NCBI GenBank assembly: GCA_012840725.1
Contig: DURQ01000092.1
Span: 1-64,000, forward strand
From: Bacillota bacterium
Lineage (GTDB): Bacteria; Bacillota; Limnochordia; Darwinibacteriales; Darwinibacteriaceae
Direction: 5' to 3'
DNA length: 64,000 nucleotides
Shown here: in pieces, positions 1-64,000 of the stretch
How the letters are laid out: each line of letters starts with the position of its first letter
Numbering within the stretch: the first letter of the stretch is position 1
Program-made: the position numbers and the translations under genes
The notes under the pieces: generated by a model
What the model was told of the DNA's origin: nothing
Database searches by the model: none
Seen by the model: only the letters and a program-made list of their open reading frames with translations

Positions 1-124
1 CTTGACTATCAAATACCGCCCTTATGGACTTGTTTCCGCGAAGCGATATTTTCATGTTCTTCGCTCAATGGGTTTTGTGCCCATGTGTGCTGAAACCCTT
101 GGTATATAAGGGTTATCGGCGCAC
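1..124. other. AT-rich stretch at window edge, no gene seen
   Basis: This stretch lies downstream of rlmD and is visibly richer in A and T than the rest of the window. It holds an inverted repeat, AACCCTT/AAGGGTT, around 95-114. The only reading frame here (24-215, plus) runs on into rlmD antisense and has no ribosome binding site, so I do not call it a gene. It may be the edge of an insertion element that continues outside the window, but no transposase is visible. Confidence 0.35.
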
Positions 125-1498
125 TCAATCATTTTTCTTTGTTATCAATACTATCGTCTCAACATGCCTAGTCCAGGGAAACATGTCAACCGGCTGCGCC
201 GGGCCGGCTTGGTAGCCCAGTTCGGCCAGACGGCTTAGGTCACGGGCCAACGTGGAAGGATTGCAGGAAACGTAAACGATGGCTGGTACGGCAGCCCCGG
301 AAAGTGCCTCCAGGACTGCAGGATCGCACCCTTTGCGGGGCGGGTCTACCACAGCCGCATCGATGGTCCCAAACCTCCTGACCAACCTGGGCAGTTCCTC
401 CTCGGCTCTGCCAGCAAAAAAGTCAGCGTTTGTGATGCCGTTCAGCTCCGCATTGCGGCGGGCATCCTCAACTGCGGCGGCCACGCTCTCTACACCAATA
501 ACCCGGCCCGCGCGGTCAGCCAAATATAGCCCAATAGTCCCCGCTCCGCAGTACAGGTCGAGAACCGTCTCCCGGCCAGACAGCTTCAGGCGTTCCCTGA
601 CCAGATCGTAAAGCACTTTGGTCTGCAGCGGGTTGACCTGAAAGAAGGACATGGGTGAAATGGCGTAGCGGAGGTGACCGATGGCATCATACAGGCATGC
701 TTCCCCCCACAGTACCTTAGTCTCCCTGCCCAAGATGACATTGGTGACCTGAGGGTTGATACTGTGGACAACACTCACCAGTTCAGGAACTTCCGCTGTC
801 AGCCTGGCGATCAGCTCTCCTTGGCGGTGCAGCTCCCTGGTTCTGGTCACCAGAGTCAGCATGAGTTTGCTCTCAAGGAAGCTCACCCTGATCACGGCGT
901 GCCGGAGCACCCCAGCGTGGCGGCCTTCGTCATAGGGTTCGATGCCTAGATCGCCCACAACTCGTTTGACGGCTAGGGCAAGTTTGGTGATCAGCGGATG
1001 CTGGATCTCACAGGTGGACAGATCTACGATATCGTGGCTGCCCTGCTGGAAAAAGCCCATGACAAGCTCTCCGCCCTTCTTTCCAAGGGGCAGCTGGGCT
1101 TTATTGCGATAATGGTAGGGTTCGTCCATCCCCAGGGTGGGAAGGACCTCAACCTCCAAACCGCCCAGGCGCGCCAGAGCATCCGCAACCTGCTGACGCT
1201 TCCAGTGCAGCTGCGCCTGGTAGTCCATGTGCTGCAGCTGGCAGCCTCCGCAGAGCGGGGCATGCGGGCAGCTGGGCTCGCGGCGGTTGGGCGAAGGCTC
1301 AAGCATGCGCACCAACTCGCCGTAAGCCAAACGTTCCTTGATGTGCGAAAGGCGGGCCAGCACCCTGTCACCTGGGATTGTCTCCGGAACAAAGAGCACC
1401 CTGCTCTCGATCCGGCCCACGCCCATCCCATCGTGGGTCAGCCCGGTGATATCCACTATGTGTTCTGTTCCTAAGCGCCAAGCGTTCACCTTAACCAA
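125..1498 (-). CDS. rlmD: 23S rRNA (uracil-C5)-methyltransferase, RlmD/RlmCD type
   Basis: SAM-dependent enzyme that makes 5-methyluridine in 23S rRNA. An N-terminal TRAM domain (about residues 9-65) is followed by an Fe-S cluster site at C77, C83, C86 and C163. The SAM-binding loop is DLYCGAGTIG near 314-323, then DPPRKGCD near 385. SCNP holds the catalytic cysteine (C412), and a C-terminal HVE gives the general base. This is the complete set for the family, at normal length. The start is either TTG at 1498 or GTG at 1489; both have weak ribosome binding sites inside the end of the U32 gene. It is the last gene of the long alaS transcript. Gram-positive members can modify two uridines (RlmCD), so the exact target is inferred. 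Confidence 0.93.
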   Translation of the reverse strand: MVKVNAWRLGTEHIVDITGLTHDGMGVGRIESRVLFVPETIPGDRVLARLSHIKERLAYGELVRMLEPSPNRREPSCPHAPLCGGCQLQHMDYQAQLHWKRQQVADALARLGGLEVEVLPTLGMDEPYHYRNKAQLPLGKKGGELVMGFFQQGSHDIVDLSTCEIQHPLITKLALAVKRVVGDLGIEPYDEGRHAGVLRHAVIRVSFLESKLMLTLVTRTRELHRQGELIARLTAEVPELVSVVHSINPQVTNVILGRETKVLWGEACLYDAIGHLRYAISPMSFFQVNPLQTKVLYDLVRERLKLSGRETVLDLYCGAGTIGLYLADRAGRVIGVESVAAAVEDARRNAELNGITNADFFAGRAEEELPRLVRRFGTIDAAVVDPPRKGCDPAVLEALSGAAVPAIVYVSCNPSTLARDLSRLAELGYQAGPAQPVDMFPWTRHVETIVLITKKND

Positions 1499-2702
1499 CC
1501 TTCATCCTGAGCATAGAAAGGGGTTTTACGGGCTCCATAGGGATCCGCACCTTGTAGTTGGCGTGTGCGGTTTCAAGGTCTTCCTCGGGCTCTACCCGGG
1601 TCAGCCGGCTGATCACGGTCTTCAGGACGGGGCCGCGGGGCTGAAGCACCTCAACTTCTGCTCCAACAGGCAGCCGGTTGCGCACACCGACCACCGCTTC
1701 TCCCCTGTCTGCATCGTAATCTTCCACCACTCCAACCACATCATAGGTCTGGATGTAAGCGCTGGTCGGACAGTAGATGCCTGCATCGGCGGGGAGGAAA
1801 AAGCCGGCCCAGTACGGCCGATGGCTGACCTTGTCCAGCTCCTCCACGAGCTCCTCTGGAAGCGCGAAGTGTTCGGGGTCTTGCGCGTAGAGGTCGAGAG
1901 CCTGGCGGTAAGCGCGCACCACGGTGGCCACATAATAGGCGCTCTTCATGCGGCCCTCGATCTTGAGGCTGTCCACCCCCATCTGCACCAGCTCCGGAAT
2001 GTGCCGAATCAGGCACAGATCTTTGGAGTTGAAGATGTGGGTACCGCCATCGTCCTCTTCGATGGGCATGTACTCCCCCGGACGCTTTTCTTCCACCACA
2101 GCGTAACGCCAGCGGCAGCTCTGGGCGCATTCTCCCCGGTTGGCATCACGGCCGGTAAGAACATTGCTCAGCAGGCAGCGCCCGGAGTAGGCGACGCACA
2201 TCGCACCGTGGACAAACACCTCCAGCTCCAGGCTGGTTTCCCTTCGCAGCCTGGCGATTTCATCGCGACTCAGCTCCCGGGCGGCGACAAGGCGGGTCAG
2301 GCCGAGGCTCTCCCAGAATTTCGCTGCTTGGTAGTTGACGGTGTTCGCCTGGGTGCTCAAATGCAGGGGAATACTGGGCGCAAACTGGCGCGCCAGAGAA
2401 ATGACTCCCACATCGGCCACGATGAGGGCGTCCACTTTGAGTTCCTCCAGCTCCTGGAGGTATTCAGGCAGCTCATCGATTTCTTCATTCCTGGGATAGG
2501 TGTTCACCGTGACGTAGACCTTCACGTCGCGCTGGCGGGCTAGAGACAGCACCTCCCGCAGCTCTTGAGTACTGAAGTTGCCAGCCTTGGCCCTCATGCC
2601 GAAGGCTTTTCCCGCAAGGTAGATCGCGTCGGCGCCGTACTCCATGGCCACAACAGCCTTCTCCATGTTGCCTGCGGGAGCAAGCAGCTCGGGAAGCCTC
2701 AT
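1491..2702 (-). CDS. U32 family protein, tRNA/rRNA hydroxylation (YrrO/TrhP type)
   Basis: Annotated in databases as peptidase U32. Characterised bacterial relatives (TrhP, RlhA) hydroxylate uridine 34 of tRNA or a 23S rRNA cytidine together with an iron-sulfur centre. The U32 signature EVFVHGAMCVAYSGRC is present, followed by the cysteine-rich segment GECAQSCRW. A C-terminal beta-barrel region with hydrophilic sequence follows. I chose ATG at 2702 because GGGGAGG lies just before it; the upstream ATG at 2738 would overlap mltG and add non-conserved residues. The position directly after mltG matches yrrL-yrrN-yrrO of B. subtilis, which supports a tRNA ho5U role. The assignment as hydroxylase rather than protease is inference from family and context. 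Confidence 0.88.
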   Translation of the reverse strand: MRLPELLAPAGNMEKAVVAMEYGADAIYLAGKAFGMRAKAGNFSTQELREVLSLARQRDVKVYVTVNTYPRNEEIDELPEYLQELEELKVDALIVADVGVISLARQFAPSIPLHLSTQANTVNYQAAKFWESLGLTRLVAARELSRDEIARLRRETSLELEVFVHGAMCVAYSGRCLLSNVLTGRDANRGECAQSCRWRYAVVEEKRPGEYMPIEEDDGGTHIFNSKDLCLIRHIPELVQMGVDSLKIEGRMKSAYYVATVVRAYRQALDLYAQDPEHFALPEELVEELDKVSHRPYWAGFFLPADAGIYCPTSAYIQTYDVVGVVEDYDADRGEAVVGVRNRLPVGAEVEVLQPRGPVLKTVISRLTRVEPEEDLETAHANYKVRIPMEPVKPLSMLRMKVG

Positions 2703-2727
2703 CTGCCTCCCCTCCCCTCGTTGTCTG

Positions 2728-3765
2728 CTAGTAACCATACTTCCTCCTGGCGCTCAAGTGCTCGTCGTAGGTCCTGGAAAACTCATGCGTGCCATCGCGC
2801 CTGCTTACGAAGTAATAGTAGTCGGTTTCCGCCGGTTTTAGGACAGCCAGCATCGATGCCAAGCCCGGGCTGGCAATTGGTCCCGGAGGCAGACCGCGGT
2901 AGCGGTACGTGTTGTAGGGCGAGTCGATCTCCAGATCGCGGTAGAGCACCACCGGCCGCTCTTCTTCCGTAACATAGCGAACGGTGGGGTCGGCCTGGAG
3001 GGGCATGTCCACCGCCAGACGGTTCAGGTAGACTGAGGCCACAAGCGGCCGTTCTTCATCGGCCATGATCTCCCGCTCAACGATGGAGGCCAGAGTGACT
3101 ACCTGGTGAAGGGTCAGATCGCTTTCCGCGAGCAGCGGTATCACTGAATTCTCCACTACCTGTCTGAAGCGCCCCACCATCTGCCGGATGATCTCCTCTT
3201 CGTTCAGGCCTTCAACGAAAAAGTAGGTATCGGGGAAAAGATAGCCTTCCAGTGAGGCGATGGGTAGATCAAAGGGCAGCTCCTCGCCAAAGACCAGATG
3301 GGCGTTGAAAGCAAGCTCCCTGAAGCGCTCGGCATCAACGAGGCCCCTATCTGCCAGCAGGGCTGCGATCTGCTTGATCTCAAACCCCTCCGGAATGACT
3401 ATGCGCACAGTTCTCACTCGGCCCGACCGGATGTGATCGATGATCTCCAGGGGCCGCATGGCGGGGCTGAGCAAATAGGCCCCCGCCTTTAACTGATGCT
3501 CTGCCCTTTCCAGCTTCACCAAGAGCTCAAACAAGGTCGCGCTGCCGATGATCCCTTCGCTCTGAAGGGTTTGGGCGATCTGCCTGGTCCCCATCCCCGG
3601 CTCGATCCTGACCACAGCGGTTACAAGATCGTCCTTTGAAAGCGGCTGGTTCGCGGTTATGAAGAAAACGCCCAGGAGGGCACAACCTATGATCAGTCCG
3701 AAGAATAGAAAACGGACCAAGCCGTTATCGGTCCGTTTTATCGTCTTTTGCACATTATCGGGCAT
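2728..3765 (-). CDS. mltG: Endolytic murein transglycosylase MltG (YceG)
   Basis: Membrane-anchored lytic transglycosylase that cuts nascent peptidoglycan strands and so sets glycan length. A single transmembrane segment lies at about 17-37, followed by a LysM-like subdomain. The YceG catalytic domain carries the essential glutamate at E230 (in LASIVERE) and the conserved LPPGPIASPG near 292-301. The length of 345 residues is normal. ATG at 3765 has GGGGGTG six bases upstream. It sits between the DUF1292 gene and the U32 gene, as in B. subtilis (yrrL). The active site faces outside the membrane. Confidence 0.95.
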   Translation of the reverse strand: MPDNVQKTIKRTDNGLVRFLFFGLIIGCALLGVFFITANQPLSKDDLVTAVVRIEPGMGTRQIAQTLQSEGIIGSATLFELLVKLERAEHQLKAGAYLLSPAMRPLEIIDHIRSGRVRTVRIVIPEGFEIKQIAALLADRGLVDAERFRELAFNAHLVFGEELPFDLPIASLEGYLFPDTYFFVEGLNEEEIIRQMVGRFRQVVENSVIPLLAESDLTLHQVVTLASIVEREIMADEERPLVASVYLNRLAVDMPLQADPTVRYVTEEERPVVLYRDLEIDSPYNTYRYRGLPPGPIASPGLASMLAVLKPAETDYYYFVSRRDGTHEFSRTYDEHLSARRKYGY

Positions 3766-3803
3766 ACAGGCACCCCCAACAACACCCTTGCGGGCTGGTG
3801 CGG

Positions 3804-4106
3804 CTACTCTTCTTCGCCCTCTTCTTCTGCCGCTTCTAGAAACGCCACCACCCGCTCGAACTCGTCTTCATCCTCGATGTCAGTGAGGACTTCCTGGCCG
3901 GCATCGTCGATCTCCCGCCTGACGAGGATTCCAGACTCTTCAGGGTCGTCCAGCGGGAACAGCACTGCGTACAGACGCCCCTCAAACTCGAAATCGACAA
4001 CCTCGTACTCGTTGCCCTCTTCGTCCTCTATAATATCTACTTCGTCAAACTCGTGCTCATGATCGTGATCATGATCGTGATCCCCGTGGCCGTGGTTGTG
4101 CGCCAT
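3804..4106 (-). CDS. DUF1292 protein (YrzB-like) with histidine-rich head
   Basis: Small acidic protein of the DUF1292/YrzB family, which has no proven function. The core at about 25-85 (ITDEEGNEYEVV-like strand, then PLDDPEESGILVRR) is typical. The first 20 residues are unusual: an alternating His/Asp/Glu run, which looks like a metal-binding tail and is encoded by short GATC-containing DNA repeats. The C-terminus is almost all glutamate. The start is ATG at 4106 with AAGGAG eight bases upstream. It lies between ruvX and mltG, the standard place for this family in Bacillota, so it probably belongs to the alaS-mltG transcript. Metal binding is inferred only from composition. Confidence 0.85.
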   Translation of the reverse strand: MAHNHGHGDHDHDHDHEHEFDEVDIIEDEEGNEYEVVDFEFEGRLYAVLFPLDDPEESGILVRREIDDAGQEVLTDIEDEDEFERVVAFLEAAEEEGEEE

Positions 4107-4130
4107 AAGGTCAACTCCTTCCTCTGAATG

Positions 4131-4547
4131 CTAGTCTGACCGCTTGCGGTCCAAATATGCCTGTAAAATGACGGCGGCCGCAACCTTGTCGATCACTTTA
4201 CGGCGCTTCGCTCGGCTCACATCTCCCTGCAACAGGATCCGCTGGGCGGCCGCGGTAGAGAACCGTTCATCCCAATATTCTACTGGCAGTTGGAAATACC
4301 TCTTCAGTTCAGAGGCAAAGGAGTATATTTTCTCCACCTCCGGCCCGTAGCTCCCATCGGTGCGGCGCGGCAGCCCGACGACGAACTTCTCCACTTTGTA
4401 CTGCTCGACCAATTCCTTCAGGGCCGCGAAGTCTTCTTCCAAAGTGCTGCGCCTGATCACTTGCAGGGCCTGGGCCGTCCAACCGAGGGGATCGCTCATG
4501 GCCACCCCGATAGTCTTCTCACCCACATCAAGGCCTAGAATCCTCAT
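4131..4547 (-). CDS. ruvX: Putative pre-16S rRNA nuclease / Holliday junction resolvase-like RuvX
   Basis: RNase H-fold nuclease of the YqgF family, needed for maturing the 5' end of 16S rRNA and once proposed as a Holliday junction resolvase. It shows the starting motif GLDVGEKTIGVA with the first catalytic aspartate, the conserved VVGLPRRTDGS loop, DERFSTAAA with the second acidic residue, and DKVAAAVILQ with the third. It is 138 residues, normal for the family. ATG at 4547 follows a strong GAGGGGGA. It lies 10 bases after the aldo/keto reductase gene and before DUF1292. The order ireB-ruvX-DUF1292-mltG is conserved, except that two genes are inserted here. Confidence 0.94.
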   Translation of the reverse strand: MRILGLDVGEKTIGVAMSDPLGWTAQALQVIRRSTLEEDFAALKELVEQYKVEKFVVGLPRRTDGSYGPEVEKIYSFASELKRYFQLPVEYWDERFSTAAAQRILLQGDVSRAKRRKVIDKVAAAVILQAYLDRKRSD

Positions 4548-4557
4548 GGCTTCCCCC

Positions 4558-5502
4558 TCATATCACTTTTATGGCAAACTCAGGGCAGTTCGCTCCGCAG
4601 TACCCGCAGAAGACACACTGGCCGTCCATGGTGACAGCAGCCCGGCCGTTTACGATCTCAAGCGTACCGTTAGGGCAAGCCGCAACACAGGAACCGCAGC
4701 CCGTGCACCAGTCATCGATGTGGAGCCGGCGCGTGGCCGCCTCCGGAGCGGGCAGATCCCTGCGCCCATCAAAGAAAGCGATGTTCTTTTCTACCTCGGC
4801 GATGCTCTTCATGCCCACCGCGATGGAGTGGATGTCATCAATGTTCAGCAGGTACTCCAAGGCTGCAGCCCAGTCCTCGAGAAGGTGCCCGCCTCCCAGC
4901 GGTTTCATGGCGTAAATGCCCTTACCTGCCTGCGCCGCTTTGGCAACAGCGGCCAGCATGTCCTCCCTGCTGCCCCCCTGGATACCGATGCCCCTCATGT
5001 TGATCAGCGGGGAAATCACCTCTATTTCTGGGATGGCTGTGGCAGCCATCACTGCCTGAACATAGTGCGTTGAGATGCCCACTGCCTTGACTATGCCGGC
5101 CTTTTTGGCCTCAAGGAGAACCTCCAGCGCCGGCCAATGTCCCCGCAGAGTGTGGCTGGACTCCTGTTCGTGCAGGAGAAAGAGGGGGATCACCTCAAGG
5201 CCCAACCCCTTCTGAGCCCGCTCCAGGCTGGCCAGCATCCCCTCGCGCGTGTAGGCGTAGCTCTTGGTTGCCACCACCACCTGTTCTTTTCCGGGAAAGC
5301 GCTCCAAGGCTAGGCGGATGTGTTCGTAAGTCTGGTACATTTCAGCCGTGTCTACAAAGTTGACGCCCAGCTCCAAGGCCCTCAACAGGATCATGCTTCC
5401 CTCTGCGGGAGGCATGTTGCGCTGGAGGGGGCCCATGGTCAGGGCGCCAAAACAGAGCTTAGAGACACGGAGGCCGGTTCGGCCCAGTTCCTGATGTTTC
5501 AA
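4558..5502 (-). CDS. Aldo/keto reductase with C-terminal 2x[4Fe-4S] ferredoxin domain
   Basis: NAD(P)H-dependent oxidoreductase of the AKR fold joined to a two-cluster ferredoxin. The catalytic tetrad is visible as D51 and Y56 (DTAEMY), K80 (VATKS) and H111 (LLHEQ). The C-terminus carries two CxxCxxCxxxCP sites, C266/C269/C272/C276 and C296/C299/C302/C306. The start is TTG at 5502 with GAGGAG upstream. It sits 11 bases after the DegV gene in the alaS transcript. Electron transfer between NAD(P)H and ferredoxin-type clusters is inferred from the fusion; the substrate is unknown. Such AKR-ferredoxin fusions are known in anaerobes, which fits an oxygen-poor lifestyle. Confidence 0.9.
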   Translation of the reverse strand: MKHQELGRTGLRVSKLCFGALTMGPLQRNMPPAEGSMILLRALELGVNFVDTAEMYQTYEHIRLALERFPGKEQVVVATKSYAYTREGMLASLERAQKGLGLEVIPLFLLHEQESSHTLRGHWPALEVLLEAKKAGIVKAVGISTHYVQAVMAATAIPEIEVISPLINMRGIGIQGGSREDMLAAVAKAAQAGKGIYAMKPLGGGHLLEDWAAALEYLLNIDDIHSIAVGMKSIAEVEKNIAFFDGRRDLPAPEAATRRLHIDDWCTGCGSCVAACPNGTLEIVNGRAAVTMDGQCVFCGYCGANCPEFAIKVI

Positions 5503-5513
5503 CAGATATCTCC

Positions 5514-6356
5514 TCAGCTTAAGCGTCTAAACAGAACACCAAGGGTATTTGGTCCGCAGTGGTTGGTCACCGTACAGCCGGCTTCGGTGATGATGATCTC
5601 CTCGAAGTAACCCTTCTCTTCCAGCAGAGATTTCACCGCTTCCACCACCTCGGAACTGCAGGCTGCGTGAGTGATAAAGGCCCGACAGGGGTCCAGCCCA
5701 CCATCCTGCTCCAAGCGGTCCTCCACGTAGAGCTTCACGGCTTTCTCAAAATGGCCCCTGTACTTGCGCCCCACGATCATCGCTCCATCCCGCACTTCGA
5801 TGCTGGGTTTGATGTGCAGGATGCGGGCTCCATAGGCTGTGATGGCGGAACAGCGACCGCCCCGGGCCAGGTAATCCAGCGTGTCAATGATGAAGCTGGC
5901 ATCGACCCTGGGTACCAGCTTCTCAAGTTCCTCTGTTATCTCAGCGGCCGACTTCCCCTGAGAGGCCAGGAGTGCCGCTTCATAGACCAAATGTCCGCTT
6001 CCTGTAGAGAGGTTCTTGGAGTCCACAACTCTTACGCCGGGAAAGTCCCGAGCCGCTAGTAATGCGTTATTATAACAAGAAGAGAAACCGGAGCCGATGT
6101 TGATGTGGACCACTTCGTCGCCATTGGCGGTCAGTTCCTGGAAATACTGCTGGTATTCAAACACGTTCACTGCCCCGGTCTGGCACTTCTTCCCCGCCTC
6201 TGAATAGGCGATGAGCTGTGCCGGAGTTAGATCCACACCATCTTTGAAGACTTCTTCACCTACGGTAATGCTTAAGGGAGCTATGAAAATACCAAAACGC
6301 TTCACTATGTCCGGCGAAAGATCGCAGGTACTGTCTGCACTTATGCGCACCAACAC
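5514..6356 (-). CDS. DegV family fatty acid-binding protein (FakB-like)
   Basis: DegV-fold protein. Characterised members (FakB) bind a fatty acid and present it to the kinase FakA, feeding exogenous fatty acids into phospholipid synthesis. The N-terminal ISADSTCDLSP, the IGSGFSSCYNNA loop and the DTLDYLARGGRCS motif are all present. The C-terminal lobe ends with GPNTLGVLF. The best start is GTG at 6356, with AAAGGAG six bases upstream; the ATG at 6389 has no ribosome binding site. No fakA lies nearby, so the lipid-kinase link is family knowledge only. It is placed between ireB and the aldo/keto reductase gene. Confidence 0.9.
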   Translation of the reverse strand: MLVRISADSTCDLSPDIVKRFGIFIAPLSITVGEEVFKDGVDLTPAQLIAYSEAGKKCQTGAVNVFEYQQYFQELTANGDEVVHINIGSGFSSCYNNALLAARDFPGVRVVDSKNLSTGSGHLVYEAALLASQGKSAAEITEELEKLVPRVDASFIIDTLDYLARGGRCSAITAYGARILHIKPSIEVRDGAMIVGRKYRGHFEKAVKLYVEDRLEQDGGLDPCRAFITHAACSSEVVEAVKSLLEEKGYFEEIIITEAGCTVTNHCGPNTLGVLFRRLS

Positions 6357-6404
6357 TATACACTCCTTTGCCCTGTGAGCACACAGCAAGCTGGAGCTAG
6401 TCCT

Positions 6405-6668
6405 CTAGCCCTTTTTGAGATAGTGCTTAACCAGTTCCTCCAGGATCACATCCCTGTCTAACTGAGCGATGAGAGAACGAGCATTTCTATGACTGGTGAT
6501 GAATGTTGGGTCCCCCGACATCAAGTAGCCCACAATCTGACCGAAGGGATTGTAACCCTTGTCCTTGAGCGCTTCGTAGACCTGCTGCAAGATGGTCCGC
6601 ACTTCCGAACCATCCTCGTCCAAGGCTCGGTAGCTGAACAGCGCCGTCTTGTCGTGGGCATCGTTCAT
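6405..6668 (-). CDS. ireB: IreB family regulatory phosphoprotein (UPF0297, YrzL)
   Basis: Small cytosolic protein of the IreB/UPF0297 family. In Enterococcus IreB is a substrate of the Ser/Thr kinase IreK and affects cephalosporin resistance and cell wall metabolism. The family pattern is intact: an N-terminal Thr-rich start (TALFSYR), [23 protein letters not shown] in the middle and the C-terminal [10 protein letters not shown]. Length is 87 residues, as usual. ATG at 6668 has GGGGAGG six bases upstream. It follows alaS by 41 bases, the conserved position in Bacillota. No kinase gene is in the window. Confidence 0.95.
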
Positions 6669-6709
6669 GGTATCCCTCCCCGCACGGTATTACTCCCCTT
6701 ATTCTGTAC

Positions 6710-9355
<2,646 letters not shown>

Positions 9356-9419
9356 CATATGTTGCCGCGGCAGCGGTCCCCCCATTTCTAAACCAAACCA
9401 CACTGATTTCGCTAACACA

Positions 9420-9448
9420 ATATTATCCAAGCGTCGTCACATTGTCAA
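9420..9448 (-). promoter_or_regulatory. Sigma-A promoter of alaS
   Basis: On the minus strand TTGACA (9448-9443) is followed after 17 bases by TAATAT (9425-9420). Transcription would begin near 9413, about 58 bases before the alaS ATG. This promoter likely drives the whole alaS-ireB-degV-AKR-ruvX-DUF1292-mltG-U32-rlmD series, because no strong terminator interrupts it. Confidence 0.8.
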
Positions 9449-9504
9449 CTTGCCCGGTCACATTGCGGCAGTCCCGCCAGCGGAAGGAGCCCGTAAAGCA
9501 TGAA

Positions 9505-9528
9505 GCAGGGACGCTCAGCGGTCCCTGC
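9505..9528 (-). terminator. Hairpin after the permease gene
   Basis: GCAGGGAC and GTCCCTGC form an 8-bp stem with an 8-base loop just past the permease stop. The tract after it on the minus strand is only moderately T-rich (TTCATGCTTT). A longer outer stem, TTGCGGCA/TGCCGCAA (9462-9469 and 9533-9540), encloses it. It separates the permease from the alaS promoter. Confidence 0.55.
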
Positions 9529-9545
9529 CTCTTGCCGCAACGGCC

Positions 9546-10562
9546 TCAGCCAGCTTGGGGACGCCTCAGCAGGAAAAAGTCCAGCACGACCCGGACCATC
9601 GCTGCGGCCGGGACAGCTGTGAGCATCCCCAAGATACCCAGGATCTGCCCCCCAACTAACACCGCAAAGATGACTGCTAAAGGGTGCAGGCCAACGCGAT
9701 CCCCGATCAGCCACGGAGAGATCAAGCTGTTCTCGATCTGGTTTGCGGCAGCGAAAAGGAGCAGCACCCAAAGGACGGTCACGGGAGATCTGGACAGAGC
9801 CAGGGCAGCTGCGGGCAGAAAGCCCAACACCGGGCCGAAGTACGGGATGATATCGAACAGGCCAGCCAGAAGGCCTATGAACAGCCCGTAGGGAACTTTC
9901 AGCAGAACCAGACCCCCGTAGATAAACAGACCGACAAAGAGGCAGATCCACAGCTGGCCGCGGAAGAACCCGTTCAGGGCGGCGTTGATCTCCCCGAGGA
10001 TGTACTGCGCATCGCCCCGGTGTTGAGCGGGAATGTAGCGGAGGAACTTCTCCTTCATGGCCTGGTGGTCCCGCAGCAGGTAGAAGGCCAAAACCGGCGA
10101 GACGAGCAGCGCGGCAATGTTCGTGAAGAGAGCCATGAGAGATTGGATCAGCTTCCCGGCCAGGCTCTCAAGCGCCTGCTGCACTCTGGCCTGGGTTGTA
10201 TCCAGTACATCTCTCAAGGTCGCAGGCAGTTTGATGCGCTGGAAAAACCCAACAGCGTCTTGGCCAAGTTCCTCAAGCTGGCCTGCCTGGCGGGGAAGCT
10301 TCCGGGCTATCTCATCCACCTCCCGCAGCAAGCTGGGCAGGGTAAGCCACATGGCAACGCCGAGAACCAGGGCCACACAGGCGTAGACAACCAAAATGGC
10401 GATGGTCCGTGATGCTCCCCTCTGCTCAACGGCGGCAACAAGGGGGTACAGCACATAGGCGATCAGGACCGCGAATAAGAAAGGGGTCAGTACAGCCCTG
10501 ACCCGGTACAAAAAAAGCAGGAACGCTATAAAAAGGAGTGTCCACCAAAGCCGTCTCGACAC
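9546..10562 (-). CDS. AI-2E/PerM family transporter (YrrI-like)
   Basis: Polytopic membrane protein of the AI-2E family, whose members include autoinducer exporters and Na+(Li+)/H+ antiporters. About seven to eight hydrophobic segments are visible: a pair at the N-terminus (about 6-60), a large soluble-looking loop (about 95-150), then segments ending with the family signature VPYGLFIGLLAGLFDIIPYFGP. The C-terminus has PLAVIFAVLVGGQILGILGML. It is 338 residues with a GTG start and GAGG four bases before it. It lies upstream of alaS, as yrrI does in B. subtilis. The transported substrate cannot be told from the sequence. Confidence 0.88.
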   Translation of the reverse strand: MSRRLWWTLLFIAFLLFLYRVRAVLTPFLFAVLIAYVLYPLVAAVEQRGASRTIAILVVYACVALVLGVAMWLTLPSLLREVDEIARKLPRQAGQLEELGQDAVGFFQRIKLPATLRDVLDTTQARVQQALESLAGKLIQSLMALFTNIAALLVSPVLAFYLLRDHQAMKEKFLRYIPAQHRGDAQYILGEINAALNGFFRGQLWICLFVGLFIYGGLVLLKVPYGLFIGLLAGLFDIIPYFGPVLGFLPAAALALSRSPVTVLWVLLLFAAANQIENSLISPWLIGDRVGLHPLAVIFAVLVGGQILGILGMLTAVPAAAMVRVVLDFFLLRRPQAG

Positions 10563-10568
10563 AAGACC

Positions 10569-10748
10569 TCAATCCATCCAGTTGTTCAGCTGCTGTTCCA
10601 CGGTCCCCCGGGCCCTGCGCAGCAGGCTGCGGCCGGTGGAACGCAGCTGCCTGGTCACAAATCCTCTGGCCATCACGGTGTTGCCTACGTAGATCCCTAC
10701 AGCCAGGCCTGCCAGGCCCATCAGCAGCATGTTTCGACCATTGGCCAC
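10569..10748 (-). CDS. Small single-pass membrane protein, unknown function
   Basis: A 59-residue protein starting at GTG 10748, six bases after GAGGTG. An alternative GTG lies at 10757. One hydrophobic helix (about residues 7-24, LLMGLAGLAVGIYVGNTV) is followed by a basic, amphipathic tail with several arginines and a WMD end. No known domain is recognised. The placement recalls the small YrzQ-type membrane proteins found upstream of yrrI in Bacillus. It ends six bases before the permease gene, so the two are surely co-transcribed and may act together in the membrane. Confidence 0.7.
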   Translation of the reverse strand: MANGRNMLLMGLAGLAVGIYVGNTVMARGFVTRQLRSTGRSLLRRARGTVEQQLNNWMD

Positions 10749-10798
10749 CTCGATCACCTCATTTCAAAGTCTACCTCTAGCTTCTCCAATCCAGGCAG

Positions 10799-10827
10799 AA
10801 AAAACACCGAGATCCCTTGGATCTCGG
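10799..10827 (-). terminator. Rho-independent terminator of pepV
   Basis: CCGAGATCC and GGATCTCGG form a perfect 9-bp stem with a 3-base loop. The minus-strand RNA then reads UGUUUUUU. It lies 30 bases past the pepV stop. Confidence 0.9.
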
Positions 10828-10856
10828 CGCACGGGTGCAGGCGGAAGCAGATGAAC

Positions 10857-12245
10857 CTATATCAGCTTGTCCAGTGCCTGCAGGGCATCGACATAGATCA
10901 AAAACGCCTTCTTCAAATCAGCTATCTCAACATACTCATCAGGTTGATGGGCTCCACCGCGATCCGGACCGAAGCGGCTCGCATTCCAGCGCATGTCGGG
11001 ACCAAACGCGACGGCCCTCCGGAGCAGTCTGGCGTAGGTGCCGCCGCCCATGATGTAGGGAACGCAGTCGGGCTGTAAGTGGTTGCGGCAGATTTCCATG
11101 AGCCTCTGCACCACGGGATCTTCTGGATCCACGTAAAGTGGAGCGCTGTTGGACAGGTTTGCCACCTCAAACCCTGAACGGCCCAGAGCCTCCTGAATAG
11201 CGGTGATCATCCTTTCAGCGTCGGCTCGCACGTTGTAACGCACGTCTATACTCTGGCGGAACACGCCGTCTTGCAAGGAAGCGAGTCCCCCGATATGGGT
11301 CAGCTTCCCAGATACGCTATCCTCCAAAGGAACTCCGATCCCTCCGCCGTAGTAGTCAGCGAACAGTGCGCAGATGGATCGCATGAGTTTGTCCGCGGCG
11401 GGATCCAGAACTCCAGAGGAAACGAGGATCCTTGCCAGCTTGACTTCAGCACTGTCGGACCCTTCCGGAAAAGCCGCGTGCGCTGCCTTGCCCGAGACGG
11501 TTATCCTATACTGTCCGCCCGGCAGTTCCTCCACCGAAGCGCCGAGCGCTGCTATCGCGTCCGCATCGCCGGAAGACATGCGCAACAGGGCACTAGCCTC
11601 AGATGGCACCACATTGGATGCCACCCCAGCCGAAAAGGCCAAAAGCACACCGCTCTCAACCCTTTGCTCCGCATCCAAACGGAGGATACCCTTTTCTCCA
11701 TGACAGACGGGGAACGGCGCATCAGGCACGATCGAAAAAACCGGTTCTTCATGGTGCTTCAGGTAATATTCCAGATCGTCCATACCCTCTTCCTCGCTGC
11801 AGCCGAGGAAGAAGCGGAAGGAGTTCTTCGGCTGGTAACCTTGGTCCTTCAGATAATACAGCGCATAGAGGGCCGCCAAAAACGAACCTTTGTTATCCGA
11901 GGTTCCACGGCCGATGATGGTGCCATCCTGGACAACCGGTTCAAAAGGAGGATAGGTCCATCCCCCACCGGCTGGCACAACATCGGTATGCCCGAAAACA
12001 CCGATCTCCCTTGCGCACTCGCCCCTCCAGAGGAGGCTTCCGCAGTAGTTTTCGTGGTTGAACGGGATGAACCCCATGCGTTCGCCCACGGTGAGACTGG
12101 CCTCGAGAGCATCCAAGCAGGGCAGCCCGTAGGGAGCGGCGGGACCGCCGCCAGGCAAGGAGACGCTCGGGATGCGCACGAGAGAGCAGATATCATCGAT
12201 GAGCTGTGCCTCGTGCTCGTTGATCCAAACTTCCGGGTTCTGCAT
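10857..12245 (-). CDS. pepV: M20 family dipeptidase PepV-like
   Basis: Zinc-dependent cytosolic dipeptidase of the M20 family, involved in nutrient peptide use. The first metal motif is GVFGHTDVVPAGGGWTYPPF with its His and Asp; the bridging aspartate lies in GRGTSDNKG; the catalytic base and metal glutamates are in GCSEEEGMDD; a later metal ligand is the aspartate in IVPDAPFPVCHGEKG. The lid domain ends with GGGTYARLL and a C-terminal GAHQPDEYVEI histidine ligand. The start is ATG at 12245 (462 residues) with AAGGAAGG eight bases upstream; the ATG at 12278 is less likely. It has its own promoter and terminator, so it is a single-gene transcript. The exact peptide substrate is not known. Confidence 0.92.
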   Translation of the reverse strand: MQNPEVWINEHEAQLIDDICSLVRIPSVSLPGGGPAAPYGLPCLDALEASLTVGERMGFIPFNHENYCGSLLWRGECAREIGVFGHTDVVPAGGGWTYPPFEPVVQDGTIIGRGTSDNKGSFLAALYALYYLKDQGYQPKNSFRFFLGCSEEEGMDDLEYYLKHHEEPVFSIVPDAPFPVCHGEKGILRLDAEQRVESGVLLAFSAGVASNVVPSEASALLRMSSGDADAIAALGASVEELPGGQYRITVSGKAAHAAFPEGSDSAEVKLARILVSSGVLDPAADKLMRSICALFADYYGGGIGVPLEDSVSGKLTHIGGLASLQDGVFRQSIDVRYNVRADAERMITAIQEALGRSGFEVANLSNSAPLYVDPEDPVVQRLMEICRNHLQPDCVPYIMGGGTYARLLRRAVAFGPDMRWNASRFGPDRGGAHQPDEYVEIADLKKAFLIYVDALQALDKLI

Positions 12246-12373
12246 CGCATTGACCTTCCTTTCTCCACTCTGTTTCATCGCTGGACATACCAGGGGGATG
12301 GGCTCGGTACGCTGCCTTTGCAGATGATTCTGCCTGCCCAGCCGTGGTGCGTTCGCCTGACATTATTACTGAA

Positions 12374-12379
12374 ATTATA
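12374..12379 (-). promoter_or_regulatory. Extended -10 promoter of pepV
   Basis: On the minus strand TGTTATAAT contains a perfect TATAAT (12379-12374) with the TGn extension. The -35 region 17 bases upstream (TTTCTC) is weak, as usual for extended -10 promoters. The leader to pepV would be about 120 bases; I see no riboswitch in it. Confidence 0.7.
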
Positions 12380-12471
12380 ACAGGCGTGCTGCCGGAGAGA
12401 AACCATACTTTGTCATCTTTTCCTGCCTGGTGACCGCCTGGGGGAGCAGGTCAGCTTGCCCATGGGGCGCG

Positions 12472-12497
12472 AAAAGACCACCCCGCAGAGGGTGGTC
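12472..12497 (-). terminator. Terminator of the Rrf2-iscS-iscU operon
   Basis: GACCACCC and GGGTGGTC pair into an 8-bp stem with a 6-base loop, followed on the minus strand by TTTTCGC. It lies about 45 bases after the iscU stop. The 295 bases between iscU and the pepV start hold only this hairpin, the pepV promoter and its leader. Confidence 0.85.
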
Positions 12498-12540
12498 GAA
12501 GCCTAAGACTCATGTTAGGGGCAGGGCACGCGCCTACGAC

Positions 12541-12921
12541 TCAGGCACTCGTCCCCGCAGCCCGCTTCTTGTAGTCCGCAATGGCTGCTGTTAAGGCATC
12601 GGCCGCCAGATTGGAGCAGTGCATCTTCACCGGCGGCAGGCCTTCGAGTGCTTCCGCCACCTGCTGGTTTGTGATCTGCTCAGCCTCCTCCAGCGTCTTG
12701 CCCTTGGCCATTTCCGTGATCATGCTGGAAGTGGCGATGGCGGCCCCGCAGCCAAAGGTCTTGAATTTGATGTCTGTTATGACGTTGTTCTCCACTTTGA
12801 TCCACATCTTCATGATGTCGCCGCAGCGTGCGTTGCCCACTTCTCCAACTCCGTTGGCATCTGGGATTTCCCCCACATTACGCGGGTTGGTAAAGTGATC
12901 CATAACCCTATCCGAATACAT
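12541..12921 (-). CDS. iscU: Fe-S cluster assembly scaffold IscU
   Basis: Scaffold on which [2Fe-2S] and [4Fe-4S] clusters are built from sulfur delivered by IscS. The three cluster cysteines C33, C58 (FGCGAAIATSS) and C102 (KMHCSNLA) and the exchange-promoting aspartate D35 are present. It is 126 residues, the normal size of the NifU N-terminal/IscU domain. The start is ATG at 12921 behind AGGAGG. The gap from the desulfurase stop is 10 bases. The trio Rrf2-IscS-IscU forms a minimal ISC system of clostridial type without HscAB or ferredoxin genes. Confidence 0.96.
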   Translation of the reverse strand: MYSDRVMDHFTNPRNVGEIPDANGVGEVGNARCGDIMKMWIKVENNVITDIKFKTFGCGAAIATSSMITEMAKGKTLEEAEQITNQQVAEALEGLPPVKMHCSNLAADALTAAIADYKKRAAGTSA

Positions 12922-12931
12922 GATCTTCCTC

Positions 12932-14089
12932 CTATCCCTGATACAGCGGAGACATGGACCGCAGGCGCTCCACTATGCCCGGTATTTCCTGAAGCACAAA
13001 ATCTACGTCTTCCTCGGTGTTATCGCGCCCGAGCGTCAAGCGCAGGGAGCCATGGGCGATTTCGTGGGACAGGCCCATAGCAAGCAGCACGTGGGAAGGA
13101 TCGAGGGACCCCGAGGTGCAGGCTGAGCCGCTCGACGCGGCTATGCCGCGCAGATCGAGGTTCAGCAGCAGAGACTCGCCCTCGATGTACTCAAAACAGA
13201 CATTGACATTGCCCGGCAGCCTGCTGTCAAGGCTCCCGTTAACTCGGGTATTGGGAATCCTCTGCAGGCCTTCAATAAGCCGGTCGCGCAGCCGGGTTAA
13301 ACGGGGCACTTCCGTCTCCCGTTCGGCCTGAGCCAGTTCGAAGGCTTTGGCCAAGCCGACGATGCCGGCAACGTTCTCTGTGCCCGAACGCCGACGTTTT
13401 TCCTGTCCGCCGCCGTGGATATGGGGGCTGAGCCGCACTCCCTTGCGCACATAGAGAGCGCCAACGCCTTTGGGTCCGTAGAACTTGTGTGCAGAGATAG
13501 AGAGCAGGTCTACGTTGAGGGCATCAACCTTCAGATCCAGGGAGCCTGCAGTCTGCACGGCATCGGTATGGAAGCGGGCGCCGTGGCGGCGCACTATCGC
13601 GCCGATCTCGCTGATCGGCTGGATGGTGCCTACCTCGTTATTGGCATGCATGATCGATACCAAGATAGTATCCGGTCGGAGAGCCGCTTCTACCTGGGCT
13701 GGACTGACCAGGCCGTACTCATCAACCGGGAGTATGGTCACCTCAAAACCTTGAGTCTCCAGCCAGAGGACTGTATCCAGCACGGCATGGTGCTCAATGG
13801 CGCTGGTGATGATGTGCCTGCCTCTGTTCTGGTCCGCCCAAGCCACTCCTTTGATTGCGAGGTTGGCTCCTTCTGAACCTCCAGCAGTGAACACGATTTC
13901 GTTCGGCGAAGCTCCAAGCAAGGCTGCAACCTGATCTCGAGCGCCTTCCAGAGCTTTACGGGCACTCCTCCCCCAGCTGTATACGCTTGAGGGGTTGCCG
14001 AACTCGGCGCTGAAATACGGCAGCATGGCCTCGAGAACCTCGGGGCGAACCGGTGTTGTCGCTGCATGATCCATGTAGATCCGTTTCAT
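12932..14089 (-). CDS. iscS: Cysteine desulfurase IscS/NifS
   Basis: PLP enzyme that takes sulfur from cysteine as a persulfide for Fe-S cluster and thio-tRNA synthesis. The aminotransferase class V fold is complete: the N-terminal YMDHAATTPVRPEV, the PLP lysine K202 in SAHKFYGPKG, and the catalytic cysteine C324 in SSGSACTSG on the mobile loop. The short SSGSAC loop and RRSGTEN region place it in the IscS/NifS group. ATG at 14089 overlaps the Rrf2 stop by four bases (ATGA), so translation is coupled. In B. subtilis the matching gene yrvO is followed by trmU; here iscU follows. Confidence 0.96.
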   Translation of the reverse strand: MKRIYMDHAATTPVRPEVLEAMLPYFSAEFGNPSSVYSWGRSARKALEGARDQVAALLGASPNEIVFTAGGSEGANLAIKGVAWADQNRGRHIITSAIEHHAVLDTVLWLETQGFEVTILPVDEYGLVSPAQVEAALRPDTILVSIMHANNEVGTIQPISEIGAIVRRHGARFHTDAVQTAGSLDLKVDALNVDLLSISAHKFYGPKGVGALYVRKGVRLSPHIHGGGQEKRRRSGTENVAGIVGLAKAFELAQAERETEVPRLTRLRDRLIEGLQRIPNTRVNGSLDSRLPGNVNVCFEYIEGESLLLNLDLRGIAASSGSACTSGSLDPSHVLLAMGLSHEIAHGSLRLTLGRDNTEEDVDFVLQEIPGIVERLRSMSPLYQG

Positions 14090-14529
14090 TGTCCTTGTGC
14101 CACCCCTAATCTAATTGCCTTACTCCGCAAATCTTCCAGTGTAGTATTGTCCAGGACACGTTCCATGCTGTCCTGCAGGTTTTTCCAGAGGCCCCGCAGA
14201 ACGCACTGATCCGGCTGGCCGCAGTAGGGGCCTGAACCAGAATCGGTATCTAGACAGTCGAGGGGTGTGATCGGCCCCTCCAAGACACGGATAATCTGCC
14301 CGACGGTGATCCGCTCGGGGGGGTGGGCCAGCTCGTAACCTCCTTGGGCGCCTCGCGTGCTGGAAACCAGGCCCGCTCTCCGCAGCGCTCCCAAGAGCTG
14401 CTCCAGGTACGTTTCAGAAACCAACTGGCGTTTTGCCACGGCCTTCAGAGGAATAGGGCCGTTCCCGTAGTTGAGGGCTAGGTCAAACATGGCGCGGACC
14501 CCATACTCGCCCCGCGTGGATACTCGCAT
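14086..14529 (-). CDS. Rrf2-family transcriptional regulator, IscR/CymR-like
   Basis: Winged-helix DNA-binding regulator of 147 residues. The HTH region covers about residues 20-60 (AVAKRQLVSETYLEQLLGALRRAGLVSS), followed by the wing RGAQGGYELA. Three cysteines at positions 92, 103 and 109 resemble the [2Fe-2S] ligands of IscR, although the spacing differs from the Escherichia coli protein; CymR lacks such a set. I therefore favour an IscR-like Fe-S sensing repressor of its own operon. The start is ATG at 14529 with AGGGGAGG seven bases upstream. A palindrome lies between its promoter and the start. Cluster binding is inferred. Confidence 0.88.
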   Translation of the reverse strand: MRVSTRGEYGVRAMFDLALNYGNGPIPLKAVAKRQLVSETYLEQLLGALRRAGLVSSTRGAQGGYELAHPPERITVGQIIRVLEGPITPLDCLDTDSGSGPYCGQPDQCVLRGLWKNLQDSMERVLDNTTLEDLRSKAIRLGVAQGQ

Positions 14530-14545
14530 CCATCCGCCTCCCCTC

Positions 14546-14570
14546 ATTTCCGACTAGATTCGTCGGGATT
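14546..14570 (-). promoter_or_regulatory. Candidate Rrf2 operator upstream of the iscS operon
   Basis: AATCCCGAC and GTCGGAAAT form an imperfect inverted repeat (7 of 9 positions) around a 7-base centre. It lies directly downstream of the -10 box and before the ribosome binding site, where a bound repressor would block transcription. The size and symmetry fit Rrf2 dimers. Autoregulation is inferred from its position. Confidence 0.55.
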
Positions 14571-14582
14571 CAATTCATCATG

Positions 14583-14611
14583 ATCATAGCACAGCGGCAA
14601 AACAGCGTCAA
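14583..14611 (-). promoter_or_regulatory. Sigma-A promoter of the Rrf2-iscS-iscU operon
   Basis: TTGACG (14611-14606) and TATGAT (14588-14583) are 17 bases apart on the minus strand. The start of transcription would fall just upstream of the palindromic operator. Confidence 0.8.
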
Positions 14612-14621
14612 CGCCTTCAAC

Positions 14622-14641
14622 AAAAAAAGCCCCTCAGGGCT
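14622..14641 (-). terminator. Terminator of tcdA-rarA
   Basis: GCCC and GGGC form a short stem that overlaps the rarA stop codon, followed by seven T on the minus strand. The stem is short but the T tract is strong. Confidence 0.65.
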
Positions 14642-15971
14642 CTTTGGTCATGTTCCTGGCCTTAAGCTGGGCGAAGTAGGCGAGGCGCTCTTTGATCGCC
14701 TTTTCCCGCCCCTGATCTGACGGCTCGTACAGCTTCAGGCCTTTCAGGTTGGCGGGCAGGTACTCCTGAATCACATAATGATGGGGATAGTCGTGGGGGT
14801 ACTTGTACCCCAGGCCGTGGCCGAGTTTCGCTGCCCCTGGGTAGCTGGCATCGCGCAGGTGGACCGGCACCGGTTCGGCGCCGCTCTTCTCCACCGCTTC
14901 CTGCGCAGCATCGATGGCGCTTACCACCGAGTTGCTCTTCGGCGCAGTCGCGATATAGATAACAGCCTCAGCCATGGGAATGCGCGCTTCCGGAAGGCCG
15001 ACCCATTCTAGAGCAGTGGCAGCGGCCTGGGCAACAAGCAGTGCCGTTGGGTCTGCCATGCCCACATCCTCCGCAGCGTGCACCAAAAGCCTGCGCACGA
15101 TGAACCGCGGGTCTTCACCCGCGTAGAGCATGCGGGCGAACCAGTACAGGGCGGCGTCGGGATCGCTTCCCCTCATGGACTTAATGAAGGCGGAAATCAC
15201 GTCGTAGTGCTGATCACCGGATTTATCATAGCGCACCCGCTGGGCTTGAGCCGCCTCTTCGGCCACCGCCAGATCGACGATGCGCACCCCATCCGCATTG
15301 GGCACGGTGGTGAGGACGGCAAACTCCAGGTTGTTCAAGAGCACGCGGGCATCTCCGTTGGCGATGCGCACCAGGTGGCCAAGGGCGTCGTCAGTGACCA
15401 CACACTGCACATCCCCGAGGCCACGCGGGTCTTTCAGAGCCCGCTTGGCCAGGGCCAGCAGGTGCCTTTCCTCAAGTGGTTTGAGCTGGTAGATCTGGGA
15501 ACGGCTGAGCAGAGCTGCGTTGACTTCGAAGTACGGATTTTCCGTGGTGGCGCCTATCAGAATGAGATCGCCCTTCTCCACCGCCGGCAGCAACACATCC
15601 TGCTGTCCCTTGTTCAACCGCTGGATCTCGTCGACAAACAAGATGGTGCGCTCGCCGTGGTACGCCCGCCGGTCTCTGGCCTCTTCTGCAAGGCGCTTGA
15701 GCTCAGCTGCACCGGTGGTTGTGGCGCTGACGTTGATGAATACTCCCTTTGTGGTCCTGGAAATGACGTAACCAAGCGTCGTCTTGCCTGAACCGGGCGG
15801 CCCGTAGAGGATGATCGAGCGCAGAATATCTTCAGCTATGGCCCGGCGGAGGAGCTTGCCCGGCCCCAAGATATGCTCCTGGCCCACGTACTCATCCAAG
15901 GATTCCGGACGCATGCGCACAGCCAGGGGAGCCTGTTCGTGCCTCAAGGAGCTCTGTTCAAACAAGTCCAT
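14634..15971 (-). CDS. rarA: Replication-associated recombination protein RarA (MgsA-like AAA+ ATPase)
   Basis: AAA+ ATPase related to clamp loaders that acts at stalled forks and gaps. The Walker A motif GPPGSGKTT, the Walker B segment ILFVDEIQRLNKGQQD, the sensor region GATTENPYFEVN with ALLSR, and the C-terminal tetramerisation part with KSMRGSDPDAALYW are all family marks. ATG at 15971 has GGGGAGG seven bases upstream, giving 445 residues; the frame open to 16007 lacks a ribosome binding site. It starts two bases after the tcdA stop. The order tcdA-rarA-Rrf2-iscS equals yrvM-yrvN-cymR-yrvO of B. subtilis. Confidence 0.95.
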   Translation of the reverse strand: MDLFEQSSLRHEQAPLAVRMRPESLDEYVGQEHILGPGKLLRRAIAEDILRSIILYGPPGSGKTTLGYVISRTTKGVFINVSATTTGAAELKRLAEEARDRRAYHGERTILFVDEIQRLNKGQQDVLLPAVEKGDLILIGATTENPYFEVNAALLSRSQIYQLKPLEERHLLALAKRALKDPRGLGDVQCVVTDDALGHLVRIANGDARVLLNNLEFAVLTTVPNADGVRIVDLAVAEEAAQAQRVRYDKSGDQHYDVISAFIKSMRGSDPDAALYWFARMLYAGEDPRFIVRRLLVHAAEDVGMADPTALLVAQAAATALEWVGLPEARIPMAEAVIYIATAPKSNSVVSAIDAAQEAVEKSGAEPVPVHLRDASYPGAAKLGHGLGYKYPHDYPHHYVIQEYLPANLKGLKLYEPSDQGREKAIKERLAYFAQLKARNMTKEP

Positions 15972-15973
15972 GC

Positions 15974-16666
15974 CTAAACCTCCCCGCAGATCTGCCTCAC
16001 GATCCAACTAGCCATCAGCAGACCCGACGCGCCTGGGACAAAGGCTGTACTTCCGGGAGTGGACCCTTCTTTCCTTCCTACGGCCCGTTCGTCCGAGAAG
16101 ACCACGGTTACTCCCGTGGCAATCCCCCGTTTGCGCAGAGCGCCCCGCACGGCCCTGGCCAGGGCGCAGGTGTGGGTCTGGGAAATGTCAGCGATCCGGA
16201 GGCGGCTCGGATCAAGCTTGTTGCCCGCCCCCATGGAGGAAACGATGGGGATCCCGTTCTGCACGCAGGCTTCGATGAGATCTACCTTGGCCCGTACGCT
16301 GTCTATGGCATCGGCGACGTAATCGAGGGCTTCCGGCAGCAGAGCTGCATGGCTTTCCCGGCAGTAGTAAGCTTGATGGGCGGTCACCTGGCATTCAGGG
16401 TTGATCTGGGCGATCCGTTCCGCCATCACTTCCGCCTTGGGCCGTCCCAGCGTGGATTCCAGGGCCACGATCTGCCTGTTAAGGTTGGAAATGGTTACTG
16501 TGTCATGGTCGATGAGGATCAGCTTGCCAACTCCCGACCGGGCCAAGGCCTCCGCTGTATAACCTCCGACACCGCCCAAACCGATTACGGCTACTGCCGC
16601 CTGCTGCAGCTTTCTGAGGTTCTCCGCACCCAAAACGAGTTCAGTCCGAACAAATCTATGCTCCAT
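15974..16666 (-). CDS. tcdA: tRNA threonylcarbamoyladenosine dehydratase TcdA (YrvM)
   Basis: E1-like ATP-dependent enzyme that cyclises the t6A37 base of tRNA to ct6A. The Rossmann nucleotide motif VIGLGGVGGYTAEALARSG, the ILIDHDTVTISNLNRQ segment and the DAIDSVRAKVDLI stretch match the TcdA/CsdL family. The C-terminal half ends with GSTAFVPGASGLLMAS. I chose ATG at 16666 because GGAGG lies five bases before it; the ATG at 16678 directly abuts the 6S RNA terminator. Sulfur for its CsdE partner system would come from a desulfurase, and iscS is two genes away. Confidence 0.93.
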   Translation of the reverse strand: MEHRFVRTELVLGAENLRKLQQAAVAVIGLGGVGGYTAEALARSGVGKLILIDHDTVTISNLNRQIVALESTLGRPKAEVMAERIAQINPECQVTAHQAYYCRESHAALLPEALDYVADAIDSVRAKVDLIEACVQNGIPIVSSMGAGNKLDPSRLRIADISQTHTCALARAVRGALRKRGIATGVTVVFSDERAVGRKEGSTPGSTAFVPGASGLLMASWIVRQICGEV

Positions 16667-16680
16667 AGTGCCCTCCATGA

Positions 16681-16702
16681 AAAAATACCCCGCAAGGGGT
16701 AT
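16681..16702 (-). terminator. Terminator of 6S RNA
   Basis: ATACCCC and GGGGTAT form a 7-bp stem with a 4-base loop, followed by TTTTTT on the minus strand. The stem ends 15 bases before the tcdA ribosome binding site, so tcdA expression may depend on read-through. Confidence 0.9.
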
Positions 16703-16901
16703 CCAGATCCGTCCCCCGCCGTACCGCTAGTGCTGACCCGAATGAACCTGCATAGGCAGGTGGGTACCCTCCGCAGCAGTGCGAACGTCCCAGTTTTAGA
16801 GGGCGTGTTCTGGCTGCTGCGAGTTCCAGGTTCCCTTTGTGTTGGTGTTGGCTCATAACAAGGTCAGATTGATCGCGAGCACAGCAGGGGTGCCTTATCT
16901 A
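16681..16901 (-). ncRNA. ssrS: 6S RNA (SsrS/BsrA type)
   Basis: A non-coding stretch of about 220 bases between aspS and tcdA, the same place as bsrA in B. subtilis. It has its own promoter and terminator. The two halves can fold into a long, interrupted hairpin: the 8-base block CGCAGCAG (5' half) pairs perfectly with CTGCTGCG (3' half), TGACC pairs with GGTCA, and the ends pair CCCC with GGGG. The 3' half contains GGGTACCCACCTG and CAGGTTC, typical of clostridial 6S RNA. 6S RNA binds the sigma-A RNA polymerase holoenzyme and damps transcription in stationary phase. The exact 5' end is estimated from the promoter. Confidence 0.85.
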
Positions 16902-16906
16902 GCTAA

Positions 16907-16935
16907 ATCATAGCACAGTCTTTACACAGATTCAA
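16907..16935 (-). promoter_or_regulatory. Sigma-A promoter of 6S RNA
   Basis: TTGAAT (16935-16930) and TATGAT (16912-16907) are 17 bases apart on the minus strand. Transcription would start near 16901. Confidence 0.75.
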
Positions 16936-17013
16936 GTGCCCCGCTTGTACCGGTTTTTCCCTGTTCTACTGCGTTTGGGGTAGACATACATCTTAGCAAG
17001 GAGGGATCAGCAC

Positions 17014-17295
17014 ATGGATCAGCTGTTGGGCAAAGTGCTGGCTATTGCCTTCGTCATCGAGGTGCTCACCAACACCATCAAGACTCTGCTTCCTGACCTA
17101 AACCGCCGTTATCTGCCCTTTGTCTCCGGTGTGCTTGGGGTTCTGCTGGCCTGGGTCAGCGGAGTTGGGGTCCTCAGTACCCTTGACATACCGGTGCGCC
17201 ACGCTGTCCTGGACTATCTGGTTACCGGTGTCGTCACTTCCAGGGGAGCAAACATCGTCCACGACCTGGCCAAGACTCTCAGCTCTTCAAGTTGA
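17014..17295 (+). CDS. Small holin-like membrane protein, unknown function
   Basis: A 93-residue protein on the plus strand inside a minus-strand block. ATG at 17014 has AAGGAGGG eight bases upstream, a very strong site, so I regard it as real. Two to three hydrophobic stretches are visible (about 4-20, 34-55 and 63-80), with a dibasic loop NRRY between the first two. The plan resembles small phage holins and similar clostridial membrane proteins, but no catalytic or binding motif exists. It converges on aspS and overlaps its 3' end by 17 bases. A CATACATC box at 16985-16992 could be a mother-cell (sigma-E type) -10 element. I infer a possible sporulation role only from that weak match. Confidence 0.75.
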
Positions 17296-19042
17296 TCTTC
17301 AGTTCACGCAGCTGCGCCTCGCTGATCGGCGCTGGGGCCTCAACCATCAGGTCGGAGGCACTGACCGTCTTGGGGAACGCGATCACATCGCGGATGGACG
17401 GCCGTTTGGCCAAGAGCATCACCAGGCGGTCCAGGCCGAAGGCTATGCCGCCATGGGGAGGGGCTCCATACTCGAACGCCTCAAGGAAGTAACCGAACTG
17501 CCTGCGGGCCTCTTCCATGGTGAAGCCCAGGGCAGCGAACATCCGCTCCTGCAGCGATCGGCGGCTGATGCGGATACTACCCCCGCCAAGCTCCACGCCG
17601 TTGAGCACCATGTCGTAGGCTTTGGCTCTGACCCTTCCGGGGTCGGTCTCCAGTAGATGGGCATCTTCATCGAGAGGAGCGGTAAAAGGATGGTGGGCTG
17701 CCACATACCGTCCCGCTTCTTCGTCGTAGACAAGCAGCGGCCAGTCAACCACCCAGAGGAGGTTGAAGGATTCTTCGTCGATCAGCCCCAGATCCCGTCC
17801 GAGATCCAGGCGCAGCCGGCCCAATACGCTGCAAACCAAATCGTAGGCACCAGCGACGATCAGGATCAGATCGCCCGTTTCCGCCACACAGACTCTCCGG
17901 ATCGCCGCCAGCTCCTCCTCGCTGAGGAACTTGGCGATGGGCGAGCGAACCTGCCCTTCCTCCAAGGCCAGCCAGGCCAAGCCCTTGGCTCCCCAATCCT
18001 GCGCCTTCTCATTGAGCGTATCGATCTGCTTCCGGGTGAAGCCAGCCGCCCCCTTGACGCAGATACCCCGGATCACTCCGCCTGATGCAGCCGTGTCGGC
18101 AAACACCCTGAAGGAGCTGCCCTTCAGCTCTGCAGTGAGATCGTAGATCTCCATGCCAAAGCGGGTGTCGGGTTTGTCGCTGCCAAAACGATCCATGGCC
18201 TCTTGGTAAGTCAGGCGCGGAATCGGAGAGGCGATCTCGATGCCCATCACTTCCTCAAAGATATGGAGGATCATGGCTTCCATCGTGTTCATGACATCGT
18301 CACGATCCACGAAGGACATCTCCACATCGATCTGGGTGAACTCAGGCTGCCTGTCTGCCCGGAGGTCTTCATCCCGGAAGCAGCGGGCGATCTGGTAGTA
18401 ACGCTCGAAACCTGCGATCATGAGAAGCTGTTTGAACAGCTGAGGCGACTGCGGCAGCGCGTAGAAGCAGCCCGGATGGACGCGGCTGGGAACCACGTAA
18501 TCCCTGGCCCCTTCTGGGGTTGACCGGATCAGCATGGGTGTCTCGATCTCCAGGAAACCCTGGCCGTTCAAAAAGGACCGGACAGCAGCGGTGATGCGGT
18601 GCCGGAGGGCGATGGTCTCTTGGAGCTCCCTGCTGCGCAGATGCAGATAGCGGTACTTGAGCCGCAGAGCCTCGTCAACCTCATCCGCCCGATCAATGTG
18701 GAAGGGCGGGGTTTCTGCTTCCGCAAGGATCACCAGTCTGGAAACCCGCACCTCGATTTCGCCCGTCGCGAGGTTGGGATTGGCTTCCGGCCTCGCGGCA
18801 ACCTCTCCCTGAACCGAGATCACGTACTCGCTGCGCAGACTCTCGGCGTCTGAAAACTGTTCGCGGCCCAGGATTTCTGGGTCGAAGACCACCTGCACCA
18901 GGCCTGACCTGTCCCTGAGATCCACGAAAATCAGCTGGCCCAGATCGCGCCTCCGGTTAACCCAGCCGTTGAGGGTAACCGTGCTGCCCACATCCGTTAT
19001 CCTTAATTCACCGCAGTTTCTTGTTCTCTGCCAATCTGTCAT
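17279..19042 (-). CDS. aspS: Aspartyl-tRNA synthetase
   Basis: Class IIb synthetase for tRNA-Asp. The N-terminal OB-fold anticodon domain (about 1-105) is followed by the catalytic core with [28 protein letters not shown] (motif region), [18 protein letters not shown] (motif 2) and [23 protein letters not shown] (motif 3). The bacterial GAD insertion domain lies between, so it is the bacterial type. I prefer ATG at 19042 (587 residues), with AGGGGAG eight bases upstream; the GTG at 19051 is too close to that site. It overlaps the hisS stop by four bases (ATGA). Whether it also charges tRNA-Asn cannot be decided here. Confidence 0.96.
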
Positions 19043-20313
19043 TGCCCGCACTCCCCTAAGATCTTCGCTAGCTGTTCTAGATCCTGCAGATCAACTTTCT
19101 GCTCCTGCCCGTCCTTCATATCGCGCAGCACGGCTTCGCCACGGCTGAGTTCGTCCTCGCCGAAGATCAGGACATGCCTGCTGCCCAACCTGTCTGCCGC
19201 CTTCATCTGCGCTTTGATGCTGCGGCCCAAGTAGTCAAGTTCGACCCAAAGCCCACGGCGGCGCAGGAAGAACGCTGTCTGGGCCGCCCGCTGCTTCGTC
19301 TCGCCGCCGAAATGCACAATATAGGCATCGGGGCCGGCCGTTTCTGCCTTGGCTTTCTCCTGCCCCCGCAGTGCGAGCAGAAGCCGCTCGACTCCCACAG
19401 CAAAACCCACTGCCGGGGTCGGTTTGCCGCCGAGCTCTTCGACCAACCCGTCGTAGCGCCCACCGGCTCCAACGGCATTTTGAGCACCCAGCTCTGAACA
19501 GGTAACTTCAAAGACTGTCTTGGTATAATAGTCGAAACCCCGTACCAGTCTGTGGTTGAGCTTGTACTCGATACCCAGGGCATCGAGGTAGGCTAGGACC
19601 TGGCTAAAGTGCTCCTCGCACTCGGGGCAGAGGTGCTTGGTGATGGAAGGCGCTCCGGCCATGATCTCCTGGCAGCCCTCAACCTTGCAGTCCAGAAGAC
19701 GCAGGGGATTGCGCTCCAGCCTATTCTTGCAGCTGCCGCACAGCTTGTCTGCATGGGGCTCGAAATACTTCACCAGCTCTTCCCGGTACGCGGGGCGGCA
19801 GACCGGGCACCCGATGGTGTTGATCTCTACCTGAAAACCGCTGAGACCGCAGGCCTTGTACAGCTCCAGGGGGAGAACGATGGCTTCCACGTCCAAAAGG
19901 GGATCGGCTGAACCCAGGGCTTCCAAACCAAACTGGGTAAACTGCCGGTAACGCCCCGCCTGCGGGCGCTCATAGCGGAACATTGGGCCGAGGTAATAGA
20001 GCTTCACAGGCAGTGCGCCTTCACCATACCTGTTCTCCACAAAAGCGCGCACGAGCGGTGCCGTGCCTTCTGGGCGCAGAGTGAGGCTCCGCTGGCCCCT
20101 GTCCATAAAGGTGTACATCTCTTTCTCTACTATGTCTGTGGCCTCGCCAATGCCGCGCTGAAAAAGCTCAGTATGTTCAAAAATGGGCGTGCGCAGTTCT
20201 TTATACCCAAAAGCCGAGCAGACCTGCCGGATCTTTTCCTCCAGCTGGTGCCACAGTTCGATCTCCCCCGGGCCGACGTCATTGGTGCCCCGAGGACGGT
20301 TGGTCAAGGTCAT
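19039..20313 (-). CDS. hisS: Histidyl-tRNA synthetase
   Basis: Class II enzyme charging tRNA-His. It starts [14 protein letters not shown] at the N-terminus, carries motif 2 ([19 protein letters not shown]), the histidine-specific motifs [14 protein letters not shown] and [14 protein letters not shown], motif 3 ([15 protein letters not shown]) and a C-terminal anticodon domain. ATG at 20313 follows GGGGAGGAG; the frame open to 20460 crosses the preceding terminator hairpin and is rejected. The protein has 424 residues. A four-cysteine set near 210-260 ([22 protein letters not shown]) looks like a zinc-binding insertion seen in Gram-positive HisRS. It is the first gene of hisS-aspS. Confidence 0.96.
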
Positions 20314-20340
20314 CTCTGTCTCCTCCCCAAAGGTGTTGGC

Positions 20341-20371
20341 AAAAGGCGAGTGATGGTAACCACCACTCGCC
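20341..20371 (-). terminator. Terminator or attenuator between the PPIase gene and hisS
   Basis: GGCGAGTG and CACTCGCC pair into a perfect 8-bp stem with an 11-base loop, then TTTTGCC on the minus strand. The stem ends about 30 bases before the hisS start, leaving no room for a separate full promoter. It may therefore act as a partial terminator. Confidence 0.8.
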
Positions 20372-20377
20372 TGAGGT

Positions 20378-21940
20378 TCATTCTTGCGCAGCAGGTTCGG
20401 TTTCAGCTTCCGCTGGTGCTTCTTCTTCGGAATTCGGCCCTCCTCCGGCTTCCTCCTCAACCAGCTCCGGTTCTTCCTCTACCTGCTCTTCTGCGGGTTC
20501 CTCCGCAGTTTCTTCAGCAGCTTCTTCTTCACCAGCCTCAGTGGCGTCCTGCCCCTGCAGGAGTGCGTTCTGCCGCTCTTGGTATTCTTCGATCAGCTTC
20601 TCGATGGCCTTGGCGTCGTCCCAGCGCTCCAAACCAGTTACGCTGTAGTAGAGAGTAAGCAGGGCGAAGATATCATTGGGAACGAGTTCAGCTGCCTTGA
20701 TATACTGGGCAACCGCTTGGTCAATGTCCTCTGCTTCTTCGTACAGCTTACCCAAGCTGTAAAGCAGAGTATAGTCCTCAGGTGCCTTCTCAACGGCCAG
20801 CTTGTACTGTTCGGTGGCCGTCTGAAGGTCGCCCATCTCGTAATAGGCATCGCCCAGGAAGGTGTACAGGTATGGGTTGTCGGGCTCTTCCTCTATGGCC
20901 AGCTTGTAGTAGTGCGCCGCATCCTCATAGTTTTCAGCCTGCATCTGAGCGAAGGCGTTAAGTCTGGATTCCATGAGGACTATATCCGAAGCTTTACGCT
21001 GTTCTGCCAACCAGTTGCTGAGGTCTTCTGCACCCTTTTCCAGGCGGATTTCCCGGGCCAGCTGTTCACGGGAGTTCTCGAAGTCCTCTCCTTCGGCCTC
21101 GATGCGATCCGTCACGGTGATGATGTGGTAACCGTAGGTCGAGCGGACCGGTTCGCTGATCTCCCCAACTCCGAGAGCAAAGGCTGCTTCCTCGAATTCG
21201 GGGACGGTCTTGCCGCGGTAGATGTAACCAAGTTCACCGCCCTGAGAGCTGGTACTATCATCGGACACCTCGGCAGCAAGTTCTGCGAAGTTCTCAGGGG
21301 TCACCTGGTTGTAGATCTCCCAGGCTTTCTGCTCGGCAGCGGCCCAGTCCTCATCGGTGGAACCTTCCGGCCTGATGAGGATGTGGCTCGTGCGAACCCG
21401 TTCGTACGCCTCCCGAAGCTCGTCTTCGGTCACTGAGATATGAGCCAGAAGCTGGTCCTGCAGCTTCTCGATCCTGAGCTGGTACTCCATCTGCGCCCTC
21501 AGTGACTCTTCACTGATACCAGAGGCTGCGAGCTGCTTTTTGAAGTCCTCCTCGCTCTCGAAAAGCGACACCAGTTCCTTCACCACGGCGTCGACTTCCG
21601 CCTTAGAAGCACTGATCTTGCGCTTGTTCAGTTCCTGCTGAACCAAGACGCTATCGATCAAATTCTCCATCGCCTGGTAGCGCAGGGCCTCATACGTACG
21701 CCCGGTGAGGCCTCCCTGCTCATACTCCATCTGCTGAACCAGGCGGAGATATGCTACATAAAGATCGTACAGGGAAATGGTCTGGCCGTTCACCTTGGCC
21801 ACGGCGACGTTCGCCTCGGCTGGAACCGTCTGGGAGCCCCCAAAAAACGAAACAGCAGCTGCCCAAATACCGCCGCCGACCATTGCCGCCAAAACGATAA
21901 TGATCACATACTTCATGTTGTTCCTCATTTTACGGAACAT
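20378..21940 (-). CDS. Membrane-anchored peptidyl-prolyl isomerase with TPR repeats and acidic tail
   Basis: A probable extracytoplasmic foldase. A hydrophobic anchor (about 10-35) without a lipobox leads into a SurA/PrsA N-terminal helical domain. A parvulin (PpiC) domain follows at about 165-265, with HILIRPEG, GGELGYIYRG and YGYHIITV. After it come about three TPR-like repeats (310-420; units such as PYLYTFLGDAYYEMGDLQTATEQYKLAVEKAP). The last 75 residues are nearly all Glu, Ala, Pro and Gln. ATG at 21940 gives 520 residues; a TTG lies two codons upstream. It has its own sigma-A promoter and a terminator before hisS. PrsA usually lacks the TPR part. The partner bound by the TPRs is unknown. 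Confidence 0.88.
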   Translation of the reverse strand: MFRKMRNNMKYVIIIVLAAMVGGGIWAAAVSFFGGSQTVPAEANVAVAKVNGQTISLYDLYVAYLRLVQQMEYEQGGLTGRTYEALRYQAMENLIDSVLVQQELNKRKISASKAEVDAVVKELVSLFESEEDFKKQLAASGISEESLRAQMEYQLRIEKLQDQLLAHISVTEDELREAYERVRTSHILIRPEGSTDEDWAAAEQKAWEIYNQVTPENFAELAAEVSDDSTSSQGGELGYIYRGKTVPEFEEAAFALGVGEISEPVRSTYGYHIITVTDRIEAEGEDFENSREQLAREIRLEKGAEDLSNWLAEQRKASDIVLMESRLNAFAQMQAENYEDAAHYYKLAIEEEPDNPYLYTFLGDAYYEMGDLQTATEQYKLAVEKAPEDYTLLYSLGKLYEEAEDIDQAVAQYIKAAELVPNDIFALLTLYYSVTGLERWDDAKAIEKLIEEYQERQNALLQGQDATEAGEEEAAEETAEEPAEEQVEEEPELVEEEAGGGPNSEEEAPAEAETEPAAQE

Positions 21941-21984
21941 AGCCAACCAACCCTTTCCATTCTTCGAGAGAGACCAACAAGCTA

Positions 21985-22013
21985 ATTGTACTTTAAATGC
22001 CGTTCTATGTCAA
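21985..22013 (-). promoter_or_regulatory. Sigma-A promoter of the PPIase-TPR gene
   Basis: TTGACA (22013-22008) and TACAAT (21990-21985) are 17 bases apart on the minus strand, nearly consensus. The leader is about 40 bases. Confidence 0.88.
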
Positions 22014-22036
22014 ACGAACAAGTTCTGCTTGCCCTG

Positions 22037-23455
22037 TCAACTGCTGTTAGCGAGGTGCCTCCGCAGGACGTCCAGCTTTTCGTTAAGATGCTCCCTGATC
22101 TGAGAGGCATAGGCTGCCGGGCACTTGGGGTTGGCATGCCGGGTCAGGGAAAGGTCGGAAGCGACCAGCTTGCTGATCCCTCCCCCTCCCAGGGCGATCG
22201 TGGTCTGCCGTTCCTCCATCATCTGGATGTTGTAAACGGAACTGGTTCCGGGTTGGGCATAGCCGGTGTTCTCCAGATCGCCGAGGATATGACGCTGCCG
22301 GTAGAGATAATAGGGCCGCATGCCCCAGCTGAGGGCGTAATCCCGCGCCAGGTCCACCATGGCCTCTCCCTGCTCTTGGGCCAGGCGTACCTGGTCCAGG
22401 TTCTTGCGCAGCCAAGAAGCCCTCTTCAAGGCCAGGCTGTGCACTGTCAGGTTGTCGGGCCCAAGCGCCCCGATCTCCTCCAAGGTCCGCTGGACCTGGG
22501 GCAGCTCTTCACCGGGCAGACCCACGATGATATCCATGTTGATTACTGGGATGCCAATTTCTCGGGCCAGCGCAAAGGCCCGGTGGACATCTGCCACCGT
22601 GTGCCGCCGCCCGATGGCGGCCAGAGTGGGCTCATGCATGGTCTGTGGGTTGATGCAGATGCGCTGGGTTCCCGCTGCTTTGAGAATGTTCAACGTTTCC
22701 CGGGACAGGGTTTCCGGCCGCCCGGCTTCCACCGTAAACTCGGCGTCCTGTCCCGCCAGCAGGTGCTCGCTGATCAGGCCGAGCAGTCTCTTAAGATCCT
22801 CGCCCTGAACTGTGGTGGGGGTCCCTCCTCCGAGGTAAACCGCTTCCACCTGCAGGCGCAGTTCCCGGACGAGGCGGCCCACAGCCTCGATTTCCACATG
22901 GAGGGCTTTTAGGAAGTCCTTGAGGAGATGGCCGTGGGTCTCCAAGGGGTATGCTGCAAACGAACAGTAGCTGCAGCGGGTTGGACAGAAGGGGATGCCG
23001 ATGTAAATGCTGATCGGGTTGTTTGGATTGGGGCGGAAGAAAGGCCGCTGTGCCTGCGCAACTTCCAGCAGCAGATCTGCCTTTTTCGGGCTGAGGGCGT
23101 AAACCTCGAGCAGGATCTGACGCAGCTCCGCCGGAGGGAAGCCCCGATCGAGCATCGCGTGGACCATCTTCATGGGGCGCACCCCCGTTAAGATCCCCCA
23201 GGGGCTTTCCGCCAGGCCGTAGACCTGCTCAAAGACCCGCCGGATGCCCAAACGGACCCGCTCTTTGACCCTGCGCTCCCTGTCCAGTTCGCCATAGCGG
23301 GAGTCAAGAATTTCTGTGTCCCGGCAGGTCCACTCCGCCCCTGCGAACCGCACACAAACAAAGAGGGCTTGGTCCTCCCAGGCGTAGTCCGCCTCGACGA
23401 CCCTTCCCCGGCCAAAGCTGGCGTTGGGTGCCAGCGATTTCACCGCGACTTTCAT
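22037..23455 (-). CDS. hemZ: HemZ-type radical SAM protein (coproporphyrinogen III oxidase-like)
   Basis: Oxygen-independent coproporphyrinogen oxidase-like protein, radical SAM class. The cluster motif C157, C161, C164 (FCPTRCSYCSF) follows YIGIPF. The glycine motif YLGGGTPTT and INPQTMHEPTLAAIGRRHTV match HemZ. WGILTGVRP near 86-94, upstream of the radical SAM core, separates HemZ from HemN/HemW. The ATG at 23455 has no ribosome binding site, while the frame stays open 26 codons upstream with protein-like sequence; the true N-terminus may be further out and use a rare start codon. It follows the MBL gene by about 70 bases. HemZ activity as an oxidase is not firmly proven even in Bacillus. 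Confidence 0.9.
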   Translation of the reverse strand: MKVAVKSLAPNASFGRGRVVEADYAWEDQALFVCVRFAGAEWTCRDTEILDSRYGELDRERRVKERVRLGIRRVFEQVYGLAESPWGILTGVRPMKMVHAMLDRGFPPAELRQILLEVYALSPKKADLLLEVAQAQRPFFRPNPNNPISIYIGIPFCPTRCSYCSFAAYPLETHGHLLKDFLKALHVEIEAVGRLVRELRLQVEAVYLGGGTPTTVQGEDLKRLLGLISEHLLAGQDAEFTVEAGRPETLSRETLNILKAAGTQRICINPQTMHEPTLAAIGRRHTVADVHRAFALAREIGIPVINMDIIVGLPGEELPQVQRTLEEIGALGPDNLTVHSLALKRASWLRKNLDQVRLAQEQGEAMVDLARDYALSWGMRPYYLYRQRHILGDLENTGYAQPGTSSVYNIQMMEERQTTIALGGGGISKLVASDLSLTRHANPKCPAAYASQIREHLNEKLDVLRRHLANSS

Positions 23456-23526
23456 GGACGGAGCCAGAAAGCCGTCAGCTCGTATGTCGAAGCTGTCATA
23501 ACCAAAGAAAAAAGGGATGGCTATTT

Positions 23527-24156
23527 CTAATCACTTCCCTGCAGCGACTTCAGAAATGGATTGTGCGCAAGCTCCCGCTCCAGCGTCGTACTGAAGCCGT
23601 GGCCTGGGTAGATCTTGGTCTCGGGAGGCAGCTGGGTAAGGCGCCTCAAGCTGCTTTTCAGGGCCAGCTCGTCCGATCCGGGGAAATCCCAGCGCCCCAC
23701 CGAAGAGCGGAACAGGGTGTCACCGCTGATCAACACGCAGTCCCCGTAAAGGCAGATCCCCCCGGGGGTGTGCCCTGGAGTATGGATAACCTGCAGGCTG
23801 GCCGAACCAAAGGCGATCTTTTCTCCTTCCACCAACAGGCGATCTGCCTTGACCGGATGCACCTCCATGCGCACCTTCTCCCCGAGATTAAGGCGGGGAT
23901 CAGTTAGGAACGGGGCATCTTCCGAGTGGATGGCCAGCGGCGCCTGGGTTTTCTCCATGAACCAGGCATTGGCTATGATATGATCGCAGTGGCCGTGGGT
24001 GTTGACGATAAGTACCACCTGAAGCTTCTCCTGTTCCAGGAACTCCAGGATCTTAGGTGCCTCGCCGCCCGGGTCTACGATCACTGCCTCGCCTCCATCG
24101 TAGAGGACGTAGCAGTTCGTGGAGTAGGCATTCAGAACAAAGCGCTCAAGCTGCAT
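23527..24156 (-). CDS. Metallo-beta-lactamase fold hydrolase (glyoxalase II-like)
   Basis: Cytosolic metal hydrolase of 209 residues. The metal motif THGHCDHI supplies the first ligands, followed by HTPGHTPGG, the bridging aspartate in LISGDTLF, and a last histidine in YPGHG. This is the compact glyoxalase II-like subfamily, which often hydrolyses thioesters; the substrate is not known. ATG at 24156 follows GGAG. It starts two bases after the dtd stop, so it belongs to the recJ-apt-rel-dtd transcript, an order common in clostridia. Confidence 0.9.
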   Translation of the reverse strand: MQLERFVLNAYSTNCYVLYDGGEAVIVDPGGEAPKILEFLEQEKLQVVLIVNTHGHCDHIIANAWFMEKTQAPLAIHSEDAPFLTDPRLNLGEKVRMEVHPVKADRLLVEGEKIAFGSASLQVIHTPGHTPGGICLYGDCVLISGDTLFRSSVGRWDFPGSDELALKSSLRRLTQLPPETKIYPGHGFSTTLERELAHNPFLKSLQGSD

Positions 24157-24158
24157 CC

Positions 24159-24605
24159 CTATTCTCCTTCACTGGTTACGATCAGGGTCACGGGACCATC
24201 ATTGATCAGGCTTACTTCCATGTGGGCTTGGAACACGCCCGTGGACACAGAAAAACCGGCCGTCCTCAACTGGGCCACGAACTCTTCGTAAAGGGCCTGC
24301 GCAGCTTCGGGAGGAGCTGCCTCGCTGAAGCTGGGCCTGCGCCCCCGACGGCAGTCACCATAGAGAGTGAACTGCGATACAGCAAGGACTTCACCGCCTG
24401 CATCGTGGACATCCAGGTTCATCTTGCCCTGTTCATCGGGGAAAATCCTCAGGCCAGCTATCTTCTTGGCAAGGTACTGGGCATCGGCACTGGTGTCGCT
24501 GCTGCCCACTCCCAAGAAAACGAGGAGCCCGTGAGCGATGGCGCCCACCACGGCTCCGTCCACGCTGACCCTGGCTTCTTTGACGCGCTGCACAACTGCC
24601 CGCAT
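24159..24605 (-). CDS. dtd: D-aminoacyl-tRNA deacylase
   Basis: Proofreading enzyme that removes D-amino acids, and glycine from tRNA-Ala, by a tRNA 2'-OH mechanism. The [17 protein letters not shown] motif and the invariant Gly-cisPro motif in NDGPVT near the C-terminus are present. I chose ATG at 24605 (148 residues), with GAGG about nine bases upstream; the ATG at 24614 lies too near that site. The rel stop is 17 bases upstream. It pairs with rel in many Bacillota. Confidence 0.96.
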
Positions 24606-24622
24606 GATCACCATCCTCTGCT

Positions 24623-26758
24623 TTAGGTGGGAGTAGCGCGGTGCACCCCCAGAACTCCATGGATCTGACGCAAGGCACTCATCACATTGTCCAAGTGCTG
24701 CACATCGTGGATCTCAACGGTCACCTGTACGATCACTGCGTCCCGGCTAGTCCGGGCCGTTACCGCATCCACATTGGTTTTGCGCTCGGAGAGAGCGTGC
24801 ATGATGTTGGTCAGGAAGTTTGGCCGATCAATGCCCTCGATCTCGATTTCCACAGGGTAGGCATCGTCCTTGCCTACGTTCCAGACCACCTCAATTTGGC
24901 GCCCCGATTCCGCGCCCAGGGTTGAAACGTTGGGGCAGTCTACGCGGTGCACTGAGATCCCCCGTCCCCTGGTGATGTATCCGGTTATGGCATCTCCCGG
25001 GACCGGGTTGCAGCATTTTGCAAAGCGAACCAGGAGGTTATCTGCACCGATCACTTCCACGCCGCGGGTCGTGTCCCGGCGGCGCTTCTTGCCTACCTCA
25101 GGCAGCTTTTTGCGGTCACTCGCCTCCTGGCCCGTGAGCTTCTGCAGCACCTGCGCGGGGCTGATCCTGCCCGAACCCACGCTTGCAATCAGCTCTTCCG
25201 CGTTGCTCACTCCGTACTTGCGGGCAATGGGCTGGAGGTTGGCCTCAGCTAGCAGCGTCTTGGCATCTACTTCCAGCTTGCGGCATTCACGTTCCAAAAG
25301 TTCACGGCCGCGGGCGAGATTCTCCTCACGCTGCTCTTCCCTGAGCCAGGCCCGGATCTTGCTGCGAGCTTTGGAGGTCTTGACGAAGTTCAACCAGTCC
25401 TGAGACGGGTTTGCCGTTTTGCTGGTGAGGATTTCGACAAAGTCCCCGTTCTTAAGAACGTAATTGAGCGGCACGATCCTGCCGTTAACTTTCGCACCAA
25501 AACAGCGCAGGCCCACATCCGTGTGCACATCAAAGGCAAAGTCGATGGGCGTGGCACCGTTGGGAAGCGACTTCACATCTCCCTTGGGCGTAAACACGAA
25601 GACTTCGTCCTCGAAGAGGTCGATTTTCAGCGTGTCCATGAACTCCTGGGGATCCTTCATCTCCTGAAGCCATTCCACCGCTTCCCGCAGCCAGCTGATC
25701 TTGGCCGCCTCATCGCCTGGTTTGCGGGTCCCTTCTTTGTACATCCAGTGCGCCGCCACGCCCTTTTCAGCTATGCGGTGCATCTCCCAGGTGCGGATCT
25801 GGATCTCGTAGGGCTCACCCCGGGGGCCGACCACCGTGGTATGCAGGGATTGATAGAGGTTCGATTTTGGCACGGCGATGTAATCCTTGAAGCGGCCGGG
25901 GATCGGTTTCCAAAGAGCGTGAATGACGCCCAGCACAGCGTAGCAGTCCCGTACAGTATCCACGATGATGCGGATGGCCATGAGATCGTAGATCTCGTCA
26001 AGGCTCTTGTTCTGCTTATGCATCTTCTGGTAGATGCTGTACAGGTGCTTGGGGCGTCCTTGAATGTCGCAGGCCATTTCCATCTCGGCCAGGCGTTCCA
26101 TGATGATGTTCATGGCTTCCTGCAGGTCGCCTTCCCGCTCCTGGCGTTTGCGGTTTATCTCAGCGACCAGCCGGTAATACTCCTCAGGATTGAGGTGCCG
26201 GAAGGCCAGGTCTTCCATTTCGAACTTGATCCGCCAGATACCCATGCGGTGCGCCAGCGGCGCGAAGATGTCCAGAGTCTCCTGGGAGATGAGCTTCTGC
26301 TTTTCGGGAGGCATGTACCTCAAGGTGCGCATGTTGTGCAGCCGGTCAGCCAGCTTGATCAGGATGACCCGCACATCCTCCGCCATGGCAAAGATCATCT
26401 TGCGCATGTTCTCCGCCTGCTGCTCAAAGCGGTTGTGCACAGGCAGTTTCTCCAGTTTGGTCACGCCTTCCACCAGCATGAGAACGGTCGGCCCGAAGAC
26501 ATCAGCAAGTTCCTGACGGGTGACCGGCGTGTCCTCCAGCACATCGTGGAGCAGGCCCGCCGCTATAGTCTCAACATCCAGCTCCAGATCCGCGAGGATC
26601 AGGGCGACTTCATAGGGGTGCTCGAAGTAGGGATCTCCAGATTCGCGGAGCTGTCCCTCGTGGGCGCGCTGAGAGAAGTGGTAAGCCTTTTCAACGAGGT
26701 CCACATTGGCTTTTGGATAGTAAGCTACGATGCGTTCTATAAGGTACTGCAGGTTCAC
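24623..26758 (-). CDS. rel: Bifunctional (p)ppGpp synthetase/hydrolase Rel
   Basis: Controls the stringent response by making and degrading (p)ppGpp. The hydrolase HD domain is intact, with HPYEV near H47 and LLHDVLEDT at 69-77, so both activities are expected. The synthetase domain shows [22 protein letters not shown] and [20 protein letters not shown] ([22 protein letters not shown]), a zinc-finger-like CCNPVPGD segment and a C-terminal ACT domain follow. It has 711 residues with a GTG start behind AAGGAGG. It lies between apt and dtd, the classic order. The enzyme acts in the cytosol at the ribosome. Confidence 0.97.
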
Positions 26759-26785
26759 AGCGCCCCCCTCCTTCCCCCCTAGCTT

Positions 26786-27304
26786 TTAGTCATCATATTG
26801 CACCAGAGCAGCGATGTCATAGTCGGCCAGCTTCTCCCGGCCGCCCAAATAGTTGAGTTCGATCAGGAAAGCCAGGCCAACGACCTGTCCGCCCAGCTTT
26901 TTGGTGAGCTCGATGGCCGCGGAGATAGTGCCGCCAGTCGCCATAACATCGTCAACGATCAAAACGCGAGTTCCCGGTGGAAATGCATCGGCGTGGATTT
27001 CCAAACCGTCCTTTCCATACTCCAGATCATACTCAACCGAGATCACTTCGCCGGGGAGCTTGCCCGGCTTGCGGATCAGGGTGAAGCCGAGACCCATTTC
27101 ATATGCCAAGGGTGCTCCCAAGAGAAAGCCCCGTGACTCGACGCCCACGATCATATCAACCTGTTTGCCGGCGAAATGGGCGGCCAAGCGCTTGATCGCT
27201 TCCCGAAAAGCCTCAGCGTCTTTCAGCAGCGTAGTGATGTCCTTGAAACTGATACCAGGCTGCGGGAAATCTGGTATCACCCTAATTTTGTCTTTCAAAT
27301 CCAT
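26786..27304 (-). CDS. apt: Adenine phosphoribosyltransferase
   Basis: Purine salvage enzyme turning adenine and PRPP into AMP. The type I PRTase PRPP loop VLIVDDVMATGGTISAA is clear, and the N-terminal IRVIPDFPQPGISFKDITTLL with VGVESRGFLLGAPLA is diagnostic for Apt. The length of 172 residues is standard. The start overlaps the recJ end by 23 bases. The upstream ribosome binding site is weak (GGGGAT), so coupling with recJ translation is likely. Confidence 0.96.
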   Translation of the reverse strand: MDLKDKIRVIPDFPQPGISFKDITTLLKDAEAFREAIKRLAAHFAGKQVDMIVGVESRGFLLGAPLAYEMGLGFTLIRKPGKLPGEVISVEYDLEYGKDGLEIHADAFPPGTRVLIVDDVMATGGTISAAIELTKKLGGQVVGLAFLIELNYLGGREKLADYDIAALVQYDD

Positions 27305-29825
27305 CTTGGAGGAATCCCCTTTCCAGGCATCGCTTGAGGTAAAGTGCAGCCTGATCGCGTATCTTCGTTATCTTATTATACAGAACTGCTTGCTCCAAGT
27401 CTAGCTTGTGTGCAGGCTCTGGAAGGTAGCGGATGGCTTCTCCATCTGTGCTCCACAGGCCGAGCTCGGCGAAGATCCCCAGAGCCGCGGGCAGGGCGCC
27501 GATGAGTCCGGCCGCTTCCAGCTTGGCTGAGGCTTCGCCCAGTGTGATCTGGCCGGTCGGAGTACGCAGAAGCCGGTACACCTTGGCCAGAACCAGCCGG
27601 TCGGGATAGTCCCTGCGCAGATGGACTTGGAGGTCCCGAACATCCTTGGGGCCATAACTAACCACGAGCTCACCGCCTTCCTCAGCCAGAGACGTCCACC
27701 AAATCCACGTGTCCGCAGTGAGCGGTGGTTCCCAGAACCAAACCGAAGGCCAGCTGCCTTTGGGCAGACCCAATCCGGTGGAGACTATCCAGGTGAAGGA
27801 AGAACGCTCCAGCTCCGCCCTTTCCTCAGGTGAAAGCCATTCGTGGGCAAAGCCGATGAAGCTCCTGCCTCCCGGGACAGCTATGCGCAGCTCGCGGCAG
27901 ACTTGGAGAGCAGAGGCCGCCCTGTTCACCAAGATCAGCGTGGGTTCGGCCGCATTCCGCCTCCTGCTGAGTTCCGCTGCTCTGGTGGGGTTACCCCTGA
28001 GATCGACGAACCGGCAGTTCGGGACGGGAGGCGCTTCCCGGCCATCAAACTGAAGGGCGGAGCTCTGGAAATAAGCTGGACCAAGCTTCCAGGGGTAGGC
28101 GTCCACCAACCACCGGCGCACAAAGTTTTCTGGTTCCGAGACCGCCTGCCAGTCCTTGACCTGAAGCTGGACTTCCCTCCGGCCGTTCCACTCATTGATT
28201 CCCGGAACAAACGCTAGAGCTACACCCTCGGATACCCTCTCGATCTCCGCCTGGCTGGGCCCCGCTCCGAAAGCGATGGCCGGCAGTTCCTGGCTCACCG
28301 TCGCATCTTGAACCGCCAGCTGGAGATGCTGGTTATCTGTGCCGGCCGTCCTGGTGCGCACTACAGACACTTCAGCCTGAAGGACAGGACCGGGATTACC
28401 GAGCCCGTGAGGTTCCAAGAGCGCCAGCTCGGCGATGAGCTCTTCGGTGATCTGGCAGAGCTCGGCCCGGCAGTCCACATTCAGTTTGGGGATGTAGTCC
28501 TCTGGTTTGAGCTTTGCCGCGCAGAGCTCCTCAAAAAGCCGTTGGAACTCCCGAAGGTTCTCCGCAGGCAGGCTCAGGCCGGCCGCCATGGCATGCCCCC
28601 CGAACTTGGTGAGCAGGTGGGAGCACTGCTTGAGTGTTTCGAAGAGATGCAGCCCGGCAATGCTGCGGGCAGAAGCCACCGCTTCGCTGCCCTGCACACT
28701 GACCACTACCGTCGGCCGGTAATAGAGTTCAACCAGCCGCGAAGCGACAATTCCGACCACTCCCTGATGCCAACCGGCGCCCCATACCACCAGGGCAGGA
28801 CGCTGCTGCAGACCGTACTTCTCCACTGTCTCCACGGCCTGGTGCAGGATGGTCTGTTCCACCTGCTGCCTGCGGGAGTTCTCCTGACTGAGCTCAACCG
28901 CCAGCCTCCTGGCCTCAGCCTCATTTTCCGTGAGGAGCAGGCGAACGCCCCGCTCCGCATCGCCCAAGCGGCCGCCCGCGTTCAGACGGGGACCGAGACG
29001 GAAACCCAGGTCGTAGGCGGTTGGCGCTGCGACAGCCGACGCCTCTAGGAGCGCCCGCAGTCCCAGGTTTCCTGTCTTTGGCAGCAGCTCCAAACCCCGC
29101 TTAACGATGGTGCGGTTTTCGCCCTTGAGGGGAACGAGATCAGCAACCGTGCCCAAGGCCGCGAGATCCACGAACTCTTCCCAACCCGGTACTTCGAGGG
29201 CTTGGATGAGTTTCAGGGCCACCCCCACACCCGCCAGTTCCTTCCAGGGATAGGCACAGCCGGCCTGTTTGGGATTGAGCACAGCAAGGGCAGGCGGCGG
29301 CTCAGGGCCCGGCTCGTGGTGGTCGGTGATGATCACATCCAAGCCGAGGCGCTGTGCTTCTTCCACCTCCCGGTGAGAAGCGATGCCGCAGTCCACAGAA
29401 ATGAGGAGATCCGCCTCAGCACTCAGTGCTGCCACTGCTTGACAGTTCAGGCCGTAACCTTCTTCAAAGCGGTCCGGGAGATAGTAGTTGATCGTCTCAG
29501 AAGAAAGGGCGAGCCTTCTGAGAGCGCGTACCAAAAGAGCCGTTGCCGTCTGCCCGTCCGCATCGTAATCACCGTAGACAACGATCCGCTCTCCCGAGGC
29601 CAGAGCCCTGCGGATGCGCTCCACTGCATCCTGCATGCCAGACATCAAAAAAGGATCCGGAGTTTCAGCCAGGTCGCACTGCAAAAATTCCCGCCCAGCC
29701 TCCACTGTCGTGATCCCGCGGTTGATCATAATTTGGGCCACAAGGGGCGTAATCCCCAACCCGGCAGCCATTTCTTCCGCAAGCTCACTTCGCTGCTCCT
29801 GCAGAATCCACCGTTTTCGTACCAT
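27282..29825 (-). CDS. recJ: Single-stranded DNA-specific exonuclease RecJ
   Basis: 5'-3' exonuclease working in recombination and mismatch repair. The DHH domain shows VYGDYDADGQTAT, ISVDCGIAS and ITDHHEPG; the DHHA1 part has GWHQGVVGIVASRL and FGGHAMAAGLSL. A DxHDG-like glycine differs slightly (DADGQT instead of the more common DADGVT). It has 847 residues, with about 280 beyond the exonuclease core and OB domain. This C-terminal part contains a helicase-like fold segment and a winged-helix-like end and is typical of long Bacillota RecJ. The start is ATG at 29825. It heads the apt-rel-dtd-MBL-hemZ transcript and diverges from hpt. Confidence 0.94.
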   Translation of the reverse strand: MVRKRWILQEQRSELAEEMAAGLGITPLVAQIMINRGITTVEAGREFLQCDLAETPDPFLMSGMQDAVERIRRALASGERIVVYGDYDADGQTATALLVRALRRLALSSETINYYLPDRFEEGYGLNCQAVAALSAEADLLISVDCGIASHREVEEAQRLGLDVIITDHHEPGPEPPPALAVLNPKQAGCAYPWKELAGVGVALKLIQALEVPGWEEFVDLAALGTVADLVPLKGENRTIVKRGLELLPKTGNLGLRALLEASAVAAPTAYDLGFRLGPRLNAGGRLGDAERGVRLLLTENEAEARRLAVELSQENSRRQQVEQTILHQAVETVEKYGLQQRPALVVWGAGWHQGVVGIVASRLVELYYRPTVVVSVQGSEAVASARSIAGLHLFETLKQCSHLLTKFGGHAMAAGLSLPAENLREFQRLFEELCAAKLKPEDYIPKLNVDCRAELCQITEELIAELALLEPHGLGNPGPVLQAEVSVVRTRTAGTDNQHLQLAVQDATVSQELPAIAFGAGPSQAEIERVSEGVALAFVPGINEWNGRREVQLQVKDWQAVSEPENFVRRWLVDAYPWKLGPAYFQSSALQFDGREAPPVPNCRFVDLRGNPTRAAELSRRRNAAEPTLILVNRAASALQVCRELRIAVPGGRSFIGFAHEWLSPEERAELERSSFTWIVSTGLGLPKGSWPSVWFWEPPLTADTWIWWTSLAEEGGELVVSYGPKDVRDLQVHLRRDYPDRLVLAKVYRLLRTPTGQITLGEASAKLEAAGLIGALPAALGIFAELGLWSTDGEAIRYLPEPAHKLDLEQAVLYNKITKIRDQAALYLKRCLERGFLQDGFERQN

Positions 29826-29899
29826 AGACAGTCCTCCGCTGCCAGTAAATTCTACACCTTACGGTCAACTCCTGCCCCGTTCTGCTCCCAGGATCCCTC

Positions 29900-29928
29900 T
29901 TGACCGTGTATTGCCATAATAGTATCAT
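29900..29928 (+). promoter_or_regulatory. Sigma-A promoter of hpt
   Basis: TTGACC (29900-29905) and TATCAT (29923-29928) are 17 bases apart on the plus strand, giving a leader of about 20 bases. The -35 box is part of an 8-base inverted repeat shared with the recJ side (29861-29868). Confidence 0.75.
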
Positions 29929-29955
29929 TAAGAGAAAACGAATGGTGGTGGAACG

Positions 29956-30495
29956 GTGGACATTGTAGAACGCATCATCGTCAGCGAAGAAGCAATCCAA
30001 GAGCGTGTCCAAGAACTGGCTGCAGACATTTCCAGAGACTATGCCGGCAAGACCATCACTCTGCTCTGCGTGCTTAAGGGCGGGCTGATGTTCCTCTGCG
30101 ACCTGGCCAAACATATTACCCAGCCGGTGGAATACGATTTTATGTCTGTTTCCAGCTACGGAGATGCCACCGAAACCTCAGGTATTGTCCGCATCACGAA
30201 GGATCTGGAGGAAAGCCTTGAGGGCAAGCATGTGCTCATCGTGGAGGACATCATCGACACTGGCCTCACCCTCAACTACCTCGTGAAGATCCTTCAGAGC
30301 AGGAATCCTGCCTCTCTGCGCATCTGCACGCTGCTCACAAAGCCCGCGAACCGCCGGGTTGAGATTCCCATCGACTACGTGGGCTTCGAAGTGCCCAACG
30401 AGTTCTTGGTGGGCTACGGCCTCGACTACAAACAGCTCTACCGCAATGTTCCATACGTCTTCGTACCCAGCAAGGAGTTGCTGGAGCGGGCATAA
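29956..30495 (+). CDS. hpt: Hypoxanthine phosphoribosyltransferase
   Basis: Purine salvage enzyme converting hypoxanthine or guanine with PRPP to IMP or GMP. The PRPP motif VLIVEDIIDTGLTL near 93-106 and the N-terminal LLCVLKGGLMFLCDLAKHI are characteristic. C-terminal PNEFLVGYGLDYKQLYRNVPYV closes the family pattern. It has 179 residues with a GTG start and a purine-rich GGTGGTGGAA just upstream. It is one of few plus-strand genes, with its own promoter and a strong terminator. Its neighbour apt on the other side of recJ also serves purine salvage. Confidence 0.95.
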   Translation: MDIVERIIVSEEAIQERVQELAADISRDYAGKTITLLCVLKGGLMFLCDLAKHITQPVEYDFMSVSSYGDATETSGIVRITKDLEESLEGKHVLIVEDIIDTGLTLNYLVKILQSRNPASLRICTLLTKPANRRVEIPIDYVGFEVPNEFLVGYGLDYKQLYRNVPYVFVPSKELLERA

Positions 30496-30497
30496 AG

Positions 30498-30544
30498 AAA
30501 ACTGGCGCTTTGGAATAGCCTTCCGGCGCCAGTTTTGCTTTTTT
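30498..30544 (+). terminator. Strong terminator between hpt and the HD gene (probably bidirectional)
   Basis: AAAACTGGCGC and GCGCCAGTTTT form a perfect 11-bp stem with a 17-base loop, followed by GCTTTTTT. The minus strand also has T bases after the stem, so it likely stops both convergent transcripts. Confidence 0.92.
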
Positions 30545-30549
30545 GACGC

Positions 30550-31212
30550 TTAGAGAAGCTGCACCTCGTTGATCCTCAGCCTGAACTGGCAGCCCAGAAA
30601 AGAGGCTGCCCTGCGGCACATGAGCATGCGTTCAAGGAAGATTTCAAAGTAGTCCATAATCGGTGTATACTCGGTCTCGATGGTGATATTCAGGGTGATC
30701 AAGCCCTGCTCTGCATCAACGTCGAGAACCGACTTGTTCACCGCGAAGTTGACCCGGTCGTGAATGTCAAAGGTGGAGATCTCTCGGTTGCGCACTCTGG
30801 TGCGGTGCACATCAGACTTATCAGCCAGGATCAGGGCTGCGGCCACTGCGTTGACCGGCTCCCCCACCTCTTCCTCGTGATTGCCTACTGCGCTCAAGAT
30901 CAGAGCCACCTCAGCCGGAGGCATGCCCAGCTCCCTCAAGACGGGTTCCACAAGCAGGGCTCCCGCCGCACCGTGATGTACCCTCCCTACACAGTTGCCG
31001 AGGTCGTGTACATACCCAGCGATGGCCGCCAGTTCGGCCAGGCGCTCTTCCCGGCCGAGACTCAGCAGGATGCTGCGGGCTAGGTCAGAAACCAGGCTGA
31101 TGTGCCGTAAACCGTGCTCGGTAAAGCCCATGGCTGCCAGGTTATCATCGGCCTGCTGCACGTAAGCCCGGATGGTGGGATGCTGTTTGACATCAGCTAG
31201 CTTGACTGCCAT
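30550..31212 (-). CDS. HD-domain phosphohydrolase
   Basis: A 220-residue protein with a metal-dependent HD domain. H37 (EHGLRHI), H69-D70 (YVHDLGN), H79/H80 and a later aspartate (ALILADKSDVH) give the usual ligand set. The C-terminal third forms a separate beta-rich part (LDVDAEQGLITLNITIET). Members hydrolyse nucleotides or phosphoesters; the substrate is unknown. ATG at 31212 has GGGAGG seven bases upstream, and it overlaps the P-loop kinase gene by 20 bases. It is the last gene of a four-gene operon that also holds a PP2C phosphatase. Confidence 0.85.
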   Translation of the reverse strand: MAVKLADVKQHPTIRAYVQQADDNLAAMGFTEHGLRHISLVSDLARSILLSLGREERLAELAAIAGYVHDLGNCVGRVHHGAAGALLVEPVLRELGMPPAEVALILSAVGNHEEEVGEPVNAVAAALILADKSDVHRTRVRNREISTFDIHDRVNFAVNKSVLDVDAEQGLITLNITIETEYTPIMDYFEIFLERMLMCRRAASFLGCQFRLRINEVQLL

Positions 31213-31576
31213 CCTCCTGCCTCCCTATCCCGAGTTCTGCCAGACGGCGGTGGACGTACTGGACCAGCTGCTCCGGGGAAAAGCCGTCTGTGCGCACGAT
31301 GAGATCAGCCTGCTCACGGGCATCCTCCAACCAGTTGAGCTGGCGCCGGTAGCGCTCCACTCCCCAGAAGGCGCGCCTGCGCTTGCGGATGGTCTCGTAA
31401 CTGCATTCCAGGAACACCAGTACATCCGGATGCAGGTACTGCCACAACCGCCTGCTCACTGAGTGCTCCTGAGCGAAGGTGCGGACCCGGTAACCCAGGT
31501 TCCTGAGCCCGTTTCCCAGGGTAGTCTTGCCCGAGGCGCACACCCCCACTATGACGATCAGCGGATCCTGCTGCAT
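31193..31576 (-). CDS. Small P-loop kinase-like protein
   Basis: A 127-residue protein with a Walker A motif GVCASGKTTL at residues 11-20. A hydrophobic strand VLVFLEC follows and a basic stretch SYETIRKRRRAFWGVERYRRQ, reminiscent of the lid of small nucleoside or dephospho-CoA kinases. No exact family is recognised and the protein is shorter than most NMP kinases. The best start is ATG at 31576 with GAGGTG six bases upstream. It lies 10 bases after the phosphatase stop and overlaps the HD gene. The substrate is unknown; an activation or signalling role together with its neighbours is only inferred. Confidence 0.75.
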   Translation of the reverse strand: MQQDPLIVIVGVCASGKTTLGNGLRNLGYRVRTFAQEHSVSRRLWQYLHPDVLVFLECSYETIRKRRRAFWGVERYRRQLNWLEDAREQADLIVRTDGFSPEQLVQYVHRRLAELGIGRQEDGSQAS

Positions 31577-31586
31577 CCTCCTCACC

Positions 31587-32285
31587 TCACAAGGGGTAAG
31601 AAGCAGAGATGGTCCTTAACCCGAGCTTGTTCTCAACGGCTGTTACCTTCATGACGGCCACCACCATATCATCGCGCGGCTTTCCGTCGTCCAGCTCCAG
31701 GGCATAACGCAGAACAGACTCGGCCAGTTCCTGTGCGGAGATGTCCTGCAGCATGGCTTGGCAGGCTTTTTTCAGAGAGAACCTTTCCCTCCCGTGCCTT
31801 CCGGCATCGGTAACTCCATCTGTAAAGCCCATGAGCACTGTGCCTGCGGCCAGTTCAAGATGGGTCAGAGACGGTTTGAGAAGGCGCCGGATACCGATGG
31901 GTTCCACGGGTGCATCCAAACAGCGGGCTTCCCCATGGGATGCCACGAGCACGGGGCTGTTGGAGTTGCGGGAAACGACCAGACAGCCTTGGGCTGCATC
32001 GGCGGAGAGCAGCGTCGCGGTGGCGGATACCATGCCGTCCCGGAAGGCATAGAGCTGATCGTTGATCACGCGCATCACTGCTCCGTCCCTGGCTCCGTCT
32101 TCGATCAACCGTGCAGCCTGGTTGGCGATCATGTGGCTCATGCGCTTGGCGCCCCGTCCGTGGCCCTGGCCGTCAATGATCACGACGGATATACCGCCGC
32201 AGGGCCTTTCCACCACTTCCACCGAGTCTCCGCTGACACCCACGGCATATTTGCCCACTTTGGCGACATACACCTGAACTTCCAT
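31587..32285 (-). CDS. SpoIIE/RsbU-type PP2C serine phosphatase, single domain
   Basis: A 232-residue PP2C-like phosphatase of the SpoIIE family with no sensor domain, similar in size to RsbX. Metal-binding residues are visible: D38 and G39 in VIIDGQGHGRGA, D156 in MGFTDGVTDAG, and D205/D206 in RDDMVVAVM. Such enzymes dephosphorylate anti-anti-sigma factors or related STAS proteins. No STAS protein or anti-sigma kinase lies next to it, so its target must be elsewhere. It starts with ATG at 32285 behind a weak AGGTTGG, 9 bases after the secreted protein stop. It is the most informative member of the four-gene operon. Confidence 0.88.
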   Translation of the reverse strand: MEVQVYVAKVGKYAVGVSGDSVEVVERPCGGISVVIIDGQGHGRGAKRMSHMIANQAARLIEDGARDGAVMRVINDQLYAFRDGMVSATATLLSADAAQGCLVVSRNSNSPVLVASHGEARCLDAPVEPIGIRRLLKPSLTHLELAAGTVLMGFTDGVTDAGRHGRERFSLKKACQAMLQDISAQELAESVLRYALELDDGKPRDDMVVAVMKVTAVENKLGLRTISASYPL

Positions 32286-32294
32286 AGCACCAAC

Positions 32295-32831
32295 CTAGTT
32301 CCACTCAAAGCCGTTTACGGCTCGTATCCAGTATTCCCTCGTATCGCCCTGGAACTTCGCTGCTTCCAGGAAGTAGGTCATGTACACTACGTAACCGCCT
32401 CGCTGGAAGAACACTGACCGTAGCATGACGCGCTTGCCATCTGCTCCTGTCGCTTCATAGGCGTAGAAAAGGCACTTCAGATTGTTGGAAGTGGTGATCT
32501 CCTGATTACTGAGGACGCTAACGTCTTTGACCAGAGGTTTGTAGCGCGCCTCTAAGCTGCTGCGCACCGCCTCCACATCCGTGCCCGGTTGAGAGTGCAC
32601 CTCCATGACCACCCCATCCTTCAGGGAGATGAGCAGGCTGTTCATGCCGAAAATCGAGCGCTCGACGTAACTCTGGCCTGTGGAAGGGACGATGGCGCTG
32701 AAGGCGGGGGTATCCACTACGTACCACCAGTAACTTTGGTGATCGTGCAGGTAAAAGGCGCCAGCCTCAGCCACCTGCACTGCAAGGAAGACAGCGAAGA
32801 TGAATGCTCCAACAGCCACTGCTCTGCGCAC
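32295..32831 (-). CDS. Secreted or membrane-anchored protein, unknown function
   Basis: From GTG at 32831 (178 residues) the N-terminus has two arginines, a hydrophobic stretch (about 4-22) and a likely signal cleavage after VAEAGA. The mature part is an alpha/beta domain with strands such as MNSLLISLKDGVVMEVHS and ends with EYWIRAVNGFEWN. No family is recognised. The upstream GTG at 32840 touches the ribosome binding site AGGAAGG. It follows the yajC terminator directly and leads the operon with phosphatase, kinase and HD genes, so it may be a sensor or an exported factor linked to that signalling set. Confidence 0.65.
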   Translation of the reverse strand: MRRAVAVGAFIFAVFLAVQVAEAGAFYLHDHQSYWWYVVDTPAFSAIVPSTGQSYVERSIFGMNSLLISLKDGVVMEVHSQPGTDVEAVRSSLEARYKPLVKDVSVLSNQEITTSNNLKCLFYAYEATGADGKRVMLRSVFFQRGGYVVYMTYFLEAAKFQGDTREYWIRAVNGFEWN

Positions 32832-32859
32832 GGCTATCACCTTCCTAATCAGTATCTAG

Positions 32860-32885
32860 AAGAAAACCACCAAACATGGTGGTTT
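32860..32885 (-). terminator. Terminator of queA-tgt-yajC
   Basis: AAACCACC and GGTGGTTT form an 8-bp stem with a 6-base loop, followed by TTCT on the minus strand. It lies 30 bases past the yajC stop and about 30 bases ahead of the next gene. Confidence 0.8.
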
Positions 32886-32916
32886 ACCCTTCCGGAGTGG
32901 TTCGGACAGCCCAAGG

Positions 32917-33237
32917 CTATCCCTTCTTTTCTTCTCCCTTTTCCTTAAGTACATGGCTGATACCGCTGCGGGAGAGCTTGATCTCCACTTTGTCAGCCAC
33001 CTTCAGCATGACATAGTCCTCTTTCAGGCTGGTGAGCTCACCGTGAATCCCACCAATAGTGACCACCCTATCGCCCTTTTTCAGGGAATCAAGCATGGTC
33101 TTCCTTTCCTTCTGCTGCTTCTGCTGGGGACGCCAAAGCATGAAGTAGAACATAACCCCGAGCAAGATGATGGGCAGGAACAAGCTGACCACGCTTGCTT
33201 GTTGTCCAACAGGAACATCGGTCTGCAAGAACATCAT
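32917..33237 (-). CDS. yajC: Sec translocase accessory protein YajC
   Basis: Small single-pass protein of the SecDF-YajC complex that assists protein export. One transmembrane segment (about 17-35, VVSLFLPIILLGVMFYFML) is followed by the family motif RPQQKQQKERKTMLDSLKKGDRVVTIGGIHGEL. It has 106 residues. It follows tgt by about 28 bases, the usual order queA-tgt-yajC. The usual followers secD and secF are not present here or elsewhere in the window. Confidence 0.95.
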   Translation of the reverse strand: MMFLQTDVPVGQQASVVSLFLPIILLGVMFYFMLWRPQQKQQKERKTMLDSLKKGDRVVTIGGIHGELTSLKEDYVMLKVADKVEIKLSRSGISHVLKEKGEEKKG

Positions 33238-33265
33238 TTCACCTCCCTTTCAGCGCGTTACCTCA

Positions 33266-35447
<2,182 letters not shown>

Positions 35448-35455
35448 CGATGCGC

Positions 35456-36343
35456 TTAGAAATCTCCTTTAACTGCTGCGATGGGAAAACTGACGCTGTG
35501 GATGCCGGCCTGGGAAGCGTCCGCGGACTGCCTGGTCCACCTGGTGGGTGTCAGTTCCGGCCTGAGGGGCTCCATGATGCGCTGAGCCACTGCAGTGCTT
35601 GCCGCAACTTTTTCAGCCTTTTCCTCCAACGCAGGCGGATCTGACATGGTTAGCCTCGTCTCAATCTTTAAAGGGACAACTGGCCCCGATGGCTGCTGGA
35701 GGGCCATGTACCTGCTTGGTGAAATGCCCGCCAGTTTAGCTTCTGTCTGGAAGGAGCGCGGGACTTCCCAGATACGTACGTCAGCCAGCCTGGCACTGCG
35801 CAGAGCATCGGCAACTTCTCTTTCCACGCCGCTGTACTGCTCGCTGCTTTTCTCTTTCACAGAGGCTGCTCCACCGTTCACAGCCGCAACGGTTACTACC
35901 GCCTGCTTTGCGCCGCCGGCCTTGGCCGCGATGGCCTGCACCGCCGAGCGGAGATCAGCCCCAACTACATCCAGGTTCTGCGCCAGTTCCCGTCCGTTTC
36001 GGTTCAGCCCTTCAACGCTTAAGACCTTGCGGTCTGAGCTGACGGCCAGCTCAAAACTGGAGTCCAGATCAAGAGTGACGATGAAGGCGGGCACAGCCGA
36101 TTGGGGCACAAGCCGCTCACTGATCATAGGCCAGCTGCCCAAAAGCGTCAGAAACAGCACCGCGGCAGCAGAGAGCTGCCAGACGTTCAGCCGTTCCTTG
36201 CGGGGGGTGTAACGGATCTCCTGCCCCACCTGGACATGCTTGTGGAAAGGGATTTTCAGAAACTCCCCTTGAGGCGTCAGTATGATCACCTTGTTCTTGG
36301 GAGCGATCTCTACCACAATCCCCTTGTGCTTCACCTTCTCCAC
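35456..36343 (-). CDS. rsgI: Anti-sigma factor RsgI
   Basis: Membrane anti-sigma factor holding SigI inactive. An N-terminal RsgI domain (about 1-50, [25 protein letters not shown]) faces the cytosol and binds sigma. One transmembrane helix (about 55-72) follows, then the extracellular RsgI-type domain ([34 protein letters not shown]) that undergoes self-cleavage in clostridial proteins. The last 100 residues are a low-complexity, Pro/Ser/Ala-rich tail with no carbohydrate-binding or enzyme module, unlike the RsgI proteins of cellulolytic clostridia. The start is ATG at 36343, seven bases after sigI. The signal sensed is unknown. Confidence 0.9.
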
Positions 36344-36350
36344 CTCCTTT

Positions 36351-37100
36351 TCACTCCGGTCGGTTCAGATATTCCTGCAGATGATAGAAATCTCCGATAA
36401 GGATCAGTGCCAGCGTGATTATGTACTTACGCTGCCGCTCCAAGGTCTTGCGGCTCACCTTCACCCTGGCTTCCAGTTCTTTGAGAGGCAGTGACTTCTT
36501 GCGGGTCAGGTAGCCGAGCAGTTCGGGATCGCTGATGAGAGCCTTGGCTACCTGGAGGGCCCGGTCTCGGGCATCCTGGTGCCTCGGCGATATCTTAACC
36601 AGTTCAGAAAAGCGAATACCGTAGTGGCTGAGGAGCTGATCGAGCCGGAAGATTTCCTCACGCCGCTGCTCCGTTTCTTCCTGAATCTGCAGGACAGTGT
36701 GGGCTTCCTTTGATTCGATCTTCTGCAGGACGCCTTCTTCGTTTTCATCAGTCTCAAAGGTTGAGAGGGGGATTTCCTCGGCCCTTTTGCTCTGCCGGCG
36801 GAAGTAATCCACCATGCGGCGTTTGACCACGATTTCGGCGAAACTGAGAAAAGAGGCTCCGCCGGAACGATCAAAAGAGTCTATGGCTTCGTTGAAGGCA
36901 ATCATGGCAATGCTGGCCTCGTCATCACGGCCGAGCACCAAGTACTTGCGGCAGCAGTTGGACGCAACTCGCAGGTAGAACGGGCGGTAGTCCTGGAGAA
37001 GTTTCTCCCGAGCTGCTGTGCTTCCGGCCTGTGCTCTGGCGACCAGCTCTGCCAGCTGGCTTCGTTCATCTGATGATCTGAAGGCGTGCGTCGTGGTCAT
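36351..37100 (-). CDS. sigI: RNA polymerase sigma factor SigI
   Basis: Alternative sigma-70 family factor of the SigI group, linked to heat, envelope or polysaccharide sensing. The region-2 part is seen at about 30-105 (LLQDYRPFYLRVASNC, FNEAIDSFDRSGGASFLSFAEIVVKRRMVDYFRR), and the C-terminal SigI domain ends with KSLPLKELEARVKVSRKTLERQRKYIITLALI. It has 249 residues; ATG at 37100 follows AAGGGAGG. It lies 51 bases after era and directly before rsgI. A possible self-recognised promoter (ACCCTC and CGAA) lies in the gap. Confidence 0.92.
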   Translation of the reverse strand: MTTTHAFRSSDERSQLAELVARAQAGSTAAREKLLQDYRPFYLRVASNCCRKYLVLGRDDEASIAMIAFNEAIDSFDRSGGASFLSFAEIVVKRRMVDYFRRQSKRAEEIPLSTFETDENEEGVLQKIESKEAHTVLQIQEETEQRREEIFRLDQLLSHYGIRFSELVKISPRHQDARDRALQVAKALISDPELLGYLTRKKSLPLKELEARVKVSRKTLERQRKYIITLALILIGDFYHLQEYLNRPE

Positions 37101-37151
37101 AGCCCTACCTCCCTTGACAATTTTCGCTAACGGGCAAATAGGTATGAGGGT

Positions 37152-38042
37152 TCACTCGTACCCGAACTCTCTTAACGCCCCCGGTTTGTTGCGCCAGTCC
37201 TTTTTCACCTTAACCCAGAGCTCGAGGTGGACGCGGGTACCGAGAAGCCTTTCCATCTGCAGCCGAGCGCTGGTGCCCACTTCCTTGAGCATGCGGCCGC
37301 CCTGGCCGATGACAATGCCCTTCTGGCTCTCTCGCTCCACATAGATTGTTGCCCTTATTCTCATCAAATTCTTCTCCGCCACCTCTTTGATCTCCTCCAC
37401 ATCCACGGCGACCGAGTGAGGGACCTCCTCTTCAGTGCGGAGAAACAGCTCTTCCCGGATGAACTCTGCAACGAGGAAGCGCTCGGGCTGATCGGAGAGC
37501 CAATCATCGGGGTAGTACTTGGGCCCTTCCTCCAGCCGCTCCACGATCAGAGAAACCAGCTCTCCCAGATTGCTCCCCTGCAGGGCCGACACTGCCAGTG
37601 CGGCAGCGAAGGCACGCTTCTGTCCCACTCTCTCCAAAAAGGCCTCCAGCTCCCCCTGCGATACCTGATCGGCCTTGTTGGCCACAAGGATCAGGGGCTG
37701 CTGAACCTCTGCGAGTTCAGCCAAGATGTGGTTATCTGCAGCGGTCCATCTGCCGGCCTCTACCAGCCAGAGCACAACATCAACGTCTTCCAGAGCCTGC
37801 AGAGCGCTCTTAACCATGTACTCGCCCAGCTTGTGCAGGGGCTTGTGCAGTCCCGGCGTATCCAGGAAGACGATCTGGGCATGATCCAGCGTCAAGACGC
37901 CCCTGATGGTGTTGCGTGTTGTCTGGGGTTTGTCTGAGACTATGGCCACCTTCTGGCCGAGGAGGGCGTTGAGCAGCGTGGACTTACCCACATTCGGCCG
38001 TCCAACCACAGCCACAAACCCGGATCTGAACGGTTCAGTCAT
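37152..38042 (-). CDS. era: GTPase Era
   Basis: Ras-like GTPase with a KH domain that binds the 3' end of 16S rRNA and assists 30S assembly. G1 is GRPNVGKSTLLNALLG, G2 PQTTRN, G3 DTPGLHK and G4 NKAD. The KH part contains IYVERESQKGIVIGQGGRMLKEVG. It is 296 residues from ATG at 38042, or 299 from GTG at 38051; the overlap with cdd (8 bases) makes the choice uncertain. It belongs to pgpH-ybeY-dgkA-cdd-era, the standard order in Bacillota. recO, often next, is replaced here by sigI-rsgI. Confidence 0.96.
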   Translation of the reverse strand: MTEPFRSGFVAVVGRPNVGKSTLLNALLGQKVAIVSDKPQTTRNTIRGVLTLDHAQIVFLDTPGLHKPLHKLGEYMVKSALQALEDVDVVLWLVEAGRWTAADNHILAELAEVQQPLILVANKADQVSQGELEAFLERVGQKRAFAAALAVSALQGSNLGELVSLIVERLEEGPKYYPDDWLSDQPERFLVAEFIREELFLRTEEEVPHSVAVDVEEIKEVAEKNLMRIRATIYVERESQKGIVIGQGGRMLKEVGTSARLQMERLLGTRVHLELWVKVKKDWRNKPGALREFGYE

Positions 38043-38448
38043 TTCTCTCACCCATCCCCAAGTCTCGCTTAGTGAAAGACCCAGGAAGCAGCGTCTGCAG
38101 CGAGGTCTGCACCATTTCTCCTTTGAGGTTGCCCAGGTAGATGGGCATCTCCGGATCGAAGAATTCAGCCATCACCTGGCGGCAGACGCCGCAGGGAGGT
38201 ACAGGCTGCTCGGTATCGGCCACGACAGCTAAGGCCGTGAAATGCCTTGTTCCTTCTGACAGCGCCTTGAAAATGGCGGTCCGCTCCGCACAGTTCGTGG
38301 GGCTGAAGGCGGCATTCTCGATATTGCAGCCGAGGTACACCTGTCCATCTGCAGCCAGCAGGGCCGCTCCGACCTTAAAGTTGGAATAGGGGACGTACGC
38401 CATTTCCCTTGCCTTGATGGCCAGTTCCATCAGTTCTCTTCCTGTCAT
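38035..38448 (-). CDS. cdd: Cytidine deaminase
   Basis: Homotetrameric zinc enzyme deaminating cytidine and deoxycytidine in pyrimidine salvage. The zinc and catalytic motifs are NCAERTAIFKA (Cys and catalytic Glu) and PCGVCRQV (two Cys). The start YVPYSNFKVGAALL is typical. ATG at 38448 (137 residues) has AAGGTG nine bases upstream; the frame open to 38538 reads into the previous gene and has no conserved residues. It overlaps era by eight bases. Confidence 0.96.
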   Translation of the reverse strand: MTGRELMELAIKAREMAYVPYSNFKVGAALLAADGQVYLGCNIENAAFSPTNCAERTAIFKALSEGTRHFTALAVVADTEQPVPPCGVCRQVMAEFFDPEMPIYLGNLKGEMVQTSLQTLLPGSFTKRDLGMGERND

Positions 38449-38465
38449 CTGTGAGCACACCTTCC

Positions 38466-39137
38466 CTAAGCGATCATCCGCAGAAAGAACAGGGCCACAG
38501 AACACCCAATCAAGGCGCCTGTGACCACTTCCCACCAACTGTGCAGCCTGCCTTCCACCCTGCTCTGGGCGACCAGGAGGGCTAAGGCAAGACCAGCTAA
38601 CGCGGCAAACCCTCCGCTGACTTCCCAGATAGCTGCAGCTAGGGCAAAGGCAGCCGCCGCATGCAGCGAAGGCCGGGAGCCCTGCCGAAGTGCCCGCCAG
38701 CCAACAGCGACCGTGGCCGCGGCTGCCAGGACCAGCACGATCATATAAGGCTCTGGAACCGGACGGATGAGCAGCTGATCAAGGCGGAGCAGATAGTCGA
38801 TGAACACCAAATAGCCGACAGCTGCTGCGGCAAGGGCCGTAACCAAGACCCCTCCAGCGGCGATCTTCTTCACCGTTCCAGCGAGGGGATGGTAAGCGGG
38901 CTGGATCAGATCCACCATCCGTTCAACGGCTGTGTTGAACAGCTCCGCAGCAAAAACCATACCGATGGCGAAAACTAAAGCGATCACTTCAAGACGGCTT
39001 GCGCCCAGGACTGCGGCGAGGAGAACAACCAAAAGGCCGAGGAGAACATGGATGCGCATGTTCCGTTCCGAGCGCACCACGAAGGCGACGCCTTCCAACG
39101 CGTCGCTGAAGCTCATCCAGATGCTTCGCTGCCTCAC
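38466..39137 (-). CDS. DgkA-PAP2 fusion: undecaprenol kinase-like plus phosphatase-like membrane protein
   Basis: Integral membrane protein of about 223 residues. The N-terminal half is a diacylglycerol/undecaprenol kinase domain with three helices and the signature ELFNTAVERMVDLIQ (active-site E, N and E near 67-74). The C-terminal half carries PAP2 phosphatase motifs: RPSLHAA, a variant of PSGH, and SRVEGRLHSWWE, a variant of SRx5Hx3D. The site expected to be Lys-Asp in the kinase (VKK near 92) has lysine instead of aspartate. The best start is GTG at 39137, with GGGAGAG seven bases upstream; a TTG lies at 39143. It sits between ybeY and cdd, where a plain dgkA is found in B. subtilis. A role in undecaprenyl phosphate recycling is inferred. 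Confidence 0.88.
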   Translation of the reverse strand: MRQRSIWMSFSDALEGVAFVVRSERNMRIHVLLGLLVVLLAAVLGASRLEVIALVFAIGMVFAAELFNTAVERMVDLIQPAYHPLAGTVKKIAAGGVLVTALAAAAVGYLVFIDYLLRLDQLLIRPVPEPYMIVLVLAAAATVAVGWRALRQGSRPSLHAAAAFALAAAIWEVSGGFAALAGLALALLVAQSRVEGRLHSWWEVVTGALIGCSVALFFLRMIA

Positions 39138-39139
39138 CG

Positions 39140-39604
39140 TCAATCTCTCCCTAAGCCCAGCTCCTTGAGGACACTCTCTTCCAGAGCCCGCATCTCCTGC
39201 TCTTCCTCTGGGGTCTCGTGGTCGTGGCCCATGAGGTGGAAAAACCCGTGTACGGCGAGGAAGAGCACTTCCCGCTCCAGGGAATGGCCGTACTCTGCAG
39301 CCTGCTCCTCAGCCCGTTCCAGGGAGATGACAATATCACCTAACAGGCGAGGCAGGCCTTCCGCTTGGCCGAACTCTCCGTCGTCTTCATCTTGAGGAAA
39401 GGACAGGACGTCGGTAGGCGCTGCAATCCCCCGGTATTGAGTATTCAGGTCCGCGATGGTGCTGTCGTCGACAAAGGAGATACTCACTTCCCACGGGTCC
39501 TGCAGCTGCTTGATATCGGCAGCCAGGCGAAACGCCCTGCGGATCAGCTCCTCAAATCTGGTGGTATCTTCCTGCGGCAGGTCACTGCTGAACAGTATTT
39601 CCAT
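39140..39604 (-). CDS. ybeY: Endoribonuclease YbeY
   Basis: Zinc-dependent single-strand endoribonuclease for 16S rRNA 3' end maturation and 70S quality control. The zinc motif HGFFHLMGHDH is intact near residues 123-133, and the preceding PTDVLSFPQDE and LGDIVISLERA are family marks. It has 154 residues. It overlaps the end of pgpH by 23 bases, which suggests coupled translation. The neighbour era works on the same rRNA end. Confidence 0.96.
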   Translation of the reverse strand: MEILFSSDLPQEDTTRFEELIRRAFRLAADIKQLQDPWEVSISFVDDSTIADLNTQYRGIAAPTDVLSFPQDEDDGEFGQAEGLPRLLGDIVISLERAEEQAAEYGHSLEREVLFLAVHGFFHLMGHDHETPEEEQEMRALEESVLKELGLGRD

Positions 39605-41759
39605 TCTTCGTCTTCTTCCCCTCGATCTCTTCCTTGGTGATCTTGTCCGGGTACTCCACCCGGGTATGGAACATGCCCATGATCACCTTTGAAAAGGCAC
39701 TAGCGATCCGATCCATATCCTGGAAGGTCAGGTCGCTCTCATCCAGTTCGCCCGAGTTGAGACGGTCCTTGATGATCTTGCGCACCAGACCCTCAATCTT
39801 GCCGGGAGTGGGTTTCGACAGTGATCGCGTAGCCGCCTCCACGGCATCAGCCAGCGAGACGATGGCCACTTCCTTGCCCTGGGGCTTAGGTCCGGGGTAG
39901 CGGAAATCCTTCTCTTCCACTGAGCCGTCTTCACTGGCCTCTGTGGCCCGGTGATAGAAGAAACGCACTAGATCGGTCCCGTGGTGCTGGGCGATGAACT
40001 GGGTGACAACATCGGGTAGTTTGTACTCTCCAGCCAGCTCAAGGCCGTCTTTGACATGGGACGTGACGATCAGTGTGGAGAGTGACGGAGCGATCTTGTC
40101 GTGGGGGTTGTCCTTCCCCACTTGATTCTCCACGAAAAAGTACGGGCGCTTCAGTTTACCGATGTCATGGTAAAAAGCCCCAACCCGCGCCAGCAGACCA
40201 TCGCCCCCCACCGCCTCTGCTGCCGCCTCTGCCAGATTGCCCACCAAGATACTGTGATGGTAGGTTCCGGGGGCCTCCAACATAAGCCTGCGCAGGAGCG
40301 GATGGTTGGGGTTGGACAACTCGAGCAAGCGGATGGGTGATGTGATCTTGAAAGCACTCTCCAGATATGGCAGAACGCCGATGGCAACGATCGAGGCCAG
40401 AACGCCGCTGATCAGTCCCAGATAGCTCTGGAGTGCGAGGCTGCTGTTTCCGGCGGCCAGACCGAGCGCCAGCATGAGCAGGACATTCACGCCGCCCACG
40501 ATGAACCCGGCGCGCATCAGATCGCCGCGCTGGCTGACTTTTGAGACACTCAGCACAGCGGTGAGTCCACCAACCAAGGCCAAGATACTCACCGGCCACA
40601 TGAAGTGACTGATGGCACCGAGCAGAACAGCAGTCACTACGGCGGCGATGCCCCCCACCCGGGCATCAATGAGCAGGGTGAGCAGCAGGCCGACTAGAGC
40701 TGAGGGGTTGAGATAGACAGCCTCCGGCCAAGCCAGAAGACTGAACAGGCGCCCGAGCAGCAGGACCGTGACCGTAACTGCACCCAGAAGGCCCAGAAGG
40801 CCTATGTTCTTCAGGACCGGCGATTGGTTCTGGAACAGGTAGGCCCCAAGCAGGGCAGCCATGGCCAGGACAAGTAGGGTCCGTCCAGCCAGGGCAGCAT
40901 AGTCGCGCCCGGTCTTGAGGAGCCCGAGATCGCGCATGAGGATCAGATGCTCCGGCCTTACCACATCACCTTTGCGAACAATAATCTCGCCCTGCATGAT
41001 CTGTACGGGCTGCACGGCCTGGACGGCCTTCTCCCGGGCTTCGTTAACCTTTTCAGTGTCGAGCACCAGGTTGGGCTGGATAAGCTGCCTGCCCAGGACT
41101 ATGGCCGTCTGCTCCAGATCATCGCGCAGGCCCGCCCTCTTCACGCTCTCTTCAAAACCGTCCCTGGCGTCTCTCAGACCGTCCTGGCTGATGCGCTGCT
41201 CCATGGCCGCCAGGACAAGATCGGCTGTGATCTGAGCAAACTGGTCAAACTCGACCAAAGACAAAGAAACGACCGCTTCCAGGTCCCGCTGGGGGATCTC
41301 GATCTGCCAATCCCTGATCAGGCGGCGGTCGATCTCGGAAATGGTCAGGCGTTCAGGCTGGACATCTCCTTCTTCCCCTTCCTCGGGCGCTGTGCCCTGC
41401 CGAAGAAGGTTGAGCACTCCAGTGACATCCTCCTCAACCCGCATCACTGCTGCCGGGTTGATCTGGTAATAATTCGGGTCGTCGCTCACAGACAGCAGTG
41501 CCTGTCGCGCCGCTTCTTCCTTAAGGCGCTCAGTTTCCACGGAGTTGACAGCAGTGATCGGTGCGACAATGTCCTGCTTGGCAACTTCCCCCACGTCAAT
41601 CTGAATCTCGGCAGGCAGGGCATCGACCAGCAAAATGGCCAGCACAACGGCTAAGATCAGCCCGCTCAAGATCCACCTGCTGAGTGCCGTTTCCCGCACT
41701 CTCTCCCGCAGGGTCTGAAGCAGAGCCTGCCCGCTCCTGCCTTTTATCTTCCGTTTCAC
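39582..41759 (-). CDS. pgpH: Cyclic-di-AMP phosphodiesterase PgpH (7TM-HD)
   Basis: Membrane phosphodiesterase that breaks c-di-AMP to pApA. An N-terminal helix (about 25-45) leads into a large extracellular 7TMR-HDED domain (about 50-300). Seven transmembrane helices follow (about 305-485), then a cytosolic HD domain with YHHSILVGNLAEAAAEA and AFYHDIGKLKRPYFFVENQ. HGTDLVRFFYH and VSLADAVEAATRSL supply further ligands. It has 725 residues with a GTG start behind AGGAGG. The HD residues look complete, so activity is likely. A c-di-AMP synthase is not in the window. Confidence 0.95.
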   Translation of the reverse strand: MKRKIKGRSGQALLQTLRERVRETALSRWILSGLILAVVLAILLVDALPAEIQIDVGEVAKQDIVAPITAVNSVETERLKEEAARQALLSVSDDPNYYQINPAAVMRVEEDVTGVLNLLRQGTAPEEGEEGDVQPERLTISEIDRRLIRDWQIEIPQRDLEAVVSLSLVEFDQFAQITADLVLAAMEQRISQDGLRDARDGFEESVKRAGLRDDLEQTAIVLGRQLIQPNLVLDTEKVNEAREKAVQAVQPVQIMQGEIIVRKGDVVRPEHLILMRDLGLLKTGRDYAALAGRTLLVLAMAALLGAYLFQNQSPVLKNIGLLGLLGAVTVTVLLLGRLFSLLAWPEAVYLNPSALVGLLLTLLIDARVGGIAAVVTAVLLGAISHFMWPVSILALVGGLTAVLSVSKVSQRGDLMRAGFIVGGVNVLLMLALGLAAGNSSLALQSYLGLISGVLASIVAIGVLPYLESAFKITSPIRLLELSNPNHPLLRRLMLEAPGTYHHSILVGNLAEAAAEAVGGDGLLARVGAFYHDIGKLKRPYFFVENQVGKDNPHDKIAPSLSTLIVTSHVKDGLELAGEYKLPDVVTQFIAQHHGTDLVRFFYHRATEASEDGSVEEKDFRYPGPKPQGKEVAIVSLADAVEAATRSLSKPTPGKIEGLVRKIIKDRLNSGELDESDLTFQDMDRIASAFSKVIMGMFHTRVEYPDKITKEEIEGKKTKNGNTVQQ

Positions 41760-41769
41760 GATTAGCCTC

Positions 41770-42726
41770 CTAGGACTGCAGTTTGCCAGCTCCTTCGTCG
41801 TGAGCTTCGTAGGCTTTGATGATCCTCTGTACTAACGGGTGGCGGACGACGTCGGCCTCACCCAGAGAACAAAAGGCGATGCCCTCTACACCGCGCAGAA
41901 TCCTCTGGACCTCGATGAGCCCTGAAGTCTTATCCTTGGGCAGGTCCACCTGAGTGATATCCCCTGTGATCACTGCTTTGGAGCCGAAGCCCAGACGGGT
42001 GAGGAACATCTTCATCTGTTCAGGTGTGCAGTTCTGCGCCTCATCCAGGATGATGAAGCTGTCATCTAGAGTACGCCCGCGCATGTAGGCAAGCGGCGCT
42101 ATCTCGATGATTCCCTTCTCACGGTACTTCGAATAGGTATCATGGCCCAAGATATCAAACAGAGCATCGTAGAGCGGCCGCAGATAGGGATCAACCTTGT
42201 CCTGCAGATCCCCAGGCAGAAACCCGAGGTGTTCACCTGCCTCCACTGCTGGACGCGTCAAGATGAGGCGCTCCACTTCTTTGCGCTTCAGGCAGGCGAC
42301 CGCATGGGCCATGGCTAGGTAGGTCTTGCCGGTTCCTGCCGGGCCGATGCTGAAGACGATGTCGTGAGAGGCCATCGCGGCAATGTACCGCTTCTGTCCA
42401 GCTGTTTTCGGACGGATTCTGTGGCCTCGATGGGTAACCACCACCAACCCAGAGTTGAGGTCCTGAGGAGCAGACCCCCCGTTGTTGCTCATCTTGATAG
42501 CATAGTAGACATCGTGATTGGTGAGGCTGGAACCGAGCTCAGCCATGCTCTCCAGAGCAACCTTCACTTTGGCGACGGCCTCATCGGAACCATTGATGAT
42601 CAGATCAAGCCCTCTGGCCACGATTTTGACATCGAAAGCCTCCTCGAGCAGCCTGAGGTACTCATCCCGCTTGCCGCTTAGAGCTTGAGCCTGATCATTA
42701 TCTCGAAGGCGCAGTATCTGACTCAA
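41770..42726 (-). CDS. phoH: PhoH-like ATPase
   Basis: PhoH family P-loop protein with an RNA-binding-like N-terminal domain; it is usually coded next to pgpH and ybeY and linked to RNA metabolism. Walker A is GPAGTGKTYLAMAHAV, Walker B SFIILDEAQNCTPEQMKMFLTRLGFGSK. The frame is open to 42774, but that would start inside the -10 box of its promoter. The next in-frame start is TTG at 42726, with AAAGGA 11 bases upstream, giving 318 residues, the usual length. It lies directly before pgpH. Confidence 0.93.
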   Translation of the reverse strand: MSQILRLRDNDQAQALSGKRDEYLRLLEEAFDVKIVARGLDLIINGSDEAVAKVKVALESMAELGSSLTNHDVYYAIKMSNNGGSAPQDLNSGLVVVTHRGHRIRPKTAGQKRYIAAMASHDIVFSIGPAGTGKTYLAMAHAVACLKRKEVERLILTRPAVEAGEHLGFLPGDLQDKVDPYLRPLYDALFDILGHDTYSKYREKGIIEIAPLAYMRGRTLDDSFIILDEAQNCTPEQMKMFLTRLGFGSKAVITGDITQVDLPKDKTSGLIEVQRILRGVEGIAFCSLGEADVVRHPLVQRIIKAYEAHDEGAGKLQS

Positions 42727-42763
42727 TACATCAACCGTCCTTTGTTTGTCTCTGTATGCACTT

Positions 42764-42792
42764 ATTATAAGCAAAACGGCTCAAAAGTGCAA
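42764..42792 (-). promoter_or_regulatory. Sigma-A-like promoter of phoH
   Basis: A perfect TATAAT (42769-42764) and a weak TTGCAC (42792-42787) are 17 bases apart on the minus strand. It lies in the 20-base gap between yqfD and phoH and fixes the phoH start downstream. Confidence 0.65.
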
Positions 42793-42793
42793 A

Positions 42794-43975
42794 CTATTGC
42801 CCCGAAAATCGCCCGATGTCCTCCAGGACCTCAACCCGGACAGTGACCCTGATCCCGTTGCCATCCGCCAGGTTTTCCACCGCACGTTTTTCGACAAGCA
42901 CCCTCTCGCGGTCAACCCCCTGGGCCAGCAGACTCTCCCAAGCAAGCTCGTAGGCGTTCTGCTCCGCTTCCGCGGCTGGAACCGGCACCGTCTCCCATTC
43001 CACTTCTTCGTAGTCAAGGCGCGTCCAGCTCACGGGGGCCATGGCGGTTCCCAGGTAAAGCTGCCAGGTCCTGGATGTCACGAGGTGGTTTTCGCGCGGC
43101 AGGGAACGGCCGATAGGAACGGTCAGCGGCCCGACTGTGAGCAGGTATCGGCTGCGGCGCCGGCCCGTTCGCAGGGGTTCCCAGCGAACCAGGCTGGCCT
43201 CGCCAACAGCCTCGTACCACACCCTGGCTTTGACGATTCCGCGGGCCGCACCGTACTGTCTGCGGCCTTGGTGATCGTAGTACATCCCAGATATGAGCAG
43301 ATCGTCTTTTCGGACCGTGTCACCTTCGCGGATCTGGGCCGTGCCCTGCAGGACCAACAGCTCGGTCACGAGGCCATCCTGTTTGGCATAGATGTGGCCA
43401 GCCCGCTGCTCGCCCGACTCGGCTTCGTCCCGCTCCACCACGTGGACCTCCACCCTTACACCGCGGTTTTTCACCTGCACCCAAACCAGATCGGGGAGGC
43501 TCTCCAGCAGCTTTCGCTCAATGCGGGCAGGGTCCAGGGAACTCCTGGGAATACCCATACGCAGTCCAGCATCCTCCACTGCAGTCTTGATTGCCTCAAC
43601 CGCCAAAGCCTGGTTTCCAAAAACCTGGACAAACCACACGAAGTTGGCCAGGTAGAAGACGGCCAGCACAGCCAGGCCGAGCCCCACCCCGAGGAAGCTT
43701 CGCCGCCTGAACCGGCGAAGCACGAAGGGCAGCCCGTGGCGGTCCAGGACCGATACGCTGATGCGGGGGCCGTTCACCGCTTCCCTGAGAAGGGGCCGCA
43801 GGAGGCGGAAATCCCGAGCAGCCATCCTCACCAGAACCACATCACTGGTAAGGCGCTCCACTCTGAAAAGGGCAACGCCGACCTGAGACGCCCTGTTTAG
43901 GAGACGTTCTATGCCTGCGCCGCGCAGGCGGACGGTTAGGTACCCCTGCCACCAGAGCCACAAGAGCTGTGTCAT
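42794..43975 (-). CDS. yqfD: Sporulation protein YqfD
   Basis: Membrane protein of the YqfD family found in spore formers and made in the mother cell in Bacillus. The N-terminal half (about 1-90) is followed by one transmembrane helix (about 95-115, FLGVGLGLAVLAVFYLANFVWF), then a long extracytoplasmic domain with a FtsQ/POTRA-like strand set (GNQALAVEAIKTAVEDAGLRMGIPRSSLDPARIERKL). It has 393 residues. ATG overlaps the yqfC stop by four bases. Its molecular role is not known. Confidence 0.93.
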   Translation of the reverse strand: MTQLLWLWWQGYLTVRLRGAGIERLLNRASQVGVALFRVERLTSDVVLVRMAARDFRLLRPLLREAVNGPRISVSVLDRHGLPFVLRRFRRRSFLGVGLGLAVLAVFYLANFVWFVQVFGNQALAVEAIKTAVEDAGLRMGIPRSSLDPARIERKLLESLPDLVWVQVKNRGVRVEVHVVERDEAESGEQRAGHIYAKQDGLVTELLVLQGTAQIREGDTVRKDDLLISGMYYDHQGRRQYGAARGIVKARVWYEAVGEASLVRWEPLRTGRRRSRYLLTVGPLTVPIGRSLPRENHLVTSRTWQLYLGTAMAPVSWTRLDYEEVEWETVPVPAAEAEQNAYELAWESLLAQGVDRERVLVEKRAVENLADGNGIRVTVRVEVLEDIGRFSGQ

Positions 43976-44250
43976 TTCAGCATCACCTGGCGTATCCGTC
44001 CGCGGATCTTGATCTCCTGGGCAGAAAAGAAGGCGATTTCCAGCTCCGAACCGCCCACCTCGATCAGTCCCTGCACCGCCCGGGTCTTGACACAGGCAGT
44101 TGAGTACTGGACCAAACCTTTGTGGTTAACGATCTTGACTTCGCTGTCTCCGAAGATGTGGATGACAGCTTGGTCCAAAACCACGCTGGGAGGCAGGTCC
44201 AGTGTCTCAGCAAACCTCCGTTTCAGCTTCTGGCGCACGGCTGGCCGCAT
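43972..44250 (-). CDS. yqfC: Sporulation protein YqfC
   Basis: A 92-residue YabP/YqfC family protein that always pairs with yqfD; known members are expressed in the mother cell. The family core reads LDLPPSVVLDQAVIHIFGDSEVKIVNHKGLVQYS and ends with EIKIRGRI. ATG at 44250 has GGGAGG six bases upstream; the frame open to 44271 includes that site and is rejected. A CATAACTT box at 44278-44271 may be part of a sigma-E type promoter. Confidence 0.93.
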   Translation of the reverse strand: MRPAVRQKLKRRFAETLDLPPSVVLDQAVIHIFGDSEVKIVNHKGLVQYSTACVKTRAVQGLIEVGGSELEIAFFSAQEIKIRGRIRQVMLK

Positions 44251-44321
44251 CGTCTTCCTCCCTTCGATCAAAGTTATGCATGAGAGGAAGAGTTAGACCG
44301 CAGAGGTGAGCGTGCAGCCAA

Positions 44322-44355
44322 ATGGGCACTGCTTCCTTACGGAAACAGTGCCCAT
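44322..44355 (-). terminator. Hairpin after the floA-linked membrane gene
   Basis: ATGGGCACTG and CAGTGCCCAT form a perfect 10-bp stem with a 14-base loop 15 bases past the stop. The minus-strand tail (TTTGGC) is a poor T tract, so termination may be partial or the stem may serve RNA stability. The gap to yqfC also holds the possible yqfC promoter. Confidence 0.55.
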
Positions 44356-44370
44356 CTCAGTCATCTCTCG

Positions 44371-44760
44371 TTAACGCCGGGGCCAGCGGCGCATGGCACG
44401 CGGCTCCCTGATGATCTCACTCATGACAATAGCTTCTGCAACTCGGGCCAGCTCAGGCGTTTCGCTGAAGCTCTCCACCGGTTCACTCCAGACTCTGGCG
44501 TTGAGCCTTTCCGAGCTGTCTTCCTCGGTCCATTCCTGGTGTTCTTCCTCTGTGCCTTCGCTGTCCCTGTCGGGCAGCGGTCCCTGCAGAGCGGCCACCG
44601 GCTCCCAAGCCTCGATTTCACTCTCCACATCGATCACCGGTTCGTGGGAAACCTCACCGGCCCAGCCGGCCCTTCTCACCCGCTCATCGGCAGCATTCTT
44701 CAACAACCTTCCAATCACAGCAATAATCAGGTAGATCAGCAGCCCTAATGCTCCACGCAT
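44371..44760 (-). CDS. Single-pass membrane protein with acidic tail, unknown function
   Basis: A 129-residue protein from ATG at 44760, with GGTGAG close upstream (alternative GTG at 44769). One N-terminal helix (about 4-20, LGLLIYLIIAVIGRLL) leads into a long polar, acidic tail (rich in Glu, Asp, Ser) ending in a basic RAMRRWPRR. No domain is recognised. Its reading frame starts 10 bases past the floA stop, so it is translated from the same message and may act at FloA membrane domains. B. subtilis yqfB sits at a comparable place but I see no clear similarity. Confidence 0.65.
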   Translation of the reverse strand: MRGALGLLIYLIIAVIGRLLKNAADERVRRAGWAGEVSHEPVIDVESEIEAWEPVAALQGPLPDRDSEGTEEEHQEWTEEDSSERLNARVWSEPVESFSETPELARVAEAIVMSEIIREPRAMRRWPRR

Positions 44761-44769
44761 GCTGCTCAC

Positions 44770-45771
44770 CTACCGCTCTTTCTGCTCACCGTGCTCGCCT
44801 GACTCCCGTTCTGAGGAGCGCCCGCTGATGGCCTCCCGCATGCGGGTATCCGCCAAGATGTTCTGCATCGAATAGTAATCCATGACACCCAGGTTACCTG
44901 CGCGCAGGGCCTCAGCGATCGCTTTTGGAATTTCGGCTTCAGCCTCAACAACCTTGGCCCGCATTTCTTGAGTGAAGGCTTTCATCTCCTGCTCACGGGC
45001 CTGTGCGGCAAAGCGCCGCTCGGCAGCCTTGGCTTGAGCGATGTTCTTGTCGGCGTCTGCCTGGTCCATCTGCAGGCGAGCACCGATGTTGCGGCCCACA
45101 TCCACGTCGGCAATATCAATCGAGAGGATTTCAAAGGCAGTGCCCGCATCGAGACCCTTGTCAAGGACCAGCTTGGAGATGGAATCCGGGTTCTCCAGCA
45201 CATCTGCGTGACTGCCGCTGGAACCAACGGAGGTTACAATGCCTTCGCCCACACGCGCGATGATGGTAGCCTCACCGGCGCCGCCGACCAGGCGGTCGAT
45301 GTTAGCCCGCACCGTAACCCGTGCTTTCACCTTGAGCTCGATACCGTCTTTGGCCACCGCCGAAATGAGCGGGGTCTCAATGACTTTCGGGTTCACGCTC
45401 ATTTGAACGGCTTCCAGCACGTTCCTGCCGGCCAGGTCGATGGCAGCAGCCCGTTCGAAGGAAATGGGGATATCGGCGCGGGTGGCAGCGATCAAGGCAT
45501 CGACTACATTGTCAACGTTACCGCCTGCCAGGTAGTGGGCCTCGAGTTTGTCAATGCTCGTTTCCACTCCGCCCTTCTGAGCCTTGATAAAGGGCAGAAT
45601 GATGCGGGCGGGCGGAACACGGCGCAGGCGCATCCCAACGAGACTCATCAGGCTGACCTTGACGCCTGCGGCGATGGCAGAGATCCACAGGCCAACAGGC
45701 ACGAAACTGAAGAAGATGGCCAGGAAAATGATGATCAGAAGCGGTATTATCCCGGCGAAAACGATACCCAT
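44770..45771 (-). CDS. floA: Flotillin-like protein FloA (YqfA)
   Basis: Membrane raft-organising protein of the FloA family. Two adjacent hydrophobic segments at the N-terminus (about 4-45, including [22 protein letters not shown]) form the hairpin anchor. An SPFH-like domain (about 70-220, [25 protein letters not shown]) and a coiled-coil region rich in Glu-Ala motifs (about 235-290, [22 protein letters not shown]) follow. It has 333 residues; ATG at 45771 has GGGAGG upstream. It follows nfeD, as floA/nfeD pairs usually do. Confidence 0.95.
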
Positions 45772-45798
45772 CGTGCATCCTCCCTTTCTTTGTCAGTC

Positions 45799-47088
45799 TT
45801 ATTTTACTTCCCGAACAACGACCCTAGTTCCTTCTACTGACACCACTTCTACCCGGGTATTCGCAGCGACAAAGCCTCCCTCAGAAACCACATCGCAGCG
45901 CCGGCCGTCGATCACACAGGTCCCGGAGGGACGCAGCGGGGTGATAGCCATGCCCTGCTTACCCACCAGGTGACTGAGATCAGCAGGAGCACGGTACCCA
46001 GCTTGCTGCGTTTCGCTGTGTGACAGCACGATGCGCTTCCAAAGGCGGGATCGCGTGAAGCGTCTCCAGAGCAATACGACCGCCGCGATGGTCACTACGA
46101 GGACAATAGTCAGGTTGATCAAGGCAACCTGCAGATCGCCAAAGGCTACGACAATGCTGGACATAACACTGATCATACCCAAGACACCTGCCACCCCGAA
46201 GCCAGGGATGACGAAGATCTCCAAGAGGATAAGAACCAATCCGACAAGGAAAAGCAGAATAGCCTCCCAGCCCATCAAGCCGGCAACGTAACGCCCGCCG
46301 AAGAACAAGGCCAAACAGGTCAGGCCCGCGGTGCCCGGCACGCCCCAACCCGGTGACATGACCTCAAAAACGAGCCCGAGGAAACCCAGGGTCAGGAGGA
46401 GAGAGCTGATGGTAGAGTTGGTGAGAAACCGTGCGATGCTCTCCGCCCAGTGAGGTTCGAGCCGCACGAGCTCGTAAGACTCATAGCCCAACTCGCTGAG
46501 CACCTGGTGAACGCTGCCTGCCACTAAGTCGGCCATGCCGTATTCAACTGCGTCCTGGGCAGAAAGAGTTAGAATCTTTCCTTCTTCAGACAGGCCCTCA
46601 ACGACAACGCTGGCATCGACCATGGCTGCGGCCAACCGTCGATCCCGTCCCCAGCGCTCTGCGGTTGCCTCGAACTCAGCCCGCACAGCCGACACTGTCT
46701 TTTCTTCCATGGGCCTTGGTTCGGCAGCGCCCATGCTGCTGCCGGGGGCCATCGCAATTTTCGGCGCTGACAGGGCGATGAGGGCACCGGCCGACCAGGC
46801 CCTTTCGCTAACGTAGGCGATGACAGGCACCTCAGCCTTGAAAACGAGGTCCTTGATTTCTGTGGCCGCATCCACCCGGCCGCCAAAAGTGTTGATCTCC
46901 AGAAGGACCACGCCATTGCTGCGCTCTGCCAGAGCCAGCCCTCTGGCCGCGAAGGCCGCCAGGCCCGGCTCGATCTCGCCTTGGATGGGCACGGTATAGA
47001 CGATGGGTGCCGCCAAAACCGCCGCACTCGACACCAAAACCAGCAAGCAGAGCACCATCACTCTCAATACCAGCGTCTTCTGCTGCAT
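45799..47088 (-). CDS. nfeD: NfeD family membrane serine protease-like protein (YqeZ)
   Basis: Long-form NfeD of 429 residues. A signal segment (about 5-28) precedes a ClpP-like protease domain (about 30-210) with SAGALIALSA holding the candidate catalytic serine and a lysine in MEEKTVSAVRAE. Four or five transmembrane helices (about 220-350) and the C-terminal NfeD OB-fold domain (LVGKQGMAITPLRPSGTCVIDGRR) follow. ATG at 47088 follows AAAGGGGTGG. It pairs with floA. A strong hairpin lies only 20 bases upstream, so its transcription must come from read-through or a promoter inside rpsU. Confidence 0.92.
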   Translation of the reverse strand: MQQKTLVLRVMVLCLLVLVSSAAVLAAPIVYTVPIQGEIEPGLAAFAARGLALAERSNGVVLLEINTFGGRVDAATEIKDLVFKAEVPVIAYVSERAWSAGALIALSAPKIAMAPGSSMGAAEPRPMEEKTVSAVRAEFEATAERWGRDRRLAAAMVDASVVVEGLSEEGKILTLSAQDAVEYGMADLVAGSVHQVLSELGYESYELVRLEPHWAESIARFLTNSTISSLLLTLGFLGLVFEVMSPGWGVPGTAGLTCLALFFGGRYVAGLMGWEAILLFLVGLVLILLEIFVIPGFGVAGVLGMISVMSSIVVAFGDLQVALINLTIVLVVTIAAVVLLWRRFTRSRLWKRIVLSHSETQQAGYRAPADLSHLVGKQGMAITPLRPSGTCVIDGRRCDVVSEGGFVAANTRVEVVSVEGTRVVVREVK

Positions 47089-47107
47089 CGCCGCCACCCC
47101 TTTCTGC

Positions 47108-47140
47108 AAAAAAAGCTCGATATCTTAGGGACATCGAGCT
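47108..47140 (-). terminator. Terminator between rpsU and nfeD
   Basis: AGCTCGAT and ATCGAGCT form a perfect 8-bp stem with an 11-base loop followed by seven T on the minus strand. It starts 10 bases past the rpsU stop and ends 20 bases before the nfeD start. Confidence 0.9.
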
Positions 47141-47149
47141 AGATCTGCG

Positions 47150-47326
47150 TTACCGGTACTTTCTCTTACGAGCTGCCTCGGACTTCTTCTTCCGCCGCAC
47201 GCTCGGGCTTTCATAGTGTTCTCGCTTCCGGAGTTCGGACAGAACACCTGACATCCTGATCTGCTTCTTGAAACGGCGCAACGCATTGTCGAGGGACTCG
47301 TTCTTACCTACTTTGACTTCTGCCAC
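47150..47326 (-). CDS. rpsU: 30S ribosomal protein S21
   Basis: Small basic ribosomal protein of 58 residues needed near the Shine-Dalgarno binding site of the 30S subunit. The sequence [21 protein letters not shown] and [15 protein letters not shown] are classic S21. The start is GTG at 47326 with AGGAGG seven bases upstream; an in-frame ATG at 47344 lies before that site and is not used. It has its own strong promoter and a terminator. yqeY, which follows rpsU in B. subtilis, is missing. Confidence 0.97.
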
Positions 47327-47399
47327 TGGTATCCCTCCTTCCATGCCGAATGCGTCTCGTTTACTGTAGGATACGCCATGGGCATAATATCAAGCTAAT

Positions 47400-47428
47400 T
47401 ATAATCGATCTAGCTGTCAGGGTCAACG
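47400..47428 (-). promoter_or_regulatory. Sigma-A promoter of rpsU
   Basis: TTGACC (47428-47423) and TATAAT (47405-47400) are 17 bases apart on the minus strand, close to consensus. The leader is about 65 bases. GTATCC in the leader can pair with GGATAC at the ribosome binding site. Confidence 0.9.
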
Positions 47429-47429
47429 A

Positions 47430-47771
47430 TCAACCTGGAGGCCACTGTAAGGAGCGTCCGCCCAAGAGATGGAAGTGGAGGTGACCCACACTCTGCCCGC
47501 CGTCCGGTCCAGTGTTGACCACAACCCTGTAGCCATCCTCCAGACCTTCCTGTTCAGCAAGGCTTTTTATGGCCATCAGGATATCCCCCATCAATCCCTG
47601 ATCCTCCGGCTGGAGATCAGCCAGGCTCTGGATGTGCTTCTTGGGAATGACCAGGATATGGGTGGGCGCCTGCGGGTTGATATCGCGGAATGCCGCCAGC
47701 TGATCGGTCTCCAGCAGAAACTGTGTCCCCAGCTCACCGCGGCCGATTCTGCAGAACAGGCAATCTGACAC
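47430..47771 (-). CDS. HIT family hydrolase
   Basis: Histidine-triad nucleotide hydrolase of the HinT branch, 113 residues. The triad is GHLHFHLLGG near 96-105. The N-terminal cysteines (CLFC) and a downstream histidine (HILVIPKKHI) may bind zinc. Known members split AMP-lysine or AMP-phosphoramidates; the physiological substrate is uncertain. The start is GTG at 47771 with GGGGAGG eight bases upstream. It follows mtaB by five bases and precedes rpsU, a common clostridial order. Confidence 0.94.
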   Translation of the reverse strand: MSDCLFCRIGRGELGTQFLLETDQLAAFRDINPQAPTHILVIPKKHIQSLADLQPEDQGLMGDILMAIKSLAEQEGLEDGYRVVVNTGPDGGQSVGHLHFHLLGGRSLQWPPG

Positions 47772-47776
47772 GCAAC

Positions 47777-49093
47777 TTACCTCCCCTCTGCTAGCTCTCC
47801 CGAAACGCCTTCGCGGCCGCTCCGCAGGACTCTCACAGGCACGATCTCCCCTACAAGATCCGTTGGCGGAGCGGAGAAACTCACCTTGACGTAGTTGTCC
47901 GTGTGTCCTTCCGCGCAGCCGTCCTGCTCTTCTTCCACCAGCACCTCAACGACTCGACCCACGAGGGAGCGGTGGAATTCCTCCGCTAAGGCGTACCCTA
48001 ATTCTATTAGACGTCTACTGCGGCTTTCCTTTACGTCAGAAGGAATTTGTCCGGGAAAACGCGCTGCCCTTGTTCCAGCCCGCTTGGAATAGGGGAAAAC
48101 ATGGATGCGGCTGAACCCGGCTTCCCTGGTCAGATCCAAGGTCTGCTCGAAGTCTTCCTCGGTCTCGCCGGGAAACCCCACCATGATGTCGGTTGTGATG
48201 GCGATCTCGGGAACGCGTTCCCGCAGCCGGCGCACGATATCCATGAACTGATCCCTGTTGTAGCCTCTGCGCATGCGTTCCAGCACCCTATCGCTGCCGC
48301 TCTGCAGGGGAATGTGCACGTGGCGGCAGACAACCGGGTGCGAGCTGAAGAGATCAACGAGTTCGGGGGTGATCTCATGGGGATCCACCGAACTGAGGCG
48401 CAGGCGCTTGACTCCAGGGAAATCCGCTACCTGCCTGCTGATGGCAGCAAGAGTCAGCGGCGGTTCCAGATCTGCTCCGTAAAGGCCGAGATGGATCCCG
48501 GTGAGCACTATCTCCTTGTATCCTTGGTTTACCAGCAGTTCCACCTGCTGCATGACGCTCTCCCGACTGCGGCTGCGGGAACGGCCGCGGGCAAAGGGCA
48601 CCCGGCAGTAGGTGCAGAACTGGTTGCAACCGTCCTGGATCTTAAGGGCCGCCCGCGTCCTTCCGGAAAAGCCCAGTGCCGGAAGGTCCTCGAACTCTGT
48701 CACCTGGAAGATGTCTTCCACCAGCGTCTTCTGATCGCCATCCGCCAGCCGTTCCAGCTCCTCAACGATGCCCTGGCGCCCATCAGTCCCAACAACCAGG
48801 CTCACGCCCTCGAGCTCAGCCACTTCCTCCGGGGAGGTCTGGGCCAGGCAGCCCATGACCACAACCTGAGCTGCAGGGTTGAGGCGGTGGGCCCGGCGGA
48901 TCAGCTGGCGCGACTTCTTGTCGCCCAGGCTGGTCACGGTGCAGGTGTTGATAAGATACACATCGGCCTGCTCCCGGAAGTCCACCAAGGTGTACCCGGC
49001 ATCGAGAAACTGAGTCACCACGGCGTCCGTATCATACTGATTCACTTTGCAGCCTAAAGTAGCTACCGCCAGCTTTTTTGCTGCTTTGGTCAT
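47777..49093 (-). CDS. mtaB: tRNA t6A37 methylthiotransferase MtaB (YqeV)
   Basis: Radical SAM enzyme that adds a methylthio group to t6A37 of tRNA. The N-terminal UPF0004 domain has cysteines in ATLGCKVNQYD, INTCTV and VMGCLAQ for the auxiliary cluster. The radical SAM motif is DGCNQFCTYC, and a C-terminal TRAM domain (about 370-435) binds RNA. ATG at 49093 overlaps the rsmE stop by four bases (438 residues). It works on the same t6A base as tcdA in this window, although the two modifications are different. Confidence 0.95.
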   Translation of the reverse strand: MTKAAKKLAVATLGCKVNQYDTDAVVTQFLDAGYTLVDFREQADVYLINTCTVTSLGDKKSRQLIRRAHRLNPAAQVVVMGCLAQTSPEEVAELEGVSLVVGTDGRQGIVEELERLADGDQKTLVEDIFQVTEFEDLPALGFSGRTRAALKIQDGCNQFCTYCRVPFARGRSRSRSRESVMQQVELLVNQGYKEIVLTGIHLGLYGADLEPPLTLAAISRQVADFPGVKRLRLSSVDPHEITPELVDLFSSHPVVCRHVHIPLQSGSDRVLERMRRGYNRDQFMDIVRRLRERVPEIAITTDIMVGFPGETEEDFEQTLDLTREAGFSRIHVFPYSKRAGTRAARFPGQIPSDVKESRSRRLIELGYALAEEFHRSLVGRVVEVLVEEEQDGCAEGHTDNYVKVSFSAPPTDLVGEIVPVRVLRSGREGVSGELAEGR

Positions 49094-49839
49094 CCCAAAT
49101 CTCCCCATCTGTATCCCAAAATACTGAGCAGGACCAGCCCGGCCGTTTCTGTGCGCAGGATGCGCGGCCCTAAGGTACAGATCACAGCCCCAGCCTCCTC
49201 GAGCTGTGCGATCTCTTGTGGCGTAAAGCCGCCCTCCGGCCCGACAATAGCCGAGATCGCCTTTGGCGCGGCTTGAATCCCCGAGATGCGCCGCTCCCGC
49301 TCGGCTTCATAGGCGGCCAGAACGAGGTGCTCCCTGTCTGCCGCCGCCCTCACCATGTCCACCACTTCTGCGAAGGAGTGGACCCGTTCCACTCTGGGAA
49401 GGCGCGTGCGCCCGCACTGCTTGGCCGCTTCTCTCGCGATGCGCTCCCAGCGCTCCACCCTTTTCTCCGCCTGCTTGTCTCCCAGCTGCACAACGGTGTA
49501 GCGGGACGTAAAGGGAACGATCGCGGCAGCGCCCAACTCCACGGCCTTTTGGACCACTAGGTCCATCTTTTCTCCTTTGGCCAGTCCCTGAAACAATACT
49601 AAATGAAGGGGTGACTCCTGTAAACCCTTTCTGGTCTCTTCCACTTTTCCCCTAACGGCGGCGCCAGCTTCCTCGATCCGCACCAAGTGCAGCAGGCCTT
49701 CAGGGTCCACGCATTCGATGATCTCCCCCGGTCCCAACCTGAGCACTCTGGTGATATGGTGGGCATCACTCCCGGTGATGGTCACCTCGCCGTTCCTCAG
49801 TTGTTCATGCTCGATGAAGAACCGTACCAGCTCAATCAC
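49090..49839 (-). CDS. rsmE: 16S rRNA m3U1498 methyltransferase RsmE
   Basis: SPOUT-class methyltransferase that modifies U1498 in the decoding centre. A PUA-like N-terminal domain (VRFFIEHEQLRNGEVTITGSDAHHITRVLRL) precedes the knotted domain with KGEKMDLVVQKAVELGA, the SAM loop IVGPEGGFTPQEI and LGPRILRTETAGLVLLS. I give GTG at 49839 as start; a CTG at 49830 would fit the ribosome binding site GAGGGGTGA better, so the exact N-terminus is uncertain. It overlaps prmA slightly and is followed by mtaB. Confidence 0.94.
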   Translation of the reverse strand: MIELVRFFIEHEQLRNGEVTITGSDAHHITRVLRLGPGEIIECVDPEGLLHLVRIEEAGAAVRGKVEETRKGLQESPLHLVLFQGLAKGEKMDLVVQKAVELGAAAIVPFTSRYTVVQLGDKQAEKRVERWERIAREAAKQCGRTRLPRVERVHSFAEVVDMVRAAADREHLVLAAYEAERERRISGIQAAPKAISAIVGPEGGFTPQEIAQLEEAGAVICTLGPRILRTETAGLVLLSILGYRWGDLG

Positions 49840-50755
49840 CCCTCTGGAAGAGATAGGCGGTCCATTCACCGCGCTCTCTGCGGCGCAGGAGCCGCAGCCC
49901 GGCTTCTCTGGCCAGGGCGAGGATCTCCGGGTCCCTGTCCCTGATTACTCCTGAGGCGATGAAAAACCCTCCGGGTGCAAGGATCTGCTGCACCCTGGGC
50001 AGCATCGGGCCGATCACGCTGGCCACGATGTTCGCCACAATGACATCGGGAGTGCCCTCAAGATCCTCAAGGCTTCCCACCCTCACTGCGAACTGAAGCT
50101 TGTTCAGGTCTCGATTCGCCTGGGCAGCATCGACGGCCACGGGATCAATGTCCACTGCCTCCACTTTGGCCCCCAGCTTGGCGGCAACCAGCGCCAGGAT
50201 CCCTGAGCCAGTCCCGATATCCCAGACCAGCCTGCCCTCTAGGTTGAGCTGCTGGAGGAACTCAACACACATGGCCGTTGAGGGATGGGTACCGCTGCCA
50301 AAGGCCATGCCCGGGTCCAGATAGACCACAATCTGCCCCGGCGCAGGCTTTCCTGCCAAGCGCTCCCAAGCAGGCTGAACCAAAACCTGGCCGATGTGCA
50401 GGGGATGGTAGTACTGCTTCCAAGCGTGAGCCCAGTCCTGCTCCTGGACTCCTCGTTCGGAGATTTCAACGTGTCCGGGGTCAAAACCCAGTTCTTTTAG
50501 GTTCTGAAGCTCCCTGCACAGTTCGTCCTGGGCTGCCCGATCCAGCTTGTGTTCAGCCAGGTAGCAGAGGATCACCGCCTGCTCCGAACTACTTGCCTCT
50601 GGGAAGTAATCTCCCCAGCCTGAGATCTTCGCCTCTTCGATCAGTGCGCTGTCTTCCTCAGCAAAATGCTCAATGCCCCACCTTGCCAGGACTCCATAGG
50701 CGCCTTCCAAGGCTGTGCGGTTAATCGTTATTCTCAGTTCCTGCCAGCTTTCCAT
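49832..50755 (-). CDS. prmA: Ribosomal protein L11 methyltransferase
   Basis: Trimethylates ribosomal protein L11. The N-terminal substrate-binding domain (about 1-110) is followed by a class I SAM domain with MAFGSGTHPSTAMC, VWDIGTGSGILALVAAKLG and VIVANIVASVIGPML. It has 307 residues with ATG at 50755 after AGGAGC. It follows dnaJ, separated by a hairpin, in the order dnaJ-prmA-rsmE-mtaB known from B. subtilis. Confidence 0.95.
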   Translation of the reverse strand: MESWQELRITINRTALEGAYGVLARWGIEHFAEEDSALIEEAKISGWGDYFPEASSSEQAVILCYLAEHKLDRAAQDELCRELQNLKELGFDPGHVEISERGVQEQDWAHAWKQYYHPLHIGQVLVQPAWERLAGKPAPGQIVVYLDPGMAFGSGTHPSTAMCVEFLQQLNLEGRLVWDIGTGSGILALVAAKLGAKVEAVDIDPVAVDAAQANRDLNKLQFAVRVGSLEDLEGTPDVIVANIVASVIGPMLPRVQQILAPGGFFIASGVIRDRDPEILALAREAGLRLLRRRERGEWTAYLFQRGD

Positions 50756-50777
50756 AGCCCGCTCCTTTCCAGCATCA

Positions 50778-50804
50778 AGATAAAGGCTGCCCGCAGGGGC
50801 AGCC
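50778..50804 (-). terminator. Terminator or attenuator between dnaJ and prmA
   Basis: GGCTGCCC and GGGCAGCC form an 8-bp stem with a 4-base loop, followed by TTTATCTT on the minus strand. It begins just past the dnaJ stop and lies about 20 bases before prmA, so it would lower prmA expression relative to dnaJ. Confidence 0.78.
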
Positions 50805-50808
50805 GTGT

Positions 50809-51930
50809 TCAGCGCAGAGCATCTTTCACGCGCTCAAAGAAACCCTTGTTTTCATCTGGCGGACTGTCACCGCCGGCCTTGGCAAACTCGCGCAGCAGTT
50901 CCTTCTGCTTGGCGGTGAGCTTGGTGGGCGTCACCACCCGGATGTTGACAAGCTGATCGCCCCGCCCAGAACCCCGCAGATAGGGAATACCCTTGTTGCG
51001 CAGCCGCAGAACCTTTCCGGACTGCGTTCCTTCGGGGATGCGCAGCTTAACATCACCGTCCAGGGTGGGCACCTCGATCTCATCACCCAACGCGGCCTGG
51101 ACAAAGGAGATGGGCACGTCGATCACCACATCCTGGCCCTCCCGGCGGAACACCTTGTGGGGCTTAACCCGCACCACCACAAACAGGTCCCCGGGCGGGC
51201 CTCCGCGGCGGCCTGCTTCGCCCTTGCCGCCCAAACGCAGGCTCTGTCCGTCGTTGATGCCTGCGGGCACCTTCACCTTCACCCTGGCCATTTTGCGCTG
51301 CGTGCCGCTGCCGTAGCATTGGCTGCAGGGAGTATCGAAGGTCTTTCCTTCACCGTGGCATCGTGGGCAGGTCCTGGTGGTGGCAAACTGCCCGAAGGGG
51401 GTTTGCTGCACAAAGCGCACCTGACCGCTGCCATTGCACTCGGGGCAGGTCACGATCGGCGTGCCCGGTTCCGCCTGGTTACCGTGGCAGTGATCGCAGA
51501 TCTCTGTCCGCGGGATGGTGATCTCCGTCTCAACTCCAAAGGCAGCTTCTTCGAACTCAAGCGTCAGCTCGTAGCGGAGATCGGCGCCTTTCTGAGGCCT
51601 TTGGGACTGGCGGGTGCCAAAACCGCCGAAAAACTCGCTGAACAGGTCACCAAGGTCGTCGAAACCGGGGAAGCCGAATCCGCCAAACCCACCGCCTTGG
51701 CCCATGTCCTCGAAGGCAGCATGCCCGAACTGATCATACTGAGCCCGTTTCTCCGGATCGCTCAGGACAGAATAGGCTTCGTTGATCTGTTTGAACCTCT
51801 CCTCTGCCCCGGGATCCTTGTTCACATCAGGATGATACTGCCTGGCCAGCTTGCGATAGGCCTTTTTTATCTCATCGTCAGATGCGCCTCTGGGAACCCC
51901 TAAGACGTCGTAATAATCCTCTTTAGCCAA
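50809..51930 (-). CDS. dnaJ: Chaperone DnaJ (Hsp40)
   Basis: Co-chaperone that stimulates DnaK ATPase and delivers substrates. The J domain (about 1-70) has the HPD motif in [10 protein letters not shown] Gly/Phe-rich linker follows (about 75-110), then the zinc-finger domain with four CxxCxGxG-type repeats ([32 protein letters not shown]) and the C-terminal substrate domain. It has 373 residues. The start is TTG at 51930, six bases after AAGGCGGTG. It ends the HrcA-controlled operon. Confidence 0.97.
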
Positions 51931-51959
51931 GCGCTACACCGCCTTTATCGCTGCTGACC

Positions 51960-54382
<2,423 letters not shown>

Positions 54383-54403
54383 CTAGGTACCTCCTTCCTA
54401 AAT

Positions 54404-54433
54404 AGAGTGACCCTTGCCTGCAAAGGTCACTCT
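54404..54433 (-). terminator. Intercistronic hairpin between hrcA and grpE
   Basis: AGAGTGACC and GGTCACTCT form a perfect 9-bp stem with a 12-base loop right after the hrcA stop. The tail on the minus strand is ATTTAGG, a weak T tract. It is more likely an RNA processing or stability site, or a partial terminator, than a full stop. Confidence 0.55.
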
Positions 54434-54439
54434 GCTGCC

Positions 54440-55462
54440 CTAGCGATGCTGCCTGGATAGGAGCATGCTCACGGTCTGCGCCACAAGGTCGACCGCGGCC
54501 ACCATCTTGGCATAGTCCATGCGCGTCGGGCCAAGCACCCCTAGGGCACCCACCACATCCCCGCCGACGTAATAGGTACACGTCACTATGCTGCAGGCCT
54601 GCATGGGCGCATAGGTGTTCTCCTGTCCGATGATCACCTTCACGCCGCTGGACTTGGCTGCACTTCCCAGAACACTCAAGAGGACATCTTTCTTTTCGAG
54701 GGCTTCGAAAAGTGCCGCGGCCCGCTGCACGTCGCGGAACTCAGGTTGGGACAGGATGCTTGACGCCCCTGTAGCGTAGATCTGTTCTTCTTTCTCTTCA
54801 ACCAGGCTCTGCAGCACGAGTTCCACCAGCGCCCTGCCGATCTCTCCGAACTCACTGATAATCTCGTTGAGCACGGTGGCCCCCAGCTGTCTGTAGGTTA
54901 TCCCTTTCAGCTTGCGGTTGAGAGCATCAGAGATCTCGCCCACCGCTTCCGGTGAATACTCCTTTTGAGTGCGGATAAGGCGGGTCTTGACGATCATGGG
55001 ATGCAGCACGAGCGTTACCAAGATGCTTGAGGGCTCAAGGCAGACCAGCTGAACATGCTTGAACACCAGCTGATCGGTACTTGGGGCCACCACCAGCGAC
55101 ACGGACTCGGTTAGAAGCGACAGCAGCTTAGCTGCGGCCTGCAGAGCCCGCTCCGGAGTCAGCTGCGGATCGAGCAGCTGACGCTCCACCTTTTCCACAT
55201 CTTCGTCGGGGATGGGGCGGGGCTCCATAAGTGCATCCACGTAAAAGCGATAACCCTTGTCTGAAGGGATCCGCCCTGCGGACACATGGGGCTGTTCCAG
55301 GTACCCTATTTCTTCCAGATCTGCCATCTCGTTCCGGATTGTTGCTGGAGAGACTCCCAAGTCATGTCTGCGCGCGATCGTCCGAGATCCCACCGGTTCT
55401 GCCGTCTCAATGTAGCTGTCGACAATCGCCCGGAGCACGAGCCGCTTGCGTTCATCCAACAT
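54440..55462 (-). CDS. hrcA: Heat-shock repressor HrcA
   Basis: Repressor that binds CIRCE and controls the class I heat-shock operon. The N-terminal winged helix (about 1-75) shows KRLVLRAIVDSYIETAEPVGSRTIA and GVSPATIRNEMADLEEIGYLEQPHVSAGRIPSDKGYR. A GAF-like domain and a dimer part follow. ATG at 55462 (340 residues) has GGGGAGGTGG upstream; an earlier frame start at 55489 falls inside CIRCE and is rejected. It is the first gene of hrcA-grpE-dnaK-dnaJ and represses itself. Confidence 0.97.
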   Translation of the reverse strand: MLDERKRLVLRAIVDSYIETAEPVGSRTIARRHDLGVSPATIRNEMADLEEIGYLEQPHVSAGRIPSDKGYRFYVDALMEPRPIPDEDVEKVERQLLDPQLTPERALQAAAKLLSLLTESVSLVVAPSTDQLVFKHVQLVCLEPSSILVTLVLHPMIVKTRLIRTQKEYSPEAVGEISDALNRKLKGITYRQLGATVLNEIISEFGEIGRALVELVLQSLVEEKEEQIYATGASSILSQPEFRDVQRAAALFEALEKKDVLLSVLGSAAKSSGVKVIIGQENTYAPMQACSIVTCTYYVGGDVVGALGVLGPTRMDYAKMVAAVDLVAQTVSMLLSRQHR

Positions 55463-55482
55463 GACCTTTCCACCTCCCCTTT

Positions 55483-55509
55483 TTAGCACTCATTAAGAGA
55501 GAGTGCTAA
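55483..55509 (-). promoter_or_regulatory. CIRCE operator of the hrcA operon
   Basis: TTAGCACTC, nine spacer bases and GAGTGCTAA form a perfect CIRCE inverted repeat. It lies between the hrcA promoter and start, and is the binding site of HrcA. Confidence 0.98.
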
Positions 55510-55523
55510 CAGGTCTCAAGCCT

Positions 55524-55552
55524 AAAATACCACTTGGTACCCCCTTTGTCAA
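55524..55552 (-). promoter_or_regulatory. Sigma-A promoter of hrcA-grpE-dnaK-dnaJ
   Basis: TTGACA (55552-55547) and TATTTT (55529-55524) are 17 bases apart on the minus strand, just upstream of CIRCE. The -35 box lies in the loop of a 7-bp inverted repeat (GGTACCC/GGGTACC), which may also act as the hemW-side end hairpin. Confidence 0.82.
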
Positions 55553-55562
55553 GGGTACCGCC

Positions 55563-56705
55563 CTATCTCAGAAACGCCGCCGAAACCCGGTTTTCCAACA
55601 GTAACCCCAGCTCTGTGGTGCGCAGGTACCCCTGCACCTCTTCGACCAGCCCTTGACCTATCAGCTCGGTGATGGCTTCCCGGTAAACATCCCAATAGCT
55701 TACTCCAAAGCGCCGCCGGAACTCCTCCTCGGCCACTCCTTCCAAGAGGCGCATGCCCAGCATCATGGTTTCGTCCATCTGCTGCTCCGGGTTGAGCTCC
55801 TGGAACTCCTCGTAACTTGGTTCGCCCTTTTCCCAGCTTTTGATGTAACCATCCAAATCAGCTCTGTTCGAGTAACGGCAGCCGTGTACGTAGCCCGCCG
55901 CGCCGCTGCCGAGGCCGATGTATGGTCTGTTGTGCCAATACAGGAGATTGTGCCTGCATCTGTGCCCGGGGCGGCTGAAGTTTGAGATTTCATAGTGCTC
56001 GTAACCGGCCTCGGGAAGCATAGTCCTGGTCAGGTCGTACATGTCCGCCTGCTCGTCTTCGCCGGGAAGCTGCAGAACGCCCGCTTCCTGCCAGGCATGG
56101 AGGAGGGTGCCCGGCTCCACTGTCAGGGCATAGCAGGACAGGTGGTCGGGCTCCAGTGCCAAAGCCTGCTCCAGGGATTCCCGCCAGTGAACCAAACTCT
56201 GCCCTGGCAGGCCGAATATCAGGTCCAGGTTGATGCTGCTTACCCCTGCCCGGCGCAGAAGGTGCACGCTTTCTCCGATCTGTTCCGCACGATGAAGCCT
56301 TCCGATGGCCCGCAGGAGCCCATCTTGAAAGGCCTGCGCACCGAGGCTCACCCGGTTCACTCCTGCCCCGGTCAAGACTTCCATCCCTTCCTCACTCAGG
56401 GAGTGGGGATTGGCTTCCATGGTGATCTCAGGTGCTGCGGCAAAGGGCAGTTCTGTGCGGAGGAAAGAAATAAAAGACGCCAGCTTGTCCGCGGGCAGCA
56501 AGCTGGGCGTTCCACCACCGATAAAAAGCGACTCAATGGGCTTATCTCCCCAGATGCTCCGAAAATACAGAGCTTCGCGCCGCAGGGCTGCCAGATAGCT
56601 GTCAACCAGGTGCGCGAAGCGATGCGCATCGCGGACCTCCAGGGAATGGAAGTCGCAGTAGAAACATTTCCGAGCACAAAACGGGATGTGAACGTAGACA
56701 CCCAT
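55563..56705 (-). CDS. hemW: HemW, radical SAM heme chaperone-like protein
   Basis: Relative of coproporphyrinogen oxidase that binds heme and inserts it into target proteins. The radical SAM motif FCARKCFYCDF occurs within the first 20 residues after GVYVHIPF. The glycine motif FIGGGTPSLL and the C-terminal winged region with LLEGVAEEEFRRRFGVSYWDVY match HemW. The cysteine found only in HemN oxidases is absent at the N-terminus (HemW type CxxxCxxC). It has 380 residues, with ATG behind AGGTGG. It lies between lepA and hrcA, as hemN/yqeR does in B. subtilis. Confidence 0.94.
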   Translation of the reverse strand: MGVYVHIPFCARKCFYCDFHSLEVRDAHRFAHLVDSYLAALRREALYFRSIWGDKPIESLFIGGGTPSLLPADKLASFISFLRTELPFAAAPEITMEANPHSLSEEGMEVLTGAGVNRVSLGAQAFQDGLLRAIGRLHRAEQIGESVHLLRRAGVSSINLDLIFGLPGQSLVHWRESLEQALALEPDHLSCYALTVEPGTLLHAWQEAGVLQLPGEDEQADMYDLTRTMLPEAGYEHYEISNFSRPGHRCRHNLLYWHNRPYIGLGSGAAGYVHGCRYSNRADLDGYIKSWEKGEPSYEEFQELNPEQQMDETMMLGMRLLEGVAEEEFRRRFGVSYWDVYREAITELIGQGLVEEVQGYLRTTELGLLLENRVSAAFLR

Positions 56706-56713
56706 AGGACCAC

Positions 56714-58507
56714 CTAATCAACCTTCAAGATTGCCATGAAGGCCTCCTGGGGAACCTCCACGTTGCCCAGGCTCTTCATGCGCTTCTTGCCCTCTTTCTG
56801 CTTTTCAAGCAGCTTCTTTTTGCGGCTGATGTCGCCTCCGTAGCACTTGGCCAGCACGTCCTTGCGGAGGGCCCGCACCGTCTCCCGGGCGATGATCTTA
56901 CTGCCGATGGCAGCCTGGATAGGTACCTCAAACTGCTGGCGCGGGATCACTTCCTTGAGCTTCTCCGCGAGGGCCCTGGCCCGGGCAGCTGCTTTGTCCC
57001 GGTGCACAATGGTGGAAAGGGCATCTACTGGGTTGCCGTTGAGCAGGATATCCAGCTTGACCACATCCGAGGCGCGGTAGCCGATGAACTCGTAGTCTAA
57101 GGAGGCATACCCCTTGGTGCGCGACTTTAGGCGGTCAAAGAAGTCCATAAGGATCTCCGCAAGGGGCAGCTCGTACTCCAGCCTGGCCCGCTCGGGGGTG
57201 ATGTACTCCATGGTGATGAAGATGCCCCGCCTTTCCTGGCAGACCTCCATCACCGCACCGATGAAGTCGCCAGGCACCAGTATGGTCGCCCTGACAAAGG
57301 GTTCTTCGATCTGCTCAATAGTGGTCACAGGGGGCAGTGCCGTCGGATTGTCGATCTCCTTCACGGTGCCGTCCTTCATGACCACGCGGTAGACCACGCT
57401 CGGGGCGGTGGTGATCAGATTCAGCCCAAACTCCCGCTCCAGCCGCTCCTGCACGACCTCCATATGCAGCAGGCCGAGAAAGCCGCAGCGGTACCCGAAT
57501 CCCAGAGCCGCTGACGACTCCGCGTCGTAAGTGAGAGCAGCGTCGTTGAGCTGGAGCTTATCCAGGGCATCCCGCAGGAGAGTGTACTCCTCATTGACCA
57601 CAGGGTACAATCCAGCGTACACCATGGGCTTGGCCGGCCGGTAACCGGACAGCGGCTGAGCTGCCGGATTTCTGGCGGTGGTGATCGTATCACCCACCCG
57701 GGTATCGCTCACGTTCTTCATGCTGGCCATGATGCAGCCTACTTCCCCCGGCCCAAGGACAGTCACGGGCGTGAACTGCGGCTGCAGTACCCCGAGTTCA
57801 GTGACCTCGAATCTGCGCCCGGAGCTCATCATGTGAATCGTGTCACCCACACGGATCGTTCCCTCCACGATGCGCGCGTAGGCGACCGCGCCGCGGTATT
57901 GATCGTAATGGGAATCGAAGATCATGGCGCGGGTAGGCGCCTGCGGATCTCCTGTCGGAGGCGGGATACGCTGGACGATGGCATCTAGGACTCCTTCTAT
58001 CCCCTGACCGGTTCTGGCGCTCACCAAAATGGCGTCATCCCCAGGCAGCCCAATGTCCTCAAGTTCCCGCTTCACGCGCTCAGGATCCGCATTGGGGAGG
58101 TCGATCTTGTTGATCACGGGGATGATCTCCAGATCATGTTCCAGAGCCAGGTAGAGATTGGCCAAGGTCTGGGCCTCCACACCCTGGGAGGCATCGATTA
58201 CCAGGAGAGCTCCTTCACAGGCCGCTAGGCTGCGCGACACTTCGTAAGAAAAGTCCACGTGCCCCGGGGTGTCGATGAGGTTGAGAACGTACTCTTCTCC
58301 CGTGTGGGCGCGGTAAGTTAGGCGCACAGCCTTGAGCTTGATAGTGATGCCCCGCTCCCTCTCCAGGTCCATAGAGTCCAAGACCTGCTGGGTCATCTCG
58401 CGCTGGTTCAGCGCCCCGGTGGCTTCAAGGATGCGGTCCGCGAGCGTCGATTTGCCGTGATCGATATGGGCGATTATGCAAAAATTGCGAATGTTTTTCT
58501 GAACCAT
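56714..58507 (-). CDS. lepA: Elongation factor 4 (LepA)
   Basis: Translational GTPase that helps ribosomes under stress and 30S assembly. G1 is [16 protein letters not shown]2 [10 protein letters not shown]3 DTPGHVDF, G4 NKIDLP. The C-terminal LepA-specific domain (from about 480) includes [42 protein letters not shown]. It has 597 residues, normal. ATG at 58507 has GAGGGA farther upstream. It has its own promoter and precedes hemW by eight bases. Confidence 0.97.
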
Positions 58508-58545
58508 ACTCTCAACAGTTCCCTCACAGATTAATGCCTGCGGAT

Positions 58546-58551
58546 ATTATA
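58546..58551 (-). promoter_or_regulatory. Extended -10 promoter of lepA
   Basis: TGTTATAAT on the minus strand contains TATAAT (58551-58546) with the TGn extension. The -35 (TTTGCA, 17 bases upstream) is weak. It overlaps the end of the gap after murJ. Confidence 0.7.
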
Positions 58552-58594
58552 ACACACCGCCACGTGAATGCAAAAGGCGCAGCGGGCTGGGTAC

Positions 58595-60190
58595 TCAGCT
58601 CGGTCTTCCGGCCGCCCTGCCCTTCTTGAGCTTCCTCACGACCAAGTCCCAGACAAAACGGACCTCGTCCATGCGCAGCACTGCAGCCAGCACCGCGTAG
58701 ACGGCGACGCCAACGGAAATGGCGCCCAGGGTCTGAACCGCCTGACCCATTTTCCTTGCCGGGTCGATGTATCCCCCAATCAGTGAAGCGGTCCATGCGG
58801 CGCTGAGGCCCATGAGCAGGGAGGCGGCGAGAGACTTGCCGATTGCGGCAAAAAGGGCTCCGTTGATCAGCCCGGGGAGCCGCCTGCCCAAGAGAACGAA
58901 GGCCAGAACGACGTTTACCAGCGAACTCAGGGAGTAAGCCAGAGCCAAACCTCCCGCCCCGAGGCTGGTCCACCGCAGAAACGCGAGGCTGAGAAGAAGG
59001 TTGGCCACCACAGCCAGGAAACCGATCTTCACCGGGGTCTGCGTGTCCTGCAGTGAATAGAAGCCTCTGGTCGTCACCTGAAGGGCAGCTTGCGCAAACA
59101 GGCCCGGAACGAAGAAGAGCAGGGCGAAGGCGGTGACTAGGGAATCCGCGGTTGTGAACTCGCCCGACTCAAAAAGCAGGCGGACGATGGGCACCCGCAG
59201 CGCCGCCATGCCCACGGCAGAGGGTATAGTGATAAAGAACACGATGCGCAGGCCAAATGACAGGGTGCGGACAAACTCCTCTCGCTCGCCCTTGGCAGCA
59301 AGCTCAGCTAGGGTTGGGAAGACTGCCGTGGAAATGCCCATGGCGAAGATCCCCAGCGGGAAGTTGATCAGGCGGTTGGAAAGCCGCAGCGCAACGATCG
59401 AGCCTTCTTCCAGCGTGGAGGCGAGATTTTGGCTGAGAATGGTGTTGACCTGGGCGATGGATAGTCCCAGGATGGCGGGCAGCATCAGCCGCACCATGCG
59501 CCTGATGCCTGGGTGCCGGAAGTTCAGCACCGGCTTGTACTTCCCCGCCGCCCTGCGCCAGACTTCCGGCAGCTGCAGGGAGAAGTTGCCTACCGCGCCG
59601 ACCACGGTGCCGATGGCCATGGCCATGATGCCCACAACCGGCCCCAGAAGGTAAGCTCCGAGAATCTGGCAGAGATTGTAGATTATGGGGCCGAAGGCCG
59701 GGGCAACGAAACTCTTGTATGAATGGAGCACCCCGATGCAGAGGCCTGCCAGGGCGGTGAAGAACACCGCGGGAAAGGTTGCCCGCATTAAGAGAATCAG
59801 AAGCTCCCTGTTTTCGCCGGTAAAGCCGACACCCACAAAGGGCGCCAGGGCAGGGGTGAAGACCACTCCCAAGACCATGACCGCAAGTAGTATCAAAAAA
59901 GTGGCGTTGAGAAAAGTACTCGCCACATGCCAGGCTTCTTTTTCTTCATCCTTGGCAAGATACTGCGTAAAGACAGGGATAAACGCAGAGCTGAGCGCTC
60001 CCCCCACCAAGAGCTGATACATGAGATCCGGCAGGGCAAAGGCGGCAAAAAAGGCATCTGTTGCCGCTGTTCTCCCGAAAACCTCCGCTACAGCCCGCTC
60101 CCTCAGAAACCCGAGAATCCTGCTGGCCAAGATCGCTGCCATCACCACGGCAGCTGCGCGCGTAACCTGTGCTCTGTTTTCTGTTTTCAA
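58595..60190 (-). CDS. murJ: Lipid II flippase MurJ
   Basis: MOP-superfamily flippase that moves lipid II across the membrane for cell wall synthesis. About 14 hydrophobic helices can be counted. The start LASRILGFLRERAVAEVFG, the DALFAAFALPDL-like helix 2 and the conserved LPAILGLSIAQVNTILSQNLAS segment with SNRLINFPLGIF are typical. It has 531 residues. The start is TTG with GAGGAG about 10 bases upstream. In B. subtilis another gene lies between spoIIP and lepA; MurJ here is a local feature. Confidence 0.94.
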   Translation of the reverse strand: MKTENRAQVTRAAAVVMAAILASRILGFLRERAVAEVFGRTAATDAFFAAFALPDLMYQLLVGGALSSAFIPVFTQYLAKDEEKEAWHVASTFLNATFLILLAVMVLGVVFTPALAPFVGVGFTGENRELLILLMRATFPAVFFTALAGLCIGVLHSYKSFVAPAFGPIIYNLCQILGAYLLGPVVGIMAMAIGTVVGAVGNFSLQLPEVWRRAAGKYKPVLNFRHPGIRRMVRLMLPAILGLSIAQVNTILSQNLASTLEEGSIVALRLSNRLINFPLGIFAMGISTAVFPTLAELAAKGEREEFVRTLSFGLRIVFFITIPSAVGMAALRVPIVRLLFESGEFTTADSLVTAFALLFFVPGLFAQAALQVTTRGFYSLQDTQTPVKIGFLAVVANLLLSLAFLRWTSLGAGGLALAYSLSSLVNVVLAFVLLGRRLPGLINGALFAAIGKSLAASLLMGLSAAWTASLIGGYIDPARKMGQAVQTLGAISVGVAVYAVLAAVLRMDEVRFVWDLVVRKLKKGRAAGRPS

Positions 60191-60253
60191 ACTCTTCTCG
60201 CTCCTCTTTCTGGCAACAAGTTGAAAGATTCGCCTTGACCGAGCAAAATCCTG

Positions 60254-61342
60254 TTAGAGTAACCGCGCCAAAACGCTGGCCAGCAGTTCAGCAGCGAGGA
60301 GCGCTTCTTCCAGAGTGTTCTCCACCGATCCCACCTCGAAGATCAGGCTGGCCGGATGCAGGTGCTGGTTGTACCTGGCGTCTTTGTGCACCTGCACCGG
60401 CCGCATCAGCCCAGGATAGAGAGCATCGCAGGCGTTCTTGATCTGGTAGGCCAGCTCCAAGTTCTGCTGGTAGTTCGGATGTGAAAGGGGGATGTTTTCT
60501 GCCGTCCCAACCACTATGGCGATGCGAGCCACATCTCTGCCGTTGATCTTGATGGTTGGGCTGGGCACCCCCGCATCCCGGTGCAGGTCGATCACCAGGT
60601 CGAAGTCCTTGTGCTTGCTGAGGACCTCCCGCACCGTGCGCTCCGAGTTGCTGTAGGAGTTGTTTATGCTGGGCAGAGTATGGATCCGGGTCTCATGCAC
60701 AGCATGCAGTCCGAGGCTGCTGAGGGCGCTTGCCAGGTGATGGCCCACAGCCATCACCCCTGTAATGGTTGGATCGGCCAGGCTGCGAAAGGTGTAATGG
60801 GCGCTCGCTTCTTGGCTGCCCTGCAGGGCTCGTCCCAGGTACATCTCTGAAGTGTGGCTGTGATAGATAAGCACCTTTGGCGCGGCTGTGACTCCCTCAC
60901 CCCGTTCTGCCCTTTCGTCCGGCCTGCTGGTCTGAGGACGCACTGGATCGGGGGCAAAGGATAGTTCCTGAACAAAAACAAAAGGCCGGTCTTCCCAGGC
61001 CCGCATATGGACCACAACTTGGGGCGTAACGGGCAGCGAAGACTCCAACATATGAAGTGGATCGCGAAGATCGTAGTTGGTCAACCAGACAAGGAAGAGG
61101 TTCAGATCCAACCCGTGGTAGCCCGGCTGCGCTCGGCCCAGGCCAGGCAGACCCATGTTCAGCAGGGACCTGGCCAGCGTGTGATCGAAACCGCTGTTCC
61201 GCGCAAGCAGGTGGTAACCGGTCAATGAAAGAGAGAGGAAGAGGAGAGCCAGGAGCATGAGTGGTATGAGATGAACCTCCTGCCCCAGTGCACTGGTACG
61301 GCGGCGGATTCTTCTGTAGACCTGGCGGAGCCGCAAGCGCAT
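60254..61342 (-). CDS. spoIIP: Stage II sporulation protein P (SpoIIP)
   Basis: Mother-cell amidase and endopeptidase that digests peptidoglycan during engulfment in a complex with SpoIID and SpoIIM. A transmembrane helix (about 25-45 from ATG 61342) precedes the amidase domain with VLIYHSHTSEMYL, DLHRDAG and a late glutamate in IFEVGSVENTLEEA, giving the zinc and catalytic residues. From ATG at 61342 it has 362 residues with AAGAGGTGG upstream; the earlier start at 61411 lacks such a site. It diverges from the GerMN gene. Confidence 0.94.
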   Translation of the reverse strand: MRLRLRQVYRRIRRRTSALGQEVHLIPLMLLALLFLSLSLTGYHLLARNSGFDHTLARSLLNMGLPGLGRAQPGYHGLDLNLFLVWLTNYDLRDPLHMLESSLPVTPQVVVHMRAWEDRPFVFVQELSFAPDPVRPQTSRPDERAERGEGVTAAPKVLIYHSHTSEMYLGRALQGSQEASAHYTFRSLADPTITGVMAVGHHLASALSSLGLHAVHETRIHTLPSINNSYSNSERTVREVLSKHKDFDLVIDLHRDAGVPSPTIKINGRDVARIAIVVGTAENIPLSHPNYQQNLELAYQIKNACDALYPGLMRPVQVHKDARYNQHLHPASLIFEVGSVENTLEEALLAAELLASVLARLL

Positions 61343-61358
61343 GTCACCACCTCTTCTC

Positions 61359-61411
61359 TTGGCTAATATATTCCTCTGGCAGGGAAAACATGATAGACTC
61401 GTATTAGCCAA
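61359..61411. repeat. 10-bp inverted repeat in the spoIIP/GerMN divergent region
   Basis: TTGGCTAATA (61359-61368) and TATTAGCCAA (61402-61411) are a perfect inverted repeat 33 bases apart. They flank the space where both divergent promoters must lie. It could be a shared operator or two -35-like elements. I could not define a clear promoter on either strand here. Confidence 0.7.
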
Positions 61412-61434
61412 TTCGCAGTGGAAGGGATGAGCAC

Positions 61435-61983
61435 ATGCGGGCAGCTAAGAACATTATCATCGTGTTGCTGGCCGCCGGCCTGCTGGTCGGGCTCTGGACG
61501 GTTTTCAACATGCACAAGCAGATAGAATCGTTGAGATCAGCTCTGCAGGAGATTCCTGCACCCGTGGAGACCGCCCAGACCCCGGATTATGTCACCATCT
61601 ACTTGGTCAAGTCGGAGCCGACAGAGTTTCTGCTCGTTCCGGTGCAGCGGAAAACCGGAGGGCCGGTCAGCCCCGCAGCTGCGCTGCAGGCACTGATCAA
61701 CGGCCCTCTCGTTCACGAAGACCTGCAGCCATCGGTGCCTCACACCGCAGTGCTGCGCAGTCTGACGGTGGAAAACGGACTTGCCTCAGCCGATTTCAGC
61801 GCCGAGTTGGTCCGGGATTTCAACGGCGGCGCTCTCCTTGAGTCCTACCTGGTCTCAGCTATCGTCAACACCCTTACCGAGTTCCCGGAGATCCAGCGAG
61901 TGCAGATCCTGGTGGAAGGCGCAGCAGTCGAATCGATCGGAGGGCATGTCTTGGTAAACAAGCCCTTAAGCAGGACTCCCTAA
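61435..61983 (+). CDS. GerMN domain protein with N-terminal anchor
   Basis: A 182-residue protein with one N-terminal transmembrane segment (about 6-24) and a single GerMN domain (about 50-170). The domain has VTIYLVKSEPTEFLLVPVQR, LQALINGP, and LTVENGLASADFSAELVRDFNGG. Such domains occur in the germination and sporulation lipoprotein GerM and in some envelope proteins; no lipobox cysteine is seen, so it is anchored by its helix. ATG at 61435 has AAGGGATG upstream. It is divergent to spoIIP and convergent with gpr, whose end it overlaps by four bases. A spore-related role is inferred from context. Confidence 0.88.
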   Translation: MRAAKNIIIVLLAAGLLVGLWTVFNMHKQIESLRSALQEIPAPVETAQTPDYVTIYLVKSEPTEFLLVPVQRKTGGPVSPAAALQALINGPLVHEDLQPSVPHTAVLRSLTVENGLASADFSAELVRDFNGGALLESYLVSAIVNTLTEFPEIQRVQILVEGAAVESIGGHVLVNKPLSRTP

Positions 61984-63047
61984 CTCAGATATTTGAACAC
62001 CTCATCGTAGCTCACTCCCTCATGGAAGGCTGTGTTCAGCGCCCCCGTGACCACATCGGCCACCTCGTCTATGAGCTGGTCGATCTCTTTGGGCGTGACG
62101 ATCATGCTGGCGAAGTAAGGATCCAGGACCTGGCTGATGAGCTGGCGGCGGTCGCCAGACATTCTCGGGGTTGAGGCGGCTTGCATCTCCCTGCCCCTCA
62201 ACGCCTGGGGATCGATGTTGAACTGAGTGCGGCCGGGGGGCCCCTCGGTGTTGGGCGCACCGCCTCCTTCCATCAGGTTGAGTGCATCGGAGATGATGGT
62301 CACGGCATGCACCACCGTGGGTACCCCGATCGCGATAACTGGTATGCCCAGGGTTTCTTTGTTGATGGCCAGCCGGCGGTTGCCCACACCAGCCCCGGGG
62401 TGGATCCCCGTGTCGGAAATCTGGATCGTGCTGCACAGGCGTTCCACGCTGCGGCTGGCCAGGGCGTCGATGCAGATCACCACCCCTGCTCCGATCCGCT
62501 CAACCACGCCCATGATGATTTCTCCAGTCTCGATGCCGGTCAGGCCCAAGACACCGGGAGCAATCGCTGATACCGGCCGGAGGCCCTTGCGCAGCTCAGG
62601 CGGGGACATCTCCAGCAGATGGCGCGTCACCATCAGGTTCTCCAGAACCTTGGGGCCGAGGGCATCGGGCGTGGCGTTCCAGTTTCCCAGTCCCACGACC
62701 AGCACCGTGTCTTCGTCTCCGACCTGGGACTCCTGGAAGAACCACTCGATTTCTTTCGCCAGCAGCTGAGCAGTCCTTTCGTGGAGATCCCTGTTATGCT
62801 CGCGCAGGCCGCTCGATTGTATGGTAGAATAGTTTCCGGGAGCCTTGCCCATCAAACGGGCACCGAGGTCGTTTTCTACCACGATGCGGGTAATGGTGAT
62901 ACCCTGTTCCTCTTCCGTATGCACCCGCACGCCGGGAAGCTCGGGCGGGCCCTCGCGTTCGATTACTGCTTGATGGGATTCCAGCGCTAAGTCAGTGCGG
63001 ATGTTGTACTTATCGAATAGAAGATCCTCACAGCTCTGTTTGTGCAT
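61980..63047 (-). CDS. gpr: Spore germination protease GPR
   Basis: Aspartyl-type endopeptidase that degrades small acid-soluble spore proteins at germination. It is made as a zymogen; the N-terminal propeptide region YNIRTDLALES corresponds to the self-cleavage site of the family. VVGLGNWNATPDALGPKVLENL and VICIDALASRSVERLCSTIQISDTGIHPGAGVGN contain the catalytic aspartates. It has 355 residues; ATG at 63047 follows GGAGGAGAG. A GCATAA/TAATCTA pair upstream resembles a forespore promoter. The host must therefore make, or derive from makers of, endospores. Confidence 0.97.
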   Translation of the reverse strand: MHKQSCEDLLFDKYNIRTDLALESHQAVIEREGPPELPGVRVHTEEEQGITITRIVVENDLGARLMGKAPGNYSTIQSSGLREHNRDLHERTAQLLAKEIEWFFQESQVGDEDTVLVVGLGNWNATPDALGPKVLENLMVTRHLLEMSPPELRKGLRPVSAIAPGVLGLTGIETGEIIMGVVERIGAGVVICIDALASRSVERLCSTIQISDTGIHPGAGVGNRRLAINKETLGIPVIAIGVPTVVHAVTIISDALNLMEGGGAPNTEGPPGRTQFNIDPQALRGREMQAASTPRMSGDRRQLISQVLDPYFASMIVTPKEIDQLIDEVADVVTGALNTAFHEGVSYDEVFKYLS

Positions 63048-63063
63048 GGTCTCTCCTCCAATC

Positions 63064-63098
63064 AGTGTTAGATTAACACTAAAGGAGGAACCTTATGC
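63064..63098 (-). promoter_or_regulatory. Candidate forespore (sigma-F/G) promoter and palindrome before gpr
   Basis: On the minus strand GCATAA (63098-63093) matches the forespore -35 consensus. After 17 bases TAATCTA (63075-63069) is a partial -10 match (4 of 7). The -10 lies in a perfect 7-bp palindrome, AGTGTTA-gat-TAACACT (63064-63080). gpr is under forespore sigma control in Bacillus, which supports the reading. Confidence 0.45.
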
Positions 63099-63109
63099 AG
63101 CGCGGGCTC

Positions 63110-63138
63110 TTGAACTAGCTTGGCTCTAATGCTATAAT
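63110..63138 (+). promoter_or_regulatory. Sigma-A promoter of rpsT
   Basis: TTGAAC (63110-63115) and TATAAT (63133-63138) are 17 bases apart on the plus strand. The leader is about 30 bases. Confidence 0.85.
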
Positions 63139-63172
63139 TATGGGGTAACTGTGCCTGAGGAGGTGAACAGTT

Positions 63173-63433
63173 TTGGCCAACAGCAGATCTGCCGAGAAGC
63201 GAGTAAAGGTCAATCGCCAGAAGCGTGCGCGTAATATCTCCGGGAAATCTGCCCTAAAGACGATTGTCAAGAAGTATGAGGCGGCTCTAGCCAATGATCC
63301 AACCAGCGCGCCTGCCCACCTTCGCCAGGCATTCAAGGCTCTGGATCAAGCAGCAGCCAAGGGCATCATCCACAAGAACACTGCATCCCGCAAGAAGTCG
63401 CGCTTGAGCAAACGGCTTGCGAAGAACGCCTAA
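63173..63433 (+). CDS. rpsT: 30S ribosomal protein S20
   Basis: Primary 16S rRNA-binding protein, 86 residues, basic. ANSRSAEKRVKVNRQKRARNISGKSALKT and the C-terminal GIIHKNTASRKKSRLSKRLAK are classic S20. The start is TTG at 63173, seven bases after AGGAGGTG, so the site is strong and the start codon rare, as in S20 genes of other bacteria. It is on the plus strand between gpr and holA, with own promoter and terminator. Confidence 0.97.
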   Translation: MANSRSAEKRVKVNRQKRARNISGKSALKTIVKKYEAALANDPTSAPAHLRQAFKALDQAAAKGIIHKNTASRKKSRLSKRLAKNA

Positions 63434-63440
63434 TCAGCAA

Positions 63441-63484
63441 AAAAAGCAACGCCCTTCCGTTAGGATGAGGCGTTTTTGCTTTCT
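63441..63484 (+). terminator. Terminator between rpsT and holA (probably bidirectional)
   Basis: AACGCC and GGCGTT form the core stem, extended by AAAAGC/GCTTT-type ends, followed by TTTTTGCTTTCTTT on the plus strand. The A-run before the stem supplies T bases for holA on the other strand. Confidence 0.8.
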
Positions 63485-64000
63485 TTAGGTGAGTTTGATT
63501 ATCAGGTCTGTTAGGACGTCCTCTCCCGTTGCTCCGAGCTTGATCTCACTGTCAGCTTGAAGCACAGCGTAAAACCCCGCGAAGATTTCGTCCAGACTGA
63601 ACGTTTTTGCCTGGGCCCTCAGCTTCTTGAGGGGATAGGCACTGCTTTCTCCCATCTCCCTGGCTGCAGTTTCTAGGTTGCCGGAACTGGTCTTTGCGGC
63701 CAGCAGCAGACGCAGCTGACGCTCGATCAGGGCCAAGATCCGCAGGGGTACTTCGCCAGCCGACAGCAGCAGTTTGAGAACGTCCAGGGCCTCCTGGCGC
63801 TTCTTTTGGACGATGAGATCTGTGAGCTGAAAAATGGTATGCTCGGCGATCTGAGCAGGCCAGAGCGAAGTCACGGCCTGAACATCAGCCGCGGTCAGCT
63901 CCTGCCTTGTCCCGGCGTAAGCAAAGAGCTTGTCCAGCTCGTTTTGGATCACGTTGAGGTTCGTACCTACTCGGGCTGCAAATTGCTCCAAAGCCACGCG
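63485..64000 (-). CDS. holA: DNA polymerase III subunit delta, C-terminal part (cut by window end)
   Basis: The frame is open to the last base of the window, so only about 171 C-terminal residues are seen. They contain the helical clamp-loader end region: RVGTNLNVIQNELDKLFAYAG, FQLTDLIVQKKRQEALDVLKLLLSAGEVPLRILALIERQLRLLL and a final KIKLGATGEDVL-like helix. This matches HolA/YqeN, which opens the beta clamp. The position next to rpsT and gpr agrees with yqeN-rpsT-gpr of B. subtilis. The N-terminal part lies outside the window. Confidence 0.93.
   Translation of the reverse strand, partial: RVALEQFAARVGTNLNVIQNELDKLFAYAGTRQELTAADVQAVTSLWPAQIAEHTIFQLTDLIVQKKRQEALDVLKLLLSAGEVPLRILALIERQLRLLLAAKTSSGNLETAAREMGESSAYPLKKLRAQAKTFSLDEIFAGFYAVLQADSEIKLGATGEDVLTDLIIKLT

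Follow-up and report, generated by a model that had tools for sequence, protein, structure and literature searches.

A phosphatase and an unnamed P-loop protein form a near-obligate gene pair in an export-linked cluster of Bacillota

What holds together four small genes of the minus strand that are packed between yajC (32917-33231, minus strand), a conserved neighbour, and a convergent gene for an HPRT-like phosphoribosyltransferase (29956-30495, plus strand)? The genes lie within the 64,000-nucleotide stretch of DNA analysed here (the window) and are named, from yajC onward, Exp, PP2C, Kin and HD. Exp (32295-32831) begins with GTG behind the ribosome-binding site AGGAAGGTG; PP2C (31587-32285) encodes a predicted stand-alone Ser/Thr phosphatase with a SpoIIE domain, of the family represented by the solved structure 3PU9 (Sthe_0969); Kin (31193-31576) encodes, from an ATG start, a 127-residue P-loop protein resembling RapZ and shikimate kinase; and HD (30550-31212) encodes a predicted HD-domain phosphohydrolase with an intact metal motif. 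A reading of this DNA from sequence only had described a tightly packed set resembling one transcription unit, bounded by terminators and standing in the place of secDF, and had proposed that all four genes form an undescribed signalling or nucleotide-control unit. Much of the physical description holds. Gaps of 9 nt (Exp/PP2C) and 10 nt (PP2C/Kin) and an overlap of 20 nt (Kin/HD) bear out the compact arrangement; a two-way terminator hairpin fills the junction between HD and HPRT (30496-30549, stem about 30504-30541; folding z about -4, both strands), as seen from folding and synteny, and a terminator-like hairpin on the minus strand, AACCACC-N6-GGTGGTTTT (32863-32884), separates yajC from Exp. 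No known RNA element was found around the operon.

That the four open reading frames are genes rather than chance is clear from two observations: each protein has full-length homologues in other species at the equivalent locus, and the genes are under purifying selection within the genus, with pN/pS values of 0.11-0.25 comparable to those of their neighbours (0.09-0.28). No description of the gene set was found in the open-licence literature, in keeping with the earlier word "undescribed".

The idea of a single four-gene unit fares less well. Exp was found only in the order to which the window belongs, and the HD gene occurs class-wide between yajC and secD, also where PP2C and Kin are missing; a constant unit of four genes was rejected on these grounds. 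HD is thus older than the set and separable from it. Only PP2C and Kin travel together almost without exception. Of 61 relatives, 22 have the PP2C orthologue, and exactly these 22 have Kin. In a sample of 399 genomes drawn from the phylum, both were found in 46, Kin only in 1 (G289), PP2C only in none and neither in 352 (Fisher p = 9e-60, a nominal value that ignores shared ancestry); the members of the pair span 20 families. Kin lies directly downstream of PP2C in 33 of the 34 loci that were opened, and secD comes next, with or without HD, in 31 of them, HD itself being present in 20. The genes upstream of PP2C change: signal peptidase I, selB, aroB or aroC, a 5-formyltetrahydrofolate cyclo-ligase-like gene and others take this position (upstream names were read from sequence). 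The core of the cluster is therefore a near-obligate PP2C-Kin two-gene module, and the pair is separable from secDF, HD, Exp and STAS proteins alike.

Some neighbourhoods of the pair deserve separate mention. In family f54 (L149, L152, L155, L158) yajC and PP2C are separated by a signal-peptidase-I-like gene, which makes the surroundings export-related throughout. The sole Kin lacking an adjoining PP2C, in G289 (L167 6621-6965), keeps its P-loop and its QEHS motif (see below) intact. In many relatives the interval from secF (or Kin) to HPRT/recJ holds a phasin-like gene together with one for a UbiB/AarF-like atypical kinase of ~560 aa, both named from a reading of the sequence (L048 3543-5521, L050 11034-13074, L047 7238-7594, L152 10319-12345); the UbiB/AarF-like genes give weak Pkinase matches.

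The relation of the cluster to secDF was clarified by its sister genera. In the same family, the order is queA-tgt-yajC-Exp-PP2C-Kin-HD-secD-secF-HPRT(-)-recJ-apt-relA, with the four genes upstream of an intact secDF in, for example, G015, G006, G009 and G011. Because they precede secDF there, the four genes do not replace it, contrary to the original proposal, and the junction at 30496-30549 marks the position that secD and secF occupy in the sister genera. The sequence-only reading had also suggested looking for secDF elsewhere in the genome; a SecD_SecF profile gave zero matches in the window's assembly (84% complete), this locus included. The other five genomes of the genus (91-97% complete) contain no true SecD or SecF, and show remote matches to the profile only, most of them in ORFs of about 1000 aa, which is consistent with RND-type transporters. 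All told, secDF is missing in 6 of 6 genomes of the window's genus (g1, G000-G005), and the locus is the remnant of an export-linked cluster after a clean loss of secDF, its flanks closed up.

Such losses have occurred more than once. HD abuts the HPRT terminator directly in g1, g4 (G008) and g6 (G010), while in G025 (family f4) Kin abuts a phasin-like gene directly. In a tree of six flanking proteins, g1 falls beside g9 and g4 beside g5, with g6 apart at a weakly supported node (0.46); this placement implies four or more losses of secDF within the order, each sparing PP2C and Kin. The loss in G010 is judged from the closed-up locus, as that assembly is merely 75% complete. The opposite change is seen in g9, the sister of the window's genus, which has no PP2C or Kin and retains yajC-Exp-HD-secDF. 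In the class as a whole, repeated loss of secDF is apparent in g1, G008, G010 and G025, and also in g11, g23 and G049; these genomes give remote RND/MMPL-like matches or nothing.

The two genes that accompany the pair here can be described briefly. The HD protein matches the HD domain of Pfam at 26.9 bits (cut-off 22), and its metal-motif residues H37, H69, D70, H112 and D131 are invariant. It shares domain and metal motif with the HDIG type of the HD superfamily, from which it departs as a distinct branch with a C-terminal region of its own; no named subfamily reaches its cut-off. The window's genome and relatives also have a second paralogue of HD, with 49% identity, which adjoins a two-component system of response regulator and sensor kinase (L105 6975-9624, G000 contig C60). 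Exp has an N-terminal hydrophobic helix ahead of a predicted PsbP/Mog1/DcrB-like domain (model pLDDT 85.6, TMq about 0.6) and is probably exported, judging from this helix. Its kinship to PsbP, Mog1 and DcrB is one of model and not of sequence: no significant sequence match was found in the PDB, and Pfam matches were marginal only.

What kind of phosphatase is PP2C? The Pfam SpoIIE domain (PF07228) is matched at 92.2 bits against a cut-off of 25 (E = 5e-26), and the aspartates expected to bind metal are nearly invariant, D20 being present in 54 of 55 sequences and D38, D156, D205 and D206 in all 55. By these features the protein is assigned to the PP2C/PPM Ser/Thr phosphatase family. The closest solved relative of the family profile is 3PU9 (E 7.6e-76), from Sphaerobacter thermophilus, a full-length homologue that includes the C-terminal tail; SpoIIE follows at about 1e-21. 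The 3PU9 structure is a structural genomics entry that has served as a comparison structure (PMC5468089), and no paper on the function of Sthe_0969 was found in the open-licence literature. SpoIIE of Bacillus shares the SpoIIE/PPM domain and the metal residues with PP2C, which lacks the membrane or regulatory region of SpoIIE. The SpoIIE equivalog TIGR02865 scored 70.1 bits against a required 490.8, with the last 213 model positions alone matched, and identity with SpoIIE proper was rejected at this distance below cut-off.

The phosphatase had also been called a stand-alone RsbX-like enzyme. The architecture is indeed stand-alone, and like RsbX of Bacillus the protein is a PP2C in which a sensor domain is absent; no Rsb genes were seen beside it. 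The likeness goes no further: a search of the PDB with the PP2C profile (A3) returned no chain named RsbX up to E = 10, a result that is meaningful only if the searched set contains RsbX chains. With 3PU9 and SpoIIE as the best matches, an RsbX-like identity was rejected. The tail of PP2C (31590-31625, residues about 221-232) carries the strongly conserved motif IRR....YP[FLC], with a similar stretch in 3PU9, and Kin might dock there.

Kin is the more unusual of the two. Its Walker A motif, GxCxxGK[ST], has G14, C16, G19 and K20 (130-aa numbering) in 56 of 56 sequences, and a second motif, QEHS, is equally constant in E, H and S, with Q in 55 of 56. The predicted fold is closest to the RapZ N-terminal domain and shikimate kinase (TMq 0.6-0.7), with dephospho-CoA kinase also among the matches. 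Compared with these nearest folds, Kin is shorter and has the QEHS motif as its own; its model contains four core strands against five in related kinases. The missing strand seems, from the alignment, to be the third, Walker B, and QEHS would be located where the Walker B acid is otherwise expected. The RapZ-like_N domain of Pfam scores 17 bits against a cut-off of 25.4, and weak matches to it occur in 11 of 22 members; identity with RapZ was rejected, given this sub-cut-off match and the lack of a C-terminal domain in 127 aa. The nearest named family is Pfam AAA_18, below cut-off for the window's protein. Searches of Pfam, NCBIfam and PADLOC gave catch-all P-loop matches only, and the PDB gave weak P-loop matches by sequence, so the original description of a kinase-like protein of no known family stands. 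As to an antiphage role, the matches were partial only, to a Cas3-type HD and to the VakA P-loop. There is no recognisable acceptor-binding region in Kin and the Walker B strand is seemingly missing, and for these reasons sensing of nucleotides or phosphorylation of a small molecule could be its role instead.

The putative active sites of PP2C and Kin are both conserved, and such pairing would be expected of a phosphatase either with its opposing kinase or with a regulatory subunit. The reading preferred here, to which we give a probability of about 0.45, is that Kin and PP2C form one switch on a protein that is not obligatorily a STAS protein, within an export-linked cluster that has lost secDF. 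The P-loop of Kin would hold ATP, and the invariant QEHS would probably take over for a Walker B strand that seems to be missing. Kin would either phosphorylate Ser/Thr of a shared cytoplasmic target or switch the phosphatase on and off; PP2C would take the phosphate off the shared target. Of this scheme, we infer the target, the use of ATP, the lack of a strand and the way in which phosphate is passed. In at least some hosts the target would be something other than a STAS anti-anti-sigma factor, and nothing requires it to be SecDF. HD and Exp would belong to the same transcription unit without being essential parts of the switch, HD as a separate phosphohydrolase and Exp as a lineage-specific extracytoplasmic protein. 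An opposing kinase/phosphatase pair is judged the most likely form of the switch, if tentatively; second, and on the unlikely side, comes nucleotide-dependent control of PP2C by Kin. Two observations count against the switch: G289 has a Kin and no PP2C, and all 52 genomes tested contain a Hanks kinase, a possible kinase opposing PP2C.

The preferred reading has to be weighed against several others, one of them a partner-switching phosphatase. STAS proteins are the substrates of bacterial PP2Cs of the SpoIIE/RsbU type (PMC11418112), and PP2C, with its SpoIIE domain, might likewise be a SpoIIE/RsbU/RsbX-type enzyme acting on a distant STAS factor, here SpoIIAA, with Kin incidental or regulatory. 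The search for distant STAS targets that the sequence-only reading had recommended gave a divided answer. The window's assembly does contain one STAS protein (SpoIIAA), adjoining an anti-sigma-kinase-like gene, and most pair-carrying hosts have a STAS protein; but three genomes with the pair, G230 (100% complete), G334 and G028, give no match to STAS (PF01740) or STAS_2 (PF13466), so a STAS substrate is not obligatory. Moreover, the neighbours of the pair included no recognisable STAS or anti-sigma kinase gene, as had been noted at the outset, and most sampled relatives have an additional SpoIIE-domain protein of greater length, which in the window's genome is SpoIIE-like. Partner switching is for these reasons considered quite unlikely. 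A metabolic control unit, in which Kin is a small-molecule kinase for a nucleotide or sugar and is tuned by PP2C, HD or both, would suit the fold matches to shikimate and dephospho-CoA kinases and the frequent adjacency of the HD hydrolase gene. Kin is far shorter than metabolite kinases, with no obvious acceptor-binding insertion, and HD is absent in 14 of 34 clusters; such a unit is unlikely, if a shade less so than partner switching.

Direct control of Sec export, for example by phosphorylation of SecDF, YajC or SecA, is suggested by the location beside yajC and secDF across 20 families and by the signal peptidase I of some clusters. Yet the pair was retained after loss of secDF in at least four lineages, and g9 and most of the class have secDF and no pair. 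The positional link between the pair and secDF is strong but can break in either direction, which leaves a role in export possible but not required; direct control is improbable. The four genes might, at the extreme, be unrelated and merely share an inherited position in a slow-changing gene order, queA-tgt-yajC...secDF-recJ-apt-relA being a conserved order in itself. The free swapping of upstream genes around a PP2C and Kin that are almost never apart, and the joint loss of both in g9, make the lack of any functional link highly doubtful, the least likely of the explanations considered.

The PP2C superfamily is known; its fixed pairing with a P-loop protein of no named family seems to be new. 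Finding PP2C with this same unnamed partner in 46 of 46 genomes makes the pair a candidate for an undescribed phosphorylation switch, and Kin provides the 3PU9 phosphatase family with a partner and hence a route to function. The repeated loss of secDF beside a retained module amounts to a natural experiment on the link between switch and export. There is a bolder version, fairly unlikely, in which Kin would be the founding member of a new class of protein kinases in bacteria, reduced to a P-loop protein that uses QEHS and has no Walker B strand. Together with PP2C it would make up a widespread reversible Ser/Thr switch, present in at least 20 families, that works without Hanks kinases, HPr kinase or anti-sigma kinases.

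The hairpin between yajC and Exp merits a final remark. The form AACCACC-(4-7 nt)-GGTGGTTTT recurs between these genes in families f1, f3 and f4 (for example, L031 7401-7421 and L047 9453-9475), its loop varying while its stem hardly changes, and was found nowhere else within the 64-kb window or the other loci examined. It looks like a terminator, yet its stem is oddly fixed for one. In genus g9 it is preceded by a second hairpin, GCCCACC...GGTGGC.

Follow-up and report, generated by a model that had tools for sequence, protein, structure and literature searches.

A DgkA-PAP2 fusion from a Limnochordia genome, with a probable lipid kinase and a phosphatase half that may be decaying in its genus

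The fusion gene and its neighbours

The window, i.e., the 64,000-nucleotide stretch of DNA analysed here, belongs to a draft genome of 103 contigs that is 84% complete and is classified in the Limnochordia. On its minus strand the gene order is phoH, a 7TM-HD gene, ybeY, the gene under study, cdd, and era. The gene under study is a single open reading frame that codes for a DgkA half at the N-terminus and, at the C-terminus, a PAP2 core of four helices, and in this respect the initial annotation, which placed both enzymes on one chain, was right. The features used below are as follows.

38466..39143, minus strand: DgkA-PAP2 fusion gene, 225 aa (from the list of open reading frames, Pfam, and same-architecture orthologues among 84 distinct fusions)
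39143, minus strand: TTG start codon of the fusion gene, with an alternative in-frame GTG two codons on, at 39137, the end given in the initial annotation
38466-38468, minus strand: stop codon of the fusion gene
38790..39143, minus strand: DgkA kinase half, residues 1-118, a surface helix and three membrane helices (Pfam and structure match)
38865..38867, minus strand: Lys93 codon, AAG, corresponding to Asp95 of E. coli DgkA (read from the sequence)
38469..38765, minus strand: PAP2 half, residues 127-225, a four-helix PAP2 core in which the first two helices of an ordinary PAP2 protein are missing
38694..38696, minus strand: Arg150, at the C1-like Lys position (Lys in 80/84 fusions)
38661..38675, minus strand: C2 motif RPSLH, residues 157-161 (family version GGMPSGH)
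38529..38564, minus strand: C3 motif SRVEGRLHSWWE, residues 194-205, Glu last, with every catalytic residue of the family present
39140..39604, minus strand: ybeY, upstream neighbour (Pfam YbeY, 2.1e-45), sharing four bases with the start of the fusion gene
38035..38448, minus strand: cdd (cytidine deaminase), downstream neighbour (Pfam dCMP_cyt_deam_1, 8.5e-20)

We take the cdd start to be the ATG at 38448; the mechanical open reading frame begins at 38538. Elsewhere in the window, at 35456-37100, there is a sigma factor gene with a gene for an RsgI-like anti-sigma factor behind it (Pfam Sigma70_r2, RsgI_N, RsgI_M).

Fold and distribution of the fusion

Both halves score above the curated Pfam cut-offs. 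DAGK_prokar (PF01219) is present as a full domain at residues 15-114 (E 6.2e-32, 109.9 bits against a cut-off of 22.3) and PAP2 (PF01569) matches residues 154-223 (E 6.8e-7, 29.5 bits against 27.2), the latter match spanning only positions 48-124 of the 130 in the profile. An AlphaFold2 model of the window protein built from 49 sequences (mean pLDDT 87, pTM 0.51) has DgkA-like helices to residue 119 and four more long helices between residues 131 and 224. Compared with solved structures, 113 residues of the modelled kinase half superpose on DgkA crystal structures at an rmsd of 1.9 (Z 15.2). Residues 127-223 match LpxE (6ebu; Z 13.0, with 97 residues at rmsd 2.7), ahead of the B. subtilis PAP2 5jki (Z 11.3) and E. 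coli PgpB 8bm3 (Z 9.9). We also modelled L078, a full-length fusion found in another class (mean pLDDT 89.7); it has the same layout, and its PAP2 core aligns with LpxE at Z 13.2 and rmsd 1.8 over 99 residues. Both models were read for helix positions and fold matches only.

With E. coli DgkA and the Gram-positive undecaprenol kinase (PF01219), the window protein shares the fold and the four catalytic residues (Glu, Asn, Glu, Lys); it differs from E. coli DgkA in the added C-terminal PAP2 core and in the Lys at the Asp95 site, which is Asn in most of the family. With PAP2 proteins of the LpxE, PgpB, and YodM/BcrC type (PF01569), the fusions share the C2 Ser-x-His, the C3 Arg-x5-His spacing, and the four-helix core. 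Unlike ordinary PAP2 proteins, they are without the first two helices, end C3 in Glu where Asp is standard, and would, judging from the number of helices, have the core in the opposite orientation. The K-x6-RP C1 motif was not seen ahead of C2 in the aligned fusions, which have instead a lone Lys shortly before the Gly-Gly (Arg in the window protein), and because this motif is absent we refer to the C-terminal half as a divergent PAP2-fold domain rather than a standard PAP2 enzyme. The DUF212 ‘divergent PAP2 family’ (PF02681) gives a weak match (E up to 0.01; best 5.9e-5) to 35 of the 49 aligned fusions and reaches only E 0.4, below the cut-off, with the window protein, whereas PF01569 matches 49/49 and with a better best E-value.

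The source protein finds a match in 94 of the 100 nearest genomes, many of them kinase-only. The alignment set comprised 49 clean full-length fusions, every one of which matches both Pfam families. In a sample of 299 genomes spread over the phylum, one match covers both halves in at least 48, 10 of these being the source genome or relatives in its class. The DgkA-PAP2 architecture is ordinary in the group and widespread in the phylum; a search of open-licence PubMed Central found no description of it. Other arrangements occur in the data: four loci of family f11 in the same class (L061, L064, L071, L073) have DgkA in-frame with a cytidine deaminase-like domain, recognised by eye from alignment motifs, and at L068 (genome G064, which gave no BacA match) the fusion frame breaks after the C2 region.

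Residue changes in the kinase and phosphatase halves

The residue counts cover 123 sequences, of which 84 are distinct fusions and 39 are unfused DgkA. The kinase residues equivalent to E69, N72, E76, and K94 are invariant in both sets (84/84 and 39/39) and correspond to E67, N70, E74, and K92 of the window protein. Site 93, by comparison with E. coli Asp95, is Asn in 59 fusions, Asp in 20, His in two, and Lys, Glu, and Gln in one each; in the unfused sequences it is Asn in 29, Asp in 8, and His in 2. The initial annotation had noted VKK in place of AKD. The VKK at residues 91-93 is real, but the residue that the family usually has there is Asn rather than Asp. Asp95 of DgkA binds the ribose hydroxyls of ATP, and among the Asp95 mutants described for the E. 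coli enzyme the Ala form is inactive, the Glu form loses 76% of its activity, and the Asn form is only slightly affected (PMC4703834). Given the small loss in the Asn mutant, we rejected Asn at this site as a defect. Lys occurs in 1 of the 123 sequences, that of the window; its five genus-mates and the four nearest genera have Asn, and the ribose-binding Asp or Asn, which does not define the family, is absent from the window protein. At another position, the metal-ligand site of E. coli Glu28, 60 of the 84 fusions and 24 of the 39 unfused DgkA have Gln, and the window protein has Glu.

Lys93 should weaken binding of the ATP ribose, but it is unlikely to mean a dead kinase. Between the window and its five genus-mates, dN/dS of the kinase half is 0.06-0.17 (Nei-Gojobori, with dS near or past saturation), and the kinase half of the window species remains under purifying selection. 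Near Lys93, the changes E75R, T81Q, D83A, and I91V are unique to the window among its nine nearest relatives, and its kinase branch is the longest in the genus (0.24 vs 0.07-0.18 in genus-mates). Lys93 and this long branch could instead be the marks of a failing kinase. Because the catalytic residues are kept, dN/dS is low, and this is the sole DgkA found in the genome, we judge the window kinase to be active, perhaps with weaker ATP binding.

In the phosphatase half, the final residue of C3 is Glu in 77 of the 84 fusions, Gln in 5, and Asp and Gly in one each. Glu205, which the initial annotation had counted as a change in the active site, is present but is the norm for the family, and we rejected it as a defect. 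The SLH for SGH noted alongside it holds up, as RPSLH at residues 157-161. Site 160 is Gly in 72 fusions, Ala in 4, Leu in 3, Trp in 3, and Phe in 2; Leu is therefore unusual (3/84), and all three Leu160 fusions belong to the window's genus. Gly160 is replaced in 12 of the 84, nine of these lying outside that genus. Apart from Glu for Asp the window C3 is complete, and C2 reads PSLH. Alignment of the fusions thus makes Glu205 a general feature and Lys93 and Leu160 unusual ones, and the suggestion that all active fusions might carry the same residues is borne out for Glu alone.

The genus of the window is represented by six members (the window and L005-L009). We scored departures at columns conserved in ≥90% of 43 other fusions (17 columns in the PAP2 half and 23 in the kinase half), with a leave-one-out control as the baseline for the 43. 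In the PAP2 half the genus members, window first, have 3, 5, 3, 4, 2, and 1 departures, a mean of 3.0 of 17 columns against a mean of 0.65 and a maximum of 3 in the other fusions (one-sided Mann-Whitney p 1.6e-4, a value that shared descent makes too small). In the kinase half there is no excess (0.83 in the genus vs 1.16 in the others over 23 columns; two-sided p 0.80). The earlier idea that one half may be inactive therefore fits the phosphatase half of this genus and finds no counterpart in the kinase half. Departures in the PAP2 half include K150R, G156S, M157R, and G160L in the window; G155R, G156S, G160L, H201D, and E205D in L005; K150Q, G155R, and G160L in L006; K150R, G155R, and G156S in L007; G156S in L008; and H161R in L009. 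Two members have thus lost a motif His, L005 that of C3 and L009 that of C2.

The PgpB mutants described in the literature indicate what such changes might cost: the C3 His-to-Ala mutant is inactive, making this His essential, D211A keeps 0.07% of activity, Gly162Ala keeps 0.8%, G162D has none detected, and the C2 mutant H163A keeps 27% on C55-PP (PMC7413402). On the strength of these activities, the phosphatase of L005 is expected to be inactive, that of L009 may retain some activity on C55-PP, and the window phosphatase, with Leu at the PgpB Gly162 site and its motif His intact, is probably weak. As the window protein retains an intact C3 motif together with the Ser and His of C2, its phosphatase need not be dead. 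Outside the class a motif His is also lost, in L115, L117, and L118 (f67; His161 to Gln) and in L120 (f127; His201 to Ser). The kinase residues are intact in all six fusions lacking a motif His.

Evolutionary rate is less informative. The dN/dS of the PAP2 half in the genus is still well below 1, and the ratio of PAP2-half to kinase-half dN (1.3-2.4) is matched by family f10 (1.35-3.25); because of this match, rate alone is no marker of decay, and we rejected the whole-half dN ratio as a decay test for its lack of specificity. In g9, a sister genus in the same family, dgkA stands between ybeY and cdd without a PAP2 half or remnant at 7/7 loci read. The deletion is clean, with cdd directly behind dgkA (L043, L045, L046, L050, L052, L054, L057). 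In the kinase-half tree g9 forms a clade (bootstrap 100) nested within fused members of the family (99-100), and the PAP2 half was therefore lost there. The fusion family is ordinary; the oddities of the window protein are real but local.

Proposed function and membrane orientation

We interpret the gene product as a lipid kinase of the undecaprenol type, with the DgkA/UdpK fold, that bears a PAP2 phosphatase core at its C-terminus. In intact members the kinase half would convert undecaprenol and ATP to undecaprenyl phosphate, and the phosphatase half would convert undecaprenyl pyrophosphate to the same product, both substrates being predicted. The recycling loop first proposed for the pair would then not arise, as two activities that both yield undecaprenyl phosphate converge rather than cycle. 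For the window protein, the reading that we favour, with some reserve, is a working, possibly weakened, undecaprenol kinase that carries a decaying phosphatase. In the window species the kinase retains all four catalytic residues. Across the genus, constraint on the phosphatase half would be relaxed and its site in the course of being lost, probably as BacA does the main job. The architecture, the residue frequencies, the pattern of decay, the loss of the domain in g9, and the presence of BacA are direct observations; the substrates, the level of activity, and the side that the phosphatase faces are predictions.

The source genome encodes one BacA, a plain undecaprenyl-pyrophosphate phosphatase, along with one UppS-family prenyltransferase and one DgkA; no second DgkA and no second PAP2 were found in it, absences that carry little weight at 84% completeness. 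BacA is present in 70 of the 72 genomes searched in the class, the source genome included; in other classes, 37 of the 38 genomes with a fusion also have it, the exception being a 72%-complete draft. We rejected the fused PAP2 as a BacA replacement on these counts, and because BacA is present nearly throughout, the fusion adds to it. The initial annotation had also envisaged that the plain enzymes are present and the fusion dispensable. BacA is indeed there, and the PAP2 half is dispensable in g9, but a second DgkA was not found in this incomplete genome.

We consider it unlikely that both halves are active in the window species, with Lys93, Leu160, and Arg150 tolerated and the protein supplying undecaprenyl phosphate from two sources. 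The intact C2 Ser and His and C3 Arg, His, and Glu of the window protein would fit, as would dN/dS below 1 in each half and the several fusions that have Ala, Trp, or Phe at site 160 and retain the other motif residues. However, the window protein combines loss of the C1-like Lys, loss of the Gly-Gly, and a shortened C2 loop, the Gly162Ala mutant of PgpB is down to 0.8% (PMC7413402), and same-genus relatives have lost motif His residues. Less probable still are opposing halves, the phosphatase reversing the kinase (from UndP back to undecaprenol, or from PA to DAG) and setting pool size, a control that the genus would be abandoning. PAP2 enzymes do act on monophosphates too (PgpB on PGP; PMC7413402), and helix parity, considered below, puts both sites on one face, where they could share one pool; the coexistence of BacA with the fusion in nearly all genomes is uninformative either way. 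It is very improbable that Lys93 is an assembly or sequencing error for the Asn (AAC or AAT) of the five genus-mates, since the window-unique changes nearby and the long kinase branch fit real divergence, even though AAG is one base from either codon, Lys is unique among the 123 sequences, and the genome is a fragmented, incomplete draft.

DgkA has its N-terminus in the cytosol and its C-terminus outside, and in ordinary PAP2 proteins two helices precede the core. The LpxE alignment, which starts at residue 50, fits two such helices. The hydropathy profile of the 84 fusions is consistent with seven helices crossing the membrane (35-72, double-length; 95-117; 132-151; 165-191, double-length; 207-224), three of them in the DgkA half, and this layout would therefore set C2 and C3 on the cytosolic side. 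DgkA works at the interface of membrane and cytosol (PMC4703834), and the active site of PgpB is described as periplasmic (PMC5852022); with three DgkA helices in place of two, the fused PAP2 core should therefore be inverted.

Evidence from the positive-inside rule on this orientation is mixed, and all p-values of the charge tests are too small owing to related sequences. Counted along the full protein, Lys/Arg are more numerous in the loops proposed as inner in 80 of the 84 fusions, but these loops have no higher net charge (1.51 inside vs 2.07). Within the PAP2 half, leaving aside catalytic residues, the proposed outer loops have more Lys/Arg (3.37 vs 2.29 in the inner loops; of the 84 fusions, 58 have more outside, 8 have more inside, and 18 are tied), which argues against inversion. 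The stretch opposite the motifs argues for it, with a mean of 0.28 Lys/Arg in the fusions (n=82) vs 1.20 in same-class ordinary PAP2 proteins (n=30; p 4.7e-4), and Lys/Arg of the C-tail does not differ between fusions and same-class ordinary PAP2 proteins (p 0.54).

It is a tentative and somewhat doubtful suggestion that the PAP2 core is inverted, its site facing the cytosol beside the kinase site, such that intact members would be cytosol-facing undecaprenyl-pyrophosphate phosphatases, an activity that the window's genus would be dropping. If this is true, newly made undecaprenyl pyrophosphate could be converted to undecaprenyl phosphate without a flip. Known undecaprenyl-pyrophosphate phosphatases (BacA, PAP2) are described with sites outside the cytoplasm, a restriction treated as an open question in a 2025 review (PMC12826051), and a BacA structure paper argues that newly made undecaprenyl pyrophosphate needs a pyrophosphatase on the cytoplasmic side (PMC5852022). 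A widespread fusion with a predicted cytosol-facing PAP2 core makes the sidedness of undecaprenyl-pyrophosphate phosphatases directly testable, and the window's genus and its sister genera offer natural variants in which intact, damaged, and deleted phosphatase halves stand on the same kinase.
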